NCBI RefSeq assembly: GCF_900199635.1
Contig: NZ_LT962687.1
Coordinates: 853,501-917,500, forward strand
Direction: 5' to 3'
Length of the DNA: 64,000 nucleotides
Origin: Anaerotruncus massiliensis (ex Togo et al. 2026)
GTDB lineage: Bacteria; Bacillota; Clostridia; Oscillospirales; Ruminococcaceae
The translations under genes were made by a program, and so were the position numbers. Within the stretch, counting starts at the first letter, position 1. Each line of letters starts with the position of its first letter. A model generated the notes under the pieces. The model was given only the letters and a program-made list of their open reading frames with translations. It did no database searches and was not told where the DNA came from. Below are positions 1-64,000 of this stretch, piece after piece.

Positions 1-632
1 CCACGCGCACCGTCGTCACCACGGAAAAAATCCCCTACAGCGTCGCCTACCAGGACGAGCCCGCCCGCTACCGGGGCTATACCGAGGTCGTCTCGGCTGG
101 GATTGCGGGCGAGCGGGAGATCCGTTCACAGGTCGTTTTCGAGGGCGACCGGCCGGTCAAGGTGCTGTCGGTCCAGTCGACCGACACCGCCCGCCCCGTC
201 GACCAGGTGGTCAAGAGGGGCACCCGGGTGCTGCGAAGCGAAACCGCCGACGGCAGCCGCTGGGTGTCCTCCTTCATCCGCCCGCTCAAGACCGGGTGGC
301 TGTCGGCGGATTTTTACGACTATCCCCACCACAACGGCATCGACCTCGCCGCCCCGCACGGCACGCCCGTCTATGCGGCGGCGCAGGGGCGCGTCGTGCT
401 CGCGGGCTGGTACGGGGAGTACGGCAAGTGCGTCATCATCGAGCACGCCGACGGCTCCCGCACCCTCTACGGGCACAACAGCTCGCTCGACGTATCGGCC
501 GGGCAGGAGGTCAAGCAGGGGGAGAAGATCGCCAACGTCGGCTCGACGGGCAACTCCACCGGCAACCATCTGCATTTTGAAATCCGCATCGGGTCGAGCT
601 TTTTGGACCCGCTGGTCTACATCGACAAATAG
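1..632 (+). CDS. G5 domain / M23 family peptidase (3' part of gene)
   Basis: The gene is open at the left edge of the window; the reading frame runs from base 3 to the TAG at 632. The visible N-terminal part (about 70 residues) looks like a G5 domain, a cell-wall-binding module, with a threonine- and valine-rich strand start, a conserved glycine pair and the end motif QVVKRGTRV. It is followed by a lysostaphin-type M23 zinc endopeptidase domain: the first zinc ligands are in HNGIDLAAPHGTPV and the distal ones in the NHLHFE motif. Such proteins are exported and cut peptidoglycan cross-links, often in sporulation or cell separation. The missing N-terminus probably holds a signal or membrane anchor and perhaps LysM modules. 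Substrate specificity cannot be read from the sequence. Confidence 0.88.
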   Translation, partial: TRTVVTTEKIPYSVAYQDEPARYRGYTEVVSAGIAGEREIRSQVVFEGDRPVKVLSVQSTDTARPVDQVVKRGTRVLRSETADGSRWVSSFIRPLKTGWLSADFYDYPHHNGIDLAAPHGTPVYAAAQGRVVLAGWYGEYGKCVIIEHADGSRTLYGHNSSLDVSAGQEVKQGEKIANVGSTGNSTGNHLHFEIRIGSSFLDPLVYIDK

Positions 633-638
633 CGCGGG

Positions 639-680
639 AAAAGCCCCGGGACGCTTCGGAGGAAGCGCCCCGGGGCTTTT
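639..680 (+). terminator. Rho-independent terminator after the M23 peptidase gene
   Basis: Long GC-rich hairpin starting seven bases after the stop codon: AAAAGCCCCGGG pairs with CCCGGGGCTTTT around an inner GCTT/AAGC stem, and the right arm ends in a T-run. Its symmetry may also let it act on the opposite strand. Confidence 0.8.
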
Positions 681-712
681 CGCGTGGCCGGCGGCCGCAC
701 TTTTGGATTCGG

Positions 713-1069
713 CTATGACGCCTGCGCGTTTTTCGTGATGAGATCCATATGATCTTTGATGCAGAGCGAAAGGTCCTCAAAAAAAGCGCGCGCATCACTG
801 TCGTTCCCAAGAAAGGGAATCATCAGGCTGGCGATCACATGGTGGACCGTTTTTTGCATTTGCTCCTCCGTCTGATTGACGACCATGATCACGAATTCCT
901 CACACAATACGTTTGCGGCAAGTTCGGGAGTATCAATGACAAAATCCAATGCCATACGGTCGATCACTTCGCCGATCGAAAGCCCGGTGTTTTCGCAGTG
1001 CTTTAACAGGGCCTCTTTTGTTTTGGTCATGATGGTTGCTTCAATGGTCGTCAGTACCTTGTCAGGCAT
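713..1069 (-). CDS. Small protein of unknown function, possibly ribbon-helix-helix-like
   Basis: 118 residues, ATG preceded by the strong ribosome binding site GGAGGAAG. No family is recognised with certainty. The N-terminal 35 residues (a short TTIEATI strand, then two predicted helices around GLSIGEVIDRM) resemble the ribbon-helix-helix fold of small plasmid or phage DNA-binding proteins; the rest looks helical. Base composition is more AT-rich than the neighbouring chromosome, as for the two HTH genes that follow on the other strand, so it probably belongs to the same acquired islet. The function is not known. Confidence 0.55.
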   Translation of the reverse strand: MPDKVLTTIEATIMTKTKEALLKHCENTGLSIGEVIDRMALDFVIDTPELAANVLCEEFVIMVVNQTEEQMQKTVHHVIASLMIPFLGNDSDARAFFEDLSLCIKDHMDLITKNAQAS

Positions 1070-1194
1070 TGCGCTTCCTCCTCGTCATGCGTTTTGGCGA
1101 AGCTGCCAATTTCCCAGTCCTATGTTAGCACAAATGTTTATCGAGCACAACTCCTATTTAGGGACATTTCTATTAATAGATCATTTTGTTGGCT

Positions 1195-1208
1195 TTGTAT
1201 AGTTGGTA
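1195..1208 (+). repeat. 14-bp direct repeat bracketing the two-regulator cassette
   Basis: TTGTATAGTTGGTA at 1195-1208 occurs again exactly at 1949-1962. The two copies bracket the pair of HTH genes. They may be the borders of an inserted cassette or shared promoter/operator sequence; the first copy lies about 40 bases upstream of the first HTH gene. Confidence 0.5.
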
Positions 1209-1249
1209 TGCTATTTGTAGAAGATATCCCTAGATAGGTGGTGGTGCCC

Positions 1250-1576
1250 GTGAACTGTAAAAGCATGGGAAAGAAGCTTAAGTCATATAGAGCGAAATGT
1301 GGTTGGAGTCTGAAAGAGTGTTCAGAAAGGATAGGCATCAGCACAAGGTATCTGGCCGATATCGAACGTGGCGATAAAGTGCCGAAGCTAGAAACGTTCC
1401 TGCTGATCCTGAACACTTTGAATGCTTCTGCCGACGATGTCCTTCAAGATAGTTTGGTCGTTGGCTATGAAGCCAAGAGTAACGACATGATTAGGAAGTT
1501 GAATGCTCTTGATGTTACCAAGAGAAAGCAAGCGTTGGAGATTTTCGATAGTGTCATATCTTCGCTGAAAGAATAA
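1250..1576 (+). CDS. XRE-family HTH transcriptional regulator
   Basis: 108 residues. The N-terminal HTH_3 (lambda-Cro type) domain is clear: GKKLKSYRAKCGWSLKECSE, then the recognition-helix region ISTRYLADIERGDKVPKLET. The C-terminal tail of about 40 residues is helical and unassigned. GTG at 1250 is preferred because AGGTGG lies nine bases upstream; a GTG at 1238 and an ATG at 1265 are also in frame. A second, smaller HTH gene follows after 32 bases and both are AT-richer than the host, which suggests a small acquired regulatory cassette. Target promoters are unknown. Confidence 0.8.
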   Translation: MNCKSMGKKLKSYRAKCGWSLKECSERIGISTRYLADIERGDKVPKLETFLLILNTLNASADDVLQDSLVVGYEAKSNDMIRKLNALDVTKRKQALEIFDSVISSLKE

Positions 1577-1608
1577 AAGCCTTATAACGTAGCAAGAGGG
1601 TGGGGATC

Positions 1609-1917
1609 ATGATAGATATACTCAAAGAAATTACGAAACTCCGCTTGGCTCGGAACTGGACTGAGTATGATTTATCAAAACATTCCGGACTGTCTCAATC
1701 AACGATATCCACCTGGTACCGCAAGGGACAAACGCCAACAATACAAACGCTGGATAAGGTGTGCAAAGGATTTGGAATTACCTTATCACAATTTTTCTCA
1801 GAAGGGGATGACCCCATTTCGCTTACGCCAGAGCAGAGAGAAATGCTTGATAATTGGTCGGCACTAAACCCAAAGCAGCAACAGATCATTATGGACTTGC
1901 TTAGAAATATGTTTTGA
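1609..1917 (+). CDS. XRE-family HTH transcriptional regulator
   Basis: 102 residues. The helix-turn-helix is seen in TEYDLSKHSGLSQSTISTWY, followed by a KGQTPTIQTLDKVCKGFG segment typical of the Cro/CI fold. The C-terminal part (LTPEQREMLDNWSALNPKQQ) matches the short tail common in clostridial XRE proteins. ATG at 1609 is chosen because AAGAGGG lies eight bases upstream; the GTG at 1600 overlaps that site. It is probably cotranscribed with the preceding HTH gene. Its role is unknown; tandem small XRE genes often come from mobile elements. Confidence 0.82.
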   Translation: MIDILKEITKLRLARNWTEYDLSKHSGLSQSTISTWYRKGQTPTIQTLDKVCKGFGITLSQFFSEGDDPISLTPEQREMLDNWSALNPKQQQIIMDLLRNMF

Positions 1918-1984
1918 CAACAATTGATGTCGAATACCCCCCTTTTTTTTGTATAGTTGGTAAATAGCCGCTCCAAATAAAAAT

Positions 1985-2321
1985 GAACGCTTCAAAATGA
2001 AGCGTTCTTTTTGGAGCGGGTTACGAGGCTCGAACTCGCAACCCCACCCCGCGAAAGCGCGCTTTCGCGGGGACCCCGGGACCTCCGGATTTAAAATGTC
2101 GGTGGAGGCAGCGGGTTCGTTCTCGCGGAAAAAGAAAAAGGACGCTTCAAAATGAAGCGTCCTTTTTGGAGCGGGTTACGAGGCTCGAACCCGCAACCCC
2201 ACCCCGCAAAAGCGCGCTTTCGCGGGGGCCCCGGGACCTCCGGATTTAAAATGTCGGTGGAGGCAGCGGGTTCGCTCTCGCTGAAAAAGAAAAAGGACGC
2301 TTCAAAATGAAGCGTCCTTTT
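1985..2321 (-). repeat. Tandem 155-bp repeat: tRNA-Gly 3' end plus terminator
   Basis: Read on the minus strand, the tRNA-Gly gene and its terminator (2290-2321) are followed by two further copies of the tRNA-Gly T-arm and acceptor 3' strand, each ending in a hairpin terminator. Hairpin centres lie at about 1996, 2151 and 2306, an exact 155-bp period. The copies lack the anticodon and D-arm half and cannot make a tRNA. The terminator stem is GAACGCTTC/GAAGCGTTC in the last copy but GGACGCTTC/GAAGCGTCC in the others, a paired change that keeps the stem. Each unit also has a GCGAAAGCGCGCTTTCGC-type hairpin. No protein-coding gene is seen in 1918-2321. Confidence 0.8.
2290..2321 (-). terminator. 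Terminator of the Val-Asp-Phe-Gly tRNA operon
   Basis: Immediately downstream of the tRNA-Gly CCA on the minus strand: GGACGCTTC, loop ATTTT, GAAGCGTCC, flanked by A- and T-runs. It is the first of three near-identical hairpins spaced 155 bp apart. Confidence 0.8.
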
Positions 2322-2397
2322 TGGAGCGGGTTACGAGGCTCGAACTCGCTACCTCCACCTTGGCAAGGTGGCGCTCTGCCAAATGAGCTAAACCCGC
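2322..2397 (-). tRNA. tRNA-Gly (GCC)
   Basis: 76 nt including an encoded CCA. The acceptor stem GCGGGTT pairs with AACCCGC, the D-arm, anticodon loop with GCC, and T-arm GAGTTCGAGCCTC are all present. Last gene of a four-tRNA operon on the minus strand. An identical tRNA-Gly is in the second cluster at 46,094-46,169. Confidence 0.95.
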
Positions 2398-2400
2398 GCT

Positions 2401-2476
<76 letters not shown>

Positions 2477-2505
2477 ATATTTGGCAAAGCGGAAAGGGAG
2501 AAAAA

Positions 2506-2582
2506 TGGCGACCCGGATGGGGCTCGAACCCACGACCTCTAGCGTGACAGGCTAGCGTTCTAACCAACTGAACTACCGGGCC
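2506..2582 (-). tRNA. tRNA-Asp (GTC)
   Basis: 77 nt with encoded CCA. Acceptor GGCCCGG pairs with CCGGGTC (one G-T pair), anticodon loop CTGTCAC (GTC), T-arm GTGGGTTCGAGCCCCAT. The same gene sequence is at 45,934-46,010. Confidence 0.95.
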
Positions 2583-2587
2583 ACAAC

Positions 2588-2663
2588 TGGTGGGAACTAC
2601 AGGGCTCGAACCTGTGACCCTCTGCTTGTAAGGCAGATGCTCTCCCAGCTGAGCTAAGCTCCC
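2588..2663 (-). tRNA. tRNA-Val (TAC)
   Basis: 76 nt with encoded CCA. Acceptor GGGAGCT pairs with AGTTCCC, anticodon loop CTTACAA (TAC, reads GTA), T-arm CACAGGTTCGAGCCCTGT. First gene of the operon, behind a consensus promoter. Confidence 0.95.
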
Positions 2664-2707
2664 ACATTTGCCTTTGGCGACTGAACGTCCAACAAGCGAC
2701 GTAAATT

Positions 2708-2736
2708 ATTATACATTGCCTGTCCCGGAATGTCAA
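2708..2736 (-). promoter_or_regulatory. Consensus sigma-A promoter of the tRNA-Val-Asp-Phe-Gly operon
   Basis: On the minus strand TTGACA (2731-2736) and TATAAT (2708-2713) are separated by exactly 17 bases, about 45 bases upstream of tRNA-Val. Perfect hexamers fit a stable RNA operon. Confidence 0.85.
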
Positions 2737-2809
2737 CCGCTTTTTTCAAAAAAGCGCTCCCGCATAATCCCGCCCGCCCTGCAAAAACTATCGGCAGGAG
2801 GTGAGCGCC

Positions 2810-2986
2810 ATGCTCGAAAAAAACCGGCTGATCCATCCCGAACGGAAACGGTCCCGGACCCGGCACGACCATTTCGCACAGGTCGACCCGAACGCGGAAA
2901 TCACCAGCGCGTTCATCAACCAGGCGGTATCCCAGGCGGAGGGCGCTCCCGAGCCGCCCGCGCCGGAGAACCCGAACCGGAACTAA
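2810..2986 (+). CDS. Small hypothetical protein (58 aa)
   Basis: 58 residues starting at an ATG eight bases after AGGAGG, a strong ribosome binding site that supports a real gene. The sequence is charged, with a basic cluster (ERKRSRTRHDH) near the N-terminus and a proline/glutamate-rich tail, and no membrane segment. No family is recognised. It starts about 75 bases from the divergent tRNA promoter and ends in a bidirectional terminator shared with the convergent ComEA-like gene. Confidence 0.55.
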   Translation: MLEKNRLIHPERKRSRTRHDHFAQVDPNAEITSAFINQAVSQAEGAPEPPAPENPNRN

Positions 2987-2991
2987 ACGAA

Positions 2992-3022
2992 ACGGACGCG
3001 GCGTCTGCCGCGCCCGTTTTTT
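2992..3022 (+). terminator. Terminator between convergent genes
   Basis: Hairpin ACGGACGCGGC/GCCGCGCCCGT with loop GTCT and a following T-run, placed just after the small gene at 2810-2986 and just before the stop of the minus-strand ComEA-like gene. Confidence 0.75.
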
Positions 3023-3040
3023 ATCAGGGTGAACTTCGGC

Positions 3041-3394
3041 TCAGTCGAACGCCAGGTAGGGGGAAATCTGCTCGAGCGTCTTCTCGCCGATGCCGCTGAT
3101 CTCCAGAAGCTGTTCGGGGGAGTCGAGCGTACCGTAGTCGCGGACGTAGGCGCGGATCGCCCCGGCCTTTTCCGGCCCGATGCCGGGGAGCTGCGTCAGC
3201 TCCTCCTCGGTGGCCCGGTTGATGTGGACGACCACCCCCTCCAGCTCGGGGTAGGGGTTTAAAACGGGCGCGGGGGAAAAGGCGATGCTGGCGGGGACCC
3301 GGGGCGGCGCGGTGGCGACGTTATAGCAGATGAGCGCGGCCGCGAGAAGCCCCGCGGCGGCCCAGATGAGGCCCGTGCCCGACCGCTGTTTCAT
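3041..3394 (-). CDS. ComEA-like helix-hairpin-helix DNA-binding membrane protein
   Basis: 117 residues from the ATG at 3394, which has a G-rich ribosome binding site; the ATG at 3418 has none. An N-terminal membrane segment (about residues 7-25, GLIWAAAGLLAAALICYNV) is followed by a proline-rich linker and a C-terminal tandem helix-hairpin-helix domain: INRATEEELTQLPGIGPEKA and a second hairpin ISGIGEKTLEQI. This is the ComEA layout, a membrane-anchored receptor that binds incoming DNA during natural transformation, but it lacks the longer SLBB domain of Bacillus ComEA. No comEC lies next to it in this window, so a role in competence is inferred from the family only. Confidence 0.75.
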   Translation of the reverse strand: MKQRSGTGLIWAAAGLLAAALICYNVATAPPRVPASIAFSPAPVLNPYPELEGVVVHINRATEEELTQLPGIGPEKAGAIRAYVRDYGTLDSPEQLLEISGIGEKTLEQISPYLAFD

Positions 3395-3445
3395 GCCGCC
3401 GCCCCCTTTCGCTCCCATGGGGAAATGATACCATCCCGCCGCAGG

Positions 3446-3492
3446 GAACGCAAGCCTCCCGCCGCAAAATACGCGGCGGGAGGCTTGCGTTC
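3446..3492. terminator. 20-bp perfect inverted repeat, terminator-like
   Basis: Two 20-base arms (3446-3465 and 3473-3492) match perfectly around a 7-base loop. It lies downstream of the minus-strand hemolysin III gene and upstream of the ComEA-like gene. There is no clear T-run, so it may be a weak terminator or an mRNA 3'-end stabiliser. Confidence 0.55.
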
Positions 3493-3507
3493 AGAAAACG
3501 ACGGGGT

Positions 3508-4161
3508 TCAGACGATGTACAGCAGGACCATCAGGTAGTGACAGACGCTGCCGGCAATGACGAAGAGGTGGAAAATCTCATGGAACCCGAACCGTTCGGA
3601 GAGGTTGGGGCGCTTGACCATGTAGATGACGCCGCCCACGGTATAGGCGAGCCCACCCACCACGAGCAGCACGATCCCCGGCAGGGGCAGCGCGCCCACC
3701 GCGGGCAGGTCGACGGCGATCGCCCAGCCCATCAGGATGTAGAGGGTGGTGCTCAGCCAGCGGGGCGCGCCCAGCCAGAACATCTTCATCAGGATGCCCG
3801 CGGCGGCGACCGCCCACATGGCGGCGGTGAAGACGAGGTTGTTCGGGCGGGGGAGCAGGGTGAGCAGCAGCGGCGTGTAGGTCCCGGCGATGAGCACGTA
3901 GATCATCGCGTGGTCGAGCTTGCGCAGCGCGGTCTGGATTTTGGCCGCGGCGTTGGTGAAATGGTAGATGCTGCTCGCGCAGTAGAGCGCGATGAGCGAC
4001 AGGCAGAAGAGAATGCAGGAGACGGCGGTGACCGCCGTGACCCCCGGCGTCACCGCGAGATGCACCCCCATCACGACCAGGCCGATCACGGACAGCCACG
4101 CCCCGATGAAATGGGTGTAGCTGCTGATGGGGTCGCGCGCTTTCAGGAAGATCCGCGGCAT
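3508..4161 (-). CDS. Hemolysin III (TrhA/PAQR) family membrane protein
   Basis: 217 residues, the usual length for the family. Seven hydrophobic segments are visible. The family metal-site pattern is present: the N-terminal SSYTHFIGAW, the central ASSIYHFTNAA followed by KLDHAMIYVLIAGTYTP, and the C-terminal FHEIFHLFVIAGSVCHYL. Family members are inner-membrane proteins linked to membrane fluidity; the name hemolysin III is historical. The start has GAGGTG upstream. It is transcribed divergently from the DUF1836 gene across an AT-rich intergenic region. Confidence 0.88.
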   Translation of the reverse strand: MPRIFLKARDPISSYTHFIGAWLSVIGLVVMGVHLAVTPGVTAVTAVSCILFCLSLIALYCASSIYHFTNAAAKIQTALRKLDHAMIYVLIAGTYTPLLLTLLPRPNNLVFTAAMWAVAAAGILMKMFWLGAPRWLSTTLYILMGWAIAVDLPAVGALPLPGIVLLVVGGLAYTVGGVIYMVKRPNLSERFGFHEIFHLFVIAGSVCHYLMVLLYIV

Positions 4162-4186
4162 AGTGGCACCTCACAACAATATAATG

Positions 4187-4218
4187 TAGTTTTAATAACT
4201 ATATGATACTATTATAAT
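4187..4218 (+). promoter_or_regulatory. Divergent AT-rich promoter region with small palindrome
   Basis: TATAAT at 4213-4218 with a weak -35 (TTTTAA, 4190-4195) and a 17-base spacer can serve the DUF1836 gene. The spacer region overlaps the palindrome TAGTTTTAATAACTA (4187-4201), which could be an operator for either divergent gene. Both assignments are tentative. Confidence 0.4.
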
Positions 4219-4311
4219 ATCACATATCGAAGAAAAAGCAACTGCATCTTGAAAAAGTTCACAAAATCATGTAGAATTGGGGACAGGGAATTCCGGCCGG
4301 GAGGGAAGACG

Positions 4312-4842
4312 ATGAAAACCTTTGATGAAATCCTGTCCGCCGCCTTTGCGGACGCCGATCTCTCCGCCGCCGACGTGCCGCGCATCGACCTCTATATGGA
4401 CCAGATCCTGACGCTGGTGGACGAGGGCCTCGCGGGCAACAAGCGGTCGGCGGAGGATAAGCTGCTGACCAAGACGATGGTCAACAACTATTCCAAGGAG
4501 CATCTTATTATGCCCGTCAAGGGCAAAAAGTATTCCCGTGAGCAGGTGATGCAGCTGCTCTGCATCCTCACCCTCAAGCAGCAGCTCGCGCTCTCCGACA
4601 TCAAAAGGCTGGTGGCGGGAGAGGGGGCGCCGGGCGGCTTCGAGCGGGCCTACGGGGACGCGCTCGCGCTCAAAAACCGCCTGCGCCCGAAGCTCGAGGC
4701 GCTGCTGCGGGAGGAGCTTTCGGACGCGTCGGGCCTGGAGAGCCGGGAGCGGGCGCTCGCGCTCGCCCTCGCGCTGGCGGGAGCGGCGACCGAGCTGCGG
4801 CGGGTGTGCGAGGGCGTCGTGGAAAACGCCCCGGAGGGATAG
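4312..4842 (+). CDS. DUF1836 domain-containing protein
   Basis: 176 residues from the ATG at 4312, which follows GGGAGGGAAG. The central part (LLTKTMVNNYSKEHLIMPVK then YSREQVMQLLCILTLKQQLA) is the DUF1836 signature, found in Firmicutes proteins of the YkrK type and resembling a MerR-like winged helix. This suggests DNA binding, but no target is known. The C-terminal third is a helical, alanine- and arginine-rich region. It stands alone and ends in a strong terminator. Confidence 0.8.
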   Translation: MKTFDEILSAAFADADLSAADVPRIDLYMDQILTLVDEGLAGNKRSAEDKLLTKTMVNNYSKEHLIMPVKGKKYSREQVMQLLCILTLKQQLALSDIKRLVAGEGAPGGFERAYGDALALKNRLRPKLEALLREELSDASGLESRERALALALALAGAATELRRVCEGVVENAPEG

Positions 4843-4851
4843 CGTCCGACG

Positions 4852-4882
4852 GGCGGCGGGGGCAAAGCCCCCGCCGCCTTTT
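4852..4882 (+). terminator. Rho-independent terminator after the DUF1836 gene
   Basis: GGCGGCGGGGGC, loop AAA, GCCCCCGCCGCC, then TTTT. Confidence 0.8.
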
Positions 4883-4942
4883 GGCGCGGCCGCGTCCCTG
4901 CCGCCGAATCCGCTGAAAAGGCAGATTTTCCGGCGGTCCCGC

Positions 4943-4971
4943 TTGTAATTGGACGGGAACTTTATTATAAT
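4943..4971 (+). promoter_or_regulatory. valS promoter
   Basis: TTGTAA (4943-4948), 17-base spacer, TATAAT (4966-4971), about 45 bases upstream of the valS start. No T-box leader is visible between the promoter and the gene. Confidence 0.7.
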
Positions 4972-5016
4972 ATAGAGTATTGTAATTTGCCGAAAGAGGC
5001 TATTGGAGGAACAGAC

Positions 5017-7638
5017 ATGCCGAAACAACTGGAAAAGGTTTACGACCCCAAGCAGGTTGAGGATAAAACCTACCGCTTCTGGGAGGAGGGCCGGTATTTC
5101 CACGCCGAGCCCAATCCCGAGAAGAAGCCCTACACCATCGTCATCCCCCCGCCGAACATCACCGGCAAGCTGCATATGGGACATGCCCTCGACGAGACGC
5201 TCCAGGACATCCTGATCCGCTGGCGGAGGATGCAGGGCTACGAGACGCTCTGGCTGCCCGGCACCGACCACGCGTCGATCGCCACCGAGGCGAAGATCGT
5301 CGAGGCCATGCGGCAGGAGGGCGTCACCAAGGAGGACCTCGGACGCGAGGGATTTTTGAAGCGCGCATGGGCGTGGAAAAAGGAGTACGGCGGCCACATC
5401 ATAGACCAGCTCAAAAAGCTCGGCTCCTCCTGCGACTGGGAGCGGGAGCGCTTCACCCTCGACGAGGGGTGCAGCAGGGCGGTCCGCGAGGTGTTCGTCA
5501 ACCTCTATGAGAAGGGGCTCATCTACCGCGGCGAGCGGATCATCAACTGGTGCCCCCACTGCAAGTCGACCATCTCGGACATCGAGGTGGAGTACGACGA
5601 GAAGGACGGCTTCTTCTGGCACATTAACTACCCGATCGTCGGCACGGACGAGGTGCTCGAGATCGCGACCACCCGCCCCGAGACGCTGCTCGGCGATACC
5701 GCCGTCGCGGTGCACCCGGACGACGAGCGCTACAAGCACCTCGTGGGCAAAAAGGTGCTCCTGCCGATCGTGGGCAAGGAGATCCCGATCATCGCGGACG
5801 AATACGTTGAGATGGACTTCGGCACCGGCGTGGTGAAGATCACCCCGGCGCACGACCCCAACGACTTCGAGGTCGGGCTGCGCCACGACCTGCCCGTCGT
5901 GAACGTCATGAACGACGACGCCACCATCAACGAACACGGCGGCAGATACGAGGGCATGACCCGCGAGGAGTGCCGCAAGGCGATCGTCGCGGACCTCGAG
6001 GCGGGCGGCTACCTCAAATCGGTCGAGCCCTACAAGCACAACGTCGGCGGCTGCTACCGCTGCGGCAGCGCGATCGAGCCGCGCGTCTCCAAGCAGTGGT
6101 TCGTCAGGATGGAGCCGCTCGCCAAGCCCGCCATCGAGGCGGTGCGCAGGGGCGACACCAAATTCGTGCCCGAGCGGTTCGACAAGATCTACTTCAACTG
6201 GCTGGAAAACATCAAGGACTGGTGCATCTCCCGCCAGCTCTGGTGGGGCCACCGGATCCCCGCCTGGTACTGCCCCGACTGCGGGGAAATGGTCGTCTCC
6301 AAGGAGGACCCGGACGCCTGCCCGAAGTGCGGCGGAAAGCACCTGGTACAGGACCCCGACACCCTTGACACCTGGTTCTCCTCCGCGCTGTGGCCCTTTT
6401 CCACCCTCGGCTGGCCGGACGAGACCCCCGAGCTCAAATACTTCTACCCGACCAACACCCTCGTCACCGGCTACGACATCATCTTTTTCTGGGTGGCGCG
6501 GATGATCTTCTCGGGGCTGGAGCATATGGGGGAGGTGCCCTTCGACACGGTGCTCATCCACGGCCTTGTGCGCGACGCGCAGGGCCGCAAGATGAGTAAA
6601 TCCCTCGGCAACGGCATCGACCCGCTGGAAGTCATCGACAAATACGGCGCGGACGCGCTGCGCTTCACCCTCGCCACCGGGAACGCCCCCGGCAACGACA
6701 TGCGCTTCTCGGACGAGAAGGTGAACGCCTCCCGCAACTTCGCCAACAAGGTGTGGAACGCGAGCCGGTTCGTGCTTATGAACCTCTCCGACGGGCTGAC
6801 GGACGTTTCGCTGCCCGGGACGCTCGCCGTCGAGGACAGGTGGATCCTCACGAAATATAACGCGCTCGTGCGCGAGGTCACCGAAAACCTCGAGAAGTTC
6901 GAGCTGGGCCTCGCGGTGCAGAAGCTCTACGACTTCATCTGGGACGTGCTCTGCGACTGGTATATCGAACTCTGCAAATCCCGCCTGCAGGCGGGCGGGG
7001 AGGCCTCCCTCGCGGCGCAGCGGGTGCTCGTGTACGTCCTGGGGGGCACCCTCAAGCTGCTGCACCCCTTCATGCCCTTCATCACCGAGGAGATCTGGCA
7101 GGCGCTGCCCCACGAGGGGGAGAGCGTCATGGTCTCCGACTGGCCGGTCTACGACGAGGCGCTCAACTTCGCCGCCGACGAGCGCGACTTTGAAAAGGTC
7201 ATGCAGGCCATCCGCGCCATCCGCGTGCGCCGCGGCGAAATGAACGTGCCCCCCTCCAAGAAGACCCACCTCTACATCGCCACCGGCGAGGCGGAGGTCT
7301 TCCGGCAGGGAATCCCCTTCTTCCAGCGGCTGGCCTTCGCCTCCGACGTGGAGATCGGGGAGCGGTTCGCGCCCGAGGGCGCGGTGCAGGTCGTCACCGA
7401 GGCGGCGCGCATCTTCATCCCGATGGACGAGCTCGTCGACCGCGAGAAGGAGCTCGCGCGCCTGGGCAGGGAGAAGGCCGCCTGCGAAAAGGACATCGCG
7501 GTCCTCTCGGGCAAGCTGATGAACCCCGGGTTCGTCGAAAAGGCCCCGGCCAACGTCGTCGAGGCGGAGCGCCAGCGGCTCCAGAAGGTGCGGGAGCGCC
7601 TTGCGAAGATCGAGGAGAGCCTTTCCGCGTTCTCCTGA
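5017..7638 (+). CDS. valS: Valine--tRNA ligase
   Basis: 873 residues, close to other bacterial ValRS. Class I signatures are clear: [13 protein letters not shown] (HIGH motif, about residues 45-57) and [14 protein letters not shown] (KMSKS, about residue 525). The editing (CP1) domain lies between them, with [17 protein letters not shown]. Two cysteine pairs (CPDCGE and CPKCGG) may bind zinc. The C-terminal 60 residues form the coiled-coil tRNA-binding arm ([19 protein letters not shown]). The ATG at 5017 follows TTGGAGGAA; an in-frame upstream ATG at 4987 has no such site. It acts in the cytosol, charging tRNA-Val, one of whose genes lies at 2588-2663. Confidence 0.97.
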
Positions 7639-7667
7639 AAGACCGCGGAAAACAGAGACCTTTTACA

Positions 7668-7749
7668 GCAGGCCGGCCGCGCCGTGCCGCCGGGGACGAC
7701 GACCGCGAGGCGGCGTCCCCGGAACGGGGCGGGCCCGGCCTGCTTTTTT
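7668..7749 (+). terminator. Branched terminator between valS and folC
   Basis: Outer arms GCAGGCCGG (7668-7676) and CCGGCCTGC (7735-7743) are followed by six Ts. An inner stem CCGGGGACG/CGTCCCCGG lies within. It ends only 11 bases before the folC start, so it could also act as an attenuator for readthrough from valS. Confidence 0.65.
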
Positions 7750-7760
7750 GGAGGGACAGG

Positions 7761-9044
7761 ATGACTTATCAGGAGGCGTTAAGCCATATCCATTCGTTCG
7801 GGCGGTTCAGCGCCAAACCGACGCTCGACCGCATGGAGACGCTCATGGGGCTGCTGGGCGATCCGCAGGAACGGCTGAGAATCGTGCATGTGGCGGGCAC
7901 CAACGGGAAGGGCTCGACCTGCGCGATGATCGCGTCGATGCTGGAGGCGGCCGGGTACCGGACGGGGCTCTACACCTCGCCCTTTGTGCTCGATTTCCGG
8001 GAGCGCATCCAGATTGACCGGGAGATGATCTCCCGCTCGGAGCTGACGGAGAGCGTGGAGCGGGTTTCCTCGCTGGCCGCGCGGGTGGACGACCTCAACG
8101 AGTTTGAATTCGTCACCGCCGTCGCCTACGACTATTTCGCGCGGAAAAACTGCGACGTCGTCGTGGCGGAGGTGGGGCTGGGAGGCGCGTTCGACGCGAC
8201 CAACGTGGTGAGAAGGCCGCTTATCAGCGTCATCACCCAGATCGGCCTCGATCACACGGCGGTGCTGGGCGGGACGGTCGCGGAGATCGCGCGCGCCAAG
8301 GCGGGCATCATCAAGGCGGGGGTTCCCGTCGTGACCTGCGCCGCCCAGGACGTCGACGCGCTCGCGGTGATCTACGAGGAGGCGTGCGCCAGGGGCGCGC
8401 CCGTCATCCAGCCGAGCCCCCACCCCGAGTGGATGAAGCTGGGGCTCGAGGGGACCGAGCTCGGGTACCGCAGGTGCGGGCTGCACATCCCGCTGGCGGG
8501 GCGGCATCAGGTGGACAACGCGATGACCGCCTTCACGGTGGCGGTTGAGCTGGGCCGGACGCCGGAGTTCGGGAAGCTCCTGCTGGGGGACGCGATCCCG
8601 CGCGGGATCGCGTCGGCGCGGATCCCCGCGCGGTTCGAGATCGTCGGGCGGGACCCGCTCGTCATCCTGGACGGCGCGCACAACCCGCAGGCGGCCCGCG
8701 CCCTCGCGGACGCGCTCTCCCTCGCCGGGGACCGTCCGGTCACCGGCGTGATGGGCGTCCTCGCGGACAAGGACGGGGGCGGCGCGCTTTCCGCGCTCGC
8801 CCCGCGCTTCAGGCGGCTCATCTGCGTGACCCCGAAGAGCCCCCGCGCGCTCGACGCGCACCTGCTTGCCGAGCGCGCCGACGCGCTTGGGCTGCGGGCC
8901 TCCGCCGCCCACAGCGCCGGGGAGGCGGTTGAGCTGGCGCGGGCGGTGGCCGCCTCGGAGGGCGGCGTGGTGGCCGTCTGCGGGTCGCTCTATCTGGCGT
9001 CGGAGGTGCGCGCCCTCTTTTTCCCCGGGGTGAAATTGGAATAG
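7761..9044 (+). CDS. folC: Bifunctional folylpolyglutamate synthase / dihydrofolate synthase
   Basis: 427 residues, normal for the family. The Mur-ligase-type ATP site is VAGTNGKGST (about residue 46). The family motif TGLYTSPFVLDFRERIQI follows, then the conserved GLGGAFDATNV and LDHTAVLGGTVAEIARAKAGI segments, and the C-terminal glutamate ligase domain has LDGAHNPQAARAL. It adds glutamate to folates in the cytosol, which keeps them in the cell. A ribosome binding site GGAGGGACAGG precedes the ATG. It is separated from valS by a terminator and from spoIIAA by another. Confidence 0.95.
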   Translation: MTYQEALSHIHSFGRFSAKPTLDRMETLMGLLGDPQERLRIVHVAGTNGKGSTCAMIASMLEAAGYRTGLYTSPFVLDFRERIQIDREMISRSELTESVERVSSLAARVDDLNEFEFVTAVAYDYFARKNCDVVVAEVGLGGAFDATNVVRRPLISVITQIGLDHTAVLGGTVAEIARAKAGIIKAGVPVVTCAAQDVDALAVIYEEACARGAPVIQPSPHPEWMKLGLEGTELGYRRCGLHIPLAGRHQVDNAMTAFTVAVELGRTPEFGKLLLGDAIPRGIASARIPARFEIVGRDPLVILDGAHNPQAARALADALSLAGDRPVTGVMGVLADKDGGGALSALAPRFRRLICVTPKSPRALDAHLLAERADALGLRASAAHSAGEAVELARAVAASEGGVVAVCGSLYLASEVRALFFPGVKLE

Positions 9045-9071
9045 GGACATGCTTCGACAGCATTTTCACGG

Positions 9072-9104
9072 AAAAAGCTCTATCCTTTGGATAGGGCTTT
9101 TTTT
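9072..9104 (+). terminator. Terminator between folC and spoIIAA
   Basis: AAAAAGCTCTATCC, short loop, GGATAGGGCTTTTTTT. Confidence 0.8.
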
Positions 9105-9155
9105 GCTGCGCGAAAGCGGGGAGAAATGCCTTCCCAGGAAAGGACGTAGAAGATT

Positions 9156-9527
9156 ATGGCTGTTCAAATCGATCTGGCGGACGAGCTGTTGACCGCGCGG
9201 ATTATCGGCGACATCGACCACCACAGCGCCAAGGAGATGCGCGAGACGATCGACGACGCGGTGCTCAAGGGGCAGGTCCGCGAGCTGGAGATCGACTTTC
9301 GCGACGTGACCTTCATGGATTCGTCGGGCATCGGCCTGGTGATGGGGCGTTACAAGCTCATGCAGGAGCTGGGCGGGACGCTGCACCTGGTCAATGTGGC
9401 GAGCCATCTGAAAAAGGTGATGGTTCTCGCGGGGCTCGACCGCCTCGCGGTTCTGGACAGGGCCGAGCGCCGCCCCGTACCCGATAAGTCTGCGAAAGCC
9501 GGAGGAATGGAAGATGAAAGCAATTAA
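9156..9527 (+). CDS. spoIIAA: Anti-sigma F factor antagonist SpoIIAA
   Basis: 123 residues, one STAS domain. The phosphorylatable serine lies in FMDSSGIGLVMGRY (residues 53-66), equivalent to Ser58 of Bacillus subtilis. Unphosphorylated SpoIIAA binds SpoIIAB and frees sigma F in the forespore. The gene overlaps spoIIAB by 14 bases and starts the classical three-gene spoIIA operon. No sigma-H promoter could be picked out with confidence in the short gap after the folC terminator. Confidence 0.95.
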   Translation: MAVQIDLADELLTARIIGDIDHHSAKEMRETIDDAVLKGQVRELEIDFRDVTFMDSSGIGLVMGRYKLMQELGGTLHLVNVASHLKKVMVLAGLDRLAVLDRAERRPVPDKSAKAGGMEDESN

Positions 9528-9951
9528 TTCGATGAAGCTGCAGTTTGAGGGCCGCTCGGTCAACGAGGCGTTCTCCCGCACGGCGGTGGCGGCGTTCGTC
9601 GCGCAGCTCGACCCGACCGTGGAGGAGCTTTCCGATATCAAGACCGCCGTCAGCGAGGCGGTGACCAACTGCATCGTCCACGCCTACCGCGACCGGCTGG
9701 GGATCGTGTACATAACCGCGAATATCCTGCCCGACCACCGCGTCGTCATCAAGGTGCGCGACAAGGGCTGCGGCATCCCCGACATCAAAAAGGCGATGGA
9801 ACCGATGTATACGACCGCGCCGGAGGAGGAACGCGCGGGCCTGGGCTTTGCCGTCATGCAGAGCCTTATGGACCGCGTCAAGGTGACGTCCAAGGAAGGA
9901 AAGGGGACGACGGTGGTTCTGGAGAGGGACATTCGCAGCAAGGAGGCATGA
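9514..9951 (+). CDS. spoIIAB: Anti-sigma F factor / serine kinase SpoIIAB
   Basis: 145 residues, a GHKL-type ATPase. The N-box is SEAVTNCIVHAY, the G1 box is VRDKGCGIPDI and the G2 box is ERAGLGFAVMQS. It holds sigma F inactive and phosphorylates SpoIIAA. It overlaps spoIIAA upstream and sigF downstream (ATGA), showing translational coupling. Confidence 0.96.
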   Translation: MKAINSMKLQFEGRSVNEAFSRTAVAAFVAQLDPTVEELSDIKTAVSEAVTNCIVHAYRDRLGIVYITANILPDHRVVIKVRDKGCGIPDIKKAMEPMYTTAPEEERAGLGFAVMQSLMDRVKVTSKEGKGTTVVLERDIRSKEA

Positions 9952-10628
9952 AGCCGGTGATCGAATGTGCCGAAAACAAACGGGAACAGACCATCTCCCA
10001 GAACATCGGTCTGGTACATGCCTGCGCCCACCGGTTCAAGGGGCGCGGGATCGAATATGACGACCTCTTCCAGGCGGGCTGCATGGGGCTGTGCAAGGCC
10101 GCCGACGCGTTCGACGAGACGCGCGGCGTGCGGTTTTCCACCTACGCGGTGCCCGTCATCCTCGGCGAGATGCGCCGCCTCTTCCGGGACGGCGGCGCGG
10201 TCAAGGTCTCCCGCACCCTCAAGGAGCTGTCGATGCGCATCTCCCGGGAGCGGGAGCGCCTCGCGAACGTCCTCGGCCGGGACCCGACGGTGGCCGACCT
10301 CGCGCAGTCGATGGACCTGCCGGAGGAGCAGGTGGTCGAGGCGCTCTGCGCCGCCGCGCCGCCCCTCTCCCTCACCGAGAGCGACGACGACGGCGGCGGG
10401 CAGATCGACCTGCCGGTCGCGTCGCCCGAGGACATGCTCTCCGACGTGATCTCCCTCAAGCAGGTCGTCGGCAGCCTCGAGCCGAACGACCGCAAGCTGA
10501 TCGTGCTGCGGTATTTTTCCGGCATGACGCAGGTGCAGACCGCCGCGCGTCTGGGCATGACGCAGGTGCAGGTCTCCCGCCGCGAAAAAAAGATCCTGAC
10601 CGCCCTGCGCCGCGAGCTCACGGGGTAG
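9948..10628 (+). CDS. sigF: RNA polymerase sporulation sigma factor SigF
   Basis: 226 residues. Sigma region 2 is seen in GIEYDDLFQAGCMGLCKAAD and TRGVRFSTYAVPVILGEMRR, followed by region 3 and the region 4 HTH (MTQVQTAARLGMTQVQVSR). Sigma F is the first forespore-specific sigma factor. Last gene of the spoIIA operon, followed by a strong terminator. Confidence 0.96.
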   Translation: MKPVIECAENKREQTISQNIGLVHACAHRFKGRGIEYDDLFQAGCMGLCKAADAFDETRGVRFSTYAVPVILGEMRRLFRDGGAVKVSRTLKELSMRISRERERLANVLGRDPTVADLAQSMDLPEEQVVEALCAAAPPLSLTESDDDGGGQIDLPVASPEDMLSDVISLKQVVGSLEPNDRKLIVLRYFSGMTQVQTAARLGMTQVQVSRREKKILTALRRELTG

Positions 10629-10675
10629 CGGGGGAGAAGGGAGCGGACGGGCGTCGGACAGGCGCGATATGCGAA

Positions 10676-10708
10676 AAAGGGAGGGCGGATTAAATCCGCC
10701 CTCCCTTT
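10676..10708 (+). terminator. Terminator of the spoIIA operon
   Basis: Perfect 15-bp stem AAAGGGAGGGCGGAT/ATCCGCCCTCCCTTT with a three-base loop. The following 260 bases, up to the promoter at 10,972, hold no supported gene. Confidence 0.8.
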
Positions 10709-10971
10709 ATGTGAAGCAGCAGGTCGTCATACGCAGGCTCTTCTGAGGGCTGTCGCCACCCTTATACTGCCGCCGCTTGTTGTTGCTCACACTGCCATAC
10801 TATGCGGCGCGCCGGCGGGGGGCGACTGGCGGCGCGGCGTTATGCGGCGCCGCTTTTGGGCGTTTGGGGGGAAAGCCGGCAAAAGCGGCGCCCCCGCGCG
10901 GCGGCCCCGCCCGCTTTGCGGGAGGAAATTTTGTTTGGCAGCCGCGCCCGCCCGTCCGGCACGGTTTTGGG

Positions 10972-11000
10972 TTGACATCCGGCGGCGGGTGCGTTACAGT
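10972..11000 (+). promoter_or_regulatory. Promoter of the LpdD-like gene
   Basis: TTGACA (10,972-10,977), 17-base spacer, TACAGT (10,995-11,000), 50 bases upstream of the start codon. Confidence 0.7.
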
Positions 11001-11049
11001 GGATTCATAAAATCGAGGGCGGAAAAGCCGCCTGAAGGGGGTTGGACGC

Positions 11050-11430
11050 ATGGAGGCGGGATCTTACCGCGTGTCGCGCGACGGCATCACGCTCGAGGCG
11101 CGGGCGGCGGCGCTCGACGAGGGCCTCACCGTGACGGTGGGCGGCGGGCGGTCGCACATCGGGTCGGTGGCCATCGCGCAGCCGCGCCCCAGCCTGCGCG
11201 GGGACGGGAGCGTCTCCTGCACCTGCTCGGTATGGAACCAGCCCGGCCACAAGGACGAGGCCGTCGCCCGCCCGGTCGCCGAACGCCTCTGCCGCGTGCT
11301 CAACACGGTGGTCGTCGTCACGGCGGGGGTCCACCTCCCCGGCGCGGACGCGGCGCGGATCGAAGCGGTGGAGCGGCTGGCGGAAGAGCTGGCGGAAAAG
11401 CTCCTGGAGGACCAAAAGCCCGCTGGGTAA
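11050..11430 (+). CDS. LpdD-like (prenylated-flavin chaperone-like) domain protein
   Basis: 126 residues, ATG after AAGGGGG. The conserved pattern GGGRSHIGSVAIAQPRPSL, GHKDEAVARPVAE and VVVVTAGVHLPGADAARIE matches, as I recall it, the small LpdD-like family. The name comes from a subunit that helps load prenylated flavin into UbiD-type decarboxylases, but most clostridial homologues stand alone with no proven role. No UbiD or UbiX gene is in this window. It is a single-gene unit with its own promoter and terminator. The family name is moderately sure; the function is not. Confidence 0.5.
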   Translation: MEAGSYRVSRDGITLEARAAALDEGLTVTVGGGRSHIGSVAIAQPRPSLRGDGSVSCTCSVWNQPGHKDEAVARPVAERLCRVLNTVVVVTAGVHLPGADAARIEAVERLAEELAEKLLEDQKPAG

Positions 11431-11435
11431 GACAG

Positions 11436-11474
11436 AAAAAGCCGGGGAACCCCGCTGGGGTCCCCCGGCTTTTT
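11436..11474 (+). terminator. Terminator after the LpdD-like gene
   Basis: AAAAAGCCGGGG paired with CCCCGGCTTTTT around an inner ACCCC/GGGGT stem. It lies between convergent genes and may serve both. Confidence 0.75.
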
Positions 11475-11505
11475 GGCGCGCGGTTTCCCGGGCCGCCGCA
11501 GGGCG

Positions 11506-12015
11506 TCAGAGCCCGAATTCCTTTGCGTACCGCACGACGCCCTCCATCCGGACGGGCTCGTCCGACAGGGGGAGGGCCATGAAGTTTTCAGACGGCGCGT
11601 CGAACGGCGGGCGGATGCCGAACCGTTCGGCGGGAAGGTAACCGAATTTCGGATAGTATCTTTCGCTTCCGAGGACGACGGAGAAGGGATAGCGCAGTTC
11701 CCGCGCCGCACGGTGCCCCTCCGCGATCAGCGCGGAGCCGACGCCCCTCCGCTGGTACGCGGGGAGCACGGACAGCGGGGCGAGCGCCAGCGCGGTCCGC
11801 CCGCCGATCCGGATTTCCGTGAAGAGAATGTGCCCGGCGAGAATTCCGTCCGTCTCCGCGACGAGCGACAGCCCGGGCACGAAGGCGCCGCTCTTCCGCA
11901 GGGCGGCCACCAGCTCGTGCTCCCGCCCGTCGCTGTGCTCGGCGGCCGCAAACGCGGCCTTGACGAGTTCATACACCGCCTCATAGTCCGCGGGAGTCTC
12001 TTTTCGGATGATCAT
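11506..12015 (-). CDS. GNAT family N-acetyltransferase
   Basis: 170 residues from the ATG at 12,015 (GGAGGAAGCC just upstream). The GNAT fold is shown by LAPLSVLPAYQRRGVGSALI (acetyl-CoA pyrophosphate loop Q/R-x-x-G-x-G/A) and the later strand VVLGSERYYPKFGYLPA, a pattern of the YhbS-like branch. The substrate is unknown. It lies downstream of the MATE gene on the same strand but 140 bases away, so cotranscription is possible rather than clear. Confidence 0.85.
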   Translation of the reverse strand: MIIRKETPADYEAVYELVKAAFAAAEHSDGREHELVAALRKSGAFVPGLSLVAETDGILAGHILFTEIRIGGRTALALAPLSVLPAYQRRGVGSALIAEGHRAARELRYPFSVVLGSERYYPKFGYLPAERFGIRPPFDAPSENFMALPLSDEPVRMEGVVRYAKEFGL

Positions 12016-12155
12016 GGCTTCCTCCAAACCGCCCGCGCCTTTCCGCGGGCCTTTCACTGATTCTTGGCGGTTTACGGGGCCGGATTGCACCGCGCGCGAA
12101 AAAAGGATCCCGTTTTCGCGGAAAGAAACCGGGAATCCCGCGGCCGGCGCCGCGG

Positions 12156-13520
12156 TCACCGGGAAGGGGGTTCGGTCCGGCCCTCTTTTTTCTGTCCGTA
12201 CAAAAACCGCGCGAGGAAAACGGCCGCCGTGACGGCTGTCAGCGTGCTGCTTGCCGCCGAGGTGAGCCACACGCCGTCCACGCCCAGCAGGGGGACGAGG
12301 ACGGCGAGCGCGAGCAGCGGGAAGAAGAGCGCGCGGCCGATGGAGATGCCGAGGGAGGTCCCCGGCCGGTTGACGGCGGTAAAGAAGGCGCTGAGCCCCA
12401 CGCCGATCCAGCCGGTCAGGTAGGTGAAGGAGAAGAGTTCCATGGCCCGCAGGCTCATTTCCAGCAGGGCCGGGTCGTTCTCCCGGATAAACAGGGAGAT
12501 GATCCCCTGCCCGCCGAGGCGCATCCCGGCCAGCGTGATCCCGGAGAGCAGCGCGCCCGCGAGCAGCACCCGCTTTTCAAAGGCGAACATGCGGCCGCGC
12601 AGCTTCGCGCCGTAGCAGTAGCTGATCGCCGGCTGCATCGAGTCGGTCATGCCATAGAGGAGGGAGGCCATGATGCTGTCCACATAGAGGACGATGGAAA
12701 ACGCGGCCACCGCCATCGAGCCCGCCAGATGAAGCAGGATGCTGTTCAGGATGATCATCAGGATGGAGCCCGCGATGTTGGAAAAGAACTCGGAGGAACC
12801 GTTGAACAGAATGTTGGTGATCTGCCGGAGGCGGATTTTCCCGCGTACGAAGCGTAGCTGGAGCTTTTTCCGGAGAAACGGCCAGTAGCCGAGGAGGGTT
12901 CCCAGCGAGAGCCCGATGCAGGAGGCCAGCGCGGCGGAGCCGATGCCGAGCCGCAGCACGCCGAGGAACAGGTAGTCCAGCAGAATATTGAGCAGGGAGG
13001 TCATGATGTTGAGCGCCATGCTGTAGTGGGTGCGGCCGCAGATGCGAAGGTAGTTGTCGACCGCGAAGAACACCATGATGAAGGGCGCGAAGACGGCGTA
13101 CACCTTGATATATTCCACCGAGAGCGCGGTGACCTCCGCGTCCGCCCCCATCAGGCGCACGAGCGGTTCCGCGCCGAAATAGCCGATCACTCCCACGACC
13201 GCGGATATCCCGACGATCAGCAGGGAACAGACGGTAAAAATCCGGCTGGCCTCCAGCTCCTTTTTTTCGCCCAGGTGGATGGCGATCTGCACCGACGAAC
13301 CGACGGCGACCATATCGGCGAGGGCGAAGCTGATGCTGAGCAGCGGCATGACGAGGTTGATTGCCGCGAGGGCGTCCGACCCGATGAAACGACCCACAAA
13401 GACGCCGTCGGCGATCGTATAGAGGGCGGCGACGGCCATGCTGACCATGCTGGGGAGGGCGCACCGAAAGAACAGGCGCGTGGGGGAGAGCGTCTCGAAG
13501 ATCTGATTTTGCTGTTCCAT
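12156..13520 (-). CDS. MATE family efflux transporter
   Basis: 454 residues, about 12 hydrophobic segments, typical length. The N-terminal half has PTRLFFRCALPSMVSMAVAA followed by VGRFIGSDALAAINLVMPL, a MATE hallmark. MATE proteins export drugs or metabolites using Na+ or H+ gradients. The ATG at 13,520 lies one base after the marR stop, so the two genes are translationally coupled, and the transporter is probably under control of that regulator. Confidence 0.92.
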   Translation of the reverse strand: MEQQNQIFETLSPTRLFFRCALPSMVSMAVAALYTIADGVFVGRFIGSDALAAINLVMPLLSISFALADMVAVGSSVQIAIHLGEKKELEASRIFTVCSLLIVGISAVVGVIGYFGAEPLVRLMGADAEVTALSVEYIKVYAVFAPFIMVFFAVDNYLRICGRTHYSMALNIMTSLLNILLDYLFLGVLRLGIGSAALASCIGLSLGTLLGYWPFLRKKLQLRFVRGKIRLRQITNILFNGSSEFFSNIAGSILMIILNSILLHLAGSMAVAAFSIVLYVDSIMASLLYGMTDSMQPAISYCYGAKLRGRMFAFEKRVLLAGALLSGITLAGMRLGGQGIISLFIRENDPALLEMSLRAMELFSFTYLTGWIGVGLSAFFTAVNRPGTSLGISIGRALFFPLLALAVLVPLLGVDGVWLTSAASSTLTAVTAAVFLARFLYGQKKEGRTEPPSR

Positions 13521-13521
13521 A

Positions 13522-13956
13522 TCAAAAATCCTTCTTATATTCCTCGGTAAAGGTGCCGAGGATCGAGCAGAAGGCCCGGATCTCATCCGCGGTAAACCGC
13601 CGCTCGACCGCCTGCGCGGCGCGTTCAAAGGGGCTGTCGTAGCTTTTGAGGGACTCGGCCACCTGATTTGTCACACGCAGGTAGACGACCCGCCGGTCCG
13701 TCTCGCTGCGCGACTTCTCAACCAGCCCCATTTTGACGAGCTCGTTGACCTTGAGAGTGGCGGCCGGCGCGGAAATGCGAAGCGTCTTTGCCAGCCTGCC
13801 CACCGTACAGCCGCCGTCCGCTTCCTGGAAGGAGATGACGTCCAGGTACATGATGCTGTTGTAGGAGAGCTCCCCGCCGCCCGTCCGGCTGAGCTGCCGC
13901 AGGTCGCAGACCGTGGTGTCGTAGTAGTATTGGTTTAGGGCGTCCCGCAGGTCCAT
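13522..13956 (-). CDS. MarR family transcriptional regulator
   Basis: 144 residues. The winged helix is seen in CTVGRLAKTLRISAPAATLKVNELVKMG followed by the wing KSRSETDRRVVYLRVT (DxR motif). Ribosome binding site AGGAGGA. First gene of a two-gene operon with the MATE exporter; such pairs are usually ligand-relieved and autorepressed. A palindromic site overlaps its promoter. Confidence 0.92.
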   Translation of the reverse strand: MDLRDALNQYYYDTTVCDLRQLSRTGGGELSYNSIMYLDVISFQEADGGCTVGRLAKTLRISAPAATLKVNELVKMGLVEKSRSETDRRVVYLRVTNQVAESLKSYDSPFERAAQAVERRFTADEIRAFCSILGTFTEEYKKDF

Positions 13957-13973
13957 GCCGATCCTCCTAAATG

Positions 13974-14030
13974 GTTAAGTCAATTTATATAATTTCGCTT
14001 AACTATATCACGGATTTTATCCGGAGTCAA
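13974..14030 (-). promoter_or_regulatory. marR-MATE promoter with overlapping inverted repeat
   Basis: On the minus strand TTGACT (14,025-14,030), 17-base spacer and TATAGT (14,002-14,007). GTTAAG (13,974-13,979) and CTTAAC (13,998-14,003) form an inverted repeat that covers the -10 box and the start of transcription, with a further AT palindrome between. This is a likely autoregulatory MarR operator. Confidence 0.65.
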
Positions 14031-14043
14031 GTGCCGGGGGAAA

Positions 14044-14075
14044 AAAGGGGCCCAGGCGAAAGCCTGGGCCCCTTT
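14044..14075 (-). terminator. Former guaA-paralog terminator, displaced by the mobile element
   Basis: Hairpin AAAGGGGCCCAGGC/GCCTGGGCCCCTTT with GAAA loop and T-run on the minus strand. If the element between the 13-bp repeats is removed, the guaA-paralog stop codon falls about 18 bases upstream of this hairpin, so it is probably that gene's native terminator. It now also ends transcripts coming out of the element. Confidence 0.7.
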
Positions 14076-14092
14076 GAAAGCGTTTTCCGGAT

Positions 14093-14105
14093 TTATTCCC
14101 ACTCG
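14093..14105. repeat. attL core (13-bp direct repeat)
   Basis: TTATTCCCACTCG, identical to 22,033-22,045. The flank to the left is host sequence with a terminator. Confidence 0.85.
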
Positions 14106-14207
14106 CAAAATGAAACTTAATTCTAAACGCTTTTGTTTGGGGGATTTGATACCATTTGATTTTTCCTGATACCTATTATCCTTATCCTATGGGCTTGCCG
14201 AACTTTT

Positions 14208-14240
14208 GCTATCATTTGGCTATCAAGGAAATGGCTATCA
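14208..14240 (+). repeat. Integrase arm-type sites, left end
   Basis: GCTATCA occurs three times at 14,208, 14,219 and 14,234. The same heptamer occurs twice near the right end (21,957 and 21,968). Clustered short repeats just inside both att cores are typical of arm-binding sites of tyrosine integrases. Apart from these, 14,106-14,332 contains no gene. Confidence 0.6.
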
Positions 14241-14332
14241 ACGGTAAAATTAGATTGGTTTCTCTGGTGGTTTACAACTACATTTTACCACGAAAGACAG
14301 GGAAATGCAATAACCTTCCTCGCTGTGGTGTA

Positions 14333-16252
14333 TCAAGTGATCTTACTGAACATATGGCGCACCTTGTCCAGGCGGCTGTTTGGACGGCGGGGCTGGATGA
14401 CCGGCTCGCCGACAGCGGCCTGATACCCTTTCAGTTCCGTCAGGCATACGCTCCGCCCGTTGGTGTAAAAGGCCAGATCAGTACGGTATGCCTGTATGCA
14501 GCGGACGGGAATCTCGCCTATAAAGACAACTTCATCCTTTTTTACCTGGGCCGTTTCGATGGTGGCACAGTATTTCGGCGCATCGTGATAAGCCCTGGAA
14601 AGGTATTCCTGGGGCGCATAGAGGGTGAAGGAGAGATAAGGTTCCAGCAACTGCGTCCCTGATTCCTTCAATGCCTGTTCCAATACAATCGGGGCCAATG
14701 AGCGAAAGTCCGCCGGCGTGCTGACCGGACTATAATAAAGCCCATATTCAAAGCAAATCTTACAGTCCGTTACGTTCCAGCCACACAAGCCTTGCTCCAG
14801 ACCGTAACGGATACCATCCATGACAGCGTTTTGAAAACTCTGGTTCAAGTATCCCAGGGAAACCCGGCTCTCGTATTGTACACCGGAGCCAAGCGGGAGC
14901 GGCGTAACAGACAGTCCGATGGATGCCCAAAACGGGTTGGGCGGCACCTCGATATGGATAGTGTGGCTGGCCACTTTGAGCGGCCGCTCTAAATAAATGA
15001 CGGTGGGTTCCTTCACCGCTGTTTCAATCTTGTACTTTTCCGCCAGCAAAGCGGAAACAACCTCCAACTGCACCCGGCCCAAAAAAGAAAGTATGATCTC
15101 ATGGGTGATGGAATCCACCTCGTAGCGCAAAAGCGGGTCAGTATCCGCAATTTGCGTAAGAGCGTCCAGCAGCCGTTCTCTTTGCGTTGCCGTTTTCGGC
15201 GCAATCGTCGTCCGCAGCATGGGGAGGGGGGCATCGCGCCACCTTTCACGAGGAAGCCGGGTGTCGTCCCCCAATACGTCGTTTAATCCCACGCTGTCGC
15301 TGGGAAGGATGACAATTTCGCCCTTGTGGGCGGTGTCCGTCCGAACAATCTCCCCTTTGAATGGAATGCGTATCTCTGTGATTTTCAGCTTTTCTCTCCC
15401 GGCCAGGGCCACCGTATCCCGCAGGCGCAGCGTTCCGCTGTATAGCCGCAGATAGATGAGCCGCTGGTCACAATCTGTATACTCCACCTTGAAAACGCTG
15501 CCGCATAGGGCGGCGCTCCCCTGTTCCCCAATCGGTTGGAACAGCCCTGTCACCGCATCCATCAACGGTTGAATGCCAAGGCCCTTTTTGGCGCTGCCAT
15601 GATAGACCGGGAACAGGGAGGCGTCTTGAACCCGCCGCTGTTCCTCCCGCGCAAGTTCTTCCCGGCTGATTGGTTCTCCTGCGATATACTTTTCCAATAA
15701 TTCATCGTTATTTTCAATGACCGCATCCCATGCTTCTATGTCGGTATTTTCCTCCAGGACTATTTCCGGGGACAGCGACACCGTCTGCTTGATGATAATA
15801 TCAGCGGAGAGCTTATCCCGAACAGACTGATACACGCCTTGCAAATCAACGCCAGTCTGGTCGATCTTATTGATAAAGATAACGGTGGGAATGTCCATTT
15901 TCCGCAGGGCATGGAACAGAATACGGGTCTGGGCCTGCACACCATCTTTAGCGGAGATCACCAAGATGGCCCCATCTAAAACAGCCAAAGAGCGGTACAC
16001 CTCCGCCAAAAAATCCATGTGGCCGGGCGTATCCACAATGTTGACTTTACATCTGTGCCACTGGAAGGAAGTGACTGCCGCTTGAATGGTAATCCCACGC
16101 TGCCGCTCCAAAAGCATGGTGTCCGTCCTCGTTGTCCCTTTTTCGACGCTCCCCGGTTCTGAAATGGCTCCGCTGGCATATAGCAGGCTCTCCGTCAAGG
16201 TTGTCTTTCCAGCGTCTACATGGGCAAGAATCCCAATATTGATAATGTTCAT
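14333..16252 (-). CDS. tet(W): Tetracycline resistance ribosomal protection protein Tet(W)
   Basis: 639 residues, exactly the length of Tet(W), and near-identical to it as remembered over long stretches, with scattered substitutions along the length. GTPase motifs are intact: [13 protein letters not shown] (G1), DTPGH (G3), NKIDQ (G4). The C-terminus has [13 protein letters not shown]. It is an EF-G-like GTPase that releases tetracycline from the ribosome. The start at 16,252 follows GGAGGATAGAC. A long leader with a terminator hairpin precedes it. A mosaic with other tet classes is possible; only an alignment would exclude this. Confidence 0.93.
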
Positions 16253-16283
16253 GTCTATCCTCCGTACAAGGCCCAAATGGGCG

Positions 16284-16322
16284 CAAAAATCCCCAGCGGC
16301 TAATACTTTTACCGCTGGGGAT
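16284..16322 (-). promoter_or_regulatory. tet(W) leader attenuator hairpin
   Basis: On the minus strand ATCCCCAGCGG and CCGCTGGGGAT form a strong stem followed by TTTTTG, 32 bases before the tet(W) start codon. Ribosomal-protection tet genes are commonly induced through such leader terminators. Confidence 0.7.
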
Positions 16323-16385
16323 CATGACTTCGGACACACAGAAGTATGCACGGCTTACATAAGCCGCTGTCCGTCACGATATTTA

Positions 16386-16460
16386 CTAAAAAGGCAAAAG
16401 TATTCTTAAATTGGGCACAAAAACTAAGCCCCTGCAAGGGGCAATCATTTTTGCGCCCAT
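16386..16460 (-). CDS. tet(W) leader peptide (24 aa, tentative)
   Basis: A 24-codon reading frame starts ATGGGCGCAAAAATG and ends at TAG, inside the tet(W) leader between the promoter and the attenuator. No good ribosome binding site is seen. The surrounding leader contains the complementary segments GTATTCTTAAAT and ATTTAAGAATAC, which could form alternative structures. Translation of a leader peptide in tetracycline induction is known for related genes; here it is inferred. Confidence 0.35.
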   Translation of the reverse strand: MGAKMIAPCRGLVFVPNLRILLPF

Positions 16461-16525
16461 TATCAAATTTTATTTAAGAATACCTTGCCGCATATTTGGT
16501 AGACTCCTCAAATCAGGATAATGAT

Positions 16526-16554
16526 AGTATATCATAGTGCGCTCTAAAAAACAA
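16526..16554 (-). promoter_or_regulatory. tet(W) promoter
   Basis: Minus strand TTGTTT (16,549-16,554), 17-base spacer, TATACT (16,526-16,531), about 270 bases upstream of the tet(W) start, consistent with a long regulatory leader. Confidence 0.65.
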
Positions 16555-16624
16555 GAAATTATTTTACCCGATTCCCCAAATAAAACCGGAGGGCATTCAC
16601 TGGAACACCCTCTGGTTTTGGTGA

Positions 16625-17968
16625 TTATCGTGCGCCTACCCTTGTTTTTTGCCTTGCGGCCCGTTTCCGTTTCTTTTCAGCCTGTTCCTGCTGGTAAGCG
16701 GCCTCCAATATTCTGTCCGCCTGTTCCGGGCCAATGGTGCGCCTGACCCGCTCATAGTCCCTAACCTTTCCTTTTAGACTGTCTCGCTCGGCGCAGACCT
16801 CGTAAAGCCTTTCTGATAAGGAACTATTTTTGCTGACCTCCCGGCCATAGTCCGCTTGCAGCCGCTCAAATTTGGATTTGAGGTCGCAGTAGGCCCGATA
16901 GACAGACCGCAGCACCTTGACGATCTTCGCCCATAAGGGCTTGGCCTTTTTCTCCCGGTAGGCTCTGGCCGATTCCAGCGGTCCCGCTTCTGGCAAGACC
17001 TGTTCCGGGTCGCTGGAAAATTCCTCCGCCAGCTTCTCCATGCCTTTCAGCATGGGGGCCACATCGTTTAGTTTGGCCTTGGCCTGGGCCGCTTTCTTTT
17101 CGGCAGCTGCCGCCTCCCTGTTCCTTCGGTCAACCTCGGCCTGGGCCAGCACAGCCGCCTCTTGAAGCTGTGCCAGCCGCTCCCGTTCACACTTCACCTT
17201 GAACTGCGTGACCGTCAGATGTTCCTCGGAGCTGCCACGCTCTCCACGTTCCAAGTCAGTGTAGCCAGCGGAGCGCATCTGCTGAAAAAAATCATCCTGC
17301 AAGACGCTGTACGACTTTCTCAGCACAGGCTTGCCCTTTGCTGTTCGTAACGGTTCCCCGGTGGCATTGTCTACCGCGGGCTGGGACGCCCACTTTTTGC
17401 TCATGCTGACCTGCATAACGGTTTCTTTGACCTTGCCCACCAAGGATTTGTCCTTGCACCGCTTTGTCCATCGTATTTCCTTTTCCACCACCGGGATATA
17501 GACCACATGGAGGTGGTAGTGGTACACATCCTCCCCCAGCGCCTCGGACATGGCTCGGTTGCGCTCGTCGGCGTGCATGACCGCCGACAAAATATACTGC
17601 TCTCCGCCTACGATTTTGATTGCGGCTTTGTATGCGTCGGTGTAAAATTGTTTTGCGAAGTCATAGCCGCCGTGATTGTAGAAGTAGGCGGAGTTCACAT
17701 CAAAGACCAGCTCACCGTATCGAAAGGCGTCCGCCTTAATGCCGCGGGCGGAGATCACGCCGTCGGCCTCCATTTGGGCGAACATCTCCTGATACCCTGC
17801 GGATGGGGCCTTGAAATGGACATTGAGCGGCGTCCGCTCTGGTACAATGTCCTGGTTGACATAGGAATCCTTCTCACGCTCATTGTGCTGCTGGGTGTTA
17901 CCGATTTTAGCAGCGGTCAGCCTCATATTTCTTGCGTTGGTGCGGTCAATGCCGTCGCCTCTCGCCAT
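16625..17968 (-). CDS. MobV family relaxase (Mob/Pre)
   Basis: 447 residues. The N-terminal relaxase domain (about 1-210) contains NMRLTAAKIGNTQQHNERE and the metal-binding histidine triad HYHLHVVYIPVVEK, both typical of MobV. The C-terminal half is a coiled coil (QEAAVLAQAEVDRRNREAAA), as in other MobV proteins. It nicks oriT and pilots the element during mobilization. A MobV-type oriT sequence lies less than 110 bases upstream in the same orientation. Ribosome binding site GGAGGATC. Confidence 0.9.
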   Translation of the reverse strand: MARGDGIDRTNARNMRLTAAKIGNTQQHNEREKDSYVNQDIVPERTPLNVHFKAPSAGYQEMFAQMEADGVISARGIKADAFRYGELVFDVNSAYFYNHGGYDFAKQFYTDAYKAAIKIVGGEQYILSAVMHADERNRAMSEALGEDVYHYHLHVVYIPVVEKEIRWTKRCKDKSLVGKVKETVMQVSMSKKWASQPAVDNATGEPLRTAKGKPVLRKSYSVLQDDFFQQMRSAGYTDLERGERGSSEEHLTVTQFKVKCERERLAQLQEAAVLAQAEVDRRNREAAAAEKKAAQAKAKLNDVAPMLKGMEKLAEEFSSDPEQVLPEAGPLESARAYREKKAKPLWAKIVKVLRSVYRAYCDLKSKFERLQADYGREVSKNSSLSERLYEVCAERDSLKGKVRDYERVRRTIGPEQADRILEAAYQQEQAEKKRKRAARQKTRVGAR

Positions 17969-18043
17969 AGGAAAGATCCTCCTGTTTCAGATGTTTGATT
18001 GTTGAAAATGGGCGGGGGTTTCGGGGGGAGGCACTTCCTGCGG

Positions 18044-18072
18044 GAAGTGTAATAACCCACTATGACACTTTC
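18044..18072 (-). other. Putative oriT of MobV type
   Basis: On the minus strand the sequence reads AAGTGTCATAGTGGGTTATT followed by ACACTTC: arms AAGTGT/ACACTT flank a TAGTGGG/TTA segment closely like the TAGTGTG/TTA nick region of pMV158. It lies directly upstream of the MobV gene. A neighbouring CACTTTCGC/GCGAAAGTG inverted repeat (18,065-18,093) may extend the site. Confidence 0.65.
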
Positions 18073-18209
18073 GCCCCGTTGATGCGAAAGTGCCGTGGGC
18101 TCTCCCGAGGGGGTGCGGGGGCTTTGCCCCCGGCAACTGCGGTTGTCTCCCCCAGCAGGGCCGCCCTTTGAAAAGGGCACCCTGCACCCCGCCTAAACTT
18201 TGCCGCACC

Positions 18210-18294
18210 CCGTGACAGCCGTGACGACCGTGACGATGTTTTAGACACCGCCCCCGCTCTCAAAAAAGCCGTCACAGCCGTCACGGTCGTCACG
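18210..18294. repeat. Mirrored iteron-like repeats downstream of the RepA-like gene
   Basis: Three 9-bp units of the form CCGTGACRR (18,210-18,236) face three inverted units GYCGTCACR (18,268-18,294) across a 31-base spacer. The right set overlaps the last codons of the RepA-like gene. This could be a replication origin for the excised circle or a large transcription-ending hairpin. The intergenic 17,969-18,289 holds only this array, the oriT-like site and GC-rich hairpins. Confidence 0.5.
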
Positions 18295-19444
18295 CCTGGG
18301 GAGGTTCCAGCGTCAGGCTGATACTTCTCCCAGCGTGGGTACGGGTGTTCTCATAACGGATGTGATACTCTGCCGCCAGCTTACTGGCCCGGACGTTCAG
18401 CCGCATCGCCAGGGCGTTGGGCTTCATATCCACTTGCAGGGCCGCTGCCAACTCTGTGGCCGTACCGCCCCAGGACGGCCTTTCCGCCGTAATAAAGGCG
18501 GCTACGGCCTCCAGCACCGGGTCGGGTGGTTCTACCCATAACTCTGTTTCCATTCGCTCCAATGTCCATGTTAGGTGTTTCTTGTCCTTGGTGAGATAGA
18601 GCCGCTGGTCTTGTTGGTCACGTCCTACCACGTCCAGGGTGGCGGTGCCATCTGTTCGCTTCTCCTTCTGAAGAAGAAAGGCCCCGTCCGCCGCACCCGA
18701 CAGGCCATTAGTGCCGGAGATCATATCAAACTTGTCGTCGGCCTGCTGTTTCCGAGTGTGATGTACCAGCAGGAGACAGACGCCGCAAGCATCAGCGAGG
18801 CGTTTCAGCTTGCCCACCACCTCATAATCGTTGGCGTAGCTGTACTTATCCCCACCAGCCTCCCGGATTTTCTGGAGGGTGTCAATGATAATCAGCTTGG
18901 TGTCGGGGTGTTCCTGCACGAATCGCTTTAGTTGCTCCTCCAGCCCGTTGCCGACCTGCTTGGCGCAGATGGAAAAGAGAAGGTCGTTGGTACCCTCCAT
19001 GCCGAACATCCGGTAAAGCCGCTTCTGCAAGCGTCGGTGATCGTCCTCCAGCGCCAGATAGAGGACAGTCCCTTTGTGAACGGGATAGTCCCACAGGGGG
19101 AGGCCCATGCTGACGTGATAGGCAAACTGGGCCATCAGGAACGACTTGCCCACCTTCGGCGCTCCCGCAAAGAGGTATGTTCCCGGATAGAGCAGACCGT
19201 CAATGACGGGCGGTCTGCTCTGATAGACGTTCTCGTACAACTCGTTCATGGAAATTGTGGGGAGATACGCCGGGTCGTTCATGCGCTGCATTTTCCGCAG
19301 CAGTTCCGCATAATTTTTTTCAGGGGGATTGTTTTCTGTCGTGTCCTCTGCTATACTTGCGGTAGGTGTATGTGAAATGGGCTGTTCCCCGTCTGCGCCA
19401 ACAGACGGAACCGGGACAGTCCTTTTCGTTTCCTTGGAATCCAT
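18290..19444 (-). CDS. RepA-like RecA-fold ATPase/helicase of the mobile element
   Basis: 384 residues from the ATG at 19,444; the TTG at 19,447 is possible. The Walker A is AGAPKVGKSFLMAQ, Walker B is KLIIIDTLQKI, followed by LLLVHHTRK, the pattern of AAA_25/RepA hexameric helicases (RSF1010 RepA, phage RepA-like). The C-terminus carries a winged-helix-like segment (TATELAAALQVDMKPNALAM). In such elements it probably unwinds DNA for replication of the excised form. Upstream is a ribbon-helix-helix gene, downstream the iteron-like array. Confidence 0.8.
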   Translation of the reverse strand: MDSKETKRTVPVPSVGADGEQPISHTPTASIAEDTTENNPPEKNYAELLRKMQRMNDPAYLPTISMNELYENVYQSRPPVIDGLLYPGTYLFAGAPKVGKSFLMAQFAYHVSMGLPLWDYPVHKGTVLYLALEDDHRRLQKRLYRMFGMEGTNDLLFSICAKQVGNGLEEQLKRFVQEHPDTKLIIIDTLQKIREAGGDKYSYANDYEVVGKLKRLADACGVCLLLVHHTRKQQADDKFDMISGTNGLSGAADGAFLLQKEKRTDGTATLDVVGRDQQDQRLYLTKDKKHLTWTLERMETELWVEPPDPVLEAVAAFITAERPSWGGTATELAAALQVDMKPNALAMRLNVRASKLAAEYHIRYENTRTHAGRSISLTLEPPQA

Positions 19445-19451
19445 CAATCTA

Positions 19452-19772
19452 TCAATCCTCCTTCATGCCGCCCATGATAGCGGTGATCAGCTGAATGGTG
19501 TCCAGCAGTTCGTCGTCCACACCGGCCCCGTCCTCGACCCGCCGCAGTTCGTCCAGAACGGCGGCAAGCTGGTCACGCAGGGCCTTGTAGACCTTGGGAT
19601 TACCCTGTACCACTACGTCCCGGCACAGGAGCCGTCTTGTGATGTAGTCCTGCTTTGTCAGGCCGGAGAGCCGCACAGCGGCGTCGATCTGTTCATCTTC
19701 CTCCGGGGACACCCGGAAGGCTACAATCTTGTTCCTCCAGCGGTTTTTGCTGTCTCGGTTTTTCAGTGACAT
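19452..19772 (-). CDS. Ribbon-helix-helix mobilization-type protein
   Basis: 106 residues from the ATG at 19,772 (AAAGGA upstream). RWRNKIVAFRVSPEEDEQID followed by AAVRLSGLTKQDYITRRLL is the strand-helix-helix pattern of MobC/relaxosome accessory proteins. It probably binds near oriT or controls the rep/mob genes. It sits seven bases upstream of the RepA-like gene and so is likely translationally linked. Confidence 0.65.
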   Translation of the reverse strand: MSLKNRDSKNRWRNKIVAFRVSPEEDEQIDAAVRLSGLTKQDYITRRLLCRDVVVQGNPKVYKALRDQLAAVLDELRRVEDGAGVDDELLDTIQLITAIMGGMKED

Positions 19773-19826
19773 TTTTAATTCCTTTCTCAACATGACAAAA
19801 TCTTAAAAACGAAAATAATCTCGTTT

Positions 19827-20909
19827 TTAGGAAAATGAACCTTCTCGCTCCATGTCCAGCTTGTTCGCCATTTCCGTTTGCCTTGTGGGAAACAAGTGGG
19901 CATAGCGATAGGTGATGTCGATGCTTTCATGCCCTACCCGGTCAGCGATTGCCAGGGCTGTAAAGCCCATATCAATCAGCAGGGAAATGTGCGAATGTCG
20001 GAGGTCATGTATCCTGATTCGCTTCACGCCAGCCGCTTTCGCACCCCTGTCCATTTCATGGTGGAGATAGTGTTTGCTGACAGGGAAGATCCGTTCGTCC
20101 GCCCCGGCGCTGTAAAACATCTTTAAGTAGTCCTCCATCTCTCCACAGAGGAATTTGGGCATCTTAATGACACGGTTGCTCTTTTTCGTCTTGGGAGTGG
20201 TAATCACGTCCTTGCCCTTGAGGCGCTGATAGGATTTGTTGATGGACACTGTACCCGCCTCAAAGTCGAAGTCAGACGGGGTGAGGGCCAGCAACTCCCC
20301 CTCCCGGATACCGCACCAGTAGAGCATTTCAAAGGCGTAGTAGGAGAGGGGCTTGTCCATCATGGCGTCGGCAAATTTCAGATACTCGTCCTTCGTCCAG
20401 AACAGCATTTCACGCCGTTCCTCCACACCCATGTTCCCGGCCTTGGCCGCAGGATTGACCTGGAGGCCGTAGTAGCGGACAGCATGGTTAAAGAGGGCGC
20501 TCAACTGATTGTGGACGGTTTTGAGATAGGTAGGGGAGTAGGGCTTTCCTTTGGTGTCCGTCAATCCCCGGATTGCGTTCTGCCAATCCATCACGTCCTT
20601 GGCGGTAATTTCCGACAGTTTGCGCTTTCCAAAATACGGTAGGATTTTCTTCTGGATGATGCTCTCTTTTGTCAGCCAGGTGTTCAATTTCAGCTTGGGC
20701 TTCATGTCCTTCTCATAAAGTTGTGCGAAACTCTCGAAGGTCATATTTACGTCGGCCTGTTTCTGCATAAGGAACTCTCGCTCCCACGCCTGGGCCTCCT
20801 TTTTGGTGGCAAAGCCACGCTTTAACTTCTGCTGGCGCTCTCCTTTCCAGTCCGTATAGCGGAACTGGACGTACCAAGTGCCGTTGGCCTTGTTCTTAAA
20901 CGCTGCCAT
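19827..20909 (-). CDS. int: Site-specific tyrosine recombinase / integrase
   Basis: 360 residues. The N-terminal AP2-like arm-binding segment (WYVQFRYTDWKGERQQKLKR) and SAM-like core-binding domain precede the catalytic domain, with the first Arg in YWCGIREGELLAL, HDLRHSHISLL (H-x-x-R), a late His in DRVGHESIDIT and the nucleophile in ITYRYAHL. It integrates the element at the 3' end of guaA. The ATG lies three bases after the excisionase stop, showing coupling. A consensus promoter upstream of the excisionase gene drives both. Confidence 0.95.
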   Translation of the reverse strand: MAAFKNKANGTWYVQFRYTDWKGERQQKLKRGFATKKEAQAWEREFLMQKQADVNMTFESFAQLYEKDMKPKLKLNTWLTKESIIQKKILPYFGKRKLSEITAKDVMDWQNAIRGLTDTKGKPYSPTYLKTVHNQLSALFNHAVRYYGLQVNPAAKAGNMGVEERREMLFWTKDEYLKFADAMMDKPLSYYAFEMLYWCGIREGELLALTPSDFDFEAGTVSINKSYQRLKGKDVITTPKTKKSNRVIKMPKFLCGEMEDYLKMFYSAGADERIFPVSKHYLHHEMDRGAKAAGVKRIRIHDLRHSHISLLIDMGFTALAIADRVGHESIDITYRYAHLFPTRQTEMANKLDMEREGSFS

Positions 20910-20912
20910 AGG

Positions 20913-21113
20913 TTAATCGCTCCTTTCGTTCTGGCCTCTTGTGGCATAAAATTTTTCGTGGAAGAATTTGCGGTCGATCCGGCCTGAAATGGTAATACAG
21001 CCCGTCTTTTTCAACTCCGCATTCATGGAACGAATCAGCTTATAGGCATAGGGGACAGAAACCCCTAATTCTTCCGCTACCTCGTCCACCCGCATGAACA
21101 TGGTGCTTGCCAT
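20913..21113 (-). CDS. xis: Excisionase-like helix-turn-helix protein
   Basis: 66 residues. MRVDEVAEELGVSVPYAYKL is a MerR-like winged helix-turn-helix as in Tn916-type excisionases. It is directly upstream of the integrase gene, as usual for xis-int pairs. Ribosome binding site GAGGAGGTG. Confidence 0.82.
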   Translation of the reverse strand: MASTMFMRVDEVAEELGVSVPYAYKLIRSMNAELKKTGCITISGRIDRKFFHEKFYATRGQNERSD

Positions 21114-21164
21114 TGTGGTTCACCTCCTCTCATGGCTCTTGCACTAAGCCTTTATGCTTAACAA

Positions 21165-21193
21165 ATTATAACTAAACAAATTTGCTTTGTCAA
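21165..21193 (-). promoter_or_regulatory. Consensus promoter of the xis-int operon
   Basis: Minus strand TTGACA (21,188-21,193), 17-base spacer, TATAAT (21,165-21,170). It is divergent from the regulator gene's promoter 44 bases away, so the regulator may control both. Confidence 0.8.
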
Positions 21194-21236
21194 GTGGCTT
21201 GCGGAATAATTTTTAACTTTTTTGTTTAAGATACTC

Positions 21237-21266
21237 TTGACTGTTACTAAGCGAATATGTTATACT
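21237..21266 (+). promoter_or_regulatory. Promoter of the element's XRE regulator
   Basis: TTGACT (21,237-21,242), 18-base spacer, TATACT (21,261-21,266), 38 bases before the ATG. Confidence 0.7.
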
Positions 21267-21303
21267 ATCTTCGACAGAAACCACCAGATAGGAGTTGGCA
21301 TTT

Positions 21304-21837
21304 ATGGCAATAGGAGAGCGCATCCATTTTTTCCGCACCCTCCGGGGTATGACACAGAAGTATCTTGGTATGGCGGTGGGCTTTCCAGAGCGTTCCGCCG
21401 ATGTTCGTCTGGCGCAGTACGAAACAGGCACCCGGACGCCGAAGGCCGACTTGACCGCTGCCCTGGCGCATACATTAGATGTATCGCCCCAGGCGTTGAG
21501 CGTCCCGGACATAGACAACTACATAGGTTTGGCCCATACGCTGTTCGCCTTGGAGGATGTTTACAGTCTGAAAGTGATAGAGGCGGATGGACGCGCCTGC
21601 CTGCAAGCAGATATTTTCCAGGGAGGCCGTCAAGCCAGTGAGCTGAACAAAATCTTGATTGCGTGGCGGGAACAGGCGGCGAAGTTGGAGGCCGGGGAGA
21701 TCACCAAGGAGGACTATGACCGCTGGCGGTACAACTACCCCAAGTATGACACCACCCAGCGGTGGGCCAAAGTCCCCTCGAAGGAATTAAGCGATGCTCT
21801 GATAAAAGGATTGAAGAAACAGAGAAAAGACAAATAG
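21304..21837 (+). CDS. XRE-family regulator of the mobile element
   Basis: 177 residues from the ATG at 21,304 (AGGAG upstream). The N-terminal HTH_3 domain reads GERIHFFRTLRGMTQKYLGM, then RLAQYETGTRTPKADL. The C-terminal half has no recognised domain and ends in a basic tail. It is divergent from xis-int, the position of a repressor controlling excision. Confidence 0.85.
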   Translation: MAIGERIHFFRTLRGMTQKYLGMAVGFPERSADVRLAQYETGTRTPKADLTAALAHTLDVSPQALSVPDIDNYIGLAHTLFALEDVYSLKVIEADGRACLQADIFQGGRQASELNKILIAWREQAAKLEAGEITKEDYDRWRYNYPKYDTTQRWAKVPSKELSDALIKGLKKQRKDK

Positions 21838-21838
21838 C

Positions 21839-21881
21839 AAAAAAGGTCTTGCCGACTGGTGAAAGTCAGCAAGACCTTTTT
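21839..21881 (+). terminator. Terminator after the element's XRE regulator
   Basis: AAAAAGGTCTTGC paired with GCAAGACCTTTTT around an inner GACT/AGTC stem. Confidence 0.8.
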
Positions 21882-21956
21882 CTTAGGATATGGAGGATTT
21901 TCCCGCAAGCCACCCGCTATACGGGAGTGAACAAAGTAAATCCGGTTTTGGTATCT

Positions 21957-21974
21957 GCTATCAATTTGCTATCA
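21957..21974 (+). repeat. Integrase arm-type sites, right end
   Basis: GCTATCA at 21,957-21,963 and 21,968-21,974, the same heptamer as the three copies near attL and in the same orientation. Confidence 0.55.
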
Positions 21975-22032
21975 AATGCCCCGTTTCCGTTTCAAAAACC
22001 CAGTGTTTTCAAGGCTTTGCTGGTTTTGTTAG

Positions 22033-22045
22033 TTATTCCCACTCG
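22033..22045. repeat. attR core (13-bp direct repeat)
   Basis: TTATTCCCACTCG, which on the minus strand is the end of the guaA paralog (codons for Glu-Trp-Glu and the stop). Integration leaves the gene intact. Confidence 0.85.
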
Positions 22046-23337
22046 ATCGTCGCGGGCGGCTTGGGGGAGAGGTCGTAGCAGACGCGGTTGACCCCCGGCA
22101 CTTTCTTCAGGATGCGGTTTGTGATCTTCATGAGCACCGGCCAGGGCACCTGCTCGACGTCTGCGGTCATCGCGTCGATCGTGTTGATCGCGCGCAGGAT
22201 GACCGGGTACTCGAAGCAGCGCGCGTTGTTTTTCACGCCGACCGATTTAAAATCGGGGACGACGGTGAAATACTGCCAGACGGTCTTGTCGAGCCCGGCG
22301 GCGTGGAACTCCTCGCGGAGGATCGCGTCCGATTCGCGCACCGCCTCGAGGCGCTCGCGGGTAATCGCGCCGAGGCAGCGCACCCCAAGTCCGGGGCCGG
22401 GGAAGGGCTGGCGGTAGACCATGGCGTCGGGCAGGCCGAGGGCGGTGCCGCAGGCGCGCACCTCGTCCTTGAAGAGCTGGCGGAGCGGCTCAACGAGCTC
22501 AAACGCGAGGTCGTCGGGCAGGCCGCCGACATTGTGGTGGCTCTTTACCATCTTGGCGGTCTTGGTGCCGCTCTCAACGATATCGGGATAGATGGTGCCC
22601 TGCGCGAGGAAGTTGATCCCCTCGAGCTTGCGGGCCTCCTCCTCGAAGACGCGGATGAACTCCGCGCCGATGATCTTGCGTTTTTGCTCGGGGTCCGCGA
22701 TCCCCGCCAGCTTGCCCAAAAACCGCTCGCTCGCGTCGACGTAGACGAGGTTCGCGCCCAATTCGTCGCGGAAGACGCGCACGACCTGTTCCGGCTCCCC
22801 TTTGCGGAGCAGCCCGTGGTTGACGTGCACGCAGGTGAGCTGGTCGCCGATGGCGCGCAACAGCAGCGCGGCCACGACCGAGCTGTCCACGCCGCCCGAG
22901 AGGGCGAGCAGCACCTTGCGGGAGCCGACCTGTTTGCGGACGAGCTCGATCTGGTCGGCGATGAAGTTTTCCATGTTCCAGTTGGCCTGCGCCTTGCAGG
23001 TGTCAAAGACGAACCCGCGAAGCAGCTCCGTCAGCGCGGCGGGATCCTCCGGCCAATGGGGCAGGGCCTCGCCGCGCGCCGTGGGATGGTCGGCAGAAAG
23101 GGTCGGGATGCCGAGCGAATAGACCGCGGGGTCGACGTCGACGGGCGCGCCGTCCACCACCCGGTTGGGGCCGCCGTTCAGGAGGATGCCGCGCACGTTT
23201 GGCAGCGCGCGCAGCTCGTCCGGCGTGATGTCGTGCGGGTAGATTTCGCTGTAGACGCCCAGGTCGCGGACGGCCCGCGCGAGGACGGTATTTTCGGTGC
23301 TTCCAAGGTCCAGAATAACGATCATGTCCTGCTGCAT
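22033..23337 (-). CDS. GMP synthase paralog with truncated, catalytically dead glutaminase domain
   Basis: 434 residues against about 510 for GuaA. The C-terminal synthetase part is complete: ATP pyrophosphatase loop [15 protein letters not shown], the XMP-site region [24 protein letters not shown] and the terminal KPPATIEWE. The N-terminal GATase domain is cut to about 110 residues. It keeps the first strands (GILLNGGPN) but has no GxCxG nucleophile and no HPE motif. It should therefore need free ammonia or a partner glutaminase. It lies 35 bases downstream of full-length guaA, so the two are probably cotranscribed. ATG 23,337 follows GGGAGG; ATG 23,325 is an alternative. The mobile element is joined to its 3' end. 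Confidence 0.85.
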   Translation of the reverse strand: MQQDMIVILDLGSTENTVLARAVRDLGVYSEIYPHDITPDELRALPNVRGILLNGGPNRVVDGAPVDVDPAVYSLGIPTLSADHPTARGEALPHWPEDPAALTELLRGFVFDTCKAQANWNMENFIADQIELVRKQVGSRKVLLALSGGVDSSVVAALLLRAIGDQLTCVHVNHGLLRKGEPEQVVRVFRDELGANLVYVDASERFLGKLAGIADPEQKRKIIGAEFIRVFEEEARKLEGINFLAQGTIYPDIVESGTKTAKMVKSHHNVGGLPDDLAFELVEPLRQLFKDEVRACGTALGLPDAMVYRQPFPGPGLGVRCLGAITRERLEAVRESDAILREEFHAAGLDKTVWQYFTVVPDFKSVGVKNNARCFEYPVILRAINTIDAMTADVEQVPWPVLMKITNRILKKVPGVNRVCYDLSPKPPATIEWE

Positions 23338-23372
23338 ATGCTGTTTTCCTCCCATGTCCTGCCGAGCCGGCC

Positions 23373-24905
23373 TCAGAGCCATTCGATGGTCGCGGGCGGC
23401 TTGGATGTGATATCGTAGACGATCCGGTTGATGCCGCGCACCTCGTTGACGATCCGGCGGCTGACGAGGTCGAGCACCTCGTAGGGGATGCGCGCCCAGT
23501 CGGCGGTCATGAAGTCGGTGGTGGTGACGCCGCGCAGCGCGACGGTGTAGTCGTAGGTGCGCCCGTCCCCCATGACGCCGACCGACCGCATGTCGGTGAG
23601 CACCGCGAAATACTGGTGGACCTCCTTCTCCAGTCCCGCCCGGGCGATCTCCTCGCGGAAGATCCAGTCGGCGTCCTGCAGAACCGCGACCTTTTCGCGG
23701 GTGATTTCGCCGACGATGCGCACGGCGAGCCCGGGGCCGGGGAAGGGCTGGCGGTCGACGAGGTAACCGGGCAGGCCGAGTTCCCTGCCGAGGGCGCGGG
23801 TTTCGTCCTTGAAGAGTAACCGCAGCGGCTCGATGATCTCCTTGAAATCGACGTAATCGGGAAGTCCGCCGACATTGTGGTGGCTTTTGATCGTCGCGGC
23901 GTCCCCCGCGCCCGATTCAATCACGTCGGGATAGATGGTGCCCTGCGCGAGGTAGTCGACCCGCCCGAGCTTTTTGGCCTCCGCCTCAAAGACGCGGATG
24001 AACTCCTCGCCGATGATCTTGCGCTTCCGCTCGGGGTCGGTCACGCCCGCGAGCTTATCGAGGAAGCGGTCGCGCGCGTCGACGCGGACAAAGTTGAGGT
24101 CATGCCCGCGGAAAGCCTCCTCGACCTCGTCCCCCTCGTTTTTGCGCATGAGGCCGTGGTCGACGAAGATGCAGGTGAGCTGGCCGCCGACCGCGCGGGA
24201 GAGCAGCGCGGCCGCGACCGAGCTGTCCACGCCGCCCGAGAGCCCGAGCAGCACCTTGCCGTCCCCGATCTTTTCGCGCAGGGACGCGACCGTGCTGCGG
24301 GCATAGTCGCCCATCGTCCAGTCGCCCTTCGCGCCGCACACCCGGTAGAGGAAGTTATGGAGCATGGCGACGCCGTTTTCCGTGTGGAGCACCTCAGGGT
24401 GCATCTGTAGGCCGTAGAGCTTTTTCTCGGGGTTCTGCATCGCGGCGGTGGGGCAGCAGTCGGTGTGCGCCGCGGCGGTAAAGCCCTCGGGCAGCCGGTC
24501 GATATAGTCGGTGTGGCTCATCCACGAGACGCCCTTGTCCGGCAGCCCCGCGAAGAGGGGGCAGGAGGTGTCGTAGTATGTAACCGTCTTGCCGTACTCG
24601 CGCGAATCGGGGCTGGTGACATGCCCGCCGAGGGTGTGGGCCATCAGCTGGATGCCGTAGCAGATGCCCAGCACGGGGACGCCCCGTTCAAAGACCGCCG
24701 GGTCGATGTGGGGGGAATCTTCCTCGTAGACGCTGTTGGGGCCGCCCGTAAAAATGATGCCGATGGGATTTTTCGCGAAGACCTCCGCAAGCGGGGTCCG
24801 GCTGGGGAGCACCTCGCAGTAGACCGCGCACTCGCGGACCCGGCGGGCGATCAGCTGGTTATACTGCCCGCCGAAGTCGAGGATCACGACCGTCTGGTGG
24901 TTCAT
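23373..24905 (-). CDS. guaA: GMP synthase (glutamine-hydrolysing)
   Basis: 510 residues, full length. The GATase domain has the nucleophile in [13 protein letters not shown] and the catalytic pair in [10 protein letters not shown]. The synthetase domain has [26 protein letters not shown] and [12 protein letters not shown]. It makes GMP from XMP, glutamine and ATP in the cytosol. The C-terminus ends IEWL with a stop context that differs from the 13-bp att core kept in the paralog. No purine riboswitch is evident in the 170-base upstream gap. Confidence 0.96.
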
Positions 24906-25074
24906 ATGGGTTCATCAATCCTTTTTTATCAGATACCTGCGGGAATACGTTTATTTTGCCACAAAAAGACGCAAAATACAAGCGGCAAGGAAACGATTGT
25001 TCCTGCCTGCGCGCCGTGCCGGGCAAAACCGGCGCGGGCGCGGAAAAAAAGACGGTCAAAGGAGGGATGGCGGA

Positions 25075-25512
25075 ATGAAACGGCTGATTGCGGCCGCGGT
25101 GCTCGCGCTGGGCATGGCAATGCTCTGCTCGATGCGGGTGTACGCCGCGGGCGGGCAGCGGATCGTGACGCTGCCCGAGGGCGGCCCCTACCGGCTCGAC
25201 GCGGCGGCCATCGAGCGGGAGACCGGCCCGTTTGAGGCGCTGGCGGTGACCCTCGCGCCCGAGGGGGACCGTGCGGTCCTCTTCTATGAGGGCGCGCCGC
25301 TGGCGCCCTACCGGGTGCTGAAGCGTTCGGAGGTGGACCGCGTGGCGGTCTTCGCGGCGAGGTCCGCCGCCGTCGGTTTCACGGCGCTTTCCTCCGAAGA
25401 GGACGCGCCCGGAGAGGCTCCCCGCATCCGGTGCATAAATCCCGATTTTTCCGGGCAGACTGATAACGGCGCGTCCCCACTGATCAAGGAGGTTGACTGG
25501 TTTGATCAATAA
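25075..25512 (+). CDS. Putative exported protein of unknown function
   Basis: 145 residues from the ATG at 25,075 (GGAGGGATGG upstream). The first 25 residues form a signal peptide (basic start, hydrophobic AAAVLALGMAMLCSM, AxA-type site near VYAAG). The mature part has no recognised domain. Its end overlaps the start of the DUF378 gene by 11 bases, so they form an operon, divergent from guaA. Confidence 0.65.
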   Translation: MKRLIAAAVLALGMAMLCSMRVYAAGGQRIVTLPEGGPYRLDAAAIERETGPFEALAVTLAPEGDRAVLFYEGAPLAPYRVLKRSEVDRVAVFAARSAAVGFTALSSEEDAPGEAPRIRCINPDFSGQTDNGASPLIKEVDWFDQ

Positions 25513-25705
25513 AATTGCGCTGATCCTGACCATCATCGGCGGCATCAACTGGGGCCTGATCGGCATCTTCCAGATTGACGCGGTCGCATGGCTTTTCGGA
25601 GGCTCGGCAAGCATCTTCAGCCGCATCATCTATACCCTCGTCGCCCTCGGCGCGATCTGGTGCATTTCGCTCCTCTTCCGCCCCGAAACGCGCGACGCGG
25701 TCTGA
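25502..25705 (+). CDS. DUF378 (YuzA-like) small membrane protein
   Basis: 67 residues starting at TTG 25,502, nine bases after a perfect AAGGAGG. Two membrane segments flank the family motif: IALILTIIGGINWGLIGIF and IIYTLVALGAIWCISLLF. This pattern is DUF378. The function is unknown; the fold is a two-helix hairpin in the membrane. Confidence 0.85.
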   Translation: MINKIALILTIIGGINWGLIGIFQIDAVAWLFGGSASIFSRIIYTLVALGAIWCISLLFRPETRDAV

Positions 25706-25715
25706 CGGCGGCCCC

Positions 25716-25746
25716 AAAAAAGCGGCGGTTTTACCGCCGCTTTTTT
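25716..25746 (+). terminator. Terminator after the DUF378 gene
   Basis: AAAAAAGCGGCGGT, loop TTT, ACCGCCGCTTTTTT. Confidence 0.85.
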
Positions 25747-25819
25747 ATTTTCGCCGCCGCCCGGCCGTGAAAAACCGGAGGGCGCGGCCGGAAAATCTGC
25801 CCGCCGGGGTCCCCGAAGG

Positions 25820-25848
25820 TTGAAAAATCACCGCGGAAAGCGTATAAT
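25820..25848 (+). promoter_or_regulatory. Promoter of the cytidylate-kinase-like gene
   Basis: TTGAAA (25,820-25,825), 17-base spacer, TATAAT (25,843-25,848), about 60 bases before the ATG. Confidence 0.75.
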
Positions 25849-25910
25849 AATAGTACGGCAAAGGCAATGCGTACGGCCTGTGTAAAACGGGCGGGAAAGG
25901 AGCGGTTGTC

Positions 25911-26528
25911 ATGGCGAAACGGGTGATCGTGACCATCGGGAGAGAGTTTGGCAGCGGCGGCCGGGAGATCGGGAAGGCGCTGGCGGATTCCCTCGGCGTG
26001 GAGTTCTACGACAAGGAGCTGCTCGAGGTTGCGGCGAAGGAAAGCGGCATCAGCAGGGACCTGTTTGAAAGCAACGATGAAAAACCGGTCAGCAGCCTGC
26101 TCTATTCCATGTCGGTCAATCCGTATTCCATGGGGAATCTGATGGGCGTGGACCATGTCCCGATCAACCAGAAGCTGTTTCTGGCGCAGTTCGACGCGAT
26201 CCGCAAGATCGTCCGGGAGCGCGACTGCGTCATCGTCGGGCGCTGCGCCGATTACGCGCTGCGCGACGAGCCGGACTGCCTCAACGTGTTCATCCACGCG
26301 CCGCTCCAGTACCGCGTCGAGCGGGTCAAGCGGCTCTATGAGATGAGCGGCGGCGAGGCCAAGGACATGATCTCCAAAATCGATAAAAAACGCGCCGCGT
26401 ATTATAACTCCTACTCGGACAAAAAGTGGGGGGAGATCGGCAGCTACCACCTCTCGTTCGACAGCAGCCTGTTGTCCACCGGGGACGCGGTGGAGCTGAT
26501 CAAAAGCTTTGCGGCCATGAGGAAGTGA
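25911..26528 (+). CDS. Cytidylate kinase-like family protein
   Basis: 205 residues. The P-loop region is TIGREFGSGGREIGKAL, the pattern of the cytidylate-kinase-like family (not Cmk itself, whose loop is GPAGAGKST-like). Further on are FYDKELLEVAAKESGI, a conserved VIVGRCADYALRDEP strand and a helical lid with RVERVKRLYEMS. The true substrate of this family is not settled. Ribosome binding site AAAGGAG. The DUF3006 gene follows 11 bases later, probably in the same transcript. Confidence 0.82.
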   Translation: MAKRVIVTIGREFGSGGREIGKALADSLGVEFYDKELLEVAAKESGISRDLFESNDEKPVSSLLYSMSVNPYSMGNLMGVDHVPINQKLFLAQFDAIRKIVRERDCVIVGRCADYALRDEPDCLNVFIHAPLQYRVERVKRLYEMSGGEAKDMISKIDKKRAAYYNSYSDKKWGEIGSYHLSFDSSLLSTGDAVELIKSFAAMRK

Positions 26529-26539
26529 ACGAAATACCC

Positions 26540-26755
26540 ATGCGGTACAGCATCGACCGGTTCGAGGGGAATTTTGCCATCCTGGAGGCGGAAAACGGCG
26601 AGACGATCGGCGTCGAGCGCGCGCGCCTGCCCCGCGAGGCGGGGGAGGGCGACATCGTCGTCCATGAGATCGGCGAATTCAAGGTCGACGCGGAGGCGAC
26701 CGCCGCGCGGCGCGCCCGCATCCGCGAAAAGATGGAGGCCCTCTGGGAAAAATAA
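26540..26755 (+). CDS. DUF3006 domain protein
   Basis: 71 residues. MRYSIDRFEGNFAILEAENG and a late ARRARIREKMEALW helix give the DUF3006 layout: a small beta-rich domain with a charged C-terminal helix. The function is unknown; family members often sit beside metallo-beta-lactamase or competence genes, which is not the case here. The ribosome binding site is weak and probably depends on coupling to the upstream gene. Confidence 0.75.
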   Translation: MRYSIDRFEGNFAILEAENGETIGVERARLPREAGEGDIVVHEIGEFKVDAEATAARRARIREKMEALWEK

Positions 26756-26854
26756 ACCGGTTATGTCGGGGCGGGACGCGCGGGTCGCGGCCCGCCCCTT
26801 TTCAGCCGCGGGCCCCGGCGGGCCCGCAATTTGCACGGATTGGATGAATGGGAT

Positions 26855-28021
26855 ATGATCAACTTTTTGCTGCGCCGCTTCGTGCGGGACAGCGACCGGG
26901 TGGAGGACCCGGAGGTGCGCGGACGGTACGGCGTTTTTTCGGGCGTGGTGGGGATCGTCCTCAACCTCTGCCTCTTCGCGGCCAAGGCGGCCGCCGGGTG
27001 GCTCACCTCGTCGATCGCGATCGTGGCGGACGCCTTCAACAACCTCTCCGACGCGGGCTCGTCGGTCGTGACCCTCGTCGGCTTCAAGATGGCCTGCGCC
27101 CCCTCGGACAGCGAGCACCCCTTCGGGCACGGGCGGATCGAGTACGTCTCGGGGCTGGCCGTGTCGATGGCCATCCTGCTCGTCGGGGTCGAACTGGCGC
27201 GCGGTTCGATCGCGAAGATCCTGCGCCCCGAGGCGGTGTCGTTCAGCGCCGTGTCGGTGGTCATCCTGCTCCTCTCGATCGCCGTCAAGCTGTGGATGTG
27301 CTGGTTCAACCGCTCGCTCGGCAGCCGGCTCGGCTCCACCGCGATGAAAGCGACCGCCATGGACAGCCTCACCGACGCGGTCGCGACCTCCGCGGTCGTA
27401 CTCGGGATCGCCGTCAGCTACTTTGCCAAGCTTAACATCGACGGCTGGATCGGCATGCTCGTGGCGCTCTTCATCCTCTATACCGGCTGGACCACCGCGC
27501 GCGACAGCCTCTCCCCTCTGCTCGGACAGGCCCCGGACGCCGCGTTCGTCCGGCAGATCGAGGAGACGGTGCTCGCCCATGACGAGGTGTCGGGGGTGCA
27601 CGACCTCATCGTGCACGATTACGGGCCGGGCCGGCGGATCATCTCGCTGCACGCCGAGATGCCCTGCAACGCGGACATTTTGACCATGCACGACGCGGTG
27701 GACGTCATCGAGCTGGAGCTGCGGCACAAGTTCGGCTGCGACGTGACCATCCACATGGACCCCGTCGCCGTCGACCACGGCGAGATCGGCGCGCTGCGGG
27801 AGCGGGTGGAGGAGATGGTGCGCGGGATCGACCCGTCGATCTCGATCCACGACTTCCGCATGGTGAACGGCGTCACCCACACCAACCTGATCTTCGACGT
27901 GACGGTGCCCCACCGCTTCCGCCTGAGCGACGCGCAGGTCGCCCAGCGGGTGCGCGAGGGGGTGCAGGCGATCGATTCAAAATACTTCGCGGTCATCCGC
28001 GTCGAGCAGGCGTTCATCTGA
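26855..28021 (+). CDS. Cation diffusion facilitator (CDF) family transporter
   Basis: 388 residues, six membrane segments plus a long cytosolic C-terminus. The metal site motifs are visible: VADAFNNLSDAGSS in TM2 (DxxxD), HPFGHGRIEYVSG between TM2 and TM3, and TAMDSLTDAVATSAVV in TM5 (DxxxD). CDF proteins exchange Zn2+, Mn2+, Fe2+ or Co2+ for protons, usually for efflux. The C-terminal part (about residues 205-388) seems to contain two metallochaperone-like domains rather than one (HDLIVHDYGPGRRIISLHAE and a later HDFRMVNGVTHTNLIFDV). The start has only a weak ribosome binding site. Confidence 0.9.
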   Translation: MINFLLRRFVRDSDRVEDPEVRGRYGVFSGVVGIVLNLCLFAAKAAAGWLTSSIAIVADAFNNLSDAGSSVVTLVGFKMACAPSDSEHPFGHGRIEYVSGLAVSMAILLVGVELARGSIAKILRPEAVSFSAVSVVILLLSIAVKLWMCWFNRSLGSRLGSTAMKATAMDSLTDAVATSAVVLGIAVSYFAKLNIDGWIGMLVALFILYTGWTTARDSLSPLLGQAPDAAFVRQIEETVLAHDEVSGVHDLIVHDYGPGRRIISLHAEMPCNADILTMHDAVDVIELELRHKFGCDVTIHMDPVAVDHGEIGALRERVEEMVRGIDPSISIHDFRMVNGVTHTNLIFDVTVPHRFRLSDAQVAQRVREGVQAIDSKYFAVIRVEQAFI

Positions 28022-28041
28022 GCCGCGCGCCTGAAGAAATG

Positions 28042-28082
28042 AAAAAGAGGCGGGCGCTCCGTTTGGAGCGTCCGCCTCTTTT
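28042..28082. terminator. Bidirectional terminator
   Basis: AAAAGAGGCGGGCGCTCC paired with GGAGCGTCCGCCTCTTTT around GTTT, between the CDF gene and the convergent 53-residue gene. Confidence 0.8.
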
Positions 28083-28097
28083 CCCGGAGCGGCCCGT

Positions 28098-28259
28098 TCA
28101 GGGCTCCTCCGGGTCCGGTTTTTCATTCCGGCTGCAAAATTCGCCGATCGCCTGCACCGTTTTGGAGAACTCCTCGTCCGTCTCAAGCGCGGCGATGCCC
28201 TCGTCGATCATCCGCAGGAGGTCGTCCTCCCGCCGGACCGGCTCGCTGCTCAAACTCAT
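28098..28259 (-). CDS. Small acidic hypothetical protein (53 aa)
   Basis: 53 residues, ATG at 28,259 preceded by the strong site GGAAGGAGG. The sequence is acidic and helical (DDLLRMIDEGIAALETDEEF), with one cysteine and a proline/glutamate tail. No family is recognised. It ends at the bidirectional terminator. The strong ribosome binding site and clean boundaries argue for a real gene. Confidence 0.6.
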   Translation of the reverse strand: MSLSSEPVRREDDLLRMIDEGIAALETDEEFSKTVQAIGEFCSRNEKPDPEEP

Positions 28260-28356
28260 CCGTCCGCCTCCTTCCGCCCGCCCGGGCGCCGGGTTTTCCC
28301 CAGTTTAGCACATTTCACCGCGCGGTGCAAGGGACGCGGAAGCTTCCCGCCCACGG

Positions 28357-28385
28357 TTGCAAACCGGAAGGATTTGTATTAGAAT
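28357..28385 (+). promoter_or_regulatory. Promoter of the TetR-family gene
   Basis: TTGCAA (28,357-28,362), 17-base spacer, TAGAAT (28,380-28,385), 36 bases before the ATG. Confidence 0.65.
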
Positions 28386-28420
28386 AGAGGCGTCCCGAAA
28401 GGCGGCAAAGGGGGGATGGC

Positions 28421-28984
28421 ATGGCGGATTCAATGATCACCAAGCAGGCGCTGGCCGCGTCCATCAAGGAGCTGATGGAGCGGGAGCCGCTTTCAAAGAT
28501 CTCGGTGGGGGACATCACCTCCAACTGCGGGGTAAACCGCCAGACCTTCTACTACCACTTCAAGGACAAATACGAGCTTGTCAACTGGATTTACTATACC
28601 GAGACGGTCAAGCTCATGAGCAGCTTTTCCGACCGCGCCCACTGGACCGACGGCCTGGGCGCGCTCTGCCGCTACATGCGGGACAACAAGCGCTTTTACA
28701 TCAACGCTCTGAGCACGCCGGGGCAGAACTCCTTCCAGGAGTACCTGCTGGAATTTGCCCGGGGGCTGGTCCGGTCGCTCGCGGAGGAGCTGCTCGGAGA
28801 AAGCCCGATCGGCGAGGAGGACCTCGAATTCATCGCCGATTTCTACGCGTTCGCGTTCGTGGGGCTCATCATGAAATGGGCCCGGCACGGCATGAAGGAG
28901 GAGCCGGACGGCTACATCCTGCGGGTCAAGGAGATGACCGACGCGAGCATCCATTACGCGCTGGAAAAATATAAGAAGGAATGA
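28421..28984 (+). CDS. TetR/AcrR family transcriptional regulator
   Basis: 187 residues. The N-terminal HTH is KISVGDITSNCGVNRQTFYYHFKDKYELVNW, the version seen in DhaS-like TetR proteins. The C-terminal ligand domain (GLGALCRYMRDNKRFYINAL) also fits that branch. It may control the nearby MMPL-lipoprotein operon, whose promoter has a perfect palindrome, but one unrelated minus-strand gene lies between. Target and ligand are not known. Confidence 0.88.
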   Translation: MADSMITKQALAASIKELMEREPLSKISVGDITSNCGVNRQTFYYHFKDKYELVNWIYYTETVKLMSSFSDRAHWTDGLGALCRYMRDNKRFYINALSTPGQNSFQEYLLEFARGLVRSLAEELLGESPIGEEDLEFIADFYAFAFVGLIMKWARHGMKEEPDGYILRVKEMTDASIHYALEKYKKE

Positions 28985-29017
28985 GCGTCCGCCGGCAGAC
29001 CGGCGGACGCGAACCGG

Positions 29018-29053
29018 AAACGCCCGTCATCCGAAAGGATGCCGGGCGTTTTG
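29018..29053. terminator. Bidirectional terminator
   Basis: AAACGCCCG and CGGGCGTTT arms with an inner CATCC/GGATG stem and GAAA loop, between the TetR gene and the convergent gene at 29,058-30,005. Confidence 0.75.
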
Positions 29054-29057
29054 CCGT

Positions 29058-30005
29058 TCAGATCACGTTTTCCGATCGCGGGGAGAGCTGCGGGCCGAGC
29101 GGCAGCGCGGGGTTGACGCGCAGCGCGCGGCTTCCCGGGGAGACCGCCTCGGCGACGGACTGCACGTCGCGGCGGAAGTCGATGAGCAGCAGCGGACGCC
29201 CCTTGCGGCGGCCGCGGTCGCCGTTCACCGTCCGGAAGAGCCTGTCCTCGAGGGCGGGCTCTCCGGCGGGGCAGCGAAAGCAGCCGTAGAGGCAGTGCCC
29301 GGCGCGCATCCGGTCGAGGAACGCCCCGTCCAGCAGGGTGTCGGCGGTCCGGGAGGTGCAGGCGGCCGCGAAGCCGTAGAACCTGCGGGCCGCGTGCAGG
29401 AGCCCGAAGGCCTCGGAGGCGTCCGTTTCGGGCGTGACGTCGACCGAGACGGCGAGGTTGGGGGCCTTTTCAAGCAGGGCGGCGGTCTCGGGGGTGATCT
29501 GCGCGGCGGGCAGCTCGGCGAAGAAGGCGCTCTCGGGCCAGTGCGCGGCGAGCGCGCAGGCCTCCCGCGCGTCGGCGCCGCGCAGCACGAAGGTATAGCA
29601 GCCGAGGGCGTTCGCCTCGCGCGGAACGGGGGAATCCGCCCGGGCGGGCCCGTCGAGCAGGAGCATCCAGGGCAGGTGCCCGCCCCGCGCGGCCTCCTCC
29701 TGGCGGAGCCGCCCGACCCCCCAGGTGAGCCCCGACGCGCCGAGGTTGACCCCCATCGCGCGCAGGGCGCGCGGGTCCACCCAGCTGACGGCGTCCGCGG
29801 CGAGCTGGTAATAGGGGGAGGCGGGACTTTGCAGCGCGGCGTGCGCCCGCGCGAAGAAGAGCTTCTGCTGCGGGCCCTTCGCGCAGCTGTCCCCGAGGTC
29901 CACGAGGTTGCGCAGGCTGCGCTTTGGGTCGCGCGGAAGGTCGCGCAGCGCCTTGTCGACGATCCCGGCCACCACCGCGCGCAGCATCCGGTGCTGAAAT
30001 TCCAT
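29058..30005 (-). CDS. Hypothetical protein (315 aa), unknown family
   Basis: 315 residues, ATG after GAGGAGGGC. No signal peptide or membrane segment. The first 100 residues are helical. The middle shows alternating strands and helices (LPWMLLLDGPARADS, LGCYTFVLRGADAREA, LAVSVDVTPETDASEA), which suggests a TIM-barrel-like core. Near the C-terminus is a cysteine pair in HCLYGCFRCPAGE. This could be a degenerate radical-SAM-like barrel that lost its CxxxCxxC motif, but that is a guess. Its neighbours give no functional hint. Confidence 0.55.
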   Translation of the reverse strand: MEFQHRMLRAVVAGIVDKALRDLPRDPKRSLRNLVDLGDSCAKGPQQKLFFARAHAALQSPASPYYQLAADAVSWVDPRALRAMGVNLGASGLTWGVGRLRQEEAARGGHLPWMLLLDGPARADSPVPREANALGCYTFVLRGADAREACALAAHWPESAFFAELPAAQITPETAALLEKAPNLAVSVDVTPETDASEAFGLLHAARRFYGFAAACTSRTADTLLDGAFLDRMRAGHCLYGCFRCPAGEPALEDRLFRTVNGDRGRRKGRPLLLIDFRRDVQSVAEAVSPGSRALRVNPALPLGPQLSPRSENVI

Positions 30006-30124
30006 GTCCGCGCCCTCCTCAAGAGTGTTTTCCGACCTTATTATATCCGCCCGATGCCGGCCGCGGTATAGACAAAAAGCGGATTTGTCAAAAAAAACGA
30101 CAGTTCTGGGGAGGTGTCGTATTT

Positions 30125-30177
30125 TTAGACAGATGAAAAATCTGTCTAATTACATCGCGCCGGCCGGGTGATATATT
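30125..30177 (+). promoter_or_regulatory. Palindromic operator and promoter of the MMPL-lipoprotein operon
   Basis: A perfect inverted repeat TTAGACAGAT (30,125-30,134) / ATCTGTCTAA (30,140-30,149) with a 5-base centre directly abuts a -35-like TTACAT (30,150-30,155), with TATATT (30,172-30,177) as -10 and a 16-base spacer. Two weaker inverted repeats with the same GACA/TGTC core lie just upstream (around 30,070-30,090 and 30,096-30,120). This looks like the operator of a TetR-type dimer; which protein binds is unknown. Confidence 0.6.
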
Positions 30178-30241
30178 GGGTATGGTTTAAGAAGGGGAGG
30201 CGCGGCTTGGCGCTTCCCGCATGGAATGAGGGGGTTTTGGC

Positions 30242-32389
30242 TTGCTCAAGAAATTTGCGCGGGCGCTCACGCGCTCGCCAAAGACGATCATCCTTCTCGC
30301 GCTGCTGCTGCTCCTGCCCAGCCTGTACGGCGCGATCAACACCCGCGTCAACTACGATATCCTCTCCTACCTGCCCGAAGAGCTCGATTCCTCGCAGGGG
30401 CAGGCGGTTCTCGAGGACACCTTCCACAGCGCGGCGACCGCGATGCTGGTCGTCGAGGGAATGCCCGCGCGCGACGTGGAAAAGCTGCGGGACGCGATCG
30501 AGGAGGTCCCCGGCGTGAGCGACGCGATGTGGATCTCCAGCATGCTCGACATCAGCGTCCCCAAGGAGATCCTTCCGGACGAGATCAAGGATATCTTCTA
30601 CAGCGAAAAGGCGAAGGATTCAACGATGATCATCGTCCAGTTCGAGCACCCCGGCGCCTCCAACGAGACGCTGCGGGCGATCGACGAGGTGCGCGCCCTC
30701 TGCGACGAGCGGTGCTTTTTGGCGGGCGTGTCGATCTTCCTCAAGGACACCAAGGACCTCGTTGAACAGGAGATGCCCTTCTACACGCTGCTGGCGGTCG
30801 TTTTCTCGATCGTCGCCATGTCGCTCACGATGGAATCGGTTGTTTTGCCCTTCGTCTTTTTGATGGGCATCGGCTTCGCGGTGGCCTACAACTTCGGCAC
30901 CAACATCTTTCTGGGGCAGGTCTCCTACATCACCAAAGCGATCGCCGCGATCTTACAGCTGGGCGTCTCGATGGACTACTCGATCTTCCTCTTTGACCGG
31001 TACGACGAGGAGAAGGAGCGGTTCGAGGACCGGCGGGACGCGATGGCGAGCGCCATCCAGGGTGCGTTCGTCTCCCTGTCCGGGTCGTCGACGACCACCG
31101 TGGCGGGCTTTTTGGCGCTCTGCGCCATGCGCCTCGGGCTCGGGCCCGACCTCGGGCTCGTGATGGCCAAGGGCATCGTCATCGGCATCCTCGTGGTGCT
31201 CGTCGTGCTGCCCTCGCTCATCCTCGTCTTCGATAAGCCGATTCACCGCTGGAGCCACCGGTCGCTCATCCCCGACCTGACAAGGCTCAACGACTGGATC
31301 ATCGACCACAAAAAGACTTTCGTCGCGATTTTCCTCGTGCTCTTCGTGCCGGCGCTCATCATGCAGAGCAGGACGCAGATCTACTACAACATCGACCAGT
31401 CGCTTCCGGAGGACCTGCCGTCGACCGTGGCGACCAACAAGCTCAAGGACGAGTTCGACATGGCGACCACACACTTCGTGATCGTCGACGACAGCCTCCC
31501 CGCCTACCGGCTGAACGCGATGGAAAAGGAGATGGAGAAGGTCGACGGGGTGGAGGCGCTGCTCGCCTACAATAAATTCGTCGGCCCGGGCATCCCGGAC
31601 AATTTCATCCCGCAGGAGCTCAAGGACATCTGCAAGAAGGACGGCAAGCAGATGCTCATGATCAACTCCCGCTACAAGGCGGCGCGCGAGGAGGAAAACG
31701 CCCAGATCGAGGCGCTGAATGAAATCGCCAAGCGGTACGACCCCGGCGCGCTGATCACCGGCGAGGGCGCGATGACCAAGGACCTGATGGACATCACAAC
31801 GGTCGACATCCAGGTGACCAACGTGCTTTCGGTGCTGGCGATCCTGGTGATCGTGGGGCTGACCTTCAAGTCGTTCACCGTACCGGTCATCCTCGTGGCG
31901 GCCATCGAGCTGTCGATCTTCATCAACCAGGGCATCCCGGCCCTGACCGGGACGGTCATCCCCTTTGTGTCGCCCATCGTCATCGGCTGCATCCAGCTGG
32001 GCGCGACGGTCGACTACGCCATCCTGATGACCACCCGCTTCCGCGAGGAGCTGCAAAATGGGCATGAGCGCGTCGAGGCGATCAAGATCGCCTCGAGCGC
32101 GTCGGACAAATCGATCATCACGAGCGCCTCGGTCTTCTTCTGCGCGACCTTCGGCGTCTCGCTCATCTCGAAAATCGAGATCATCAAGAGCATCTGCTCG
32201 ATGCTGGCGCGCGGCGCCGTCATCAGCGCGCTGGTCAGCATCTTCATCCTGCCGTCGGTGCTGCTCGCCTGCGAGGGCTTCATCGCGAAGACCTCCCACA
32301 ACTGGCGCAGCGACATCACCCCGCCGCCGAGAAAGCGGCTGGGAAAACGGCTCAAAGAGCTCCATGCGAAACAGGGGGAATCGATATGA
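30242..32389 (+). CDS. MMPL/RND family transporter
   Basis: 715 residues starting at TTG 30,242, seven bases after GAGGGGG. Two similar halves, each with one N-terminal helix, an extracellular loop and a five-helix bundle (first half VSYITKAIAAILQLGVSMDYSIFLFDR, second half IVIGCIQLGATVDYAILMTTR). The GxxxDY segments in TM4 and TM10 are the proton-relay positions of MMPL proteins. These proteins export lipids or hydrophobic compounds. The stop overlaps the start of the lipoprotein gene by four bases, so the two proteins are made together and probably act together. Confidence 0.9.
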   Translation: MLKKFARALTRSPKTIILLALLLLLPSLYGAINTRVNYDILSYLPEELDSSQGQAVLEDTFHSAATAMLVVEGMPARDVEKLRDAIEEVPGVSDAMWISSMLDISVPKEILPDEIKDIFYSEKAKDSTMIIVQFEHPGASNETLRAIDEVRALCDERCFLAGVSIFLKDTKDLVEQEMPFYTLLAVVFSIVAMSLTMESVVLPFVFLMGIGFAVAYNFGTNIFLGQVSYITKAIAAILQLGVSMDYSIFLFDRYDEEKERFEDRRDAMASAIQGAFVSLSGSSTTTVAGFLALCAMRLGLGPDLGLVMAKGIVIGILVVLVVLPSLILVFDKPIHRWSHRSLIPDLTRLNDWIIDHKKTFVAIFLVLFVPALIMQSRTQIYYNIDQSLPEDLPSTVATNKLKDEFDMATTHFVIVDDSLPAYRLNAMEKEMEKVDGVEALLAYNKFVGPGIPDNFIPQELKDICKKDGKQMLMINSRYKAAREEENAQIEALNEIAKRYDPGALITGEGAMTKDLMDITTVDIQVTNVLSVLAILVIVGLTFKSFTVPVILVAAIELSIFINQGIPALTGTVIPFVSPIVIGCIQLGATVDYAILMTTRFREELQNGHERVEAIKIASSASDKSIITSASVFFCATFGVSLISKIEIIKSICSMLARGAVISALVSIFILPSVLLACEGFIAKTSHNWRSDITPPPRKRLGKRLKELHAKQGESI

Positions 32390-35300
32390 AACCAAAGCAC
32401 CTTTCCTTGCGCGCGCTCTGCGTGCTGCTCGCCCTTTCGGTGGCGGCCTCCACGCTGCTTTCGGGCTGCGCGGCGGCGTCCGCCGAGGAACCCGCCCAGC
32501 CCGCCGCGGCGCAGGTCCGGGCGGAACCGGAAAAGGAGAAGCCGGAGAATCTCATCGGCACCAAGAAGAGCGAGACGGTCTACGTCAATCTCGATCCGAC
32601 CGGCCGCCCCTACGACACGGTGGTCACCGACTGGCTGCACAGCGACACGCCCGGCGTGACCTTCGAGGACGTCTCCGACCTCAAGGACATCGAGAACATC
32701 AAGGGGGACCAGGGCCCCCGGCAGGAGGGGGAGCGCCTGAGCTGGCAGCTCGACGGCACCGACCTCTACTACACCGGACGCACCGGCAAGGAGCTGCCGC
32801 TCGAGGTGAAGATCACCTACCGGCTCGACGGGAAGGAGTACGACCCGCAGGAGCTGGCGGGGAAGTCCGGCAGGCTGGAGATCCGCCTCTCCTTCAAAAA
32901 CACCTCGAAGCATGAGGTGGAGATCGGCGGGGAAAAGACCGTCATGTATACGCCGCTCATGGTGGCGGCGGGCATGGCCCTCCCGGACGACACCTTCGGC
33001 AACGTCAAGGTCAGCGACGGCTCGGTCGTCACCGACGGCAGCAGCCAGGTGGTCGCGATGGTCTGCCTGCCAGGGCTCGGTGACAGCCTCGCGCTCGACA
33101 GCTACAGCGTCCAGGAGCTGAACGACCTCGACTTCCCCGAGGAGTTCACCGTCACCGCCGACGTCGTCGACTTTGAGATGGGCCCGATCATGATCGCGGC
33201 CTCCCCCGAGCTGCCCGACCTCGACGACCTCAAAAAGAGCGACGAGTTCGACGACATGGAGCAGGATCTCTACGACCTGCGCGACATGCAAAACGACCTC
33301 GAGACCCTCGACCCCGACCGCGACATCCGTTCGCTGCTCACCGACCCCGAACGCACCGACGCGGCCAGGCTGATCATCGACGACGTCTTCGATTTCTACG
33401 ACCTCAACAAGGATATCCTCGATATCCTGCCCAAATACGTCACCGACGAGAACGTCCGCCTCTACGACCGCATCGACCACGACCTGAGCGAAAAGGCGAT
33501 GGGCACCCTGCTCGACGACGACGATCTCGCCGACCTCTTCGACCTCGTGGACGATTTGAGCCCCAACCGCTTGCAGGAGCTGGTGGACGACTACGACGAG
33601 CTGCAAAAGAACAAGGCGCTCAAGGCGCAGCTCGACCAGATCATCGCGCAGGCGGACCAGGGCGGCTTACAGACCCTGCTGGACGACCTCAAGACGGTCT
33701 ACGCGGGCGTCAAAACCGCGCAGGCCTCCGACCCCGAGGGATACCGGGAGGGCCTCCAGGCGCTCCAGCAGTTCCTGGAGATCTGCCGGCAGATGAAGGC
33801 CCAGCTGGAGGCGCAGCAGACCCGCCTGCAGGCGCGGCAGGTCGTCATGGGCTACATCAATAACCCCGACGCCGCCGGGAAGCTCGACGACGTCCTCTCC
33901 GGCTCCAAGCTGAATCCGACCCTGCGCGACGAGCTGGTGCGCGCCAGCGCGAACGGCGACATCGTCAATCCGGGACACATCCGCCCGATCCGCAGGGAGG
34001 GCGACAAAAAGGCCGAACCGGTCACGAGCGAGCCGACTGTAAACGAGCCGGCCACAGACGAACCCACGACGAGCGAGCCCGCGACCGACGAGCCCACGAC
34101 GAGCGAGCCCACGACGAGCGAGCCCACGACGAGCGAGCCCACGACGAGCGAGCCCACGACGAGCGAGCCCACGACGAGCGAGCCCACGGCCAGCGAGCCC
34201 ACGGCCAGCGAGCCCGCCACAAGCGAGCCCACGACGAGCGAGCCGACCGCAAGCGATCCCGCCGCGAGCGGGCCGGTGGTCAGCGAACCGGAGGGCGTGA
34301 CCGCGGTGCTGGCCGAGTACATCGAATCGTCCGGCGGGGAGGACGCGGGAGCCGCCGGGAAGGGCGAGGAGCCTCCTGCGGAGGAAAAGAAGGACCCGCC
34401 CGCCGGCACGGACGCCCCCTCCGGGGACGACGCGGACGGCAGCTCCGGCGAGGGCGGTGAAGGCGGCGGGGACGCGGACCCCGCTCCCGCGCCCGACGAC
34501 GGTTCCAAGGCGGACGGCGCCGTGAAGAAGCCGGTGGACGAGGACCGCATGGATGTCTATGCGGAGATCACCGGGACGACGGCCGGCTACTATGTGCTGA
34601 CCGGCGCGATCGACGAATATTTGAACAAGGCGGGCGACGATGAACTGAAGGAGATCGTCGAAAGCGCGCCGCGCGCCCGCAGCGCGCGCAGCGGCGGCAC
34701 GGTCCCGGTCCCCACCGAGCAGTACCAGCAGCTGATGGCCATGAAGGGCATGGTCGAGCAGATGGAAAAGCTGGTCGTGGCGATCGGCCCCGACGAGCTG
34801 CTCAAGCTGCTTGACGACGTGAACCGGTACGGCCCCGGCCTCGAGCAGATGGCGGGCCAGCTCCAGGGCACCGAGGTGCAGAAGTACCTCGACAGGATGC
34901 TCGGCCACCTCAAGGAGAACACCGACAACATGGAGACGCTCGTGCTCCTGCTCAAAAAGCTCGACGAGACCAACCTGCTCGACGAGGTGGAGAACATCGA
35001 CGACCTGCGCGACGACCTTACCGACGCCCGCCCGATCATCAAGGCGCTGCGCCGCGATTTGAAGCGCACCGACATCCACAAGAGCCTGCACGAGTCGCCC
35101 GAGACGATCACCACGCTGCTCCGGATGCGCGACGACCTCGACGCGCACCGCGACATCACCGAGACGATGCGCAACATGCTCCAGGATGAGAAGATTTCCC
35201 TCTCCCGCGGCATGATCGCCACCCTCGACCGCCTCAAGGACAAGGGCGCCGCGGACAGCGCGATCGAAAAGCTCGACGACCTCGACGAGCTGCTCGAACG

Positions 35301-35490
35301 CAAGGACCGCTACGTCGACCTCTCGAAGGAGTACGGCGTCTTCACCGCCGCGCCCGAGGGCCTCGACACCGACGTCAAGTTCGTCATGAAGACCGACGAG
35401 GTCAAGATTCCCGAACCCGCCGAGGAGACGGCCGCCCCCGTCGAGGAGAAGCAGGGCTTCTTCGGCTGGCTCAAGGGCCTCTTCACCTGA
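32386..35490 (+). CDS. Large lipoprotein partner of the MMPL transporter, with PTTSE repeat linker
   Basis: 1034 residues. The signal peptide ends in the lipobox LLSGC (Cys about 28). An N-terminal beta-rich domain (about 55-280; ETVYVNLDPTGRPYDTVVTD and later MYTPLMVAAGMALPDD) is followed by a long acidic helical region (280-530) rich in Asp-Leu pairs. Then come about 17 pentapeptides of PTTSE type (about 545-635), an acidic low-complexity linker, and a second helical region (about 720-1000). The C-terminus (FFGWLKGLF) is amphipathic. The architecture recalls the extracellular parts of YhgE/Pip-type proteins without the membrane domain. The gene overlaps the MMPL gene (ATGA), so it is presumably a periplasm-side subunit in a Gram-positive envelope. 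No function is proven. Confidence 0.7.
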   Translation: MKPKHLSLRALCVLLALSVAASTLLSGCAAASAEEPAQPAAAQVRAEPEKEKPENLIGTKKSETVYVNLDPTGRPYDTVVTDWLHSDTPGVTFEDVSDLKDIENIKGDQGPRQEGERLSWQLDGTDLYYTGRTGKELPLEVKITYRLDGKEYDPQELAGKSGRLEIRLSFKNTSKHEVEIGGEKTVMYTPLMVAAGMALPDDTFGNVKVSDGSVVTDGSSQVVAMVCLPGLGDSLALDSYSVQELNDLDFPEEFTVTADVVDFEMGPIMIAASPELPDLDDLKKSDEFDDMEQDLYDLRDMQNDLETLDPDRDIRSLLTDPERTDAARLIIDDVFDFYDLNKDILDILPKYVTDENVRLYDRIDHDLSEKAMGTLLDDDDLADLFDLVDDLSPNRLQELVDDYDELQKNKALKAQLDQIIAQADQGGLQTLLDDLKTVYAGVKTAQASDPEGYREGLQALQQFLEICRQMKAQLEAQQTRLQARQVVMGYINNPDAAGKLDDVLSGSKLNPTLRDELVRASANGDIVNPGHIRPIRREGDKKAEPVTSEPTVNEPATDEPTTSEPATDEPTTSEPTTSEPTTSEPTTSEPTTSEPTTSEPTASEPTASEPATSEPTTSEPTASDPAASGPVVSEPEGVTAVLAEYIESSGGEDAGAAGKGEEPPAEEKKDPPAGTDAPSGDDADGSSGEGGEGGGDADPAPAPDDGSKADGAVKKPVDEDRMDVYAEITGTTAGYYVLTGAIDEYLNKAGDDELKEIVESAPRARSARSGGTVPVPTEQYQQLMAMKGMVEQMEKLVVAIGPDELLKLLDDVNRYGPGLEQMAGQLQGTEVQKYLDRMLGHLKENTDNMETLVLLLKKLDETNLLDEVENIDDLRDDLTDARPIIKALRRDLKRTDIHKSLHESPETITTLLRMRDDLDAHRDITETMRNMLQDEKISLSRGMIATLDRLKDKGAADSAIEKLDDLDELLERKDRYVDLSKEYGVFTAAPEGLDTDVKFVMKTDEVKIPEPAEETAAPVEEKQGFFGWLKGLFT
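34022..34290 (+). repeat. In-frame 15-bp tandem repeat coding for PTTSE units
   Basis: The unit CCCACGACGAGCGAG repeats in frame, perfectly in the centre (about 34,060-34,190) and with decay to PTAS, PATS and PATD variants at both ends. The array codes for a Thr/Ser/Pro/Glu linker in the lipoprotein. Near-identical central units suggest recent slippage expansion. Confidence 0.9.
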
Positions 35491-35506
35491 GCGGAAACCG
35501 AGTAAA

Positions 35507-35549
35507 AGGCGAGGGCCGCGGCGTCTGCCGCGGCCCTCGCCTGGTGTTT
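35507..35549. terminator. Terminator between convergent genes
   Basis: AGGCGAGGGCCGCGGC and GCCGCGGCCCTCGCCT pair around GTCT, followed by a T-rich stretch, between the lipoprotein gene and the [FeFe]-hydrogenase-like gene. Confidence 0.8.
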
Positions 35550-35550
35550 T

Positions 35551-36807
35551 TCAGAATTTGCGGGAGAAGATGTCGTTTTCGGTGAGCAGGCTTTCCACCG
35601 TGGGATATCCCAGCCGGCCGAGCAGCTCGATCACATAGGGGTTGTCGATCGGCGTGGGGCTGGCCGCGTCGCCGCCGTAGGCGTCCACGTTGCGCTCCCC
35701 CTCCTCGCGCGGGATGATCCGCTTGGGGCCGCCCACACAGCCGCCCACGCAGCCCATCCCCTCGAAGAAGTTCGCGTCGATCTTCCCCGCGAGCAGGTCG
35801 TCAATGAGCGCGCGGCAACCGGGCACGCCGTCCGCCTGCCGGGTGCGCATCGAAATTTTGCGGTGGGGGTTGAGCCGCTCGACGGTCGAGCGGACCGCCT
35901 CGCTCACCCCGCCGGTGCGCGCGTAGATGCGCCCCGCGCGGGAGGAGTGGTCGCGCTCGCGGTCCTCCAGCTTGGCCGGGTCGATCCCCGCCGCCGCGAA
36001 GATGTCCCGCACCTCCTGGAAGGTCAGCACGTAGTCGACCGCGCCCGCGAGGTCCTTTTCGCGCGCCTCCGCCTTTTTGGCGATGCAGGGGCCGACGAAG
36101 ATGGTCAGCGCGTCGGGGTGCAGCGCCTTGACCGAACGGCCGCAGGCGATCATCGGGGAGACCGACGCGGGCAGGTGGGACTGCAGCTCGCTGTAGATCT
36201 TGCGGATCATCGCGATCCACAGGGGGCAGCAGCAGCTCGTGAGCTGGAAGTCGCCCTCCCGGGTGATGTTCTTGTCAAACTCGAGCGCCTCCTTGAGGGT
36301 GAGGATGTCCGCGAAGAGCGCGACCTCGATCATCCCGTCGAACCCGAGCCGCAAAAAGGCGCTGCGCAGCATGCCGGGCGTGACCGCCTCGGAGAACTGG
36401 CCCATGAAGGCGGGCGCGACGAGCGCGTAGACGGGGCCCTCGTGACGGCGCACCGCCTCCATCGCGGCGACGGCGTCCCGGCTCGCCTCGAGCTTTTTGG
36501 CGGCGCACGCGTCGATGCAGGCGGAGCAGCCGACGCAGCGGGTCACGTCGATGGCGACCCGCCCGCCCTCTTCGGGCGCGGAATGGATCGCGTCGAACGC
36601 GCAGGCGCGTTCGCACGCGCCCTCGCCGGGCGCGCAGCCGCATTCGCCCGTCCGCCAGACGAGCGGGTGCTTTTGGGGATTCAAGAGGCAGTCGAGCTGC
36701 TTGGGATCGAAGTCCTGCTGGGTGCGGATGTATTTGATCGCTTCGGGCAGGTTGCTGCGCGCCTGCGCGGCGAGCAGCGTCTGGTAGAGCTCCTGGAAGG
36801 TTGCCAT
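35551..36807 (-). CDS. [FeFe]-hydrogenase-like iron-sulfur protein
   Basis: 418 residues from the ATG at 36,807 (AAGGAGTG upstream). The N-terminal part has cysteine clusters for two [4Fe-4S] centres (CGCAPGEGACERACAF and CVGCSACIDACAAKK). The H-cluster motifs are present: L1 as TSCCCPLW, L2 as VGPCIAKKAEA and L3 as EGMGCVGGCVGGPK. The protein has no NADH-binding or PAS module and no neighbouring maturation genes, so it belongs to the short monomeric hydrogenase-like groups, whose members may be sensors or ferredoxin-linked enzymes. L2 lacks the usual MPC methionine. Activity cannot be judged from sequence. Confidence 0.8.
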   Translation of the reverse strand: MATFQELYQTLLAAQARSNLPEAIKYIRTQQDFDPKQLDCLLNPQKHPLVWRTGECGCAPGEGACERACAFDAIHSAPEEGGRVAIDVTRCVGCSACIDACAAKKLEASRDAVAAMEAVRRHEGPVYALVAPAFMGQFSEAVTPGMLRSAFLRLGFDGMIEVALFADILTLKEALEFDKNITREGDFQLTSCCCPLWIAMIRKIYSELQSHLPASVSPMIACGRSVKALHPDALTIFVGPCIAKKAEAREKDLAGAVDYVLTFQEVRDIFAAAGIDPAKLEDRERDHSSRAGRIYARTGGVSEAVRSTVERLNPHRKISMRTRQADGVPGCRALIDDLLAGKIDANFFEGMGCVGGCVGGPKRIIPREEGERNVDAYGGDAASPTPIDNPYVIELLGRLGYPTVESLLTENDIFSRKF

Positions 36808-36949
36808 GGCGTTCACACTCCTTGCGTTTCTTCCTTTAGGATATCCAATGCGGAAGGTTTCATCAATGGGAAGGGACGCAGAATTCACATTTTCTTCATA
36901 AAAAATCCCAATCTAAACAAAATTTCCCCGGTAAACTGGACATAAGCTA

Positions 36950-37034
36950 ATAAGGGAGTCGTTTTAAATCCCAGGTCAACACCGCGGGCGCAAGCCCTGG
37001 CCTGGGGTCCGTGTGAGGTAACAAGACTTTTAGC
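36950..37034 (+). promoter_or_regulatory. Probable yybP-ykoY (Mn2+) riboswitch aptamer
   Basis: The leader shows the family pattern: AAGGGAGTC at the 5' side, a GTCAACACCG element, GC-rich hairpins, then GTGAGGTAACAAGACTTTT closing helix P1. It precedes a Ca2+/Mn2+-type P-type ATPase gene, a known context for this riboswitch. The recognition is by eye from consensus elements; a covariance-model score would settle it. Confidence 0.6.
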
Positions 37035-37067
37035 GTGCCGCAGGCATGTTGAAGGTCTTTTTTATTG
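37023..37067 (+). terminator. Riboswitch expression-platform terminator
   Basis: AAGACTTTTAGCGTGCC can pair over all 17 positions (with G-U pairs) with GGCATGTTGAAGGTCTT, followed by a T-run. Its 5' arm is the 3' strand of aptamer helix P1, so ligand binding should block termination and turn the ATPase gene on. Confidence 0.7.
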
Positions 37068-37169
37068 TGAAGCAATAAAAATGGCCGTATATTCGGACGG
37101 CTATTTTTTGATAGTTCTATCGTCTGCGGACAACAATAGCTCTGACAACAGTTTGAGGGAGTGTGGCAA

Positions 37170-39833
37170 TTGTTTACTCAGAAGGATATCCGGCAGACCT
37201 GCGGGGAGCTCGGCGTGGACCCCGCCAGGGGGCTGACTGCGGCCGAGGCGTCGGCGCGCCTCCAAAAGCACGGGCCCAACGAGCTTGCGGAAAAGAAGCG
37301 GAAATCGAAGCTCGCGATGTTCCTTTCCCAGCTCAACGACCCGATGATCTACATCCTCTTTGCCGCGGCGGCGATCTCCATCTTCCTGCGGGAAGTCTCC
37401 GACGCGGTGATCATCCTGCTCGTCGTGCTCTTAAACGCCGTCATCGGCATGACGCAGGAGGCCAAGGCGGAGCAGGCGCTCGAGGCGCTCAAAAAGCTCT
37501 CGAGCCCCAACGCGCTCGTGCGCCGGGACGGCAGGCTCTCCGAGGTGCCCGCCGCCGGCCTCGTGCCGGGCGACATCGTGCTGCTCGAGGCCGGGCGGGT
37601 GGTCCCCGCCGACCTGCGCCTTCTCCAGTCGGTCAACCTCAAGGTGGAGGAGAGCGCCCTCACCGGGGAATCGGTGCCCGCCGAAAAGGACGCCGCGTTC
37701 GTGGCCGAGGGGGAGCCGGGCATCGGCGACCGGGTGAATATGGCCTTTTCCTCGACGAGCGTGGCCTATGGGCGGGGCGAGGGGGTCGTGACCGCCACCG
37801 GCATGGATACCGAGATCGGGCGGATCGCGGCGATGCTCGCCGGACAGAAGCAGGAGCTCACCCCGCTCCAGAAGCGGCTGGCCGACCTCGGCAAGATCCT
37901 GGGCGTCGTGGCGGTCGTCGTCTGCCTGGCGATGTTCGGCATCGCGGTGCTCCAGCGCCGCGACATCCCCGAAATGCTGCTGACCGCGATCTCTCTGGCC
38001 GTCGCGGCGATCCCCGAGGGCCTGCCCGCCGTCGTGACCATCGTGCTCGCGCTCGGCGTCCAGCGGATGGTCAAGGTCAACACGATCGTGCGGCGGCTGC
38101 CGTCGGTCGAGACGCTCGGCGCGGTCAGCGTCGTCTGCTCGGACAAGACGGGCACCCTCACCCAGAACCGCATGACCGTCACTAAGGTCTGGCTGGACGG
38201 TGTGCTGCGCGGCGTAAGCGGGCTCGACTACGGCCGTGACCGGGAGTTCGTCACCGGCTTTGTGCTCTGTAACGACGCCTCCACCGCGGACGGCGCGCGG
38301 GTGGGCGACCCCACCGAGCTCGCGCTGCTCGATATGGGCGCGCCGCTCGGCGTGAGCAGGGAAGGGCTTGAAGCCGGGATGCCGCGCGTCGGCGAGCAGG
38401 CGTTCGACTCCGACCGCAAGATGATGACCACCGTGCACAAAACCGGCGCGGGAACCGTCTCCTATACGAAGGGCGCGACCGACATCCTGCTCGCCCGGTG
38501 CGAACGCATCTTTGAAAACGGCGCCGAACGCCCGATGACCGGCGCCGACCGGGAGGAGATCCTCGCGGCGGCGGGCGAGATGGCAAAGCTCGCACTGCGG
38601 GTGCTGGCGCTCGCGCGACGGGAGGGAAACGAAGCCGCCGAGGAGGAGCACCTCTGCTTCGTCGGCCTCACCGGCATGATCGACCCGCCCCGCCCCGAGG
38701 CGAAGGCGGCCGTGCGGGAATTCAAAAACGCGGGCATCCGCACCGTCATGATTACCGGCGACCACCGCGACACCGCGCTTGCGATCGCTAAGGAGCTGGG
38801 CATCGCCGAGCGGGAGGAGCAGTGCCTGACCGGCGCGGAGCTCGCGGAAATGTCCCAGGAACAGCTTGACGCGCGGGTGGAGGATCTGCGGGTGTTCGCA
38901 CGCGTCTCCCCCGAGCATAAGGTCATGATCGTGAAGGCGCTCAAGAGCCGGGGCCACATCGTCTCGATGACGGGCGACGGGGTCAACGACGCGCCCTCCC
39001 TCAAGGCCGCGGACATCGGCGTGGCGATGGGGATCACCGGCACCGACGTGGCCAAGGGCGCGGCGGACATGGTGCTCACCGACGACAACTTCGCCACCAT
39101 CGAAAAGGCGGTGCGCGAGGGGCGCGGCATCTACGCCAACATCAAAAAGTCGGTGCTCTTCCTGCTCTCCTCCAACTTCGGCGAGGTGATCGCGATGTTC
39201 GTATCGATCGCCGCCGGACTGGCCGCCCCGCTGCGCGCGATCCACATCCTCTGGGTCAACCTCATTACCGACAGCCTGCCCGGACTCGCGCTCGGCGTGG
39301 ACACCAAGGCCCCCGGCATTATGAAGCAGCGCCCCCGCGACCCGCAGGAGAGCCTCTTCGCGCACGGCGGGTTCGCGCTCACCCTCTTTTACGGCGTCGT
39401 GATCGCCGGGATGACGCTGGCCGCCTTCCTCTATTCGCCCATCCGGATGCTTACTTTGGCGGACGCGCCCATCTCCTTCGGCGGCATCCGCGCGCTGCTG
39501 GAAAACCCCAGCGTCCTCATCCACGCGCAGACCTACGCCTTCGTGACGCTCGCCACCTCCCAGCTTTTCCACGCCGTCGGTATGCGCGACGTCGACCGCT
39601 CCGTCTTCCGCATGAACCACCTCGAAAACCGGACGATGCTCCTTTCCCTCGCCGTCGGCGTCGGCCTCCAGATCGCCGTCACCGAGGTCCCCTTCCTGAC
39701 GGCCGCGTTCGGCACCGTCGCGCTCTCCTTTACCGAGTGGGTCGACCTGCTGCTGCTCGCGTTGCTGCCGCTCGCTTTCCATGAGGTCAGGGTGCTTTTT
39801 AAATGGATTTTTGGGAGATTTGCCGCTCGGTGA
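37170..39833 (+). CDS. P-type cation-transporting ATPase (P2A, calcium/manganese type)
   Basis: 887 residues from TTG 37,170, nine bases after GAGGGA; GTG 37,161 is too close to that site. The layout is a P2 ATPase: N-terminal cation_ATPase_N, TGES actuator loop ([14 protein letters not shown]), the ion-binding PEGLP in [18 protein letters not shown], phosphorylation site [15 protein letters not shown], hinge [18 protein letters not shown], and the C-terminal transmembrane domain with [17 protein letters not shown]. It resembles PacL/YloB-type Ca2+ pumps, some of which export Mn2+. The upstream riboswitch points to control by Mn2+. It acts in the cytoplasmic membrane. Confidence 0.93.
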
Positions 39834-39839
39834 GCGGCG

Positions 39840-40160
39840 GAGGCTGCCGCGCTGCGACGGCCCGCAGGCCTAGTACCGGAGGCGTGTCCCGCCGACGGCC
39901 GCCCGGCGGAGCTTCTTCTTAGATTTTCCGCCCAGGGGACGGAAGGCTTTTTCGCACCCCTCCGGGGCGCTTCAGATGAGCCGCCTTCGGCGGCAAAGAT
40001 TGCCGGGACCCGCCCCGGCGGGCGGGCCGACTTCTTGCGCGCCCAAGAAGTCGGCGGAAGAAGGGCGCTCAAGGGGGGCTCACTTGAAGAAGATGGGGGC
40101 GCAAAGCTTGCCCCCCTTGAGAATCCCCCCACCGCTCACGCCCAGCCTCCCGCGACAATA
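39840..40160. repeat. GC-rich intergenic repeat, copy 1
   Basis: No gene is supported between 39,834 and 40,458. The stretch contains TTGCCGGGACCCGCCCCGG (from 40,000) followed by the hairpin CCGACTTCTTG/CAAGAAGTCGG (40,028-40,054) and CCGCTCGGTGAGCGG-type pieces. The same module occurs inverted at 40,944-40,999 on the other side of the HTH gene. Confidence 0.6.
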
Positions 40161-40218
40161 AGACAACTGCCGAAGCACCCACCAAGGTGGCACACGGCAG
40201 GGAACGATATCATACAAC

Positions 40219-40268
40219 GGAAAGAAAAGGAGCGGGGCGCTATTGCGTCCCGCCCCTTTTCTTTCCTC
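40219..40268. repeat. Long imperfect inverted repeat, terminator-like
   Basis: GGAAAGAAAAGG-GCGGG arms mirror CCCGC-CCTTTTCTTTCC around a short GCGCTATTGCG centre. It may terminate transcripts in either direction between the ATPase and the HTH gene. Confidence 0.5.
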
Positions 40269-40397
40269 TTCCACACGCCCGCTTACGCCGGGGAGGTGCG
40301 TTCTCCGGGTTCCGGCGGAGCAGCCATTCCAGGCGGATTCCCCAGATTTTGTTTTTCGGTAGTTTCACAGATACTTTCATTAGTTAGGCTCCCTAGT

Positions 40398-40440
40398 GTT
40401 CTTATATAAGAACAATTATAGCAAATAATCTCCCTATAAT
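40398..40440 (+). promoter_or_regulatory. Palindromic operator and promoter of the HTH gene
   Basis: Perfect 16-bp palindrome GTTCTTATATAAGAAC (40,398-40,413) upstream of TATAAT (40,435-40,440). It covers the region around the expected -35, where no good hexamer is seen, and fits an autoregulatory site for the XRE protein encoded just downstream. Confidence 0.55.
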
Positions 40441-40479
40441 CAAGAAAAATGTGATTAGATGGGAGCAAGCGATTGTACT

Positions 40480-40740
40480 ATGGGGCGTAAAAAAATGCTG
40501 GACGGCTATATCGGTAAGAATATCGCCCGACTGCGGAATCAGAAGGGGTGGTCGCAGGAGCTTTTCGCCGCAAAATTGCAGGTGGCGGAGTTCGATATCA
40601 CACGGTCGACCGTGACGAAGATCGAGAACGGGTGCCGTAACATCTTTGCCCATGAGCTCCCGATGATCTGCCGGGCGCTTGGGTGCCGTTATGAAGACCT
40701 TTTGGGGCCGGTGCGCCGGCCGGAAGAGAGCGGCGAATGA
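40480..40740 (+). CDS. XRE-family HTH DNA-binding protein
   Basis: 86 residues if started at the ATG at 40,480; ATG 40,459 and ATG 40,495 are alternatives and none has an ideal ribosome binding site. The HTH_3 domain is IGKNIARLRNQKGWSQELFA followed by ITRSTVTKIENGCRNIFAHE. It consists of little more than the HTH domain. It lies in an AT-richer island between inverted copies of a GC-rich repeat, behind a palindromic operator. Confidence 0.78.
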   Translation: MGRKKMLDGYIGKNIARLRNQKGWSQELFAAKLQVAEFDITRSTVTKIENGCRNIFAHELPMICRALGCRYEDLLGPVRRPEESGE

Positions 40741-40894
40741 CTGTAAAGCCGTGCCTCCCCGGGCGCATTACCGGTACGGTTCCGGGGGCTGGGCGGCAGA
40801 GGCATTGCGCCCGCGGCGCGGCGGCGGGCGGGTTGCTGTAAGCTCGTCCGCTGATCCGTGGACAGGGCGCCGCCGACTTTGGCCGAAGGCCAAC

Positions 40895-41135
40895 CGGAGG
40901 CGGCGTGGGGGTCAAGGGGGCGCAGCCCCCTGCGGTTTCTTTCCCCAATTTCTTGGGCGGCCAAGAAATTGGGCCGCCCGCCGGGGCGGGACCCGGCAAA
41001 CTACGCCGCTCGCCGAGCGGCAAATCCAAGCCCGCCGTCGGTCGGCCACCGACAGGCCCTCCGCCTCCGGGGCGGAATACCTAAAACGGCCGTCGGCCGG
41101 CCAACGACAAACTGCGCCGCTCAATGAGCGGAAAA
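40895..41135. repeat. GC-rich intergenic repeat, copy 2 (inverted)
   Basis: CCCAATTTCTTGG/CCAAGAAATTGGG (40,944-40,973) followed by CCGGGGCGGGACCCGGCAA is the reverse complement of the module near 40,000-40,054, with paired substitutions in the hairpin. Further GCCGCTC-N-GAGCGG pieces and GGCCGTCGGCCGGCC follow. No gene is supported between 40,741 and 41,174. Confidence 0.6.
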
Positions 41136-41174
41136 CTCAAATAAAGAGAAGCCGCCCTTCCGGACGGCTTCTCT

Positions 41175-41816
41175 TTATTCCCATTCATTCAGTTCGGCAT
41201 ACTGTTTGACGAACCGGTCGGCGAGGGCGCGGATGCGGGGCTCGTCCCCGGCGGCGGAGCGGTCGGCGATTGCGACGACGGGAAAGCCGGCGGCTTTGGC
41301 GGTCTCCACGGCGTAGAGCGCGTCCTCAAAGACGACGACCTCCTCGCGGGGCAGCCCCAGCCGTTCGCAGGCGCGCTCATAGATCACGGGCAGATGCTTG
41401 CCCGCGCCCACCTCGGTACAGGTGAGCAGGAACTCAAACCGGCCGAGCAGGCCGACCCGCTTGAGCGCCGCCTCCGCGAGATAGCGGTCGGTGGCGGTGG
41501 CCACGCACATGCGCACCCCGGCGCGGGCGAGGCGGTCGACGAAGGAGAGGATGTCCGCCTTGGGCGGGATCTGGTGGAAATAGCTCTCCTCCATGACCTC
41601 GTTGATGCCGTCCATCACATCCTGCACGGTCCCGGTGACGCCGAACCGTTCGCGCAGGTAATCGGCGGTCTGGACCATGCTGAGGTCCTTGAGGGCCTCG
41701 TAAAGCCCCGGGGGCGGGCGGACGCCCCGCTTCATGAGGAAGCGGTCGGCGGAGTCGCCCCAGAAGGGCATGGAGTCGAGCAGGGTACCGTCCATATCAA
41801 AGATTGCGCCTTGCAT
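41175..41816 (-). CDS. HAD family phosphatase (beta-phosphoglucomutase-like)
   Basis: 213 residues. HAD motif I is FDMDGTLLDSMPFW, motif II is MCVATATDRYLAEAAL, motif III lysine lies in GAGKHLPVIYERA and motif IV is VVVFEDALYAVETAKAAGF. The alpha-helical cap between motifs I and II puts it in subclass I near beta-phosphoglucomutase/CbbY enzymes. The substrate is unknown. Start ATG follows AAGGAGG. Confidence 0.9.
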   Translation of the reverse strand: MQGAIFDMDGTLLDSMPFWGDSADRFLMKRGVRPPPGLYEALKDLSMVQTADYLRERFGVTGTVQDVMDGINEVMEESYFHQIPPKADILSFVDRLARAGVRMCVATATDRYLAEAALKRVGLLGRFEFLLTCTEVGAGKHLPVIYERACERLGLPREEVVVFEDALYAVETAKAAGFPVVAIADRSAAGDEPRIRALADRFVKQYAELNEWE

Positions 41817-41928
41817 GAAAACCTCCTTGGCCGGGTGAATTTTCTGTAGCTATTCTACCGCGTTTCCCGGAGAAATGCAAACCAAAGAAATCCATCCCCC
41901 GGCGGGCGCGCCGGGGGATGGATTTCCT

Positions 41929-43002
41929 TCAGGAGCCCTGCGCGGCAAAATAGAGCTTGTTGCGCAGGTAGGAGGGGTCGTCGGGCTTATATTTCCCGGC
42001 GCGGTCGTTATATTCGGCGGCGCGGGCGCGCTCGCCCAGCCGGTCGTGGCAGACGCAAAGCTGGATGCAGGGCAGGTAGCCGTAGCAGTCGGGGCTGACG
42101 AAAGCGCCCGAGCGGTCGTCGCGCTCGCGGGAGAGCGCGAGCTCATACCAGAAGATCGCCTCCCGGTAGCGCGCGCGGTCGAGAAAATGCTTTCCGACGT
42201 CGCAGCAGACCTCGGCGCGCGGCGTGTCGTATTCAAGGGTGCGCAGCAGCGCGGAAAGCCCCTCGCGCGGCTCCTTCATCGCGTAGCGGCACCAGGAGAG
42301 ATGGCGGCAGGCTTCGATGTTGTTTTCGATCCAGCCGCGTCCCCCGTCCAAGAACGCCTCAAACACGCGGACGGCGTCGGCGTAACGCTCGTGGTAGTAG
42401 AGCTCGCGCGCGTAGTAGAACTGGTCGCGCGGCGCGAGCTCCCCCTGCTCGGCGAGCTGTTTTTCATAGATGCGCAGATTGCGCGCAGGGTCGGAGGGGC
42501 GCAGTTTGCGGTGGGAGACGGCGGCGTCTCCGTAAACGACGACGCCCGAGGGGGTGATCGCCTCGTGCACCGCCCCCGCCCAGCGGAATTCAGGGCTGTT
42601 GCGGACGATCCGTTCGCGGTAGTAGGAGAGGGTGGGCTTGCCGTCCGCGTCGAACGCCGCGTGGTAGCGGAGCATGACGACGTCGGCGGCGGGATCGAGG
42701 GTGCGTTTGAGGTCGAGCAGCGCGGCGCGGTCGGCTTCCAAAAGTATGTCGTCCGCGTCGAGCCACATGCAGTATTCCATCTCCGCTTTGGAGAAGGAAA
42801 AATTCCGCGCGGCGGAAAAGTCGTCGGTCCACGCGAAGTCATAGACCTTGTCGGTATACCGCCGCGCGATCTCCTTCGTCGCGTCGGCGGAGCCGGTATC
42901 CACAATGATGATCTCGTCCGCCGCGTCCGCCGCGCTTTCGAGGCAGCGGGCGAGGACGTCCTCCTCATCTTTAACGATCATGCACAGGCTGATGGTGATC
43001 AT
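41929..43002 (-). CDS. Glycosyltransferase family 2 with TPR-like C-terminus
   Basis: 357 residues. The GT-A domain starts ISLCMIVKDEEDVLARCLES, with IIIVDTGSADATKEIA and the metal-binding DxD in MEYCMWLDADDILLEAD. From about residue 200 on, helical repeats (YYARELYYHERYADAVRVFE, CCDVGKHFLDRARYREAIFW) look like TPRs. This arrangement is known from SunS-like and related clostridial transferases. The acceptor is unknown; no bacteriocin or capsule gene is adjacent. Ribosome binding site AAAGGAGAG. Confidence 0.88.
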   Translation of the reverse strand: MITISLCMIVKDEEDVLARCLESAADAADEIIIVDTGSADATKEIARRYTDKVYDFAWTDDFSAARNFSFSKAEMEYCMWLDADDILLEADRAALLDLKRTLDPAADVVMLRYHAAFDADGKPTLSYYRERIVRNSPEFRWAGAVHEAITPSGVVVYGDAAVSHRKLRPSDPARNLRIYEKQLAEQGELAPRDQFYYARELYYHERYADAVRVFEAFLDGGRGWIENNIEACRHLSWCRYAMKEPREGLSALLRTLEYDTPRAEVCCDVGKHFLDRARYREAIFWYELALSRERDDRSGAFVSPDCYGYLPCIQLCVCHDRLGERARAAEYNDRAGKYKPDDPSYLRNKLYFAAQGS

Positions 43003-43041
43003 GGAACTCTCCTTTACAGGTTTTGCCGCCCGAACGGCGCG

Positions 43042-43737
43042 TCAGAGAAATGCGCCCTCCCGTTCAAAGCGGGTGCGAAGCGTTCCGATCGCCTTCTTTT
43101 CAATGCGCGAGACATAGGAGCGGGAAATTTCCAGCTTTTTGGCGACCTCCCGCTGGGTGAGCGGGCGGGTCCCGCCGAGTCCGTAGCGCATGACGATGAT
43201 CTGCCGCTCCCGCTCGTCGAGGCAGCAGGCGATAAAATCATAGAGCTGCTCCGACTTGATGTGCAGGTCGATGCAGTCGATGATGTTGTCCTCCTCCGAC
43301 ATGATGTCGCCGAGCGTCAGGGAATTTCCGTCCTTGTCGGTGTCGATCGGATCGCTTATGTAGACGTCCTGCGCGGACTTCTTCTTATTGCGGAAGTGCA
43401 TCAGCACCTCGTTTTCGATGCAGCGGGAGGCGTAGGTCGCGAAACGGGTCCCCTTGTCGGTGTTGAAGGTGGAGACCGCCTTGATCAGTCCGATCGTCCC
43501 GATCGAGATCAGGTCGTCCTGGTCCTTGAAGGTGCTGTAATACTTCTTGATGATATGGGCCACGAGGCGCAGGTTGTGCTCGATCAGGCAGGCTTTGGCG
43601 GCTTCGTCCCCGGCGGCGATCCGATCGAGGCATTCGCGTTCCTCCTTGGCGGAGAGGGGGCGGGGGAAGGACCCGGTACCGGTGACGTGCAGGGCGAAAT
43701 AGAGCAGGTTGCACAGGGCGGCGAACAACGAGAACAA
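43042..43737 (-). CDS. sigK: RNA polymerase sporulation sigma factor SigK
   Basis: 231 residues from TTG 43,737, seven bases after GAGGAGG. The N-terminus (LFAALCNLLYFALHVTG) is the hydrophobic pro-sequence region typical of pro-sigma K, followed by SFPRPLSAKEERECLDRI. Sigma region 2 (DLISIGTIGLIKAVSTFN, RFATYASRCIENEVLMHFR) and region 4 (TQREVAKKLEISRSYVSRIE) are complete. It directs late mother-cell gene expression. The gene is not interrupted by a skin-like element, unlike in some Bacillus and Clostridioides. Confidence 0.95.
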   Translation of the reverse strand: MFSLFAALCNLLYFALHVTGTGSFPRPLSAKEERECLDRIAAGDEAAKACLIEHNLRLVAHIIKKYYSTFKDQDDLISIGTIGLIKAVSTFNTDKGTRFATYASRCIENEVLMHFRNKKKSAQDVYISDPIDTDKDGNSLTLGDIMSEEDNIIDCIDLHIKSEQLYDFIACCLDERERQIIVMRYGLGGTRPLTQREVAKKLEISRSYVSRIEKKAIGTLRTRFEREGAFL

Positions 43738-43892
43738 GGGAAGACCTCCTCGGCCGGAACCCGGCGGATTTGAGAATCGGGCGAAAAAGAAAACGCACCA
43801 TGCAAGACATGGCACGATTCATCTATATGCCAAAGGGTCTCGTCCCGTGCAAGTCCGGCGGCGGGACGGAAACGGCCGTCCCGGAAAAACGA

Positions 43893-43921
43893 TTGAAAAC
43901 ACGGCGGGAACGGGATATAAT
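43893..43921 (+). promoter_or_regulatory. Promoter of the MIF-like gene
   Basis: TTGAAA (43,893-43,898), 17-base spacer, TATAAT (43,916-43,921), 31 bases before the ATG. Confidence 0.8.
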
Positions 43922-43952
43922 AAGCGCAGAAAAATTTGAGGGAGGAATCGCA

Positions 43953-44297
43953 ATGCCCTGCATCCAGACAAAGGTAAACGTCACGCTCACCCCGGAAAAG
44001 GAGGAGGCGATCAAGCAAAAATTCGGACAGGCGATCACCGCCATCCCCGGCAAGACGGAAAACTGGCTGATGTGCACGTTCGAGGACGGCTGCCGCATGT
44101 ATTTCCGCGGGGAGGCCGGCGCGCCGATGGCCTTCGTGGAGGTCAAGGTTTACGGCAAGGCGCCCGCGTCCGCCTTTGACAGGCTGACCGGGGAGATCAC
44201 CGGCATCCTGCGCGACGAACTGGATATCGCGCCCGACCACGTCTACGTCAAATATGAGGAGGTGGCCAGCTGGGGCTGGAACGGCGCGAATTTTTGA
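43953..44297 (+). CDS. MIF/phenylpyruvate tautomerase-related protein
   Basis: 114 residues, normal MIF length. The start MPCIQTKVNVTL places the catalytic-type Pro right after the initiator Met, as in tautomerase-superfamily enzymes. The pattern WLMCTFEDGCRMYFRGEAGAP and the late ITGILRDELDIAPDHVYVKY also fit the MIF family. A trimeric cytosolic tautomerase is expected; the natural substrate in bacteria is unknown. Ribosome binding site GAGGGAGG. Confidence 0.85.
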   Translation: MPCIQTKVNVTLTPEKEEAIKQKFGQAITAIPGKTENWLMCTFEDGCRMYFRGEAGAPMAFVEVKVYGKAPASAFDRLTGEITGILRDELDIAPDHVYVKYEEVASWGWNGANF

Positions 44298-44304
44298 GCC
44301 GTAA

Positions 44305-44335
44305 AAGGGGCGGGGAGCGTGCTCCCCGCCCTTCT
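44305..44335 (+). terminator. Terminator after the MIF-like gene
   Basis: AGGGGCGGGGAGC paired with GCTCCCCGCCCTT, short loop; the T-run is weak. Confidence 0.65.
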
Positions 44336-44409
44336 GCCGTGCGCCTTTCCATCGGCGGAAAGATGTGGTATACTGATTTTGCGAAGATTCCGAATGAAAG
44401 GATGAGCGG

Positions 44410-44679
44410 ATGGGAACCGTCTTGATGTGGGCGCTTTTCGCGGTCAACGCGGCGGGACTGGCGGCCTGCGGGCTCGACAAGTGGAAGGCGAAGCGCGGCG
44501 CGTGGCGCATCCCCGAGAAAACGCTCTTCTTCTTCGCCGTGATCGGCGGGGGATGGGGCGTGTGGGCCGGCATGTATCTCTTCCGGCACAAGACGCGCCG
44601 CTGGTATTTTGTGGTTGGAATCCCGGCGATCACGCTGGCGGAATACGGGCTGCTCGTGTGGGCGCTGCTGGTTCGGTAA
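44410..44679 (+). CDS. DUF1294 family small membrane protein
   Basis: 89 residues with three membrane segments. ACGLDKWKAKRGAWRIPEKTL and VIGGGWGVWAGMYLFRHKTR are the DUF1294 signature (DKxxA...RIPE). The function is unknown. It lies 32 bases upstream of the phosphofructokinase gene and may be cotranscribed. Ribosome binding site AAAGGATG. Confidence 0.85.
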   Translation: MGTVLMWALFAVNAAGLAACGLDKWKAKRGAWRIPEKTLFFFAVIGGGWGVWAGMYLFRHKTRRWYFVVGIPAITLAEYGLLVWALLVR

Positions 44680-44711
44680 TCGGACGGGTTTTGCGTAAGG
44701 AGGAAAAGGAA

Positions 44712-45785
44712 ATGGCAAAAAGAGTGGGAATTTTAACGGCGGGCGGTGACTGTCCGGGACTGAACGCGACCATCCGCGGGGTGGCCAAGGCGCTCTACCA
44801 GAAGATGCCGGACGTGGAGATCGTCGGCGTGGTCGACGGCTTCAAGGGGCTGATCAAGGGCGAGTACCATGAGATGAAGCAGTCGGATTTTTCCGGCATC
44901 CTGACGCGCGGCGGCACCATCCTCGGCACGGCGCGCACCCCCTATAAAAACATGAAGATCGTCGAGAACGACGTGGACAAGGTCGCCGAGATGAAGGGCA
45001 ACTACAAAAAGATGAAGCTCGACTGCCTCTTCGTCCTGGGCGGCAACGGCACCCACAAGACGGCCAATCTGCTCTCCGAGGAGGGGCTCAACATCATCGG
45101 CCTGCCCAAGACGATCGACAACGACATCTGGGGCACCGACGTGACGTTTGGCTTCCATACCGCCGTGGGGATCGGCACCGAGGTGGTCGACCGCATCCAC
45201 ACCACCGCGAGCAGCCACAAACGGGTGATGGTCATCGAGATCATGGGCAACAAGGCGGGCTGGCTCACCCTCTACACCGGCGTGGCGGGCGGTGCGGACG
45301 TCATCCTCATCCCCGAGATCCCCTACGACATCAAAAAGGTCGTCAAGGCGATCGAGCGGCGGGCGGCGTCCGGCCGGGGATTCTCGATCGTGGTGGTCGC
45401 GGAGGGCGCGTTCGACGCCGAAGAGGCCAAAATGAAAAAGAAGGAGCGCGCCGAAAAACGCGCCGCCGAGGGGATCACGACGGCGACGGCGCGCATCGTG
45501 CGGCAGATCGAGGAGAGCTCGGGCTCCGAGACGCGCATGGTCGTGCCGGGGCACTTCATCCGCGGCGGCGAGCCGTCTGCCTACGACCGGGTGCTCGCCT
45601 CCCAGTTCGGCGTTTACGGCGCGGAGCTCTTCAGCCGCGGCATCTTCGGCGTGACCGTCGCCCAGCAGAACAACGAGATCGTCCACAACCGCCTGTCCGA
45701 CGTCGCCGGAAAGACGAAATTCGTCCCGGTCAACGACCAGATGATTTTTACAGCGCGCAGTTTGGGTATTTCCTTCGGCGATTAG
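44712..45785 (+). CDS. pfkA: 6-phosphofructokinase
   Basis: 357 residues. The PFK fold is shown by VGILTAGGDCPGLNATIRG, the catalytic GLPKTIDNDIWGTD segment and VVEIMGNKAGW-like VMVIEIMGNKAG. The phosphoryl-donor loop reads FVLGGNGTHKTA instead of the GGDGS of classical ATP enzymes or the GGDD/GGED of PPi enzymes, so the donor cannot be assigned with certainty; the glycine keeps it nearer the ATP type. A lysine/glutamate-rich insertion (about residues 238-255) is unusual. It works in glycolysis. Ribosome binding site AAGGAGG. Confidence 0.9.
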   Translation: MAKRVGILTAGGDCPGLNATIRGVAKALYQKMPDVEIVGVVDGFKGLIKGEYHEMKQSDFSGILTRGGTILGTARTPYKNMKIVENDVDKVAEMKGNYKKMKLDCLFVLGGNGTHKTANLLSEEGLNIIGLPKTIDNDIWGTDVTFGFHTAVGIGTEVVDRIHTTASSHKRVMVIEIMGNKAGWLTLYTGVAGGADVILIPEIPYDIKKVVKAIERRAASGRGFSIVVVAEGAFDAEEAKMKKKERAEKRAAEGITTATARIVRQIEESSGSETRMVVPGHFIRGGEPSAYDRVLASQFGVYGAELFSRGIFGVTVAQQNNEIVHNRLSDVAGKTKFVPVNDQMIFTARSLGISFGD

Positions 45786-45870
45786 GGAATACCATAGGCG
45801 GGAGGATTTCCTCCCGCCCGCGTCTGGTTTTTTCCGCCGTTCTTTTTTCAAGATTCTTCCCCGAATCCTA

Positions 45871-45899
45871 TTGACAAAAACGGTGGGAACGATTATAAT
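45871..45899 (+). promoter_or_regulatory. Consensus promoter of the tRNA-Asp-Phe-Gly-Cys operon
   Basis: TTGACA (45,871-45,876), 17-base spacer, TATAAT (45,894-45,899), 34 bases before tRNA-Asp. It has the same perfect hexamers as the other tRNA operon. Confidence 0.9.
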
Positions 45900-45933
45900 A
45901 AATATCGCGCTGTTCGACAAGACCGGCGCAGAT

Positions 45934-46010
45934 GGCCCGGTAGTTCAGTTGGTTAGAACGCTAGCCTGTCACGCTAGAGGTCGTGGGTTCGAGCCCCATC
46001 CGGGTCGCCA
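45934..46010 (+). tRNA. tRNA-Asp (GTC)
   Basis: 77 nt with encoded CCA; identical to the gene at 2506-2582. First gene of the second tRNA operon. Confidence 0.95.
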
Positions 46011-46014
46011 GTTT

Positions 46015-46090
<76 letters not shown>

Positions 46091-46093
46091 AAC

Positions 46094-46169
46094 GCGGGTT
46101 TAGCTCATTTGGCAGAGCGCCACCTTGCCAAGGTGGAGGTAGCGAGTTCGAGCCTCGTAACCCGCTCCA
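46094..46169 (+). tRNA. tRNA-Gly (GCC)
   Basis: 76 nt with encoded CCA; identical to the gene at 2322-2397. It is followed by a hairpin AAAAGAGG/CCTCTTTTTT (about 46,173-46,210) that may partly terminate before tRNA-Cys. Confidence 0.95.
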
Positions 46170-46233
46170 ACAAAAAGAGGTCGGGAATGGAAACTTCGCG
46201 CCTCTTTTTTCATATACTGCGGTATATGATAGC

Positions 46234-46308
46234 GGCGCCGTAGCCAAGCGGTAAGGCAGAGGTCTGCAAAACCTTCATTCACCGGTCCGATTCCGGTCGG
46301 CGCCTCCA
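46234..46308 (+). tRNA. tRNA-Cys (GCA)
   Basis: 75 nt with encoded CCA. Acceptor GGCGCCG pairs with CGGCGCC, anticodon loop CTGCAAA (GCA), T-arm CCGGTCCGATTCCGG. Terminator CCCCCGCTGC/GCAGCGGGGG follows within 12 bases. Confidence 0.94.
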
Positions 46309-46868
46309 AAGGACAAAACCCCCGCTGCGAAAGCAGCGGGGGTTTTTGCGCATCCGCGGCGTGGAAAGCAAAAAATCTGCAAAACCAGCATTTACCGGTC
46401 CGATTCCGGTCGGCGCCTCCAAAGGACAAAACCCCCGCTGCGAAAGCAGCGGGGGTTTTTGCGCATCCGCGGCATGGAAAGCAAAAAATCTGCAAAACCA
46501 ACATTTACCGGTCCGATTCCGGTCGGCGCCTCCAAAGGGCAAAACCCCCACTGCGAAAGCAGCGGGGGTTTTTGCGCATCCGCGGCATGGAAAGCAAAAA
46601 ATCCGCAAAACCAACATTTACCGGTCCGATTCCGGTCGGCGCCTCCAAAGGACAAAACTCCCGCTGCGAAAGCAGCGGGAGTTTTTGCGCATCCGCGGCG
46701 TGGAAAGCAAAAAATCCGCAAAACCTTCATTCACCGGTCCGATTCCGGTCGGCGCCTCCAAAGGACAAAACCCCCGCTGCGAAAGCAGCGGGGGTTTTTG
46801 CGCATCCGCGGCATGGAAAGCAAAAAATCTGCGAAACCAACATTCACCGGTCCGATTCCGGTCGGCGC
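46309..46868 (+). repeat. Five tandem 113-bp degenerate tRNA-Cys plus terminator units
   Basis: The T-arm CCGGTCCGATTCCGG starts at 46,282 (true gene), then 46,395, 46,508, 46,621, 46,734 and 46,847, an exact 113-bp period. Each unit has a tRNA-Cys 3' half from the anticodon loop to CCA, a hairpin terminator with T-run, and a 28-base segment in place of the tRNA 5' half that still matches it at 13 positions without gaps. The fourth terminator has a paired change (CTCCC/GGGAG) that keeps its stem. The last unit is cut before the CCA and runs into a different terminator. These are tRNA pseudogene copies; none can fold as a full tRNA. Confidence 0.85.
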
Positions 46869-46912
46869 AAAAACAGGGCGGCGGATCCATACGGACCCGC
46901 CGCCCTGTTTTT
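46869..46912. terminator. Terminator closing the tRNA-Cys array and the creatininase-family gene
   Basis: AAAAACAGGGCGGCGG and CCGCCGCCCTGTTTTT pair around a GATC-centred inner part; T-runs on both strands suit the convergent arrangement. Confidence 0.8.
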
Positions 46913-46913
46913 G

Positions 46914-47672
46914 TCAGCCCGGGAAGGCCGTACCGACGATCTCGACGAGGCGTGGGAGAACCGCCTCGACGATCAGCCGCCCCTTTTCCGCCGAGGAGGA
47001 ACGCGCGGTCGCGAGGACCCCGGTGGAGGGAATGGCGTCTTTATCGATGGGGTATTTGAAGTAGGGGCAGGGCGCGGCGCCCTTTGAATCGACGATGAGC
47101 TCCTCCCGCACAAGCTCGGGCGCGAAGTAGAGCATGAGGGAGGTCTCGGTGATCGCCGCGTGCTCGAACGCCCAGCCGGGGAAGGGCACCTCGTCGAAGA
47201 GGCGGGCGATCAGTTCCTCGGGCATGGGGTCCCACCAGTTGGAGAGCAGGAGGGTGACACGGTCCCCATAACGGGCGCTGCACAGGTCCATCGCCTCGAT
47301 GAGGAAGGGGTCGTTTTCAAAGTGCGCGTTCATAATGAAGATTTTGGTGAAGCCGTCCCGCACAAACTCGTCGAACAGGTCGGAGGCGAGCTGCTGGAGC
47401 GTCGCGCCGTTCAGGTCGATCGTGCCGGGAAAGAGGGGCCCGCCGCCGCTCAGGGGCTTCGATTTATAGCCGTAGGAGAGGGTGGGGGCGACCACGCCGC
47501 CGACCGCCTGGGCGAGCCGGCAGGCGAACTGCTCGGCGAGCACCGCGTCCACGCAGAGCGGCAGGTGCGGCCCGTGCTGTTCGGTCGCGCCGACCGGGAG
47601 GATGAGGACCTGGTCCTTTTTCGCCTCAAATTCCCGCCAGGTCATCCGTTCCATCTTGACTTCTTCAAACAT
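46914..47672 (-). CDS. Creatininase family amidohydrolase
   Basis: 252 residues. The metal ligands fit creatininase: PVGATEQHGPHLPLCVDAVL near the N-terminus, FIMNAHFENDPFL in the middle and EHAAITETSLMLYFAPEL later. Family members hydrolyse cyclic amides (creatinine, FAPy intermediates in F420/riboflavin synthesis). Next to cytosine deaminase and purine-type genes, a role in opening a base-derived ring is plausible but unproven. It is divergent from codA. Ribosome binding site AAGGAGGGC. Confidence 0.85.
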   Translation of the reverse strand: MFEEVKMERMTWREFEAKKDQVLILPVGATEQHGPHLPLCVDAVLAEQFACRLAQAVGGVVAPTLSYGYKSKPLSGGGPLFPGTIDLNGATLQQLASDLFDEFVRDGFTKIFIMNAHFENDPFLIEAMDLCSARYGDRVTLLLSNWWDPMPEELIARLFDEVPFPGWAFEHAAITETSLMLYFAPELVREELIVDSKGAAPCPYFKYPIDKDAIPSTGVLATARSSSAEKGRLIVEAVLPRLVEIVGTAFPG

Positions 47673-47739
47673 ACAGCGCCCTCCTTTTGGATGTTCATCA
47701 CATAATCAAATGATAAGGGAAAAGGATTGTGGCTACAAT

Positions 47740-47786
47740 GTACAAAAAGTCCGAAAGCTCGCCAAATGCTTGTACGCAGGGTACAA
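47740..47786. promoter_or_regulatory. GTACAA inverted-repeat sites between creatininase and codA genes
   Basis: TTGTAC (47,770-47,775) and GTACAA (47,781-47,786) form an inverted repeat with a 5-base centre, and a further GTACAA lies at 47,740-47,745. Repeated half-sites in a divergent promoter region suggest a regulator binding site, perhaps for the PucR protein of the same locus. Confidence 0.5.
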
Positions 47787-47871
47787 TGACGAAGCCGTTT
47801 CGCTGTGCTATGCTTTTTAACAGAGAACACGGCGGCCACCGGCCCGCCTGGATCAAAGGGGATTTCGGGAC

Positions 47872-49206
47872 ATGAAGAGAACCTTATTTCTGAACGCGAA
47901 GCTCAAGGGCGCCGCCGGCGTCACCGACCTTTTGGTGGAGGACGGCGTCTTTTCGGAGATCGCTCCCGGCTTGGGCGCCCGGTATCCGGAGGCCGAGCGG
48001 GTGGACCTCGGCGGGAAGCTGACGCTTCCGCCCTATGTGGAACCGCACATCCATCTGGATTATGTATATACGGCGCGCGAACCCGGCGCGAAAAACCACA
48101 GCGGGACCCTCTTCGAGGGCATCCAGCGCTGGTCGGAGACAAAGGGCGGCATGTCCGGGGAGGAGATCAAGCGCCGCGCCCGCATCGCCCTGCGCAAGCA
48201 GATCCTGAGCGGCATCCAATACGTCCGCACCCATGTGGACGTGACCGACCCCAACCTCACCGGCCTGAAGGCGATGCTGGAGCTGCGCGAGGAGGTCTCC
48301 GACCTCGTCACCATGCAGATCATCGCCTTCCCGCAGGAGGGGATGTACTCCTTCCCGGGCGGCGACCGGCTCGTGGAGGAGGCGCTTAAAATGGGCGCCG
48401 ACGTCGTCGGCGCGATCCCGCACTTTGAATTCACCCGCGAGTTCGGGCTGCGCTCGGTCAAAAGGGCGGTCGAGCTCGCGGTCAAATACGGAAAGCTCGT
48501 GGACATCCACTGCGACGAGACGGACGACGAGCAGTCCCGCTTCCTCGAGGAGCTGGCCGCGCAGGCCTACCTCGGCGGCATCGGCGAACTGACCACCGCC
48601 AGCCACACCTGCGCGATGGCCTCCTACAACAACGCCTACACCGCCAAGCTCTTTAAGCTGCTCAAGCTCGCGAAGCTCAACTTCATCTCCTGCCCGACCG
48701 AGAACATGCATCTTCAGGGCCGGTGCGACAGCTACCCCAAGCGCCGCGGCGTGACCCGCGTGCCCGAGCTGCTCGCCGAGGGACTCAACGTCTGCTTCGC
48801 GCAGGATTCGATCTCCGACCCGTGGTATCCGCTCGGTTCGGGGAACCTCATGAACATCCTCGACGCCGGCCTGCACGCCTGCCAGCTCACGAGCATCGAG
48901 CAGATCTACGGCGCGCTCGACCTGATCACGGTGAACGGCGCGAAGACGCTGCACATCCAGGACGCCTACGGCATCGCGCCGGGCAGGGACGCAAACTTTA
49001 TCGTGCTCAACGCCGCCGACGAGTTTGACGCGGTCTGCGAACGCGCGAGCGTCGCCTGCTCGGTGCGCGGGGGAGAATTCCTCTTCCGGCGGTTCGAGCA
49101 GGTCGAAACCGACCGGGGCTTTTTGCGGGAGGAACCGCTATTTTTCGATGAATTCCGCGGCAAGGATGCTGTTGAAGAGTTCGTGCCGGACAAACGCATC
49201 GTCTAA
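47872..49206 (+). CDS. codA: Cytosine deaminase (amidohydrolase)
   Basis: 444 residues. The CodA-type metal centre is clear: LPPYVEPHIHLDYVYT, LVDIHCDETDDEQSRF, TASHTCAMASYNN and NVCFAQDSISDPWYPLGSGN. The E. coli enzyme deaminates cytosine to uracil and also isoguanine; the close match of these motifs supports the same chemistry, but related amidohydrolases vary in substrate. Its last 69 bases overlap the convergent pucR gene. Confidence 0.88.
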   Translation: MKRTLFLNAKLKGAAGVTDLLVEDGVFSEIAPGLGARYPEAERVDLGGKLTLPPYVEPHIHLDYVYTAREPGAKNHSGTLFEGIQRWSETKGGMSGEEIKRRARIALRKQILSGIQYVRTHVDVTDPNLTGLKAMLELREEVSDLVTMQIIAFPQEGMYSFPGGDRLVEEALKMGADVVGAIPHFEFTREFGLRSVKRAVELAVKYGKLVDIHCDETDDEQSRFLEELAAQAYLGGIGELTTASHTCAMASYNNAYTAKLFKLLKLAKLNFISCPTENMHLQGRCDSYPKRRGVTRVPELLAEGLNVCFAQDSISDPWYPLGSGNLMNILDAGLHACQLTSIEQIYGALDLITVNGAKTLHIQDAYGIAPGRDANFIVLNAADEFDAVCERASVACSVRGGEFLFRRFEQVETDRGFLREEPLFFDEFRGKDAVEEFVPDKRIV

Positions 49207-50328
49207 ATCCTTGGCAAGCAGCCCCTTGATCGTATTGAGGCGGTAGATGAGGGTGTTGCGGTGGATATAGAGCGCCTGGGAGGTCCGCAGCAGGTTGCAG
49301 TTGTTGTAGAGGTAGCTGCGCAGCGTGCCCACGAGGTCGGAGCCGTTCTTCCGGTCCGCCTCGAGCAGCGGCCCGAGGTTCTCCCGGGAGTACTTCCGGA
49401 TCTCCTCGGGGTTCTCGATTTCAAAGAAGAGCCGGAAGATGCCGAGCTCGGAATAGTGCAGCACCTGTTCCCGGCTGATGCCCTTAGCCATCGTGGCCAG
49501 CGCCTTTTTGGCCTCCGAGTAGCTCGTCCGGATGGGGCAGCCCTTCTGGCACACCCGCCCGAAGCCCAGGCGCAGCGGCGCGTGGGGATAGCGCTTGGAG
49601 AGCACGCCGAACGTCTCGGTGAGGCATTTGTCGAGCGCGTCGGCGTCCCGTTCGGTCTTGCCGAGCGCGAGGCAGACGACCGTGTTGAGGTACCCCATCG
49701 CCAGGACGCTGCGCCCCTCCCCCTCGCCGCACGATTTGAGGGTGTGGGAGAGGTCGCTCTTGATGGTGTCCAGGGCGGCGGCCGCCGGGTCCCCGGCCTG
49801 GATCTCCGCCACCGCGATGAAGCGGAAGGCGCGCTGGGGGATCCCGAACAGCCCGGAAAGCTCCTCGAAGGTGCGGCTGTCGTCCGCGGAAAAGAGCAGC
49901 TGCTCCAGGAACCGCTGCCCCTTCTTCGCCTGCTCCTTGCGGTACATAATGTTTTCGGAGATCTCCTGCGTCACGTCGATCAGCTTGACGTCCCAGGGCA
50001 TCTCGAAGAGCGGGAAGCAGGACGCGTCGGCCAGCTCGACCAGCGACGGGGGGATTTCGGGGATGTAGCGTTCCCCGGTGAGCATGACCATGCCGGCCAG
50101 CCCCTTGGAGACCGATTCACGCATGAGGGAGAGCAGGCTCTCCTCCCCGCAGTCGAGACCCGCGCCCGAAATGAAGATCAGCTCCCCGCCGTGCAGCCAC
50201 TGGGAGATGGTCGAGGTGGTGCAGATGAACGGCCAGGAGATCTGCCGGTAGAGCCCCTTTTCACCGGCGACCAGCCGGATCTGCCTGAAGTGCCTGAGGC
50301 CCTTGAGGTCCGCGCAGGAGATGGACAT
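49138..50328 (-). CDS. PucR family transcriptional regulator
   Basis: 396 residues from the ATG at 50,328 (AAGGAGG upstream). The layout is an N-terminal PucR domain (LRHFRQIRLVAGEKGLYRQI), a GGDEF-like middle (LRLGFGRVCQKGCPIRTSYSEAKKAL) and a C-terminal HTH_30 domain (LRTSQALYIHRNTLIYRLNTI). PucR proteins regulate purine and related nitrogen catabolism. It is flanked by and divergent from the ADP-ribosylglycohydrolase-transporter operon, so it is the likely regulator of the locus. Confidence 0.9.
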   Translation of the reverse strand: MSISCADLKGLRHFRQIRLVAGEKGLYRQISWPFICTTSTISQWLHGGELIFISGAGLDCGEESLLSLMRESVSKGLAGMVMLTGERYIPEIPPSLVELADASCFPLFEMPWDVKLIDVTQEISENIMYRKEQAKKGQRFLEQLLFSADDSRTFEELSGLFGIPQRAFRFIAVAEIQAGDPAAAALDTIKSDLSHTLKSCGEGEGRSVLAMGYLNTVVCLALGKTERDADALDKCLTETFGVLSKRYPHAPLRLGFGRVCQKGCPIRTSYSEAKKALATMAKGISREQVLHYSELGIFRLFFEIENPEEIRKYSRENLGPLLEADRKNGSDLVGTLRSYLYNNCNLLRTSQALYIHRNTLIYRLNTIKGLLAKDLDDAFVRHELFNSILAAEFIEK

Positions 50329-50467
50329 GGGGCGCCCTCCTTCCAAAACAGTGCAGGCGGCAAACGCAAAAAAACCTGATCGTACCAGCCTGAAAGTATC
50401 AGGACCATTATAATACAAGCCCTATTTTTTGACCATGTCATAATTTTACAGATAGGAGTGTTACCGC

Positions 50468-51880
50468 ATGAAACAAGCGTGGGAATGGGATTATGAAATG
50501 TTCAGCGGCGCGGTGCCGGTGAAGGACCGCACCGACCTCATCCAGTGGGACAACCTTTTGGAGGGCAAGTTCCTCGAGGAGGCGCGCCAGATGCTCGAGA
50601 GCGGCAAGGGCGCGTGGACCAAGCCCCTGCCCGAGTCGAAGGCGCCCTACTCCAAGATGCTCGGCGCGATCAGCAGCATGGCGAACATGGGCTACGACGT
50701 CACCGAGGCGGACAAACTCATCCCGCTGGCGTTCGACGCGATCCGGGAGGACCGCCTCATCGACCTGCAGGTCCTCAACGCGCGGGTGTTCAAGGCGCTC
50801 GCCGAGGCCCCCAAGATCGAGGGGCACCCCTACTGGTCCTGCGTGGTCTACGAGAGCTTTGAGCAGTACCTGCAAAACGCGCAGCTCTGCGAATATCCCG
50901 ATTACCGGCTTCCCGGCCGGGAGGAGCTCTTCGACCGGGTGCACGCGGGCTGGCTGGGCGAGATCATCGGCTCGGCGCTCGGCACGGCGGTGGAGGGCTT
51001 CAAATCCTCCCGGCTGTGGGAGGTGTTCGGGGAGATCGACGGCTACGTCAAGCCCCCCGAGACCCTCAACGACGACATCACCTTCGAGCTCGCGCTGCTC
51101 GAGGCGTTCCGTGAAAAGGGCTACGCGATCGATTCCGACGACATCGCTGACAAGTGGGTGGGGCTCATCCCCTTCGCCTACACGGCCGAGGAGGTCGCCC
51201 TGCGCCACATGCGCTCGGGCATCTATCCGCCGCAGAGCGGCTACCTCGTCAATCCCTACCGCGAGATGATCGGCGCCGCGATGCGCGCGGCCATCTGCGG
51301 CGCGCTCGCCCCCGGCAGGCCCAGGCTGGCCGCCGAGCTCGCCTGGAAGGACGGGCGGGTCTCCCACCACAACAACGGCATCCTCGCGGAGGTCTTCAAC
51401 GCGGTGCTCGTCTCGATGGCCTACGTCGAGACCGACATGCGCACCGTTCTGGAGAAGGCGATGCGCGCCATCCCGATGGACAGCGAGTTCTACACCGTGC
51501 TCGAGTTCGCCTTCGAGGCGTGCGAGAAATCGGCGACCTACCGCGAGGCGTGGGAGCTGTGCGAGGAAAAATACAAGCACTACAACTGGGTGCACTGCTA
51601 CCCGAACATGGCCTCCGAGGTGATCGCGATCTACTTCGCGGGCAACGACTACCAAAAGGCGATGAGCATCCTGATGATGTCCGGGCAGGACAACGACTGC
51701 ACCGGCGGCCCGATCGGGCACGCCTACGGCGCGATGCTCGGGACGGCGGCGCTCGACAAAAAGTTCACCGAGCCGCTCGAGGACCGGCTGGACACCTACG
51801 TGCGCACGATGGAAACCCAGAGCATCACCTCCCTTTCGGAAAAGACGACCGACGCGATCTTAAAGCACTGGCAGGAATAA
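50468..51880 (+). CDS. ADP-ribosylglycohydrolase family protein
   Basis: 470 residues. About 135 N-terminal residues come before the core. The core shows the family Mg2+ sites: DRVHAGWLGEIIGSALGTAVEG, then ETLNDDITFELALLEAF, and near the end SGQDNDCTGGPIGHAYGAML (classical form GGDTDT). Homologues hydrolyse ADP-ribosyl or other N-glycosidic bonds. With a nucleoside-type ABC transporter and a ribokinase in the same operon, the likely substrate is an imported N-riboside rather than an ADP-ribosylated protein; this is inference. It is the first gene of the operon. Ribosome binding site ATAGGAGTG. Confidence 0.85.
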   Translation: MKQAWEWDYEMFSGAVPVKDRTDLIQWDNLLEGKFLEEARQMLESGKGAWTKPLPESKAPYSKMLGAISSMANMGYDVTEADKLIPLAFDAIREDRLIDLQVLNARVFKALAEAPKIEGHPYWSCVVYESFEQYLQNAQLCEYPDYRLPGREELFDRVHAGWLGEIIGSALGTAVEGFKSSRLWEVFGEIDGYVKPPETLNDDITFELALLEAFREKGYAIDSDDIADKWVGLIPFAYTAEEVALRHMRSGIYPPQSGYLVNPYREMIGAAMRAAICGALAPGRPRLAAELAWKDGRVSHHNNGILAEVFNAVLVSMAYVETDMRTVLEKAMRAIPMDSEFYTVLEFAFEACEKSATYREAWELCEEKYKHYNWVHCYPNMASEVIAIYFAGNDYQKAMSILMMSGQDNDCTGGPIGHAYGAMLGTAALDKKFTEPLEDRLDTYVRTMETQSITSLSEKTTDAILKHWQE

Positions 51881-51942
51881 CGGACCCAGGAGGAAAGGAA
51901 GCCTCTTAACGATAAGCTAGGAAGAAAGGAAGTTATGAAAAA

Positions 51943-53016
51943 ATGAAAAGATCGATCTCTCTGCTTCTCTGCCTCGCGCTCTTAGCGGGCGTCTTCGCGG
52001 GCTGCGCGACCGCCCCCGCCCCCTCGCAGGCCAGCCAGGCCCCCGCTTCCGAAGAGGACGCCGCCCCCGCCGAGGAGCCCGCCGCACAGGCCGAAGCGAG
52101 CGTCCCGACCGGCGACAAGCCGATCGCGCTGCTCATCCCGTCCCCCGTGGGCGACCCGTTCATCGCGCTGTGCGTGAAGGGCCTTGAGAAGCTGTCCGCC
52201 GAGACCGGGGCCGAGCTCAAGATCATTGAGACGCTCGACAAGGCGGAATATGAGGATCAGGTCCGCGCGATGGCCGAGCTGGGCGCCAACCCCGTCTACT
52301 GCATGTGGGGCGACCTGTCCGAGCTGGCCGTCAAGGTGGCTCCCGAGTATCCCGACACCAAGTTCATCCTCGCGGACGTCTACATGAAGACGAACGAGCC
52401 GAACGTCAGCTCGATCTCCGTCGACCCGTACGCCTCCTCCTTCATCGCGGGCTATCTCGCGGCGAACACCACCGAGGCCAAGAAGGTGGGCTTCATCGCC
52501 CACGCGGACCGTCCCGTCAGCCGCCGGTACCGCGACGGCTTCATCGCCGGCGTGCACCACGTCGATGAGAACATCCCCGTCGAGGTCGCCTACGTCGGCA
52601 ACGACCAGGACCCCGTCAAGGGCCAGGAAGTCGCCAAGCTGATGATCCAGAATAACGGCGTCGACCTCATCTTCCAGTCCGCCTCCCGCAGCGGCCTCGG
52701 CGTCATCGCCGGCTGCGCCGACCAGGGCATCAAGTGCATCGGCAGCGACGACTACCAGGGCGACGTCGATCCGTGCGTCTTCTGGTCCGCCCTCAAGCCG
52801 TTCGACGAGGCCCTCTATGTGGAAGGCAAGAGCGTGTTCGACGGCACCTACGAGAGCGGCGACAAGGCCTACGGCCTGGCGCAGGGGCTCCCGATGTACG
52901 ATCAGCGCGACTTTGACAAGCTCCCCAAGGAGCTGCAGGACGGCGTGCTCGAGATTGTCGAGGGCATCAAGAACGGCACCATCCAGGTCACTGAGGACGA
53001 AAACGTTGTAAAATAA
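51943..53016 (+). CDS. BMP family nucleoside-type ABC transporter substrate-binding lipoprotein
   Basis: 357 residues. Signal peptide with lipobox LLAGVFAGC (Cys about 22), an Ala/Pro/Glu linker, then a periplasmic-binding-protein type 1 fold of the BmpA/PnrA family (ALLIPSPVGDPFIALCVKGL, VSSISVDPYASSFIAGYLAA, VDLIFQSASRSGLGVIAGCA). BmpA/PnrA proteins bind purine nucleosides. It sits directly upstream of the matching ATPase and two permeases. Confidence 0.9.
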   Translation: MKRSISLLLCLALLAGVFAGCATAPAPSQASQAPASEEDAAPAEEPAAQAEASVPTGDKPIALLIPSPVGDPFIALCVKGLEKLSAETGAELKIIETLDKAEYEDQVRAMAELGANPVYCMWGDLSELAVKVAPEYPDTKFILADVYMKTNEPNVSSISVDPYASSFIAGYLAANTTEAKKVGFIAHADRPVSRRYRDGFIAGVHHVDENIPVEVAYVGNDQDPVKGQEVAKLMIQNNGVDLIFQSASRSGLGVIAGCADQGIKCIGSDDYQGDVDPCVFWSALKPFDEALYVEGKSVFDGTYESGDKAYGLAQGLPMYDQRDFDKLPKELQDGVLEIVEGIKNGTIQVTEDENVVK

Positions 53017-53033
53017 CCCCCGAACGCTCCGGT

Positions 53034-53059
53034 GGGCGGCAGGAAGGCTCCTGCCGCCC
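53034..53059 (+). promoter_or_regulatory. Intercistronic hairpin after the binding-protein gene
   Basis: GGGCGGCAGG and CCTGCCGCCC form a 10-bp stem without a T-run between the lipoprotein and ATPase genes. Such hairpins often protect the upstream mRNA so that the binding protein is made in excess over the membrane subunits. Confidence 0.55.
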
Positions 53060-53108
53060 GCCGAATAATCCAACGGACGGAATGGTTCCGCTCAGGATGG
53101 AGGCAATT

Positions 53109-54635
53109 ATGGAAGACGTCATTCTGGAAGTCAAGGGGATGTGCAAATACTTCGGCTCGCTCGTCGCGAACGAGGACATCAACATGACGGTGAAGCGCGC
53201 GTCGGTGCATTCGATCATCGGCGAGAACGGCGCGGGCAAGTCGACGCTGATGAACATGATCGCGGGCATCTATAAGCCGAGCAAGGGCGAGGTGTTCGTC
53301 AACGGCAAAAAGGTCGTGTTCCGCAACCCCAACGACGCGGCGAAATGCGGGATCGGCATGGTCCACCAGGAATTCATGCTCTATCCCGAGCTTACGGTGC
53401 TGGAAAACCTCATGATGGGCTTTGAGACCACCCGTATGGGATATTTCCTGGACAGGAAAAAGGCGAGGAAGGATATCCAGGAGATCTGCGACAAGTACAA
53501 GTTTTCCATCCCGCTGGACGAAAAGGCGCAGGACCTGCCTGTTTCGCTTCTCCAGCAGGTGGAGATCGTGAAGGTCCTCTACAAGGGCGCGGACATCATC
53601 ATCCTCGACGAGCCGACCGCGGTGCTCACCCCGCAGGGGATCGAGGGCCTGTTCGATGCGATCCGCTATCTGACTGAACACGGAAAAACTGTGATCCTGA
53701 TTACCCACAAGCTCAAAGAGGTAATGGAGATCTCTGACTATATTACGGTGCTCAAAAACGGCCGCGTCACCGGCAACCTGACCCCCGCCGAGGCCAGCGA
53801 GCAGCTGCTCGCGAGCCTAATGGTCGGGCGCGAGGTGCTTTTCAACACCCAGAAGCAGGAAAAGGAGATCGGCGAGGACCTGCTGGCCGTGAAGGATTTG
53901 ACCGTCAAGAGCGACGACGGCGTCGTCAAGGTCAAGAACGTCAGCTTCTCGGTGAAAAAGGGCGAGATCGTCGGCGTCGCGGGCGTCGCGGGCTCGGGGC
54001 AGGGAGAGCTGATCGAAAGCCTCTTCGGGCTGCGCAGGCCCGAATCGGGCGAGATCCGCTACAAGGGGGAGAACATCACCCACCTCTCCCCGCGCGGCCA
54101 CCGGGTCGACCGGATCGGCTACGTCCCGCAGGACCGCCTCGGCACCGGCTGCGCCCGGGATTCGAGCATCCTGGAAAACTGCATCATGGGCTACCATGTG
54201 GCCCACAAGTTCAAAAACCCGCTGCTCGTCAACAAAAAGGAGGCCGAAGGGTTCTCCAAACAGGTCGTCGAGGACTTCTCGGTCAAGGCCGAAAGCGTCT
54301 ACACGCAGATCGGCACCCTCTCGGGCGGCAACATCCAGAAGGTGGTCGTCGGGCGGGAGTTCTGCCAGGAGAACGACCTGCTGGTCGTCGAGGACCCCAC
54401 CCGCGGCATCGACGTGGGCGCGATCGAGTTTATCTGGCAGAAGATCATCCAGATCGCGGAGGCGGGCGTCTCGGTCCTGCTCGTGAGCCACGAGCTCGGC
54501 GAGGTCATGGAGCTTTCCGACCGCATCCTCGTCATGTATAACGGCGAGATCACCGGAAACCTGCGGAATACCGACGAGCTGGACGAGCAGACGGTCGGCA
54601 TGTACATGTTGGGAGGGAAAAGGGATGAAGCTTAA
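53109..54635 (+). CDS. Nucleoside-type ABC transporter ATP-binding protein (two ABC domains)
   Basis: 508 residues. The first ABC domain has Walker A IIGENGAGKSTLMNMIAG, a degenerate signature (LPVSLLQQVEIVKVL) and Walker B DIIILDEPTAVL. The second domain has a degenerate Walker A (VAGVAGSGQGELIESLFG) with an intact signature LSGGNIQKVVVGREF. This asymmetry is normal in the sugar/nucleoside class (YufO, RbsA). ATG 53,109 follows GGATGGAGG. It overlaps the permease gene by 11 bases. Confidence 0.93.
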   Translation: MEDVILEVKGMCKYFGSLVANEDINMTVKRASVHSIIGENGAGKSTLMNMIAGIYKPSKGEVFVNGKKVVFRNPNDAAKCGIGMVHQEFMLYPELTVLENLMMGFETTRMGYFLDRKKARKDIQEICDKYKFSIPLDEKAQDLPVSLLQQVEIVKVLYKGADIIILDEPTAVLTPQGIEGLFDAIRYLTEHGKTVILITHKLKEVMEISDYITVLKNGRVTGNLTPAEASEQLLASLMVGREVLFNTQKQEKEIGEDLLAVKDLTVKSDDGVVKVKNVSFSVKKGEIVGVAGVAGSGQGELIESLFGLRRPESGEIRYKGENITHLSPRGHRVDRIGYVPQDRLGTGCARDSSILENCIMGYHVAHKFKNPLLVNKKEAEGFSKQVVEDFSVKAESVYTQIGTLSGGNIQKVVVGREFCQENDLLVVEDPTRGIDVGAIEFIWQKIIQIAEAGVSVLLVSHELGEVMELSDRILVMYNGEITGNLRNTDELDEQTVGMYMLGGKRDEA

Positions 54636-55719
54636 CCTCAGGCTTTCCACGAACGGAAAGCTCACCGTCCTCAAATATCTCGTCGCCGCGCTGCTGGTCA
54701 TGATCATCGGATCGATCATCATCCTTTCCCAGGGCAACAGCCCGGCGGAGGCGTTCAAGGCGCTCGGCGTGGGCGCGTTCGGCAGCGTCAGCGCGATCGG
54801 CACCACGATCCGCTGGGCCACCCCGAGCATCATCACCGGCATCTCCGCCGTCATCGCCTTCAAATCGGGCATCTGGAACGTGGGCATCGAGGGGCAGATG
54901 TATTTCGGCGCGTTCGTCTCGGCGGTCGTCGGCTACCAGCTGCTCATGCCCCGCGGGGTACATATCGTCGTCTGCCTGCTGGTGGCGGGGCTCAGCGGCA
55001 TGATCTTCTCCTTCATCCCCGCCATCCTCAAGCTGCTGCTCGACGTCAACGAGCTGATCAGCACCCTGATGCTCAACTACGCGGCGCTGCTCTTCACCGA
55101 GTACCTGACCTTCAAGTACATGGGCTTCGACGCGTCCGAGCTGGCCGACGCGATCGCCACCCCGGACATGCAGCCGACCGCCCGCCTGTCGGTGCTCCTG
55201 CCGCGCACGAGCGCGACGACGGCGATCTTCATCGCCATCGGCATCGCGATCCTGGTGCACCTGCTCTACAAGTACACCGTCAAGGGGTACGAGCTCAAGA
55301 TGGTCGGCGAGAACCTCAAGTTTTCCAAGTTCGGCGGCGTCAACTACAAGAGCACCTTCCTGACGATCTTCCTGCTCAGCGGGTTCATTGCGGGCATGTG
55401 CGGCGGCACCGAAATGATGGGCACGTTCGGCAAGTTCCGCCCCGGCTTCGCCACCAACCTCGGCTGGGACGGCGTCATGATCGCCTCGATCGCCAAGAAC
55501 AACCCCATCGCGGTCATCTTCATCTCGTTCATCTGGGGTGCGCTCAAGAGCGGCTCCTTCCACATGGAACGCGTCACCGAGACCAACCGGCTGGTGATTT
55601 CGGTGCTCCAGGCGCTCTTCGTGCTGCTTGTCGCGATCGACTACGAGGCGCTCTACAAGTGGTTCTGCGACCAGAAACAACTGCGCATGCTGCGCAAACA
55701 GGAAAGCGGGGTGCAGTGA
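54625..55719 (+). CDS. Nucleoside-type ABC transporter permease (YufP-like)
   Basis: 364 residues, 8-10 membrane segments, BPD_transp_2 family. RWATPSIITGISAVIAFKSG followed by IWNVGIEGQMYFGAFV is the motif of the YufP/NupP permease type. It pairs with the second permease just downstream. Confidence 0.92.
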   Translation: MKLNLRLSTNGKLTVLKYLVAALLVMIIGSIIILSQGNSPAEAFKALGVGAFGSVSAIGTTIRWATPSIITGISAVIAFKSGIWNVGIEGQMYFGAFVSAVVGYQLLMPRGVHIVVCLLVAGLSGMIFSFIPAILKLLLDVNELISTLMLNYAALLFTEYLTFKYMGFDASELADAIATPDMQPTARLSVLLPRTSATTAIFIAIGIAILVHLLYKYTVKGYELKMVGENLKFSKFGGVNYKSTFLTIFLLSGFIAGMCGGTEMMGTFGKFRPGFATNLGWDGVMIASIAKNNPIAVIFISFIWGALKSGSFHMERVTETNRLVISVLQALFVLLVAIDYEALYKWFCDQKQLRMLRKQESGVQ

Positions 55720-55720
55720 G

Positions 55721-56626
55721 ATGCTGGGAATTCTGCTGAGCACCTCCACGCTGGCGGCGACCGTCCGCCTGTCTGCGCCGCTCGCGCTGGCCACGATGGG
55801 CAGCGTCTTCGGCCACAAGGCGAAAATCTTCAACATCGGGCTGGAAAGCTACGTGCTCACGAGCGCCTTCTTTGCCACCTGGGGCAGCTACCTCTTCGAG
55901 AACGCGTTCATGGGGCTGCTCTTCGGCATGGCCAGCGGCGTCGTGATGTCCGCGATCTTCGGCACCTTCGTGCTGCACTTCAAGTCCGACCCCATCGTCG
56001 TCGGCATCGCGATGAACCTGAGCGCATGGGGGCTCACCTCGCTGCTCCTCTTCAACATCTTCCACATCCGCGGCTCGATCATGGACCCGCGCATCAAGAG
56101 CTTCGGCAGCATCGACATCCCGCTGCTGGGCAGGATCCCCTTCGTGGGCGAGCTGCTCAACAACCATAACATCCTCGTTTACGCGGCCTTCGCCGTCGTG
56201 ATCGTCTCGCAGATCGTCATGTACAAGACCCGCTTCGGCCTGCGCCTGCGGGGCGTCGGCCTCAACGAAAAGGCGATCCAGAGCGCGGGCGTCTCGGTGA
56301 CCAAGTACAAATGGGCCTCGCTGATCATCACCGGCGTGCTCGCGGGCGCGGCGGGGGCCTGCCTGCCGCTGAGCGGCATCTCGATGTTCACCGAGAACAT
56401 GTCCGCCGGCAAGGGCTTCCTCGCGGTCTCGGCCGCGCGCATCGGCAAGGGCGACCCCTTCAAGGCGTTCTTCGCCTGTCTGATTTTCGCGTTCGCGGAC
56501 GCGGTGTCGGTCGGTCTCCAGAGCTTCAACATCCCCTCGCAGCTCGTGCTGATGACCCCCTATATCGCCACCGTCGTGGTGATGTGCCTGACGAACCTCG
56601 ATCAGCTCAAGAAAAACGCCGTCTGA
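55721..56626 (+). CDS. Nucleoside-type ABC transporter permease (YufQ-like)
   Basis: 301 residues from the ATG at 55,721, which immediately follows the stop of the first permease gene. VRLSAPLALATMGSVFGHKA and IFNIGLESYVLTSAFFATWG, and the later GLRLRGVGLNEKAIQSAGVS loop, are typical of YufQ/NupQ permeases. Together with the upstream genes it completes a four-component importer. Confidence 0.92.
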   Translation: MLGILLSTSTLAATVRLSAPLALATMGSVFGHKAKIFNIGLESYVLTSAFFATWGSYLFENAFMGLLFGMASGVVMSAIFGTFVLHFKSDPIVVGIAMNLSAWGLTSLLLFNIFHIRGSIMDPRIKSFGSIDIPLLGRIPFVGELLNNHNILVYAAFAVVIVSQIVMYKTRFGLRLRGVGLNEKAIQSAGVSVTKYKWASLIITGVLAGAAGACLPLSGISMFTENMSAGKGFLAVSAARIGKGDPFKAFFACLIFAFADAVSVGLQSFNIPSQLVLMTPYIATVVVMCLTNLDQLKKNAV

Positions 56627-56648
56627 CGGCCGGAAAGGGTTGGATAGG

Positions 56649-57128
56649 ATGACCATCAAGGCGATCCCCATCGGGGAGTTCGACTTTACCCCCTACGGGA
56701 CCTACTACAATCTGAAGGAGGACGCCGAACGGGTGTCCCACACCAAGACCGACGCCTATGAGGACCACATGACCAAAGCCCCCCTCATCGACACGCTGGG
56801 GCACCTGGGCTACACGATCGGCGGGGCCGCGCCCTGCGAGGTGCGCTCGATGGAGAAGCACGCCCACACCGAGGAGGCGATCTTCTGCATGGCGGAGCCG
56901 GTCATCCTCTGCGTGGCGCTGCCGCACGGCGGCGAGCCGCCGCGCGCGGAGGACGTGCGCGCAGTGCTGCTCTCCCCCGGGGAGGCGGCCGTCATGGCGC
57001 GGGAGGTCTGGCACGACGCCTGCCGCGGGCTCGGAAAGCCCGCCGGCTACTACTACCTCGCGAAGGCGGGGGAGCGCCCCGCCGACTGGCTGCCGGTGAG
57101 CGGCGGGCCGGTCGCGCTCGAATACTGA
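56649..57128 (+). CDS. Ureidoglycolate lyase-like cupin protein
   Basis: 159 residues. A cupin-like core with SMEKHAHTEEAIFCMAEPVI and a later LSPGEAAVMAREVWHDACRG resembles the ureidoglycolate lyase (AllA) family: the HxHxxE segment followed by a strand with a conserved late His. AllA cleaves ureidoglycolate in purine degradation. Here the neighbourhood (cytosine deaminase, creatininase-family, PucR) supports a base-catabolic role. The exact reaction is uncertain. The ATG at 56,649 is chosen over a TTG at 56,640. Confidence 0.65.
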   Translation: MTIKAIPIGEFDFTPYGTYYNLKEDAERVSHTKTDAYEDHMTKAPLIDTLGHLGYTIGGAAPCEVRSMEKHAHTEEAIFCMAEPVILCVALPHGGEPPRAEDVRAVLLSPGEAAVMAREVWHDACRGLGKPAGYYYLAKAGERPADWLPVSGGPVALEY

Positions 57129-57141
57129 GGGGGGCCCCGCG

Positions 57142-58038
57142 ATGCGCGTATTGAACTTCGGCTCCCTCAACATCGACTACGTCTATTCCCTCGACCACAT
57201 CGTCGCGCCCGGTGAGACGATCACCTCCCGGGGGCTCGAGGTCTTCCCGGGCGGCAAGGGCCTCAACCAGTCGGTGGCGCTCGCGCGCGCGGGCGCCGAG
57301 GTCTGCCACGCGGGTATGGTGGGAGAGGACGGCGGCATGCTGCTCGACGTCTGCCGGGAGGCGGGCGTGGATGTGAGCCGCGTGCGCACCGCCGGAACCC
57401 GCACCGGCAACGCGATCATCCAGGTGAGCGCGAAGGGACAGAACAGCATCGTGCTCTATCCCGGCGCGAACCGCGCGATCACGCGGGAATACGCGGACGG
57501 GGTGCTCGCGGATTTCGGCCCGGGGGACCTGCTCCTGCTGCAAAATGAGGTAAATCTCGTGGACTACCTGATCGACCGCGCGCATGAGCGGGGGATGACC
57601 ATTGCGCTCAACCCCTCGCCCTTCGACGAGCGGATGCTTGCTTGCGACCTTCGGAAGGTGGATATCTTCCTCCTCAACGAGGTGGAGGGCGCGCAGATCT
57701 CCGGCAGGGAGGACCCCCTGGAAATCCTGCCGGAGATGCTCTCGCGGTTCCCCGGCTCCCGTATCGTGCTGACGCTGGGGAAGAGCGGCGTCCTCTACGG
57801 GGAGGGGGAAACGAGGCTCTCCCACGGGGTGTACGACGTGCCCGTCGTGGACACGACGGCCGCGGGGGACACCTTCACCGGCTTTTTCCTCGCGGCGGCG
57901 CTGGGAGGGGAGACGGTGGCGGAGGCGCTGCGGCTCGCGTCGGCGGCCTCCTCGCTGGCGGTATCCAAAAAGGGCGCGTCCTCCTCGATCCCGACGATCG
58001 AAGAGGTGCGCGCCGCGAGGCTCCCTCTGTCAAAATAG
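57142..58038 (+). CDS. PfkB family carbohydrate kinase (ribokinase-like)
   Basis: 298 residues. NFGSLNIDYVYSLDHIV, the sugar-binding EVFPGGKGLNQSVALARAGA and the catalytic TTAAGDTFTGFFLAAALGG with the base Asp are the ribokinase pattern. It would phosphorylate ribose or a related pentose released by the N-glycosidase of the operon. Last gene of the operon, followed by a strong terminator. Confidence 0.92.
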   Translation: MRVLNFGSLNIDYVYSLDHIVAPGETITSRGLEVFPGGKGLNQSVALARAGAEVCHAGMVGEDGGMLLDVCREAGVDVSRVRTAGTRTGNAIIQVSAKGQNSIVLYPGANRAITREYADGVLADFGPGDLLLLQNEVNLVDYLIDRAHERGMTIALNPSPFDERMLACDLRKVDIFLLNEVEGAQISGREDPLEILPEMLSRFPGSRIVLTLGKSGVLYGEGETRLSHGVYDVPVVDTTAAGDTFTGFFLAAALGGETVAEALRLASAASSLAVSKKGASSSIPTIEEVRAARLPLSK

Positions 58039-58055
58039 CCCCCGGGGGCATAAGG

Positions 58056-58095
58056 AAGGGCCGGGCGATGGGAAAAATCCCATCGCCCGGCCCTT
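58056..58095 (+). terminator. Terminator of the nucleoside-uptake operon
   Basis: AAGGGCCGGGCGATGGG paired with CCCATCGCCCGGCCCTT around AAAAAT. Confidence 0.8.
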
Positions 58096-58099
58096 ATGT

Positions 58100-58377
58100 G
58101 ATCGCCGCCTCCCGCGCCGCCGGCCCCGCCCGCGCCCGCGAAGGCCGCGGGCGCGGGATCTCTGTGCCGGTGTGGTTATAACAGGAGGGTCGGGTGTAAC
58201 AGGAGAACGGCTGGTGGATGCCCGGGAAGGCATGGTGTGGCAGAGCGGTGCATCTTTGGTTACCTCCCAAAGAAACGGGGGAACACCCCCATTGACAGGA
58301 TATGCGCGGACGGGGGGAGGGGTGCGGGGAAAAACGGAACCGGCCCCGCCGGGCCGGGACCGGTTCCGAGGGCTTTC
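58100..58377. other. Intergenic region without a recognised gene
   Basis: The region contains two GTAACAGGAG/TTATAACAGGAG pieces and small hairpins such as ATGCC/GGCAT, but no supported coding frame and no RNA family I could recognise. Bases 58,331-58,370 form the GGAACCGG/CCGGTTCC terminator of the minus-strand gene at 58,378. Confidence 0.4.
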
Positions 58378-59142
58378 TCAGCCCGCCTCATCCCGCACGC
58401 GGAAATCCTCGAGGGAGGAAAAGAAAAACTTCCGGTTGCCGAAAAAGTAAAAAAGGAAAAAGAGGCAGACGAGCACGAAGAGGCCGCACTCGACCGTGTT
58501 GGCAAAGAGGGTGAAGTCCTCTCCCGTCTTGACGAAGAGCCCCACGAGCTTGCCGATCAGGGAGGTGGCGGCGGGCTGCGCTCCGCCCATCATGCCGTCC
58601 ATCCCCATGCCGGCCATGCCCATCCCGCCGGACGGGTCCATGCCGCCCATCGCGCCCATGCCCCCGCCCGAAAAGATCGACAGGGAGCTCCCGGCCGCGG
58701 CGGCGACCCCCTCCTGAAGGGAGGAGAAGAAGGCCGTGAGCCCGCCGGAGATCGACAGGGCCGCCTGCGCCGCCGGGGCGACGGCCGCCTGGAGGTCGGC
58801 GGAGACCGCCCCGCCCCGCCCGTCGAGCAGGTTGGGGAAGAAGGTCTGGATGACGCGCGACGCCCCCGCCGCGAAGAGGAAGACGATGTTGCTGAAGAAG
58901 GCGTAGCGGTCGACGCCGTAGACCGATAGCCACGCCGCGGCGCCGAGGACGAGGATGATAAACGCCGACAAAAACTCGGTGACCGTCTCGAACTGGGCGC
59001 TTGCAACGGTGGCGCGCCAGGTAAAGCTGACCGCCTGCCAGACGACGAAGACCGGCAGCAGCAGATAGATATAGAGATTCAGCGCGCCCATCGGGCGCCC
59101 GTAATATTCGATTTTCCTGGCGCGGTAGTCCTTGCTACCCAT
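58378..59142 (-). CDS. Membrane protein with Met/Gly-rich loop
   Basis: 254 residues from the ATG at 59,142 (GGGGGGATT upstream). Membrane segments lie at about residues 24-40 (LYIYLLLPVFVVW), 58-75, 82-100 and 225-243 (CGLFVLVCLFFLFYFF). Between the third and last is a 30-residue stretch of Met, Gly and Ala (GGGMGAMGGMDPSGGMGMAG) that lies in a loop. Met-rich loops can bind soft metals such as Cu+, but low complexity alone is not proof. No family is recognised. It stands alone between terminators. Confidence 0.6.
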   Translation of the reverse strand: MGSKDYRARKIEYYGRPMGALNLYIYLLLPVFVVWQAVSFTWRATVASAQFETVTEFLSAFIILVLGAAAWLSVYGVDRYAFFSNIVFLFAAGASRVIQTFFPNLLDGRGGAVSADLQAAVAPAAQAALSISGGLTAFFSSLQEGVAAAAGSSLSIFSGGGMGAMGGMDPSGGMGMAGMGMDGMMGGAQPAATSLIGKLVGLFVKTGEDFTLFANTVECGLFVLVCLFFLFYFFGNRKFFFSSLEDFRVRDEAG

Positions 59143-59268
59143 GGCAATCCCCCCACATCTGGCCGCGACGCCCCTCGGGCGGTCGCCGCGCAACACAATC
59201 ATATCACAAAATGCGCAAAGGTCCAACCATAGAGTGCGGCGTTTGGCGCGTTTTCCTGCGGACGGCCG

Positions 59269-59300
59269 AAAAAAAGTCCCCGCCCTCTGCGGGCGGGGAC
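59269..59300 (-). terminator. Terminator of the secreted protein gene
   Basis: Minus strand GTCCCCGCCC / GGGCGGGGAC with a short loop followed by seven Ts. Confidence 0.85.
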
Positions 59301-59313
59301 GGGACGCGCGGGT

Positions 59314-59970
59314 TCATTTGGCGAAGGAGGGCAGGACGGCCTTGGTCCCGGGAGCCGCCCCGGATCCGTCGGAGGCCGGCTTGGAGGCGGCGTCCCGCTT
59401 CTCTTCGGCGCGGTCGGCGTCGGTGACCCTGCGGGGGGAGAGCGCGCCGGAGGCGTTTTCCACCTTCTGCGCCGAGATCACATAGGTGCCGGGCGCGCGG
59501 GTGCGGATCGCGAAGACGGGGTCGCCGTCGCCCGTCTCGGTGGCGGTGAAGCTGGAGGTCACGTCGGTGAGACCGGTCTTTTTCACCTGGTAGATCGTCA
59601 CGTCGCCCGGCTTGACGGTCAACTCCCCGTCTTCATCCACGAAGCGGTTGTAGAGCAGCAGGGTGGGCGCGGAGGTGGCGGGGATCGACGGGTTCACCGT
59701 GAAGGCGTAGAGGTAGGCGTCGAGGTCGTAGAAATCGGCCCCATAGGCGCAGTCGTCCCAGTCGGTCGACAGCTCGACGTAAAACTTCTCCGCGTCGGAA
59801 TCCGCCTTGAAGGAGAGCTTGGCGTAGGTGACGTTGTCGTTGCCGAAGGTGACGGTGTTGTCGCCGTTTTCGTTCGGCTTGACGACGCCGCCCATCGAAG
59901 ACGCGAAGGCGGCGGTCGCGAGCGCGGACGCCGTCAGGACGGCGAGGAGCAGGGAGATCCATTTTTTCAT
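59314..59970 (-). CDS. Secreted protein with a domain shared with the 60,970-63,195 gene product
   Basis: 218 residues, signal peptide to about residue 23 (AVLTASALATAAFAS). The region from about 45 to 165 aligns by eye with the C-terminal part of the 741-residue protein nearby: ADSDAEKFYVELST, then DFYDLDAYLYAFTVNPSIPA, LLYNRFVDEDGELTV and GTYVIS. The tail is Ala/Ser/Pro-rich and probably disordered. The domain is not one I recognise; its acidic DEDG loop could bind calcium. Ribosome binding site AGGAGGAACC. Confidence 0.65.
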   Translation of the reverse strand: MKKWISLLLAVLTASALATAAFASSMGGVVKPNENGDNTVTFGNDNVTYAKLSFKADSDAEKFYVELSTDWDDCAYGADFYDLDAYLYAFTVNPSIPATSAPTLLLYNRFVDEDGELTVKPGDVTIYQVKKTGLTDVTSSFTATETGDGDPVFAIRTRAPGTYVISAQKVENASGALSPRRVTDADRAEEKRDAASKPASDGSGAAPGTKAVLPSFAK

Positions 59971-60085
59971 GTCGGTTCCTCCTGAAAGCTGTGTTGGGTC
60001 CGGTAAAGAACAACTCCATTATACCCGCAAAATGTGAATAATGCGTGAAATCTTTTCCAATTTCCCCGGAAAGACCGGGCGGGCG

Positions 60086-60114
60086 TTGCAGCGGGGCGCG
60101 GCGCGTGGTAAAAT
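60086..60114 (+). promoter_or_regulatory. Promoter of the GDPD gene
   Basis: TTGCAG (60,086-60,091), 17-base spacer, TAAAAT (60,109-60,114), about 52 bases before the ATG. Confidence 0.65.
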
Positions 60115-60165
60115 GGAACCGGCCGGGAAACCGGCCGATCAAATCTGTCATGGAGATTATGCGCA

Positions 60166-60885
60166 ATGCTGCTGAAAGGATATCAGAAGGTGGCCCACCG
60201 GGGGCTGCACGCGGCGGGGAAGGGGGTCCCCGAGAACTCCCTGCCCGCGTTTCGCGCGGCGGCTGAGGCGGGCTATGCGATCGAGCTGGACGTGCACCGC
60301 GCTGCGGACGGGACGCTCGTGGTCTTCCACGACCACGACCTGCGGCGGATGACGGGGGCGCGGGGGACGGTGGAGCGGATGGACTTCCGGAGCCTGCGCC
60401 GCCTGCGGCTGGGCGGTACCGCCTGTACGATCCCGCTGCTGCGGGAGGTGCTCGAATGTGTGGGCGGGCGGGTGCCGCTGCTCATCGAACTCAAAAACGG
60501 CGGGCTTCCCGGCGCGCTGGAGCGCACGCTCGTGCGGGAGCTCGCGGGCTACCGCGGCCCGGTGATCCTCGAGTCCTTCAACCCCCTCACCGTCTGGTGG
60601 CTGCGGAGAAACGCGCCCCATCTTGTGTGCGGCCAGCTCGCCTGCCGGAAGTACGAGGGCCTGCGGGACGGCCTGCGCGCCTACGCCCTGCGGCATATGC
60701 TCTTCAACTGCGTTTCGAGGCCCCAGTTCGTCGCCTACGAGCTGGGCGGCATCACCGAAAAGCTGCGGCTGAAATGCCGCCGCAAAAGGCTTCCGCTGCT
60801 CGCGTGGACGGTGCGCACCCCGGAGGAGGGCAGGCTCGCGCGCGCCAGGTGCGACGGCATGATCTTTGAAGCGATCCGCCCGTGA
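60166..60885 (+). CDS. Glycerophosphodiester phosphodiesterase
   Basis: 239 residues, a single GDPD TIM-barrel domain. The catalytic and metal residues are in KVAHRGLHAAGKGVPENSLP (HRG...EN) and AIELDVHRAADGTLVVFHD (ELDV...HD). It has no signal peptide or membrane segment, so it is probably cytosolic, releasing glycerol-3-phosphate from deacylated phospholipids. It stands alone with its own promoter and terminator. Confidence 0.93.
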   Translation: MLLKGYQKVAHRGLHAAGKGVPENSLPAFRAAAEAGYAIELDVHRAADGTLVVFHDHDLRRMTGARGTVERMDFRSLRRLRLGGTACTIPLLREVLECVGGRVPLLIELKNGGLPGALERTLVRELAGYRGPVILESFNPLTVWWLRRNAPHLVCGQLACRKYEGLRDGLRAYALRHMLFNCVSRPQFVAYELGGITEKLRLKCRRKRLPLLAWTVRTPEEGRLARARCDGMIFEAIRP

Positions 60886-60900
60886 ACGGGCATAAAACGA

Positions 60901-60937
60901 AGGGGCGCCCCCGGCCATCGGCCGGGGGCGCCCCTTT
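60901..60937. terminator. Bidirectional terminator
   Basis: AGGGGCGCCCCCGGCC paired with GGCCGGGGGCGCCCCT around a three-base loop, between the GDPD gene and the convergent large secreted protein gene. Confidence 0.75.
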
Positions 60938-60969
60938 GCTGTGAACGGACCGGAAGCCCGGCAGGAAAG

Positions 60970-63195
60970 TCAGCGCCCGGTGTTTGGCACGGGCTTCCGG
61001 TTGTTGTTGACTTCAATGGTGGGCTTTTCAACGTCGGCCGGGCGGCTGGAGGGCTTCCTTTCAGGCAGGTCGGCCTTGCCGTCCGAGACGATGTAGGTGC
61101 CCAGCGTGAAGGTCCGGATGGAGAGCACCCGGTCGCCGTCGTCGTTTTCCCCGAAGTTGAAGAGGTGGGTCTTGTCGACCAGCTCGCCGTCGCCGTCCAC
61201 CTCGTAGACGTGGATGCGGCTTTCACGCACGGTCAGGTCGCCGTCCTCGTCGACGAAGGGGTTGTAGAGGGAGAGGGTCGGGCGGGTCGCCGCCGGGACG
61301 CGGGGGTTGTCGACAAAGTCGAAGAGGTAGGCGTCCACGTCGTGGAAGTAGTCGAGGTAGTCGGCGTCGTTCCAGCGGGTGGAGAGGCGCGGGCAGTAGT
61401 AGTCGGCGTCCGAATCCGCGAGGAAGGTCATCGAGGCGACCGGCCCGTCCGCGTTCTCCCAGGTGACGATGTTGCGCTCGTTTTTGACCGGCTTGATCAC
61501 GACGCCCTTTTCACCGATCGTGAAGGTCGCGTCGTCGTCCACCCGGTTTTCATTCTGGATGTAGAGCTTGAAGGCGTGGTAATAGGTCTTGCCCGACTGG
61601 AGGCGCTCCTCCTGGGTCGCGCCCTCGAAGTAGGCTTTGTAGGCCTCGTCCTTCGCCTTCTGGGCGGCGGGCACGACGGTGTTTTTCTGCTCCGCCCACA
61701 AAAGGTAGGTCTCGCCGTACTTGGCCGCGGCGTCAGATTTCGCCTTGGCGGCGTCGGCGTCTGCCTTGGCCCGGTTCACCTGCTCGATGGTGACCGGCGC
61801 GCCGAGCGGGGAGAGGTTCGCCGCGGTGAGTTCCTGATACCGGGCCTCGAGCTTCGCTCTGTCGCCGTTGAGCGTGGTAAGTTGGCCTTCGAGCGCCTGC
61901 CGCTGGGCGGCGTTGCCCGCCTGCGGCGCCGCGTCGTCGATCTGTTTTTGCAGCTCCGCGGCCTGCGCCTGCATACTGCTGATCCGGCCCGCCTGATCAA
62001 CCGCCAGCGTCCAGAGCTGTCCGCCGACGGCGGCCCAGTTGCCGCCCTCGTCGTCAATCAGGGGAACGTCGTTAAAAATGCTGCCCTCGCCCTGAAGCCC
62101 CCGCAGGATGGCGTTGACGCCTGCCGTGTCCTTTTCCTCCGGGTCCTCTTTCGCGTTCTCGGACGCGAAGATGTTGAGCAGCGCGTCCGGGTGCTGCGTC
62201 CGGGGCAGGTTCCCGGTCGTGAGCCCTTCGCCAAGCGCGAGGGCGGCGTCGACGTCGACGCCCAAACCGGTGAGCACTCCGGTGAGGCCGCTGATATTCT
62301 GCTTGAGCGCGGCCAGCGCCTCCTGGAGCGCGGACGTGTCGGCCGGCTGCTCGGTGGGAAGGGCGGCGATCTGGTCGTTTACCTCCCTGATCTTCGCGTC
62401 GAGGTCGGCGAGCTGCTGCCGCAGCTTTTCCGCCTCGGCCGTGAGCGACTGGGTCTTCTGCTCCGCGTCGTACTGCGCCTTCAGGTCCTCATAGACCTTC
62501 TGCAGCCGGTCGGCCTCGGCTTTCAGCGCGTCGGCGCCGGGGATCTTTTCAACCGGGCTGCCGGGGCTGAACGCGGCGTAACCCGCGTCGGCGGCGAGCT
62601 GTTTGAGCTCGTTCAGCAGGTCCTTCTGCCTGTTTTCCGCGGCGGCCAGTTCCTTGACCGCCTGCTCGTAGGCGGCGCCGAGCTGTTCGGGCGTCAGGTC
62701 CGCGCTGCGCGCCGAAGGGCCCGCGAGCTTGAACATCGGGAAGAAGTCCCGGCCCCCGAGGCTCGGATAGTGGGTGACGATCAAATCCTTGCGCGCCTTG
62801 ATCTGCGCCTCCATCTCGACCTTGTATTCGTCGGCGGAGAAATTGTCCTTGATCGAGAACCTGATGCAGACGTAGCGGGTGCCGTTGAAGCGCTTTTCCA
62901 CGATGTCGGCTCCGCTGACCAGCTTGCCGTTGGTCTTTTTCTTCATCGAGAAGCGGACGACGTCCTTGTCGGTCAGGATGTCGTACCCCGCCACGGAGGA
63001 GGGCCCGATGATATAGTAGTAGTCGTCGCCGGGCTTCAGGGTGTCGTAGCCCGAATCGTAGGCGGATTCGCCGTCCCCGTTCAGGATGGTGCCGACGACC
63101 GGGTCGGTATAGATGTCGTAGGCCGCCGCGAAGGCCGCGACGTTCAGCGACAGCACGCAGGCAACCGCCAGAAGCAGTGCGAGCAGTTTTTTCAT
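60970..63195 (-). CDS. Large secreted coiled-coil protein with shared C-terminal domain
   Basis: 741 residues from the ATG at 63,195. Signal peptide (LLALLLAVACVLSLNVAAFA). An N-terminal domain (about 25-170) is beta-rich. Then come long Ala/Gln/Glu-rich coiled-coil segments (about 185-290 and 395-450, for example AEAEKLRQQLADLDAKIREV). The C-terminal part (about 590-715) is the domain also found in the 218-residue protein (FLADSDADYYCPRLSTRWND, DVDAYLFDF, LYNPFVDEDGDLTV). The protein ends KPVPNTGR, which resembles a cut sorting signal but has no membrane anchor after it. It is an exported surface or matrix protein of unknown function. Confidence 0.7.
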   Translation of the reverse strand: MKKLLALLLAVACVLSLNVAAFAAAYDIYTDPVVGTILNGDGESAYDSGYDTLKPGDDYYYIIGPSSVAGYDILTDKDVVRFSMKKKTNGKLVSGADIVEKRFNGTRYVCIRFSIKDNFSADEYKVEMEAQIKARKDLIVTHYPSLGGRDFFPMFKLAGPSARSADLTPEQLGAAYEQAVKELAAAENRQKDLLNELKQLAADAGYAAFSPGSPVEKIPGADALKAEADRLQKVYEDLKAQYDAEQKTQSLTAEAEKLRQQLADLDAKIREVNDQIAALPTEQPADTSALQEALAALKQNISGLTGVLTGLGVDVDAALALGEGLTTGNLPRTQHPDALLNIFASENAKEDPEEKDTAGVNAILRGLQGEGSIFNDVPLIDDEGGNWAAVGGQLWTLAVDQAGRISSMQAQAAELQKQIDDAAPQAGNAAQRQALEGQLTTLNGDRAKLEARYQELTAANLSPLGAPVTIEQVNRAKADADAAKAKSDAAAKYGETYLLWAEQKNTVVPAAQKAKDEAYKAYFEGATQEERLQSGKTYYHAFKLYIQNENRVDDDATFTIGEKGVVIKPVKNERNIVTWENADGPVASMTFLADSDADYYCPRLSTRWNDADYLDYFHDVDAYLFDFVDNPRVPAATRPTLSLYNPFVDEDGDLTVRESRIHVYEVDGDGELVDKTHLFNFGENDDGDRVLSIRTFTLGTYIVSDGKADLPERKPSSRPADVEKPTIEVNNNRKPVPNTGR

Positions 63196-63324
63196 GGTGA
63201 GATGCCCCCTTCTTTGCTCTTGCGTTTCCAGTTTCTCTCTCTTTCCGGTTACTCTTATAACCAAATTGGAAGCCGCCGGGGGACAGATCCCTGTGTGTTT
63301 TTTGTGTCGGCACGCCGCGCGGGG

Positions 63325-63360
63325 AAAAAAGCCCGGGGCGGCCGTCTGGCCGCCCCGGGC
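63325..63360 (-). terminator. Terminator of the zinc-ribbon membrane protein gene
   Basis: Minus strand GCCCGGGGCGGCC / GGCCGCCCCGGGC around AGAC, followed by six Ts. Confidence 0.85.
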
Positions 63361-63365
63361 GGGGG

Positions 63366-64000
63366 TTATTCGCGGTTGTCGTAGAGGACGCCGCCCCCCA
63401 CCTCCAGCATCAGGGGGGAGTAGCCGTCCAGGCCGTCTGACAGGGTGAGCTTTGCCGTATAGGACTCGGTGAGCGTCTCCCCGGAGGCGGTGTTGCGGTC
63501 GAACCGCTGGGAAACGGTGTAGACGCCCGCCTCCTCGTCGACCGACAGGCCCTGCCGGTAAAAGTGGACGCTGGCGGGGTCGTAGGCCTGCGCGCGGACC
63601 ATCTCCTGCGCGCAGGAGACGGCGTACCGCTCCGCATCGGTTTGCGCGCCGGCCTGCTCCCGCGGGGCTTCCGCGCCGGGGCGCAGCAGGAAGAAGAGGA
63701 GCCCGCCCGCCGCGAGCAGGATGACGAGCAGGACGGGAAGCAGCCACCGCGGCAGCTTACGCCGGGATTTCGGCGCGTCGCCGGGCGGGCTCTCGTCAAA
63801 GTCGGGGAGCAGCTCGGGCTCGGGCGGGACGCCGTCCGGCGTTTCCCCGCGCAGGCAGGCGTCGCACAGGTCGGAGACGCCGCCCTCGGGCAGCGGCCGC
63901 CCGCAGAGGATGCAGGCGCGCACCGGAGGGGCGTCCGCCCCGGCGGGGGCGGAGAGGGGCGCGCCGCAGTGCAGGCAGTAGGCGCTTTTGCGCGGGATGC
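63366..64000 (-). CDS. Zinc-ribbon single-pass membrane protein (5' end outside window)
   Basis: The reading frame is open to the right edge, so the start is missing. Visible order: a zinc-ribbon half CLHCGAPL, a second CILCGRPL with CDACL, an acidic linker (PPEPELLPDFDESPPGD), a membrane helix (WLLPVLLVILLAAGGLLFFL) and a C-terminal extracytoplasmic domain of about 105 residues with YDPASVHFYRQGLSVDEE. Proteins that join N-terminal zinc ribbons to a membrane helix are common in Clostridia but their function is mostly unknown. The GTG at 63,923 is internal because the zinc-ribbon frame continues upstream of it. Confidence 0.7.
   Translation of the reverse strand, partial: IPRKSAYCLHCGAPLSAPAGADAPPVRACILCGRPLPEGGVSDLCDACLRGETPDGVPPEPELLPDFDESPPGDAPKSRRKLPRWLLPVLLVILLAAGGLLFFLLRPGAEAPREQAGAQTDAERYAVSCAQEMVRAQAYDPASVHFYRQGLSVDEEAGVYTVSQRFDRNTASGETLTESYTAKLTLSDGLDGYSPLMLEVGGGVLYDNRE

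Follow-up and report, generated by a model that had tools for sequence, protein, structure and literature searches.

Known tRNA-end repeats and the tRNA-Cys locus

The closest described case to the array reported here is that of the tyrT repeats of Escherichia coli, which it resembles in anatomy. In the tyrT region of strain MG1655, TRF delimits a unit of 178 bp, repeated 3.1 times and including the last 19 nt of tRNA-Tyr, and the region is annotated with the rttR RNA and with tpr. Passages of PMC4986893 describe the release of RtT RNAs from transcripts of tyrT and of other E. coli tRNA operons, which indicates that such repeats can yield RNA; according to the same passages, RtT RNAs appear on Northern blots in Actinobacillus and have been implicated in the stringent response. 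A further comparison is offered by the att fragments (attL/attR) of Islander-type islands, in which the block of identity likewise extends from the anticodon loop as far as the 3′ end. Crossover sublocations within tRNA genes are given in passages of PMC4383910, and fragments with no element between them fail the island filters outlined there. For tandem repeats of bacterial tRNA ends, a search of the titles and abstract beginnings of open-licence papers returned nothing.

In the window (the whole stretch of 64,000 nucleotides analysed), ARAGORN identified a tRNA cluster on the + strand with the order Asp-Phe-Gly-Cys, tRNA-Cys being its last gene. The intact tRNA-Cys(GCA) gene (46234-46308, +) was confirmed by Rfam RF00005 with 62.6 bits, the match spanning 46234-46305, and is the single intact tRNA-Cys match among those listed for this genome (6 of its 7). 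A promoter scan located a promoter of full consensus, TTGACA-17-TATAAT, ahead of the cluster at 45871-45899. Convergent to the cluster lies a creatininase-family gene (46914-47672, -; Pfam PF02633), separated from the array by a palindrome at 46868-46913 that was found by an inverted-repeat search, is unrelated to the hairpins of the array, and is probably a terminator.

TRF detected one tandem array at 46263-46868, with a period of 113 bp, 5.4 copies, 95% matches, 0% indels, and a score of 1093, far above chance. ARAGORN, Rfam, and TRF together confirmed what an earlier note on this DNA had read from the letters, namely an intact tRNA-Cys followed by five copies at an exact 113-bp period. The elements succeed one another in the order tRNA-Cys, T1, c1, T2, c2, T3, c3, T4, c4, T5, c5, palindrome, all of T1-T5 and c1-c5 on the + strand. 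T1, the terminator of the intact gene (46315-46346), consists of a 14-bp stem with an A-run before it and a T-run after it, and folds at -27.8 kcal/mol (z -7.4). Pseudo-copy c1 (46347-46421) joins 29 nt of diverged 5′ part to 46 nt of tRNA 3′ half with CCA. T2 (46428-46459) and T5 (46767-46798), both recognized as inverted repeats and by folding, are identical to T1 in sequence, while T3 (46541-46572) has an A.C mismatch within its stem and T4 (46654-46685) a compensated pair, C-G to T-A. Sequence, TRF, and alignment delimited c2 (46460-46534) and c3 (46573-46647); in c4 (46686-46760), the variable tract TTCATTC is the same as in the intact gene. The last copy, c5 (46799-46868), is truncated at ..GGCGC. 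Two statements of the earlier note, that each copy has its own terminator and that each keeps the 3′ half up to the acceptor end, hold therefore for c1-c4 (4/5), CCA included, but not for c5, which lacks CCA and a terminator of its own and abuts the different palindrome at 46868-46913.

As in E. coli tyrT/tyrV, the repeat starts inside the 3′ part of the intact tRNA gene, and the tRNA end with its CCA recurs downstream (in c1-c4 here). In contrast to tyrT, the tRNA is Cys, the tRNA part of the unit measures 46 nt rather than 19 nt, four copies are each followed by their own intrinsic-type terminator, with one such hairpin before c1, and the array has neither an RtT match (gathering score; E ≤ 5) nor a Pfam match. 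Since 113 is not divisible by 3, open reading frames in the array change frame from unit to unit; the three that were tried hit no Pfam family.

Some further features of the surroundings were observed. tRNA genes for Asp, Phe, and Gly are present in two clusters of the window, at 2322-2663 (-) and 45934-46169 (+), with equal model scores. Draft contigs of several relatives begin or stop right beside tRNA-Cys, probably on account of such repeated tRNA clusters. Directly 5′ of tRNA-Cys, a palindrome of the form CCATATAC-loop-GTATATGG recurs within the genus (46210-46229 in the window; loci L002, L004, L007, and L010-L015). Its outer pair is T-A, not C-G, in the window, L002 has other changes in both arms, and in most of these loci it is preceded by a terminator-like hairpin after tRNA-Gly. 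This palindrome might act as an operator or form a hairpin for processing.

Conservation within the copies and the hairpins

The 3′ halves begin at the anticodon loop, as first noted, and are 91-98% identical to the intact gene (over 46 nt in c1-c4 and 41 nt in c5). No copy shows a change in the T arm or the acceptor, insofar as it extends over them, nor in the CCA of c1-c4, and no variable site falls in unit positions 19-46. The 29 nt ahead of the 3′ half form a single sequence in all five copies, with one variable site. The 5′ half, described earlier as diverged, has indeed diverged from the tRNA, but not copy by copy, and its sharing by all five copies implies that this divergence preceded the amplification.

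A trace of the tRNA in this 5′ part was examined by several comparisons. Ungapped alignment with tRNA nt 1-29 gave 13-14/29 identities, a level reached by a fraction of 0.018-0.037 of shuffles, and at least 14 identities were found for 838 of the 63971 29-mers of the window. Among window 29-mers with GCGC at positions 2-5, 92/859 reach 14 identities, and without counting GCGC the 5′ part has 10/25. A gapped local alignment with the 5′ part of the tRNA scored like shuffles (fraction 0.54). As a sign of descent from a whole gene, we regard the in-register similarity as suggestive at most.

The covariance-model check proposed with the earlier note was borne out: only the intact gene scored, and the copies had no RF00005 match even at E ≤ 5. 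No tRNA was called in the copies by ARAGORN either, so that they do not score as functional tRNA genes. Isolated copies folded about as well as shuffled sequence (z -0.18 to 0.45), whereas the intact tRNA reached z -2.29.

Analysis of the hairpins yielded folding energies of -27.8 kcal/mol for T1, T2, and T5, -25.7 kcal/mol for T4, and -22.4 kcal/mol for T3, in which the mismatch at 46550 interrupts the stem. The compensatory change reported for one terminator was found in T4, at unit positions 58 and 79 (46659 and 46680). The set of hairpins contains one compensated pair (T4) and one broken pair (T3), the one offsetting the other, so that the pair of changes, although real, weakly supports the proposal that the hairpins themselves are maintained. 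Variable sites amount to 3/32 nt in the hairpin, 5/46 in the tRNA half, 1/6 in the linker, and 1/29 in the rest; comparison of hairpin and tRNA half gives no clear sign that the hairpins are kept better than the remainder. A compensated pair within a palindrome can also arise through template switching. The designation of T1-T5 as + strand terminators is based on the hairpin, detected as an inverted repeat and by folding, together with the five T after it. The eight terminator-like sites returned by a consensus scan are exclusively on the - strand, and the scan did not list T1-T5 on the + strand; in this pattern scan, the - strand sites fall in four of the five hairpins, T3 being the one without.

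The units differ at 10 variable sites per 113 bp, and five pairs of these sites are four-gamete incompatible, with all four combinations present. In addition, c4 carries the TTCATTC tract of the intact gene as well as another site in common with c3. These patterns suggest that the units have exchanged sequence with one another and with the intact gene, although repeated mutation of a site could also produce them.

Origin of the array and alternative explanations

The tetramer GCGC occurs at 46235, 46348, 46461, 46574, 46687, and 46800, that is, with a spacing of 113 bp and at every unit joint. Its occurrence at 46235 belongs to the 5′ acceptor strand of the intact tRNA, and that at 46348, at a distance of 113, comes directly after the T-run of T1. 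The end of c5 is the GCGC of the 3′ acceptor strand (46865-46868), after which the downstream sequence AAAAACAGGG begins. This register, together with the end of c5, fits an ancestral order tRNA-T1-TTTTT-GCGC-AAAAACAGGG. The copies are also co-linear with their source gene and its flank, being adjacent, on the same strand, and organized as a GCGC-bounded 113-bp unit that includes the terminator.

We therefore consider it probable, while leaving appreciable room for doubt, that the array consists of tRNA-Cys pseudogenes that arose when the entire gene and its terminator were duplicated locally in tandem, with decay, amplification, and homogenization following. Slippage or unequal exchange at the 4-bp GCGC microhomology would have duplicated the tRNA and the terminator; the 5′ half of the duplicate would then have been lost, through mutation or replacement, to give a founder, which homologous unequal exchange between 113-bp units would have amplified. 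The units may go on exchanging with one another and with the intact gene, and this ongoing exchange is proposed to keep 3′ halves and terminators uniform. For c5, a deletion from GCGC to GCGC may have removed CCA and terminator. Of the three explanations that the earlier note had offered (amplification with gene decay, a reservoir of integrase attachment sites, a source of tRNA-half-like RNAs), amplification with gene decay proved the best supported, through the GCGC joints, the common diverged 5′ part, and the four-gamete incompatibility. As a counterpoint, GCGC is a common tetramer here, and a relative at an intermediate stage was not found among the genomes examined. Plain decay, moreover, does not produce a 5′ part that is about half different next to a 3′ half more than 90% identical; one has to assume either that the intact gene converted the 3′ half or that the founder had its 5′ half replaced.

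An integrase element inserting at tRNA-Cys would leave a block of identity just like the one observed, from the anticodon loop to CCA plus the terminator, and the block starts in the anticodon loop (TCTGCAAAACC), a known crossover sublocation. The founder might accordingly be the 3′ half left behind by a lost tyrosine-integrase element at the tRNA-Cys attachment site and subsequently amplified, an origin that we judge unlikely; copies of this kind could still act as spare attachment sites. Several results speak against it. In contrast to att fragments, the array comes without an element between tRNA and fragments and without a PF00589 gene nearby, its units are only 113 bp apart, and four of five have a terminator. 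The nearest PF00589 match in the genome, by a search confined to this tyrosine-integrase family, is an ORF at 19827-20909 (-), about 25 kb upstream. An exact 19-base pattern across the joint of spacer and half had no match in viral contigs, the other genus genomes did not show the spacer at up to 3 mismatches, and the GCGC register and the GCGC end of c5 are left unexplained. A reservoir of integrase attachment sites is consequently not upheld, given the distance of the integrase, the lack of an island, and the lack of the joint pattern in viral contigs. The ORF at 19827-20909 (-) itself encodes a 360-aa tyrosine integrase, suggesting that an element is integrated in that part of the window.

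By analogy with E. coli RtT, the units could be transcribed into stable small RNAs whose 3′ end resembles that of a tRNA, and these would influence tRNA processing, aminoacylation, or the response to amino-acid starvation. The invariant T arm and acceptor of the copies, the precedent of the MG1655 tyrT repeats with their annotated RNA rttR, and the consensus promoter ahead of the tRNA cluster would agree with such a product, but we hold it to be quite unlikely, considering that a hairpin with a T-run (-27.8 kcal/mol) stands between the tRNA and c1 and another after each of c1-c4, that the promoter scan detected no promoter-like site within the array, and that the copies fold no better than shuffles. 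Moreover, tRNA was the only Rfam RNA family at the gathering score, RtT being absent from the E ≤ 5 list too, and with 10 variable sites per 113, none in 28 nt is unremarkable. If selection acted on the repeated terminators instead, these would form a roughly symmetrical stack that keeps the tRNA operon insulated against the creatininase-family gene, and the tRNA halves would be carried along. Five near-identical hairpins and the palindrome at 46868-46913 do lie between the convergent units, T4 has its compensated pair, and - strand terminator-like sites occur in 4/5 hairpins (not T3). Against this, the stem of T3 is broken, the hairpins are as variable as the remainder of the unit, template switching could produce the compensated pair, and the other loci of the genus manage without a stack (0/9 with a tandem repeat); the insulating stack appears highly unlikely. 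An equally small probability is given to a maintained reservoir coupled to tRNA-Cys by gene conversion, or to a source of terminator-capped RtT-like tRNA-half RNAs. If true, it would mean that E. coli arrived at a similar solution at tRNA-Tyr, and other Clostridia at a different form of it at tRNA-Cys; in its RNA version, the RNAs would serve to report on tRNA-Cys processing or to titrate it. Assemblers are known to have trouble with short tandem repeats, and the species was seen in one assembly. The array is nevertheless internal to a contig of 3.03 Mb in a genome of 7 contigs, its units differ at 10 positions, and its end is a distinct junction, which makes an assembly artefact very improbable.

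In the reading of duplication and decay, the copies are in all likelihood silent and lack a dedicated function, and at most they supply extra terminators between two convergent transcription units. A function is unnecessary to account for the array, which is mostly the outcome of ordinary genome dynamics with an unusually readable anatomy. The locus would offer a readable case of a tRNA gene and its terminator duplicated at a 4-bp microhomology, decayed, amplified, and homogenized, and a case outside E. coli to set beside the tyrT repeats. For annotators, it implies that 3′-half tRNA sequence need not signal a mobile element. If small RNAs did come from the array, there would be a second and unrelated system in which to test the role of tyrT-type repeats.

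Distribution of tRNA-Cys repeats in other genomes

In a genus sample of 11 genomes including the present one, tandem repeats were found at none of the nine congener tRNA-Cys loci (G001-G009) within 1500 nt downstream, and at none did the T-arm 20-mer recur there exactly; G010 gave no tRNA-Cys match at E 0.001. Allowing up to 3 mismatches, the spacer was found only in its own array, in 1/11 genus genomes; as an exact pattern, it was absent from the genome contigs searched, a set that possibly left out the own genome. At the family level, 230/247 genomes had some tRNA-Cys match at E ≤ 1, in a scan that scored at most three first-look candidates per genome, and a run of 3′-half matches was seen in this genome only, among the matches listed (to about E 1e-10).

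We then compared 103 distinct tRNA-Cys loci, of which 100 had 300 nt or more of downstream sequence, in a survey that favours strong matches to the own tRNA. TRF rows within 1000 nt of tRNA-Cys were obtained at 11/103 loci. One of these is the 3′-half array described here, another is an array of 85 bp x 3 with 13 nt of the acceptor end (locus L008, genome G052), and the other nine had no tRNA-Cys 3′-half match of score at least 13. A search for tRNA-Cys ends 86-116 bp apart retrieved 61 stretches in genome contigs and none in viral contigs. ARAGORN called tRNAs in 5 of them. In 3 (L178, L198, and L208), a tRNA-Cys coincides with the match or lies next to it; the other 58, mostly from GC-rich genomes, are presumed to be chance matches. 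No other genome examined showed the array, and such arrays are rare in the sample.

Some of these loci share individual traits with the array. In Clostridium brassicae (L178), tRNA-Cys is doubled next to itself in a Val-Asp-Phe-Gly-Cys-Cys cluster, but each of the two is a predicted tRNA, and an array of broken genes does not appear among the results listed there. In L008 (85 bp x 3) and in Clostridiales Firm_07 (L208, one hairpin), the acceptor end recurs behind tRNA-Cys; these, however, are inverted copies of the T arm with inner hairpins, whereas the array repeats the 3′ half directly, together with a terminator. The inverted repeats of L008 (1618-1871) and L208 (7395-7449) follow the tRNA-Cys terminator, and their outer stem is formed by the T-arm/acceptor end and its reverse complement. 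L008 has three tandem copies with a predicted three-way junction, and L208 a single copy with one long stem; in G052, the L008-type repeat occurs at the tRNA-Cys place only.

Decayed single copies were also encountered. In Ferrimonas aestuarii (L198, 5360-5600), one decayed copy of tRNA-Cys with an intact 3′ end is located after tRNA-Cys and before the terminator. In G014 (L022, ~3180-3290), the interval from tRNA-Gly to tRNA-Cys holds a decayed tRNA-Gly, in a stretch present twice in that genome. The 13-mer TGGAAAGCAAAAA, which also occurs before this decayed tRNA-Gly, was considered as a common motif and rejected, with exact occurrences in 19/61 genomes (own included). Among the 27 loci scanned for tRNAs (L036-L062), 23 were without one, L045 and L049 had tRNAs several hundred to more than 1000 nt away, and L047 and L060, both from G014, had tRNAs within ~150 nt. 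Behind tRNA-Cys in L012, a stretch similar to TGGAAAGCAAAAA was seen by eye on the other strand.
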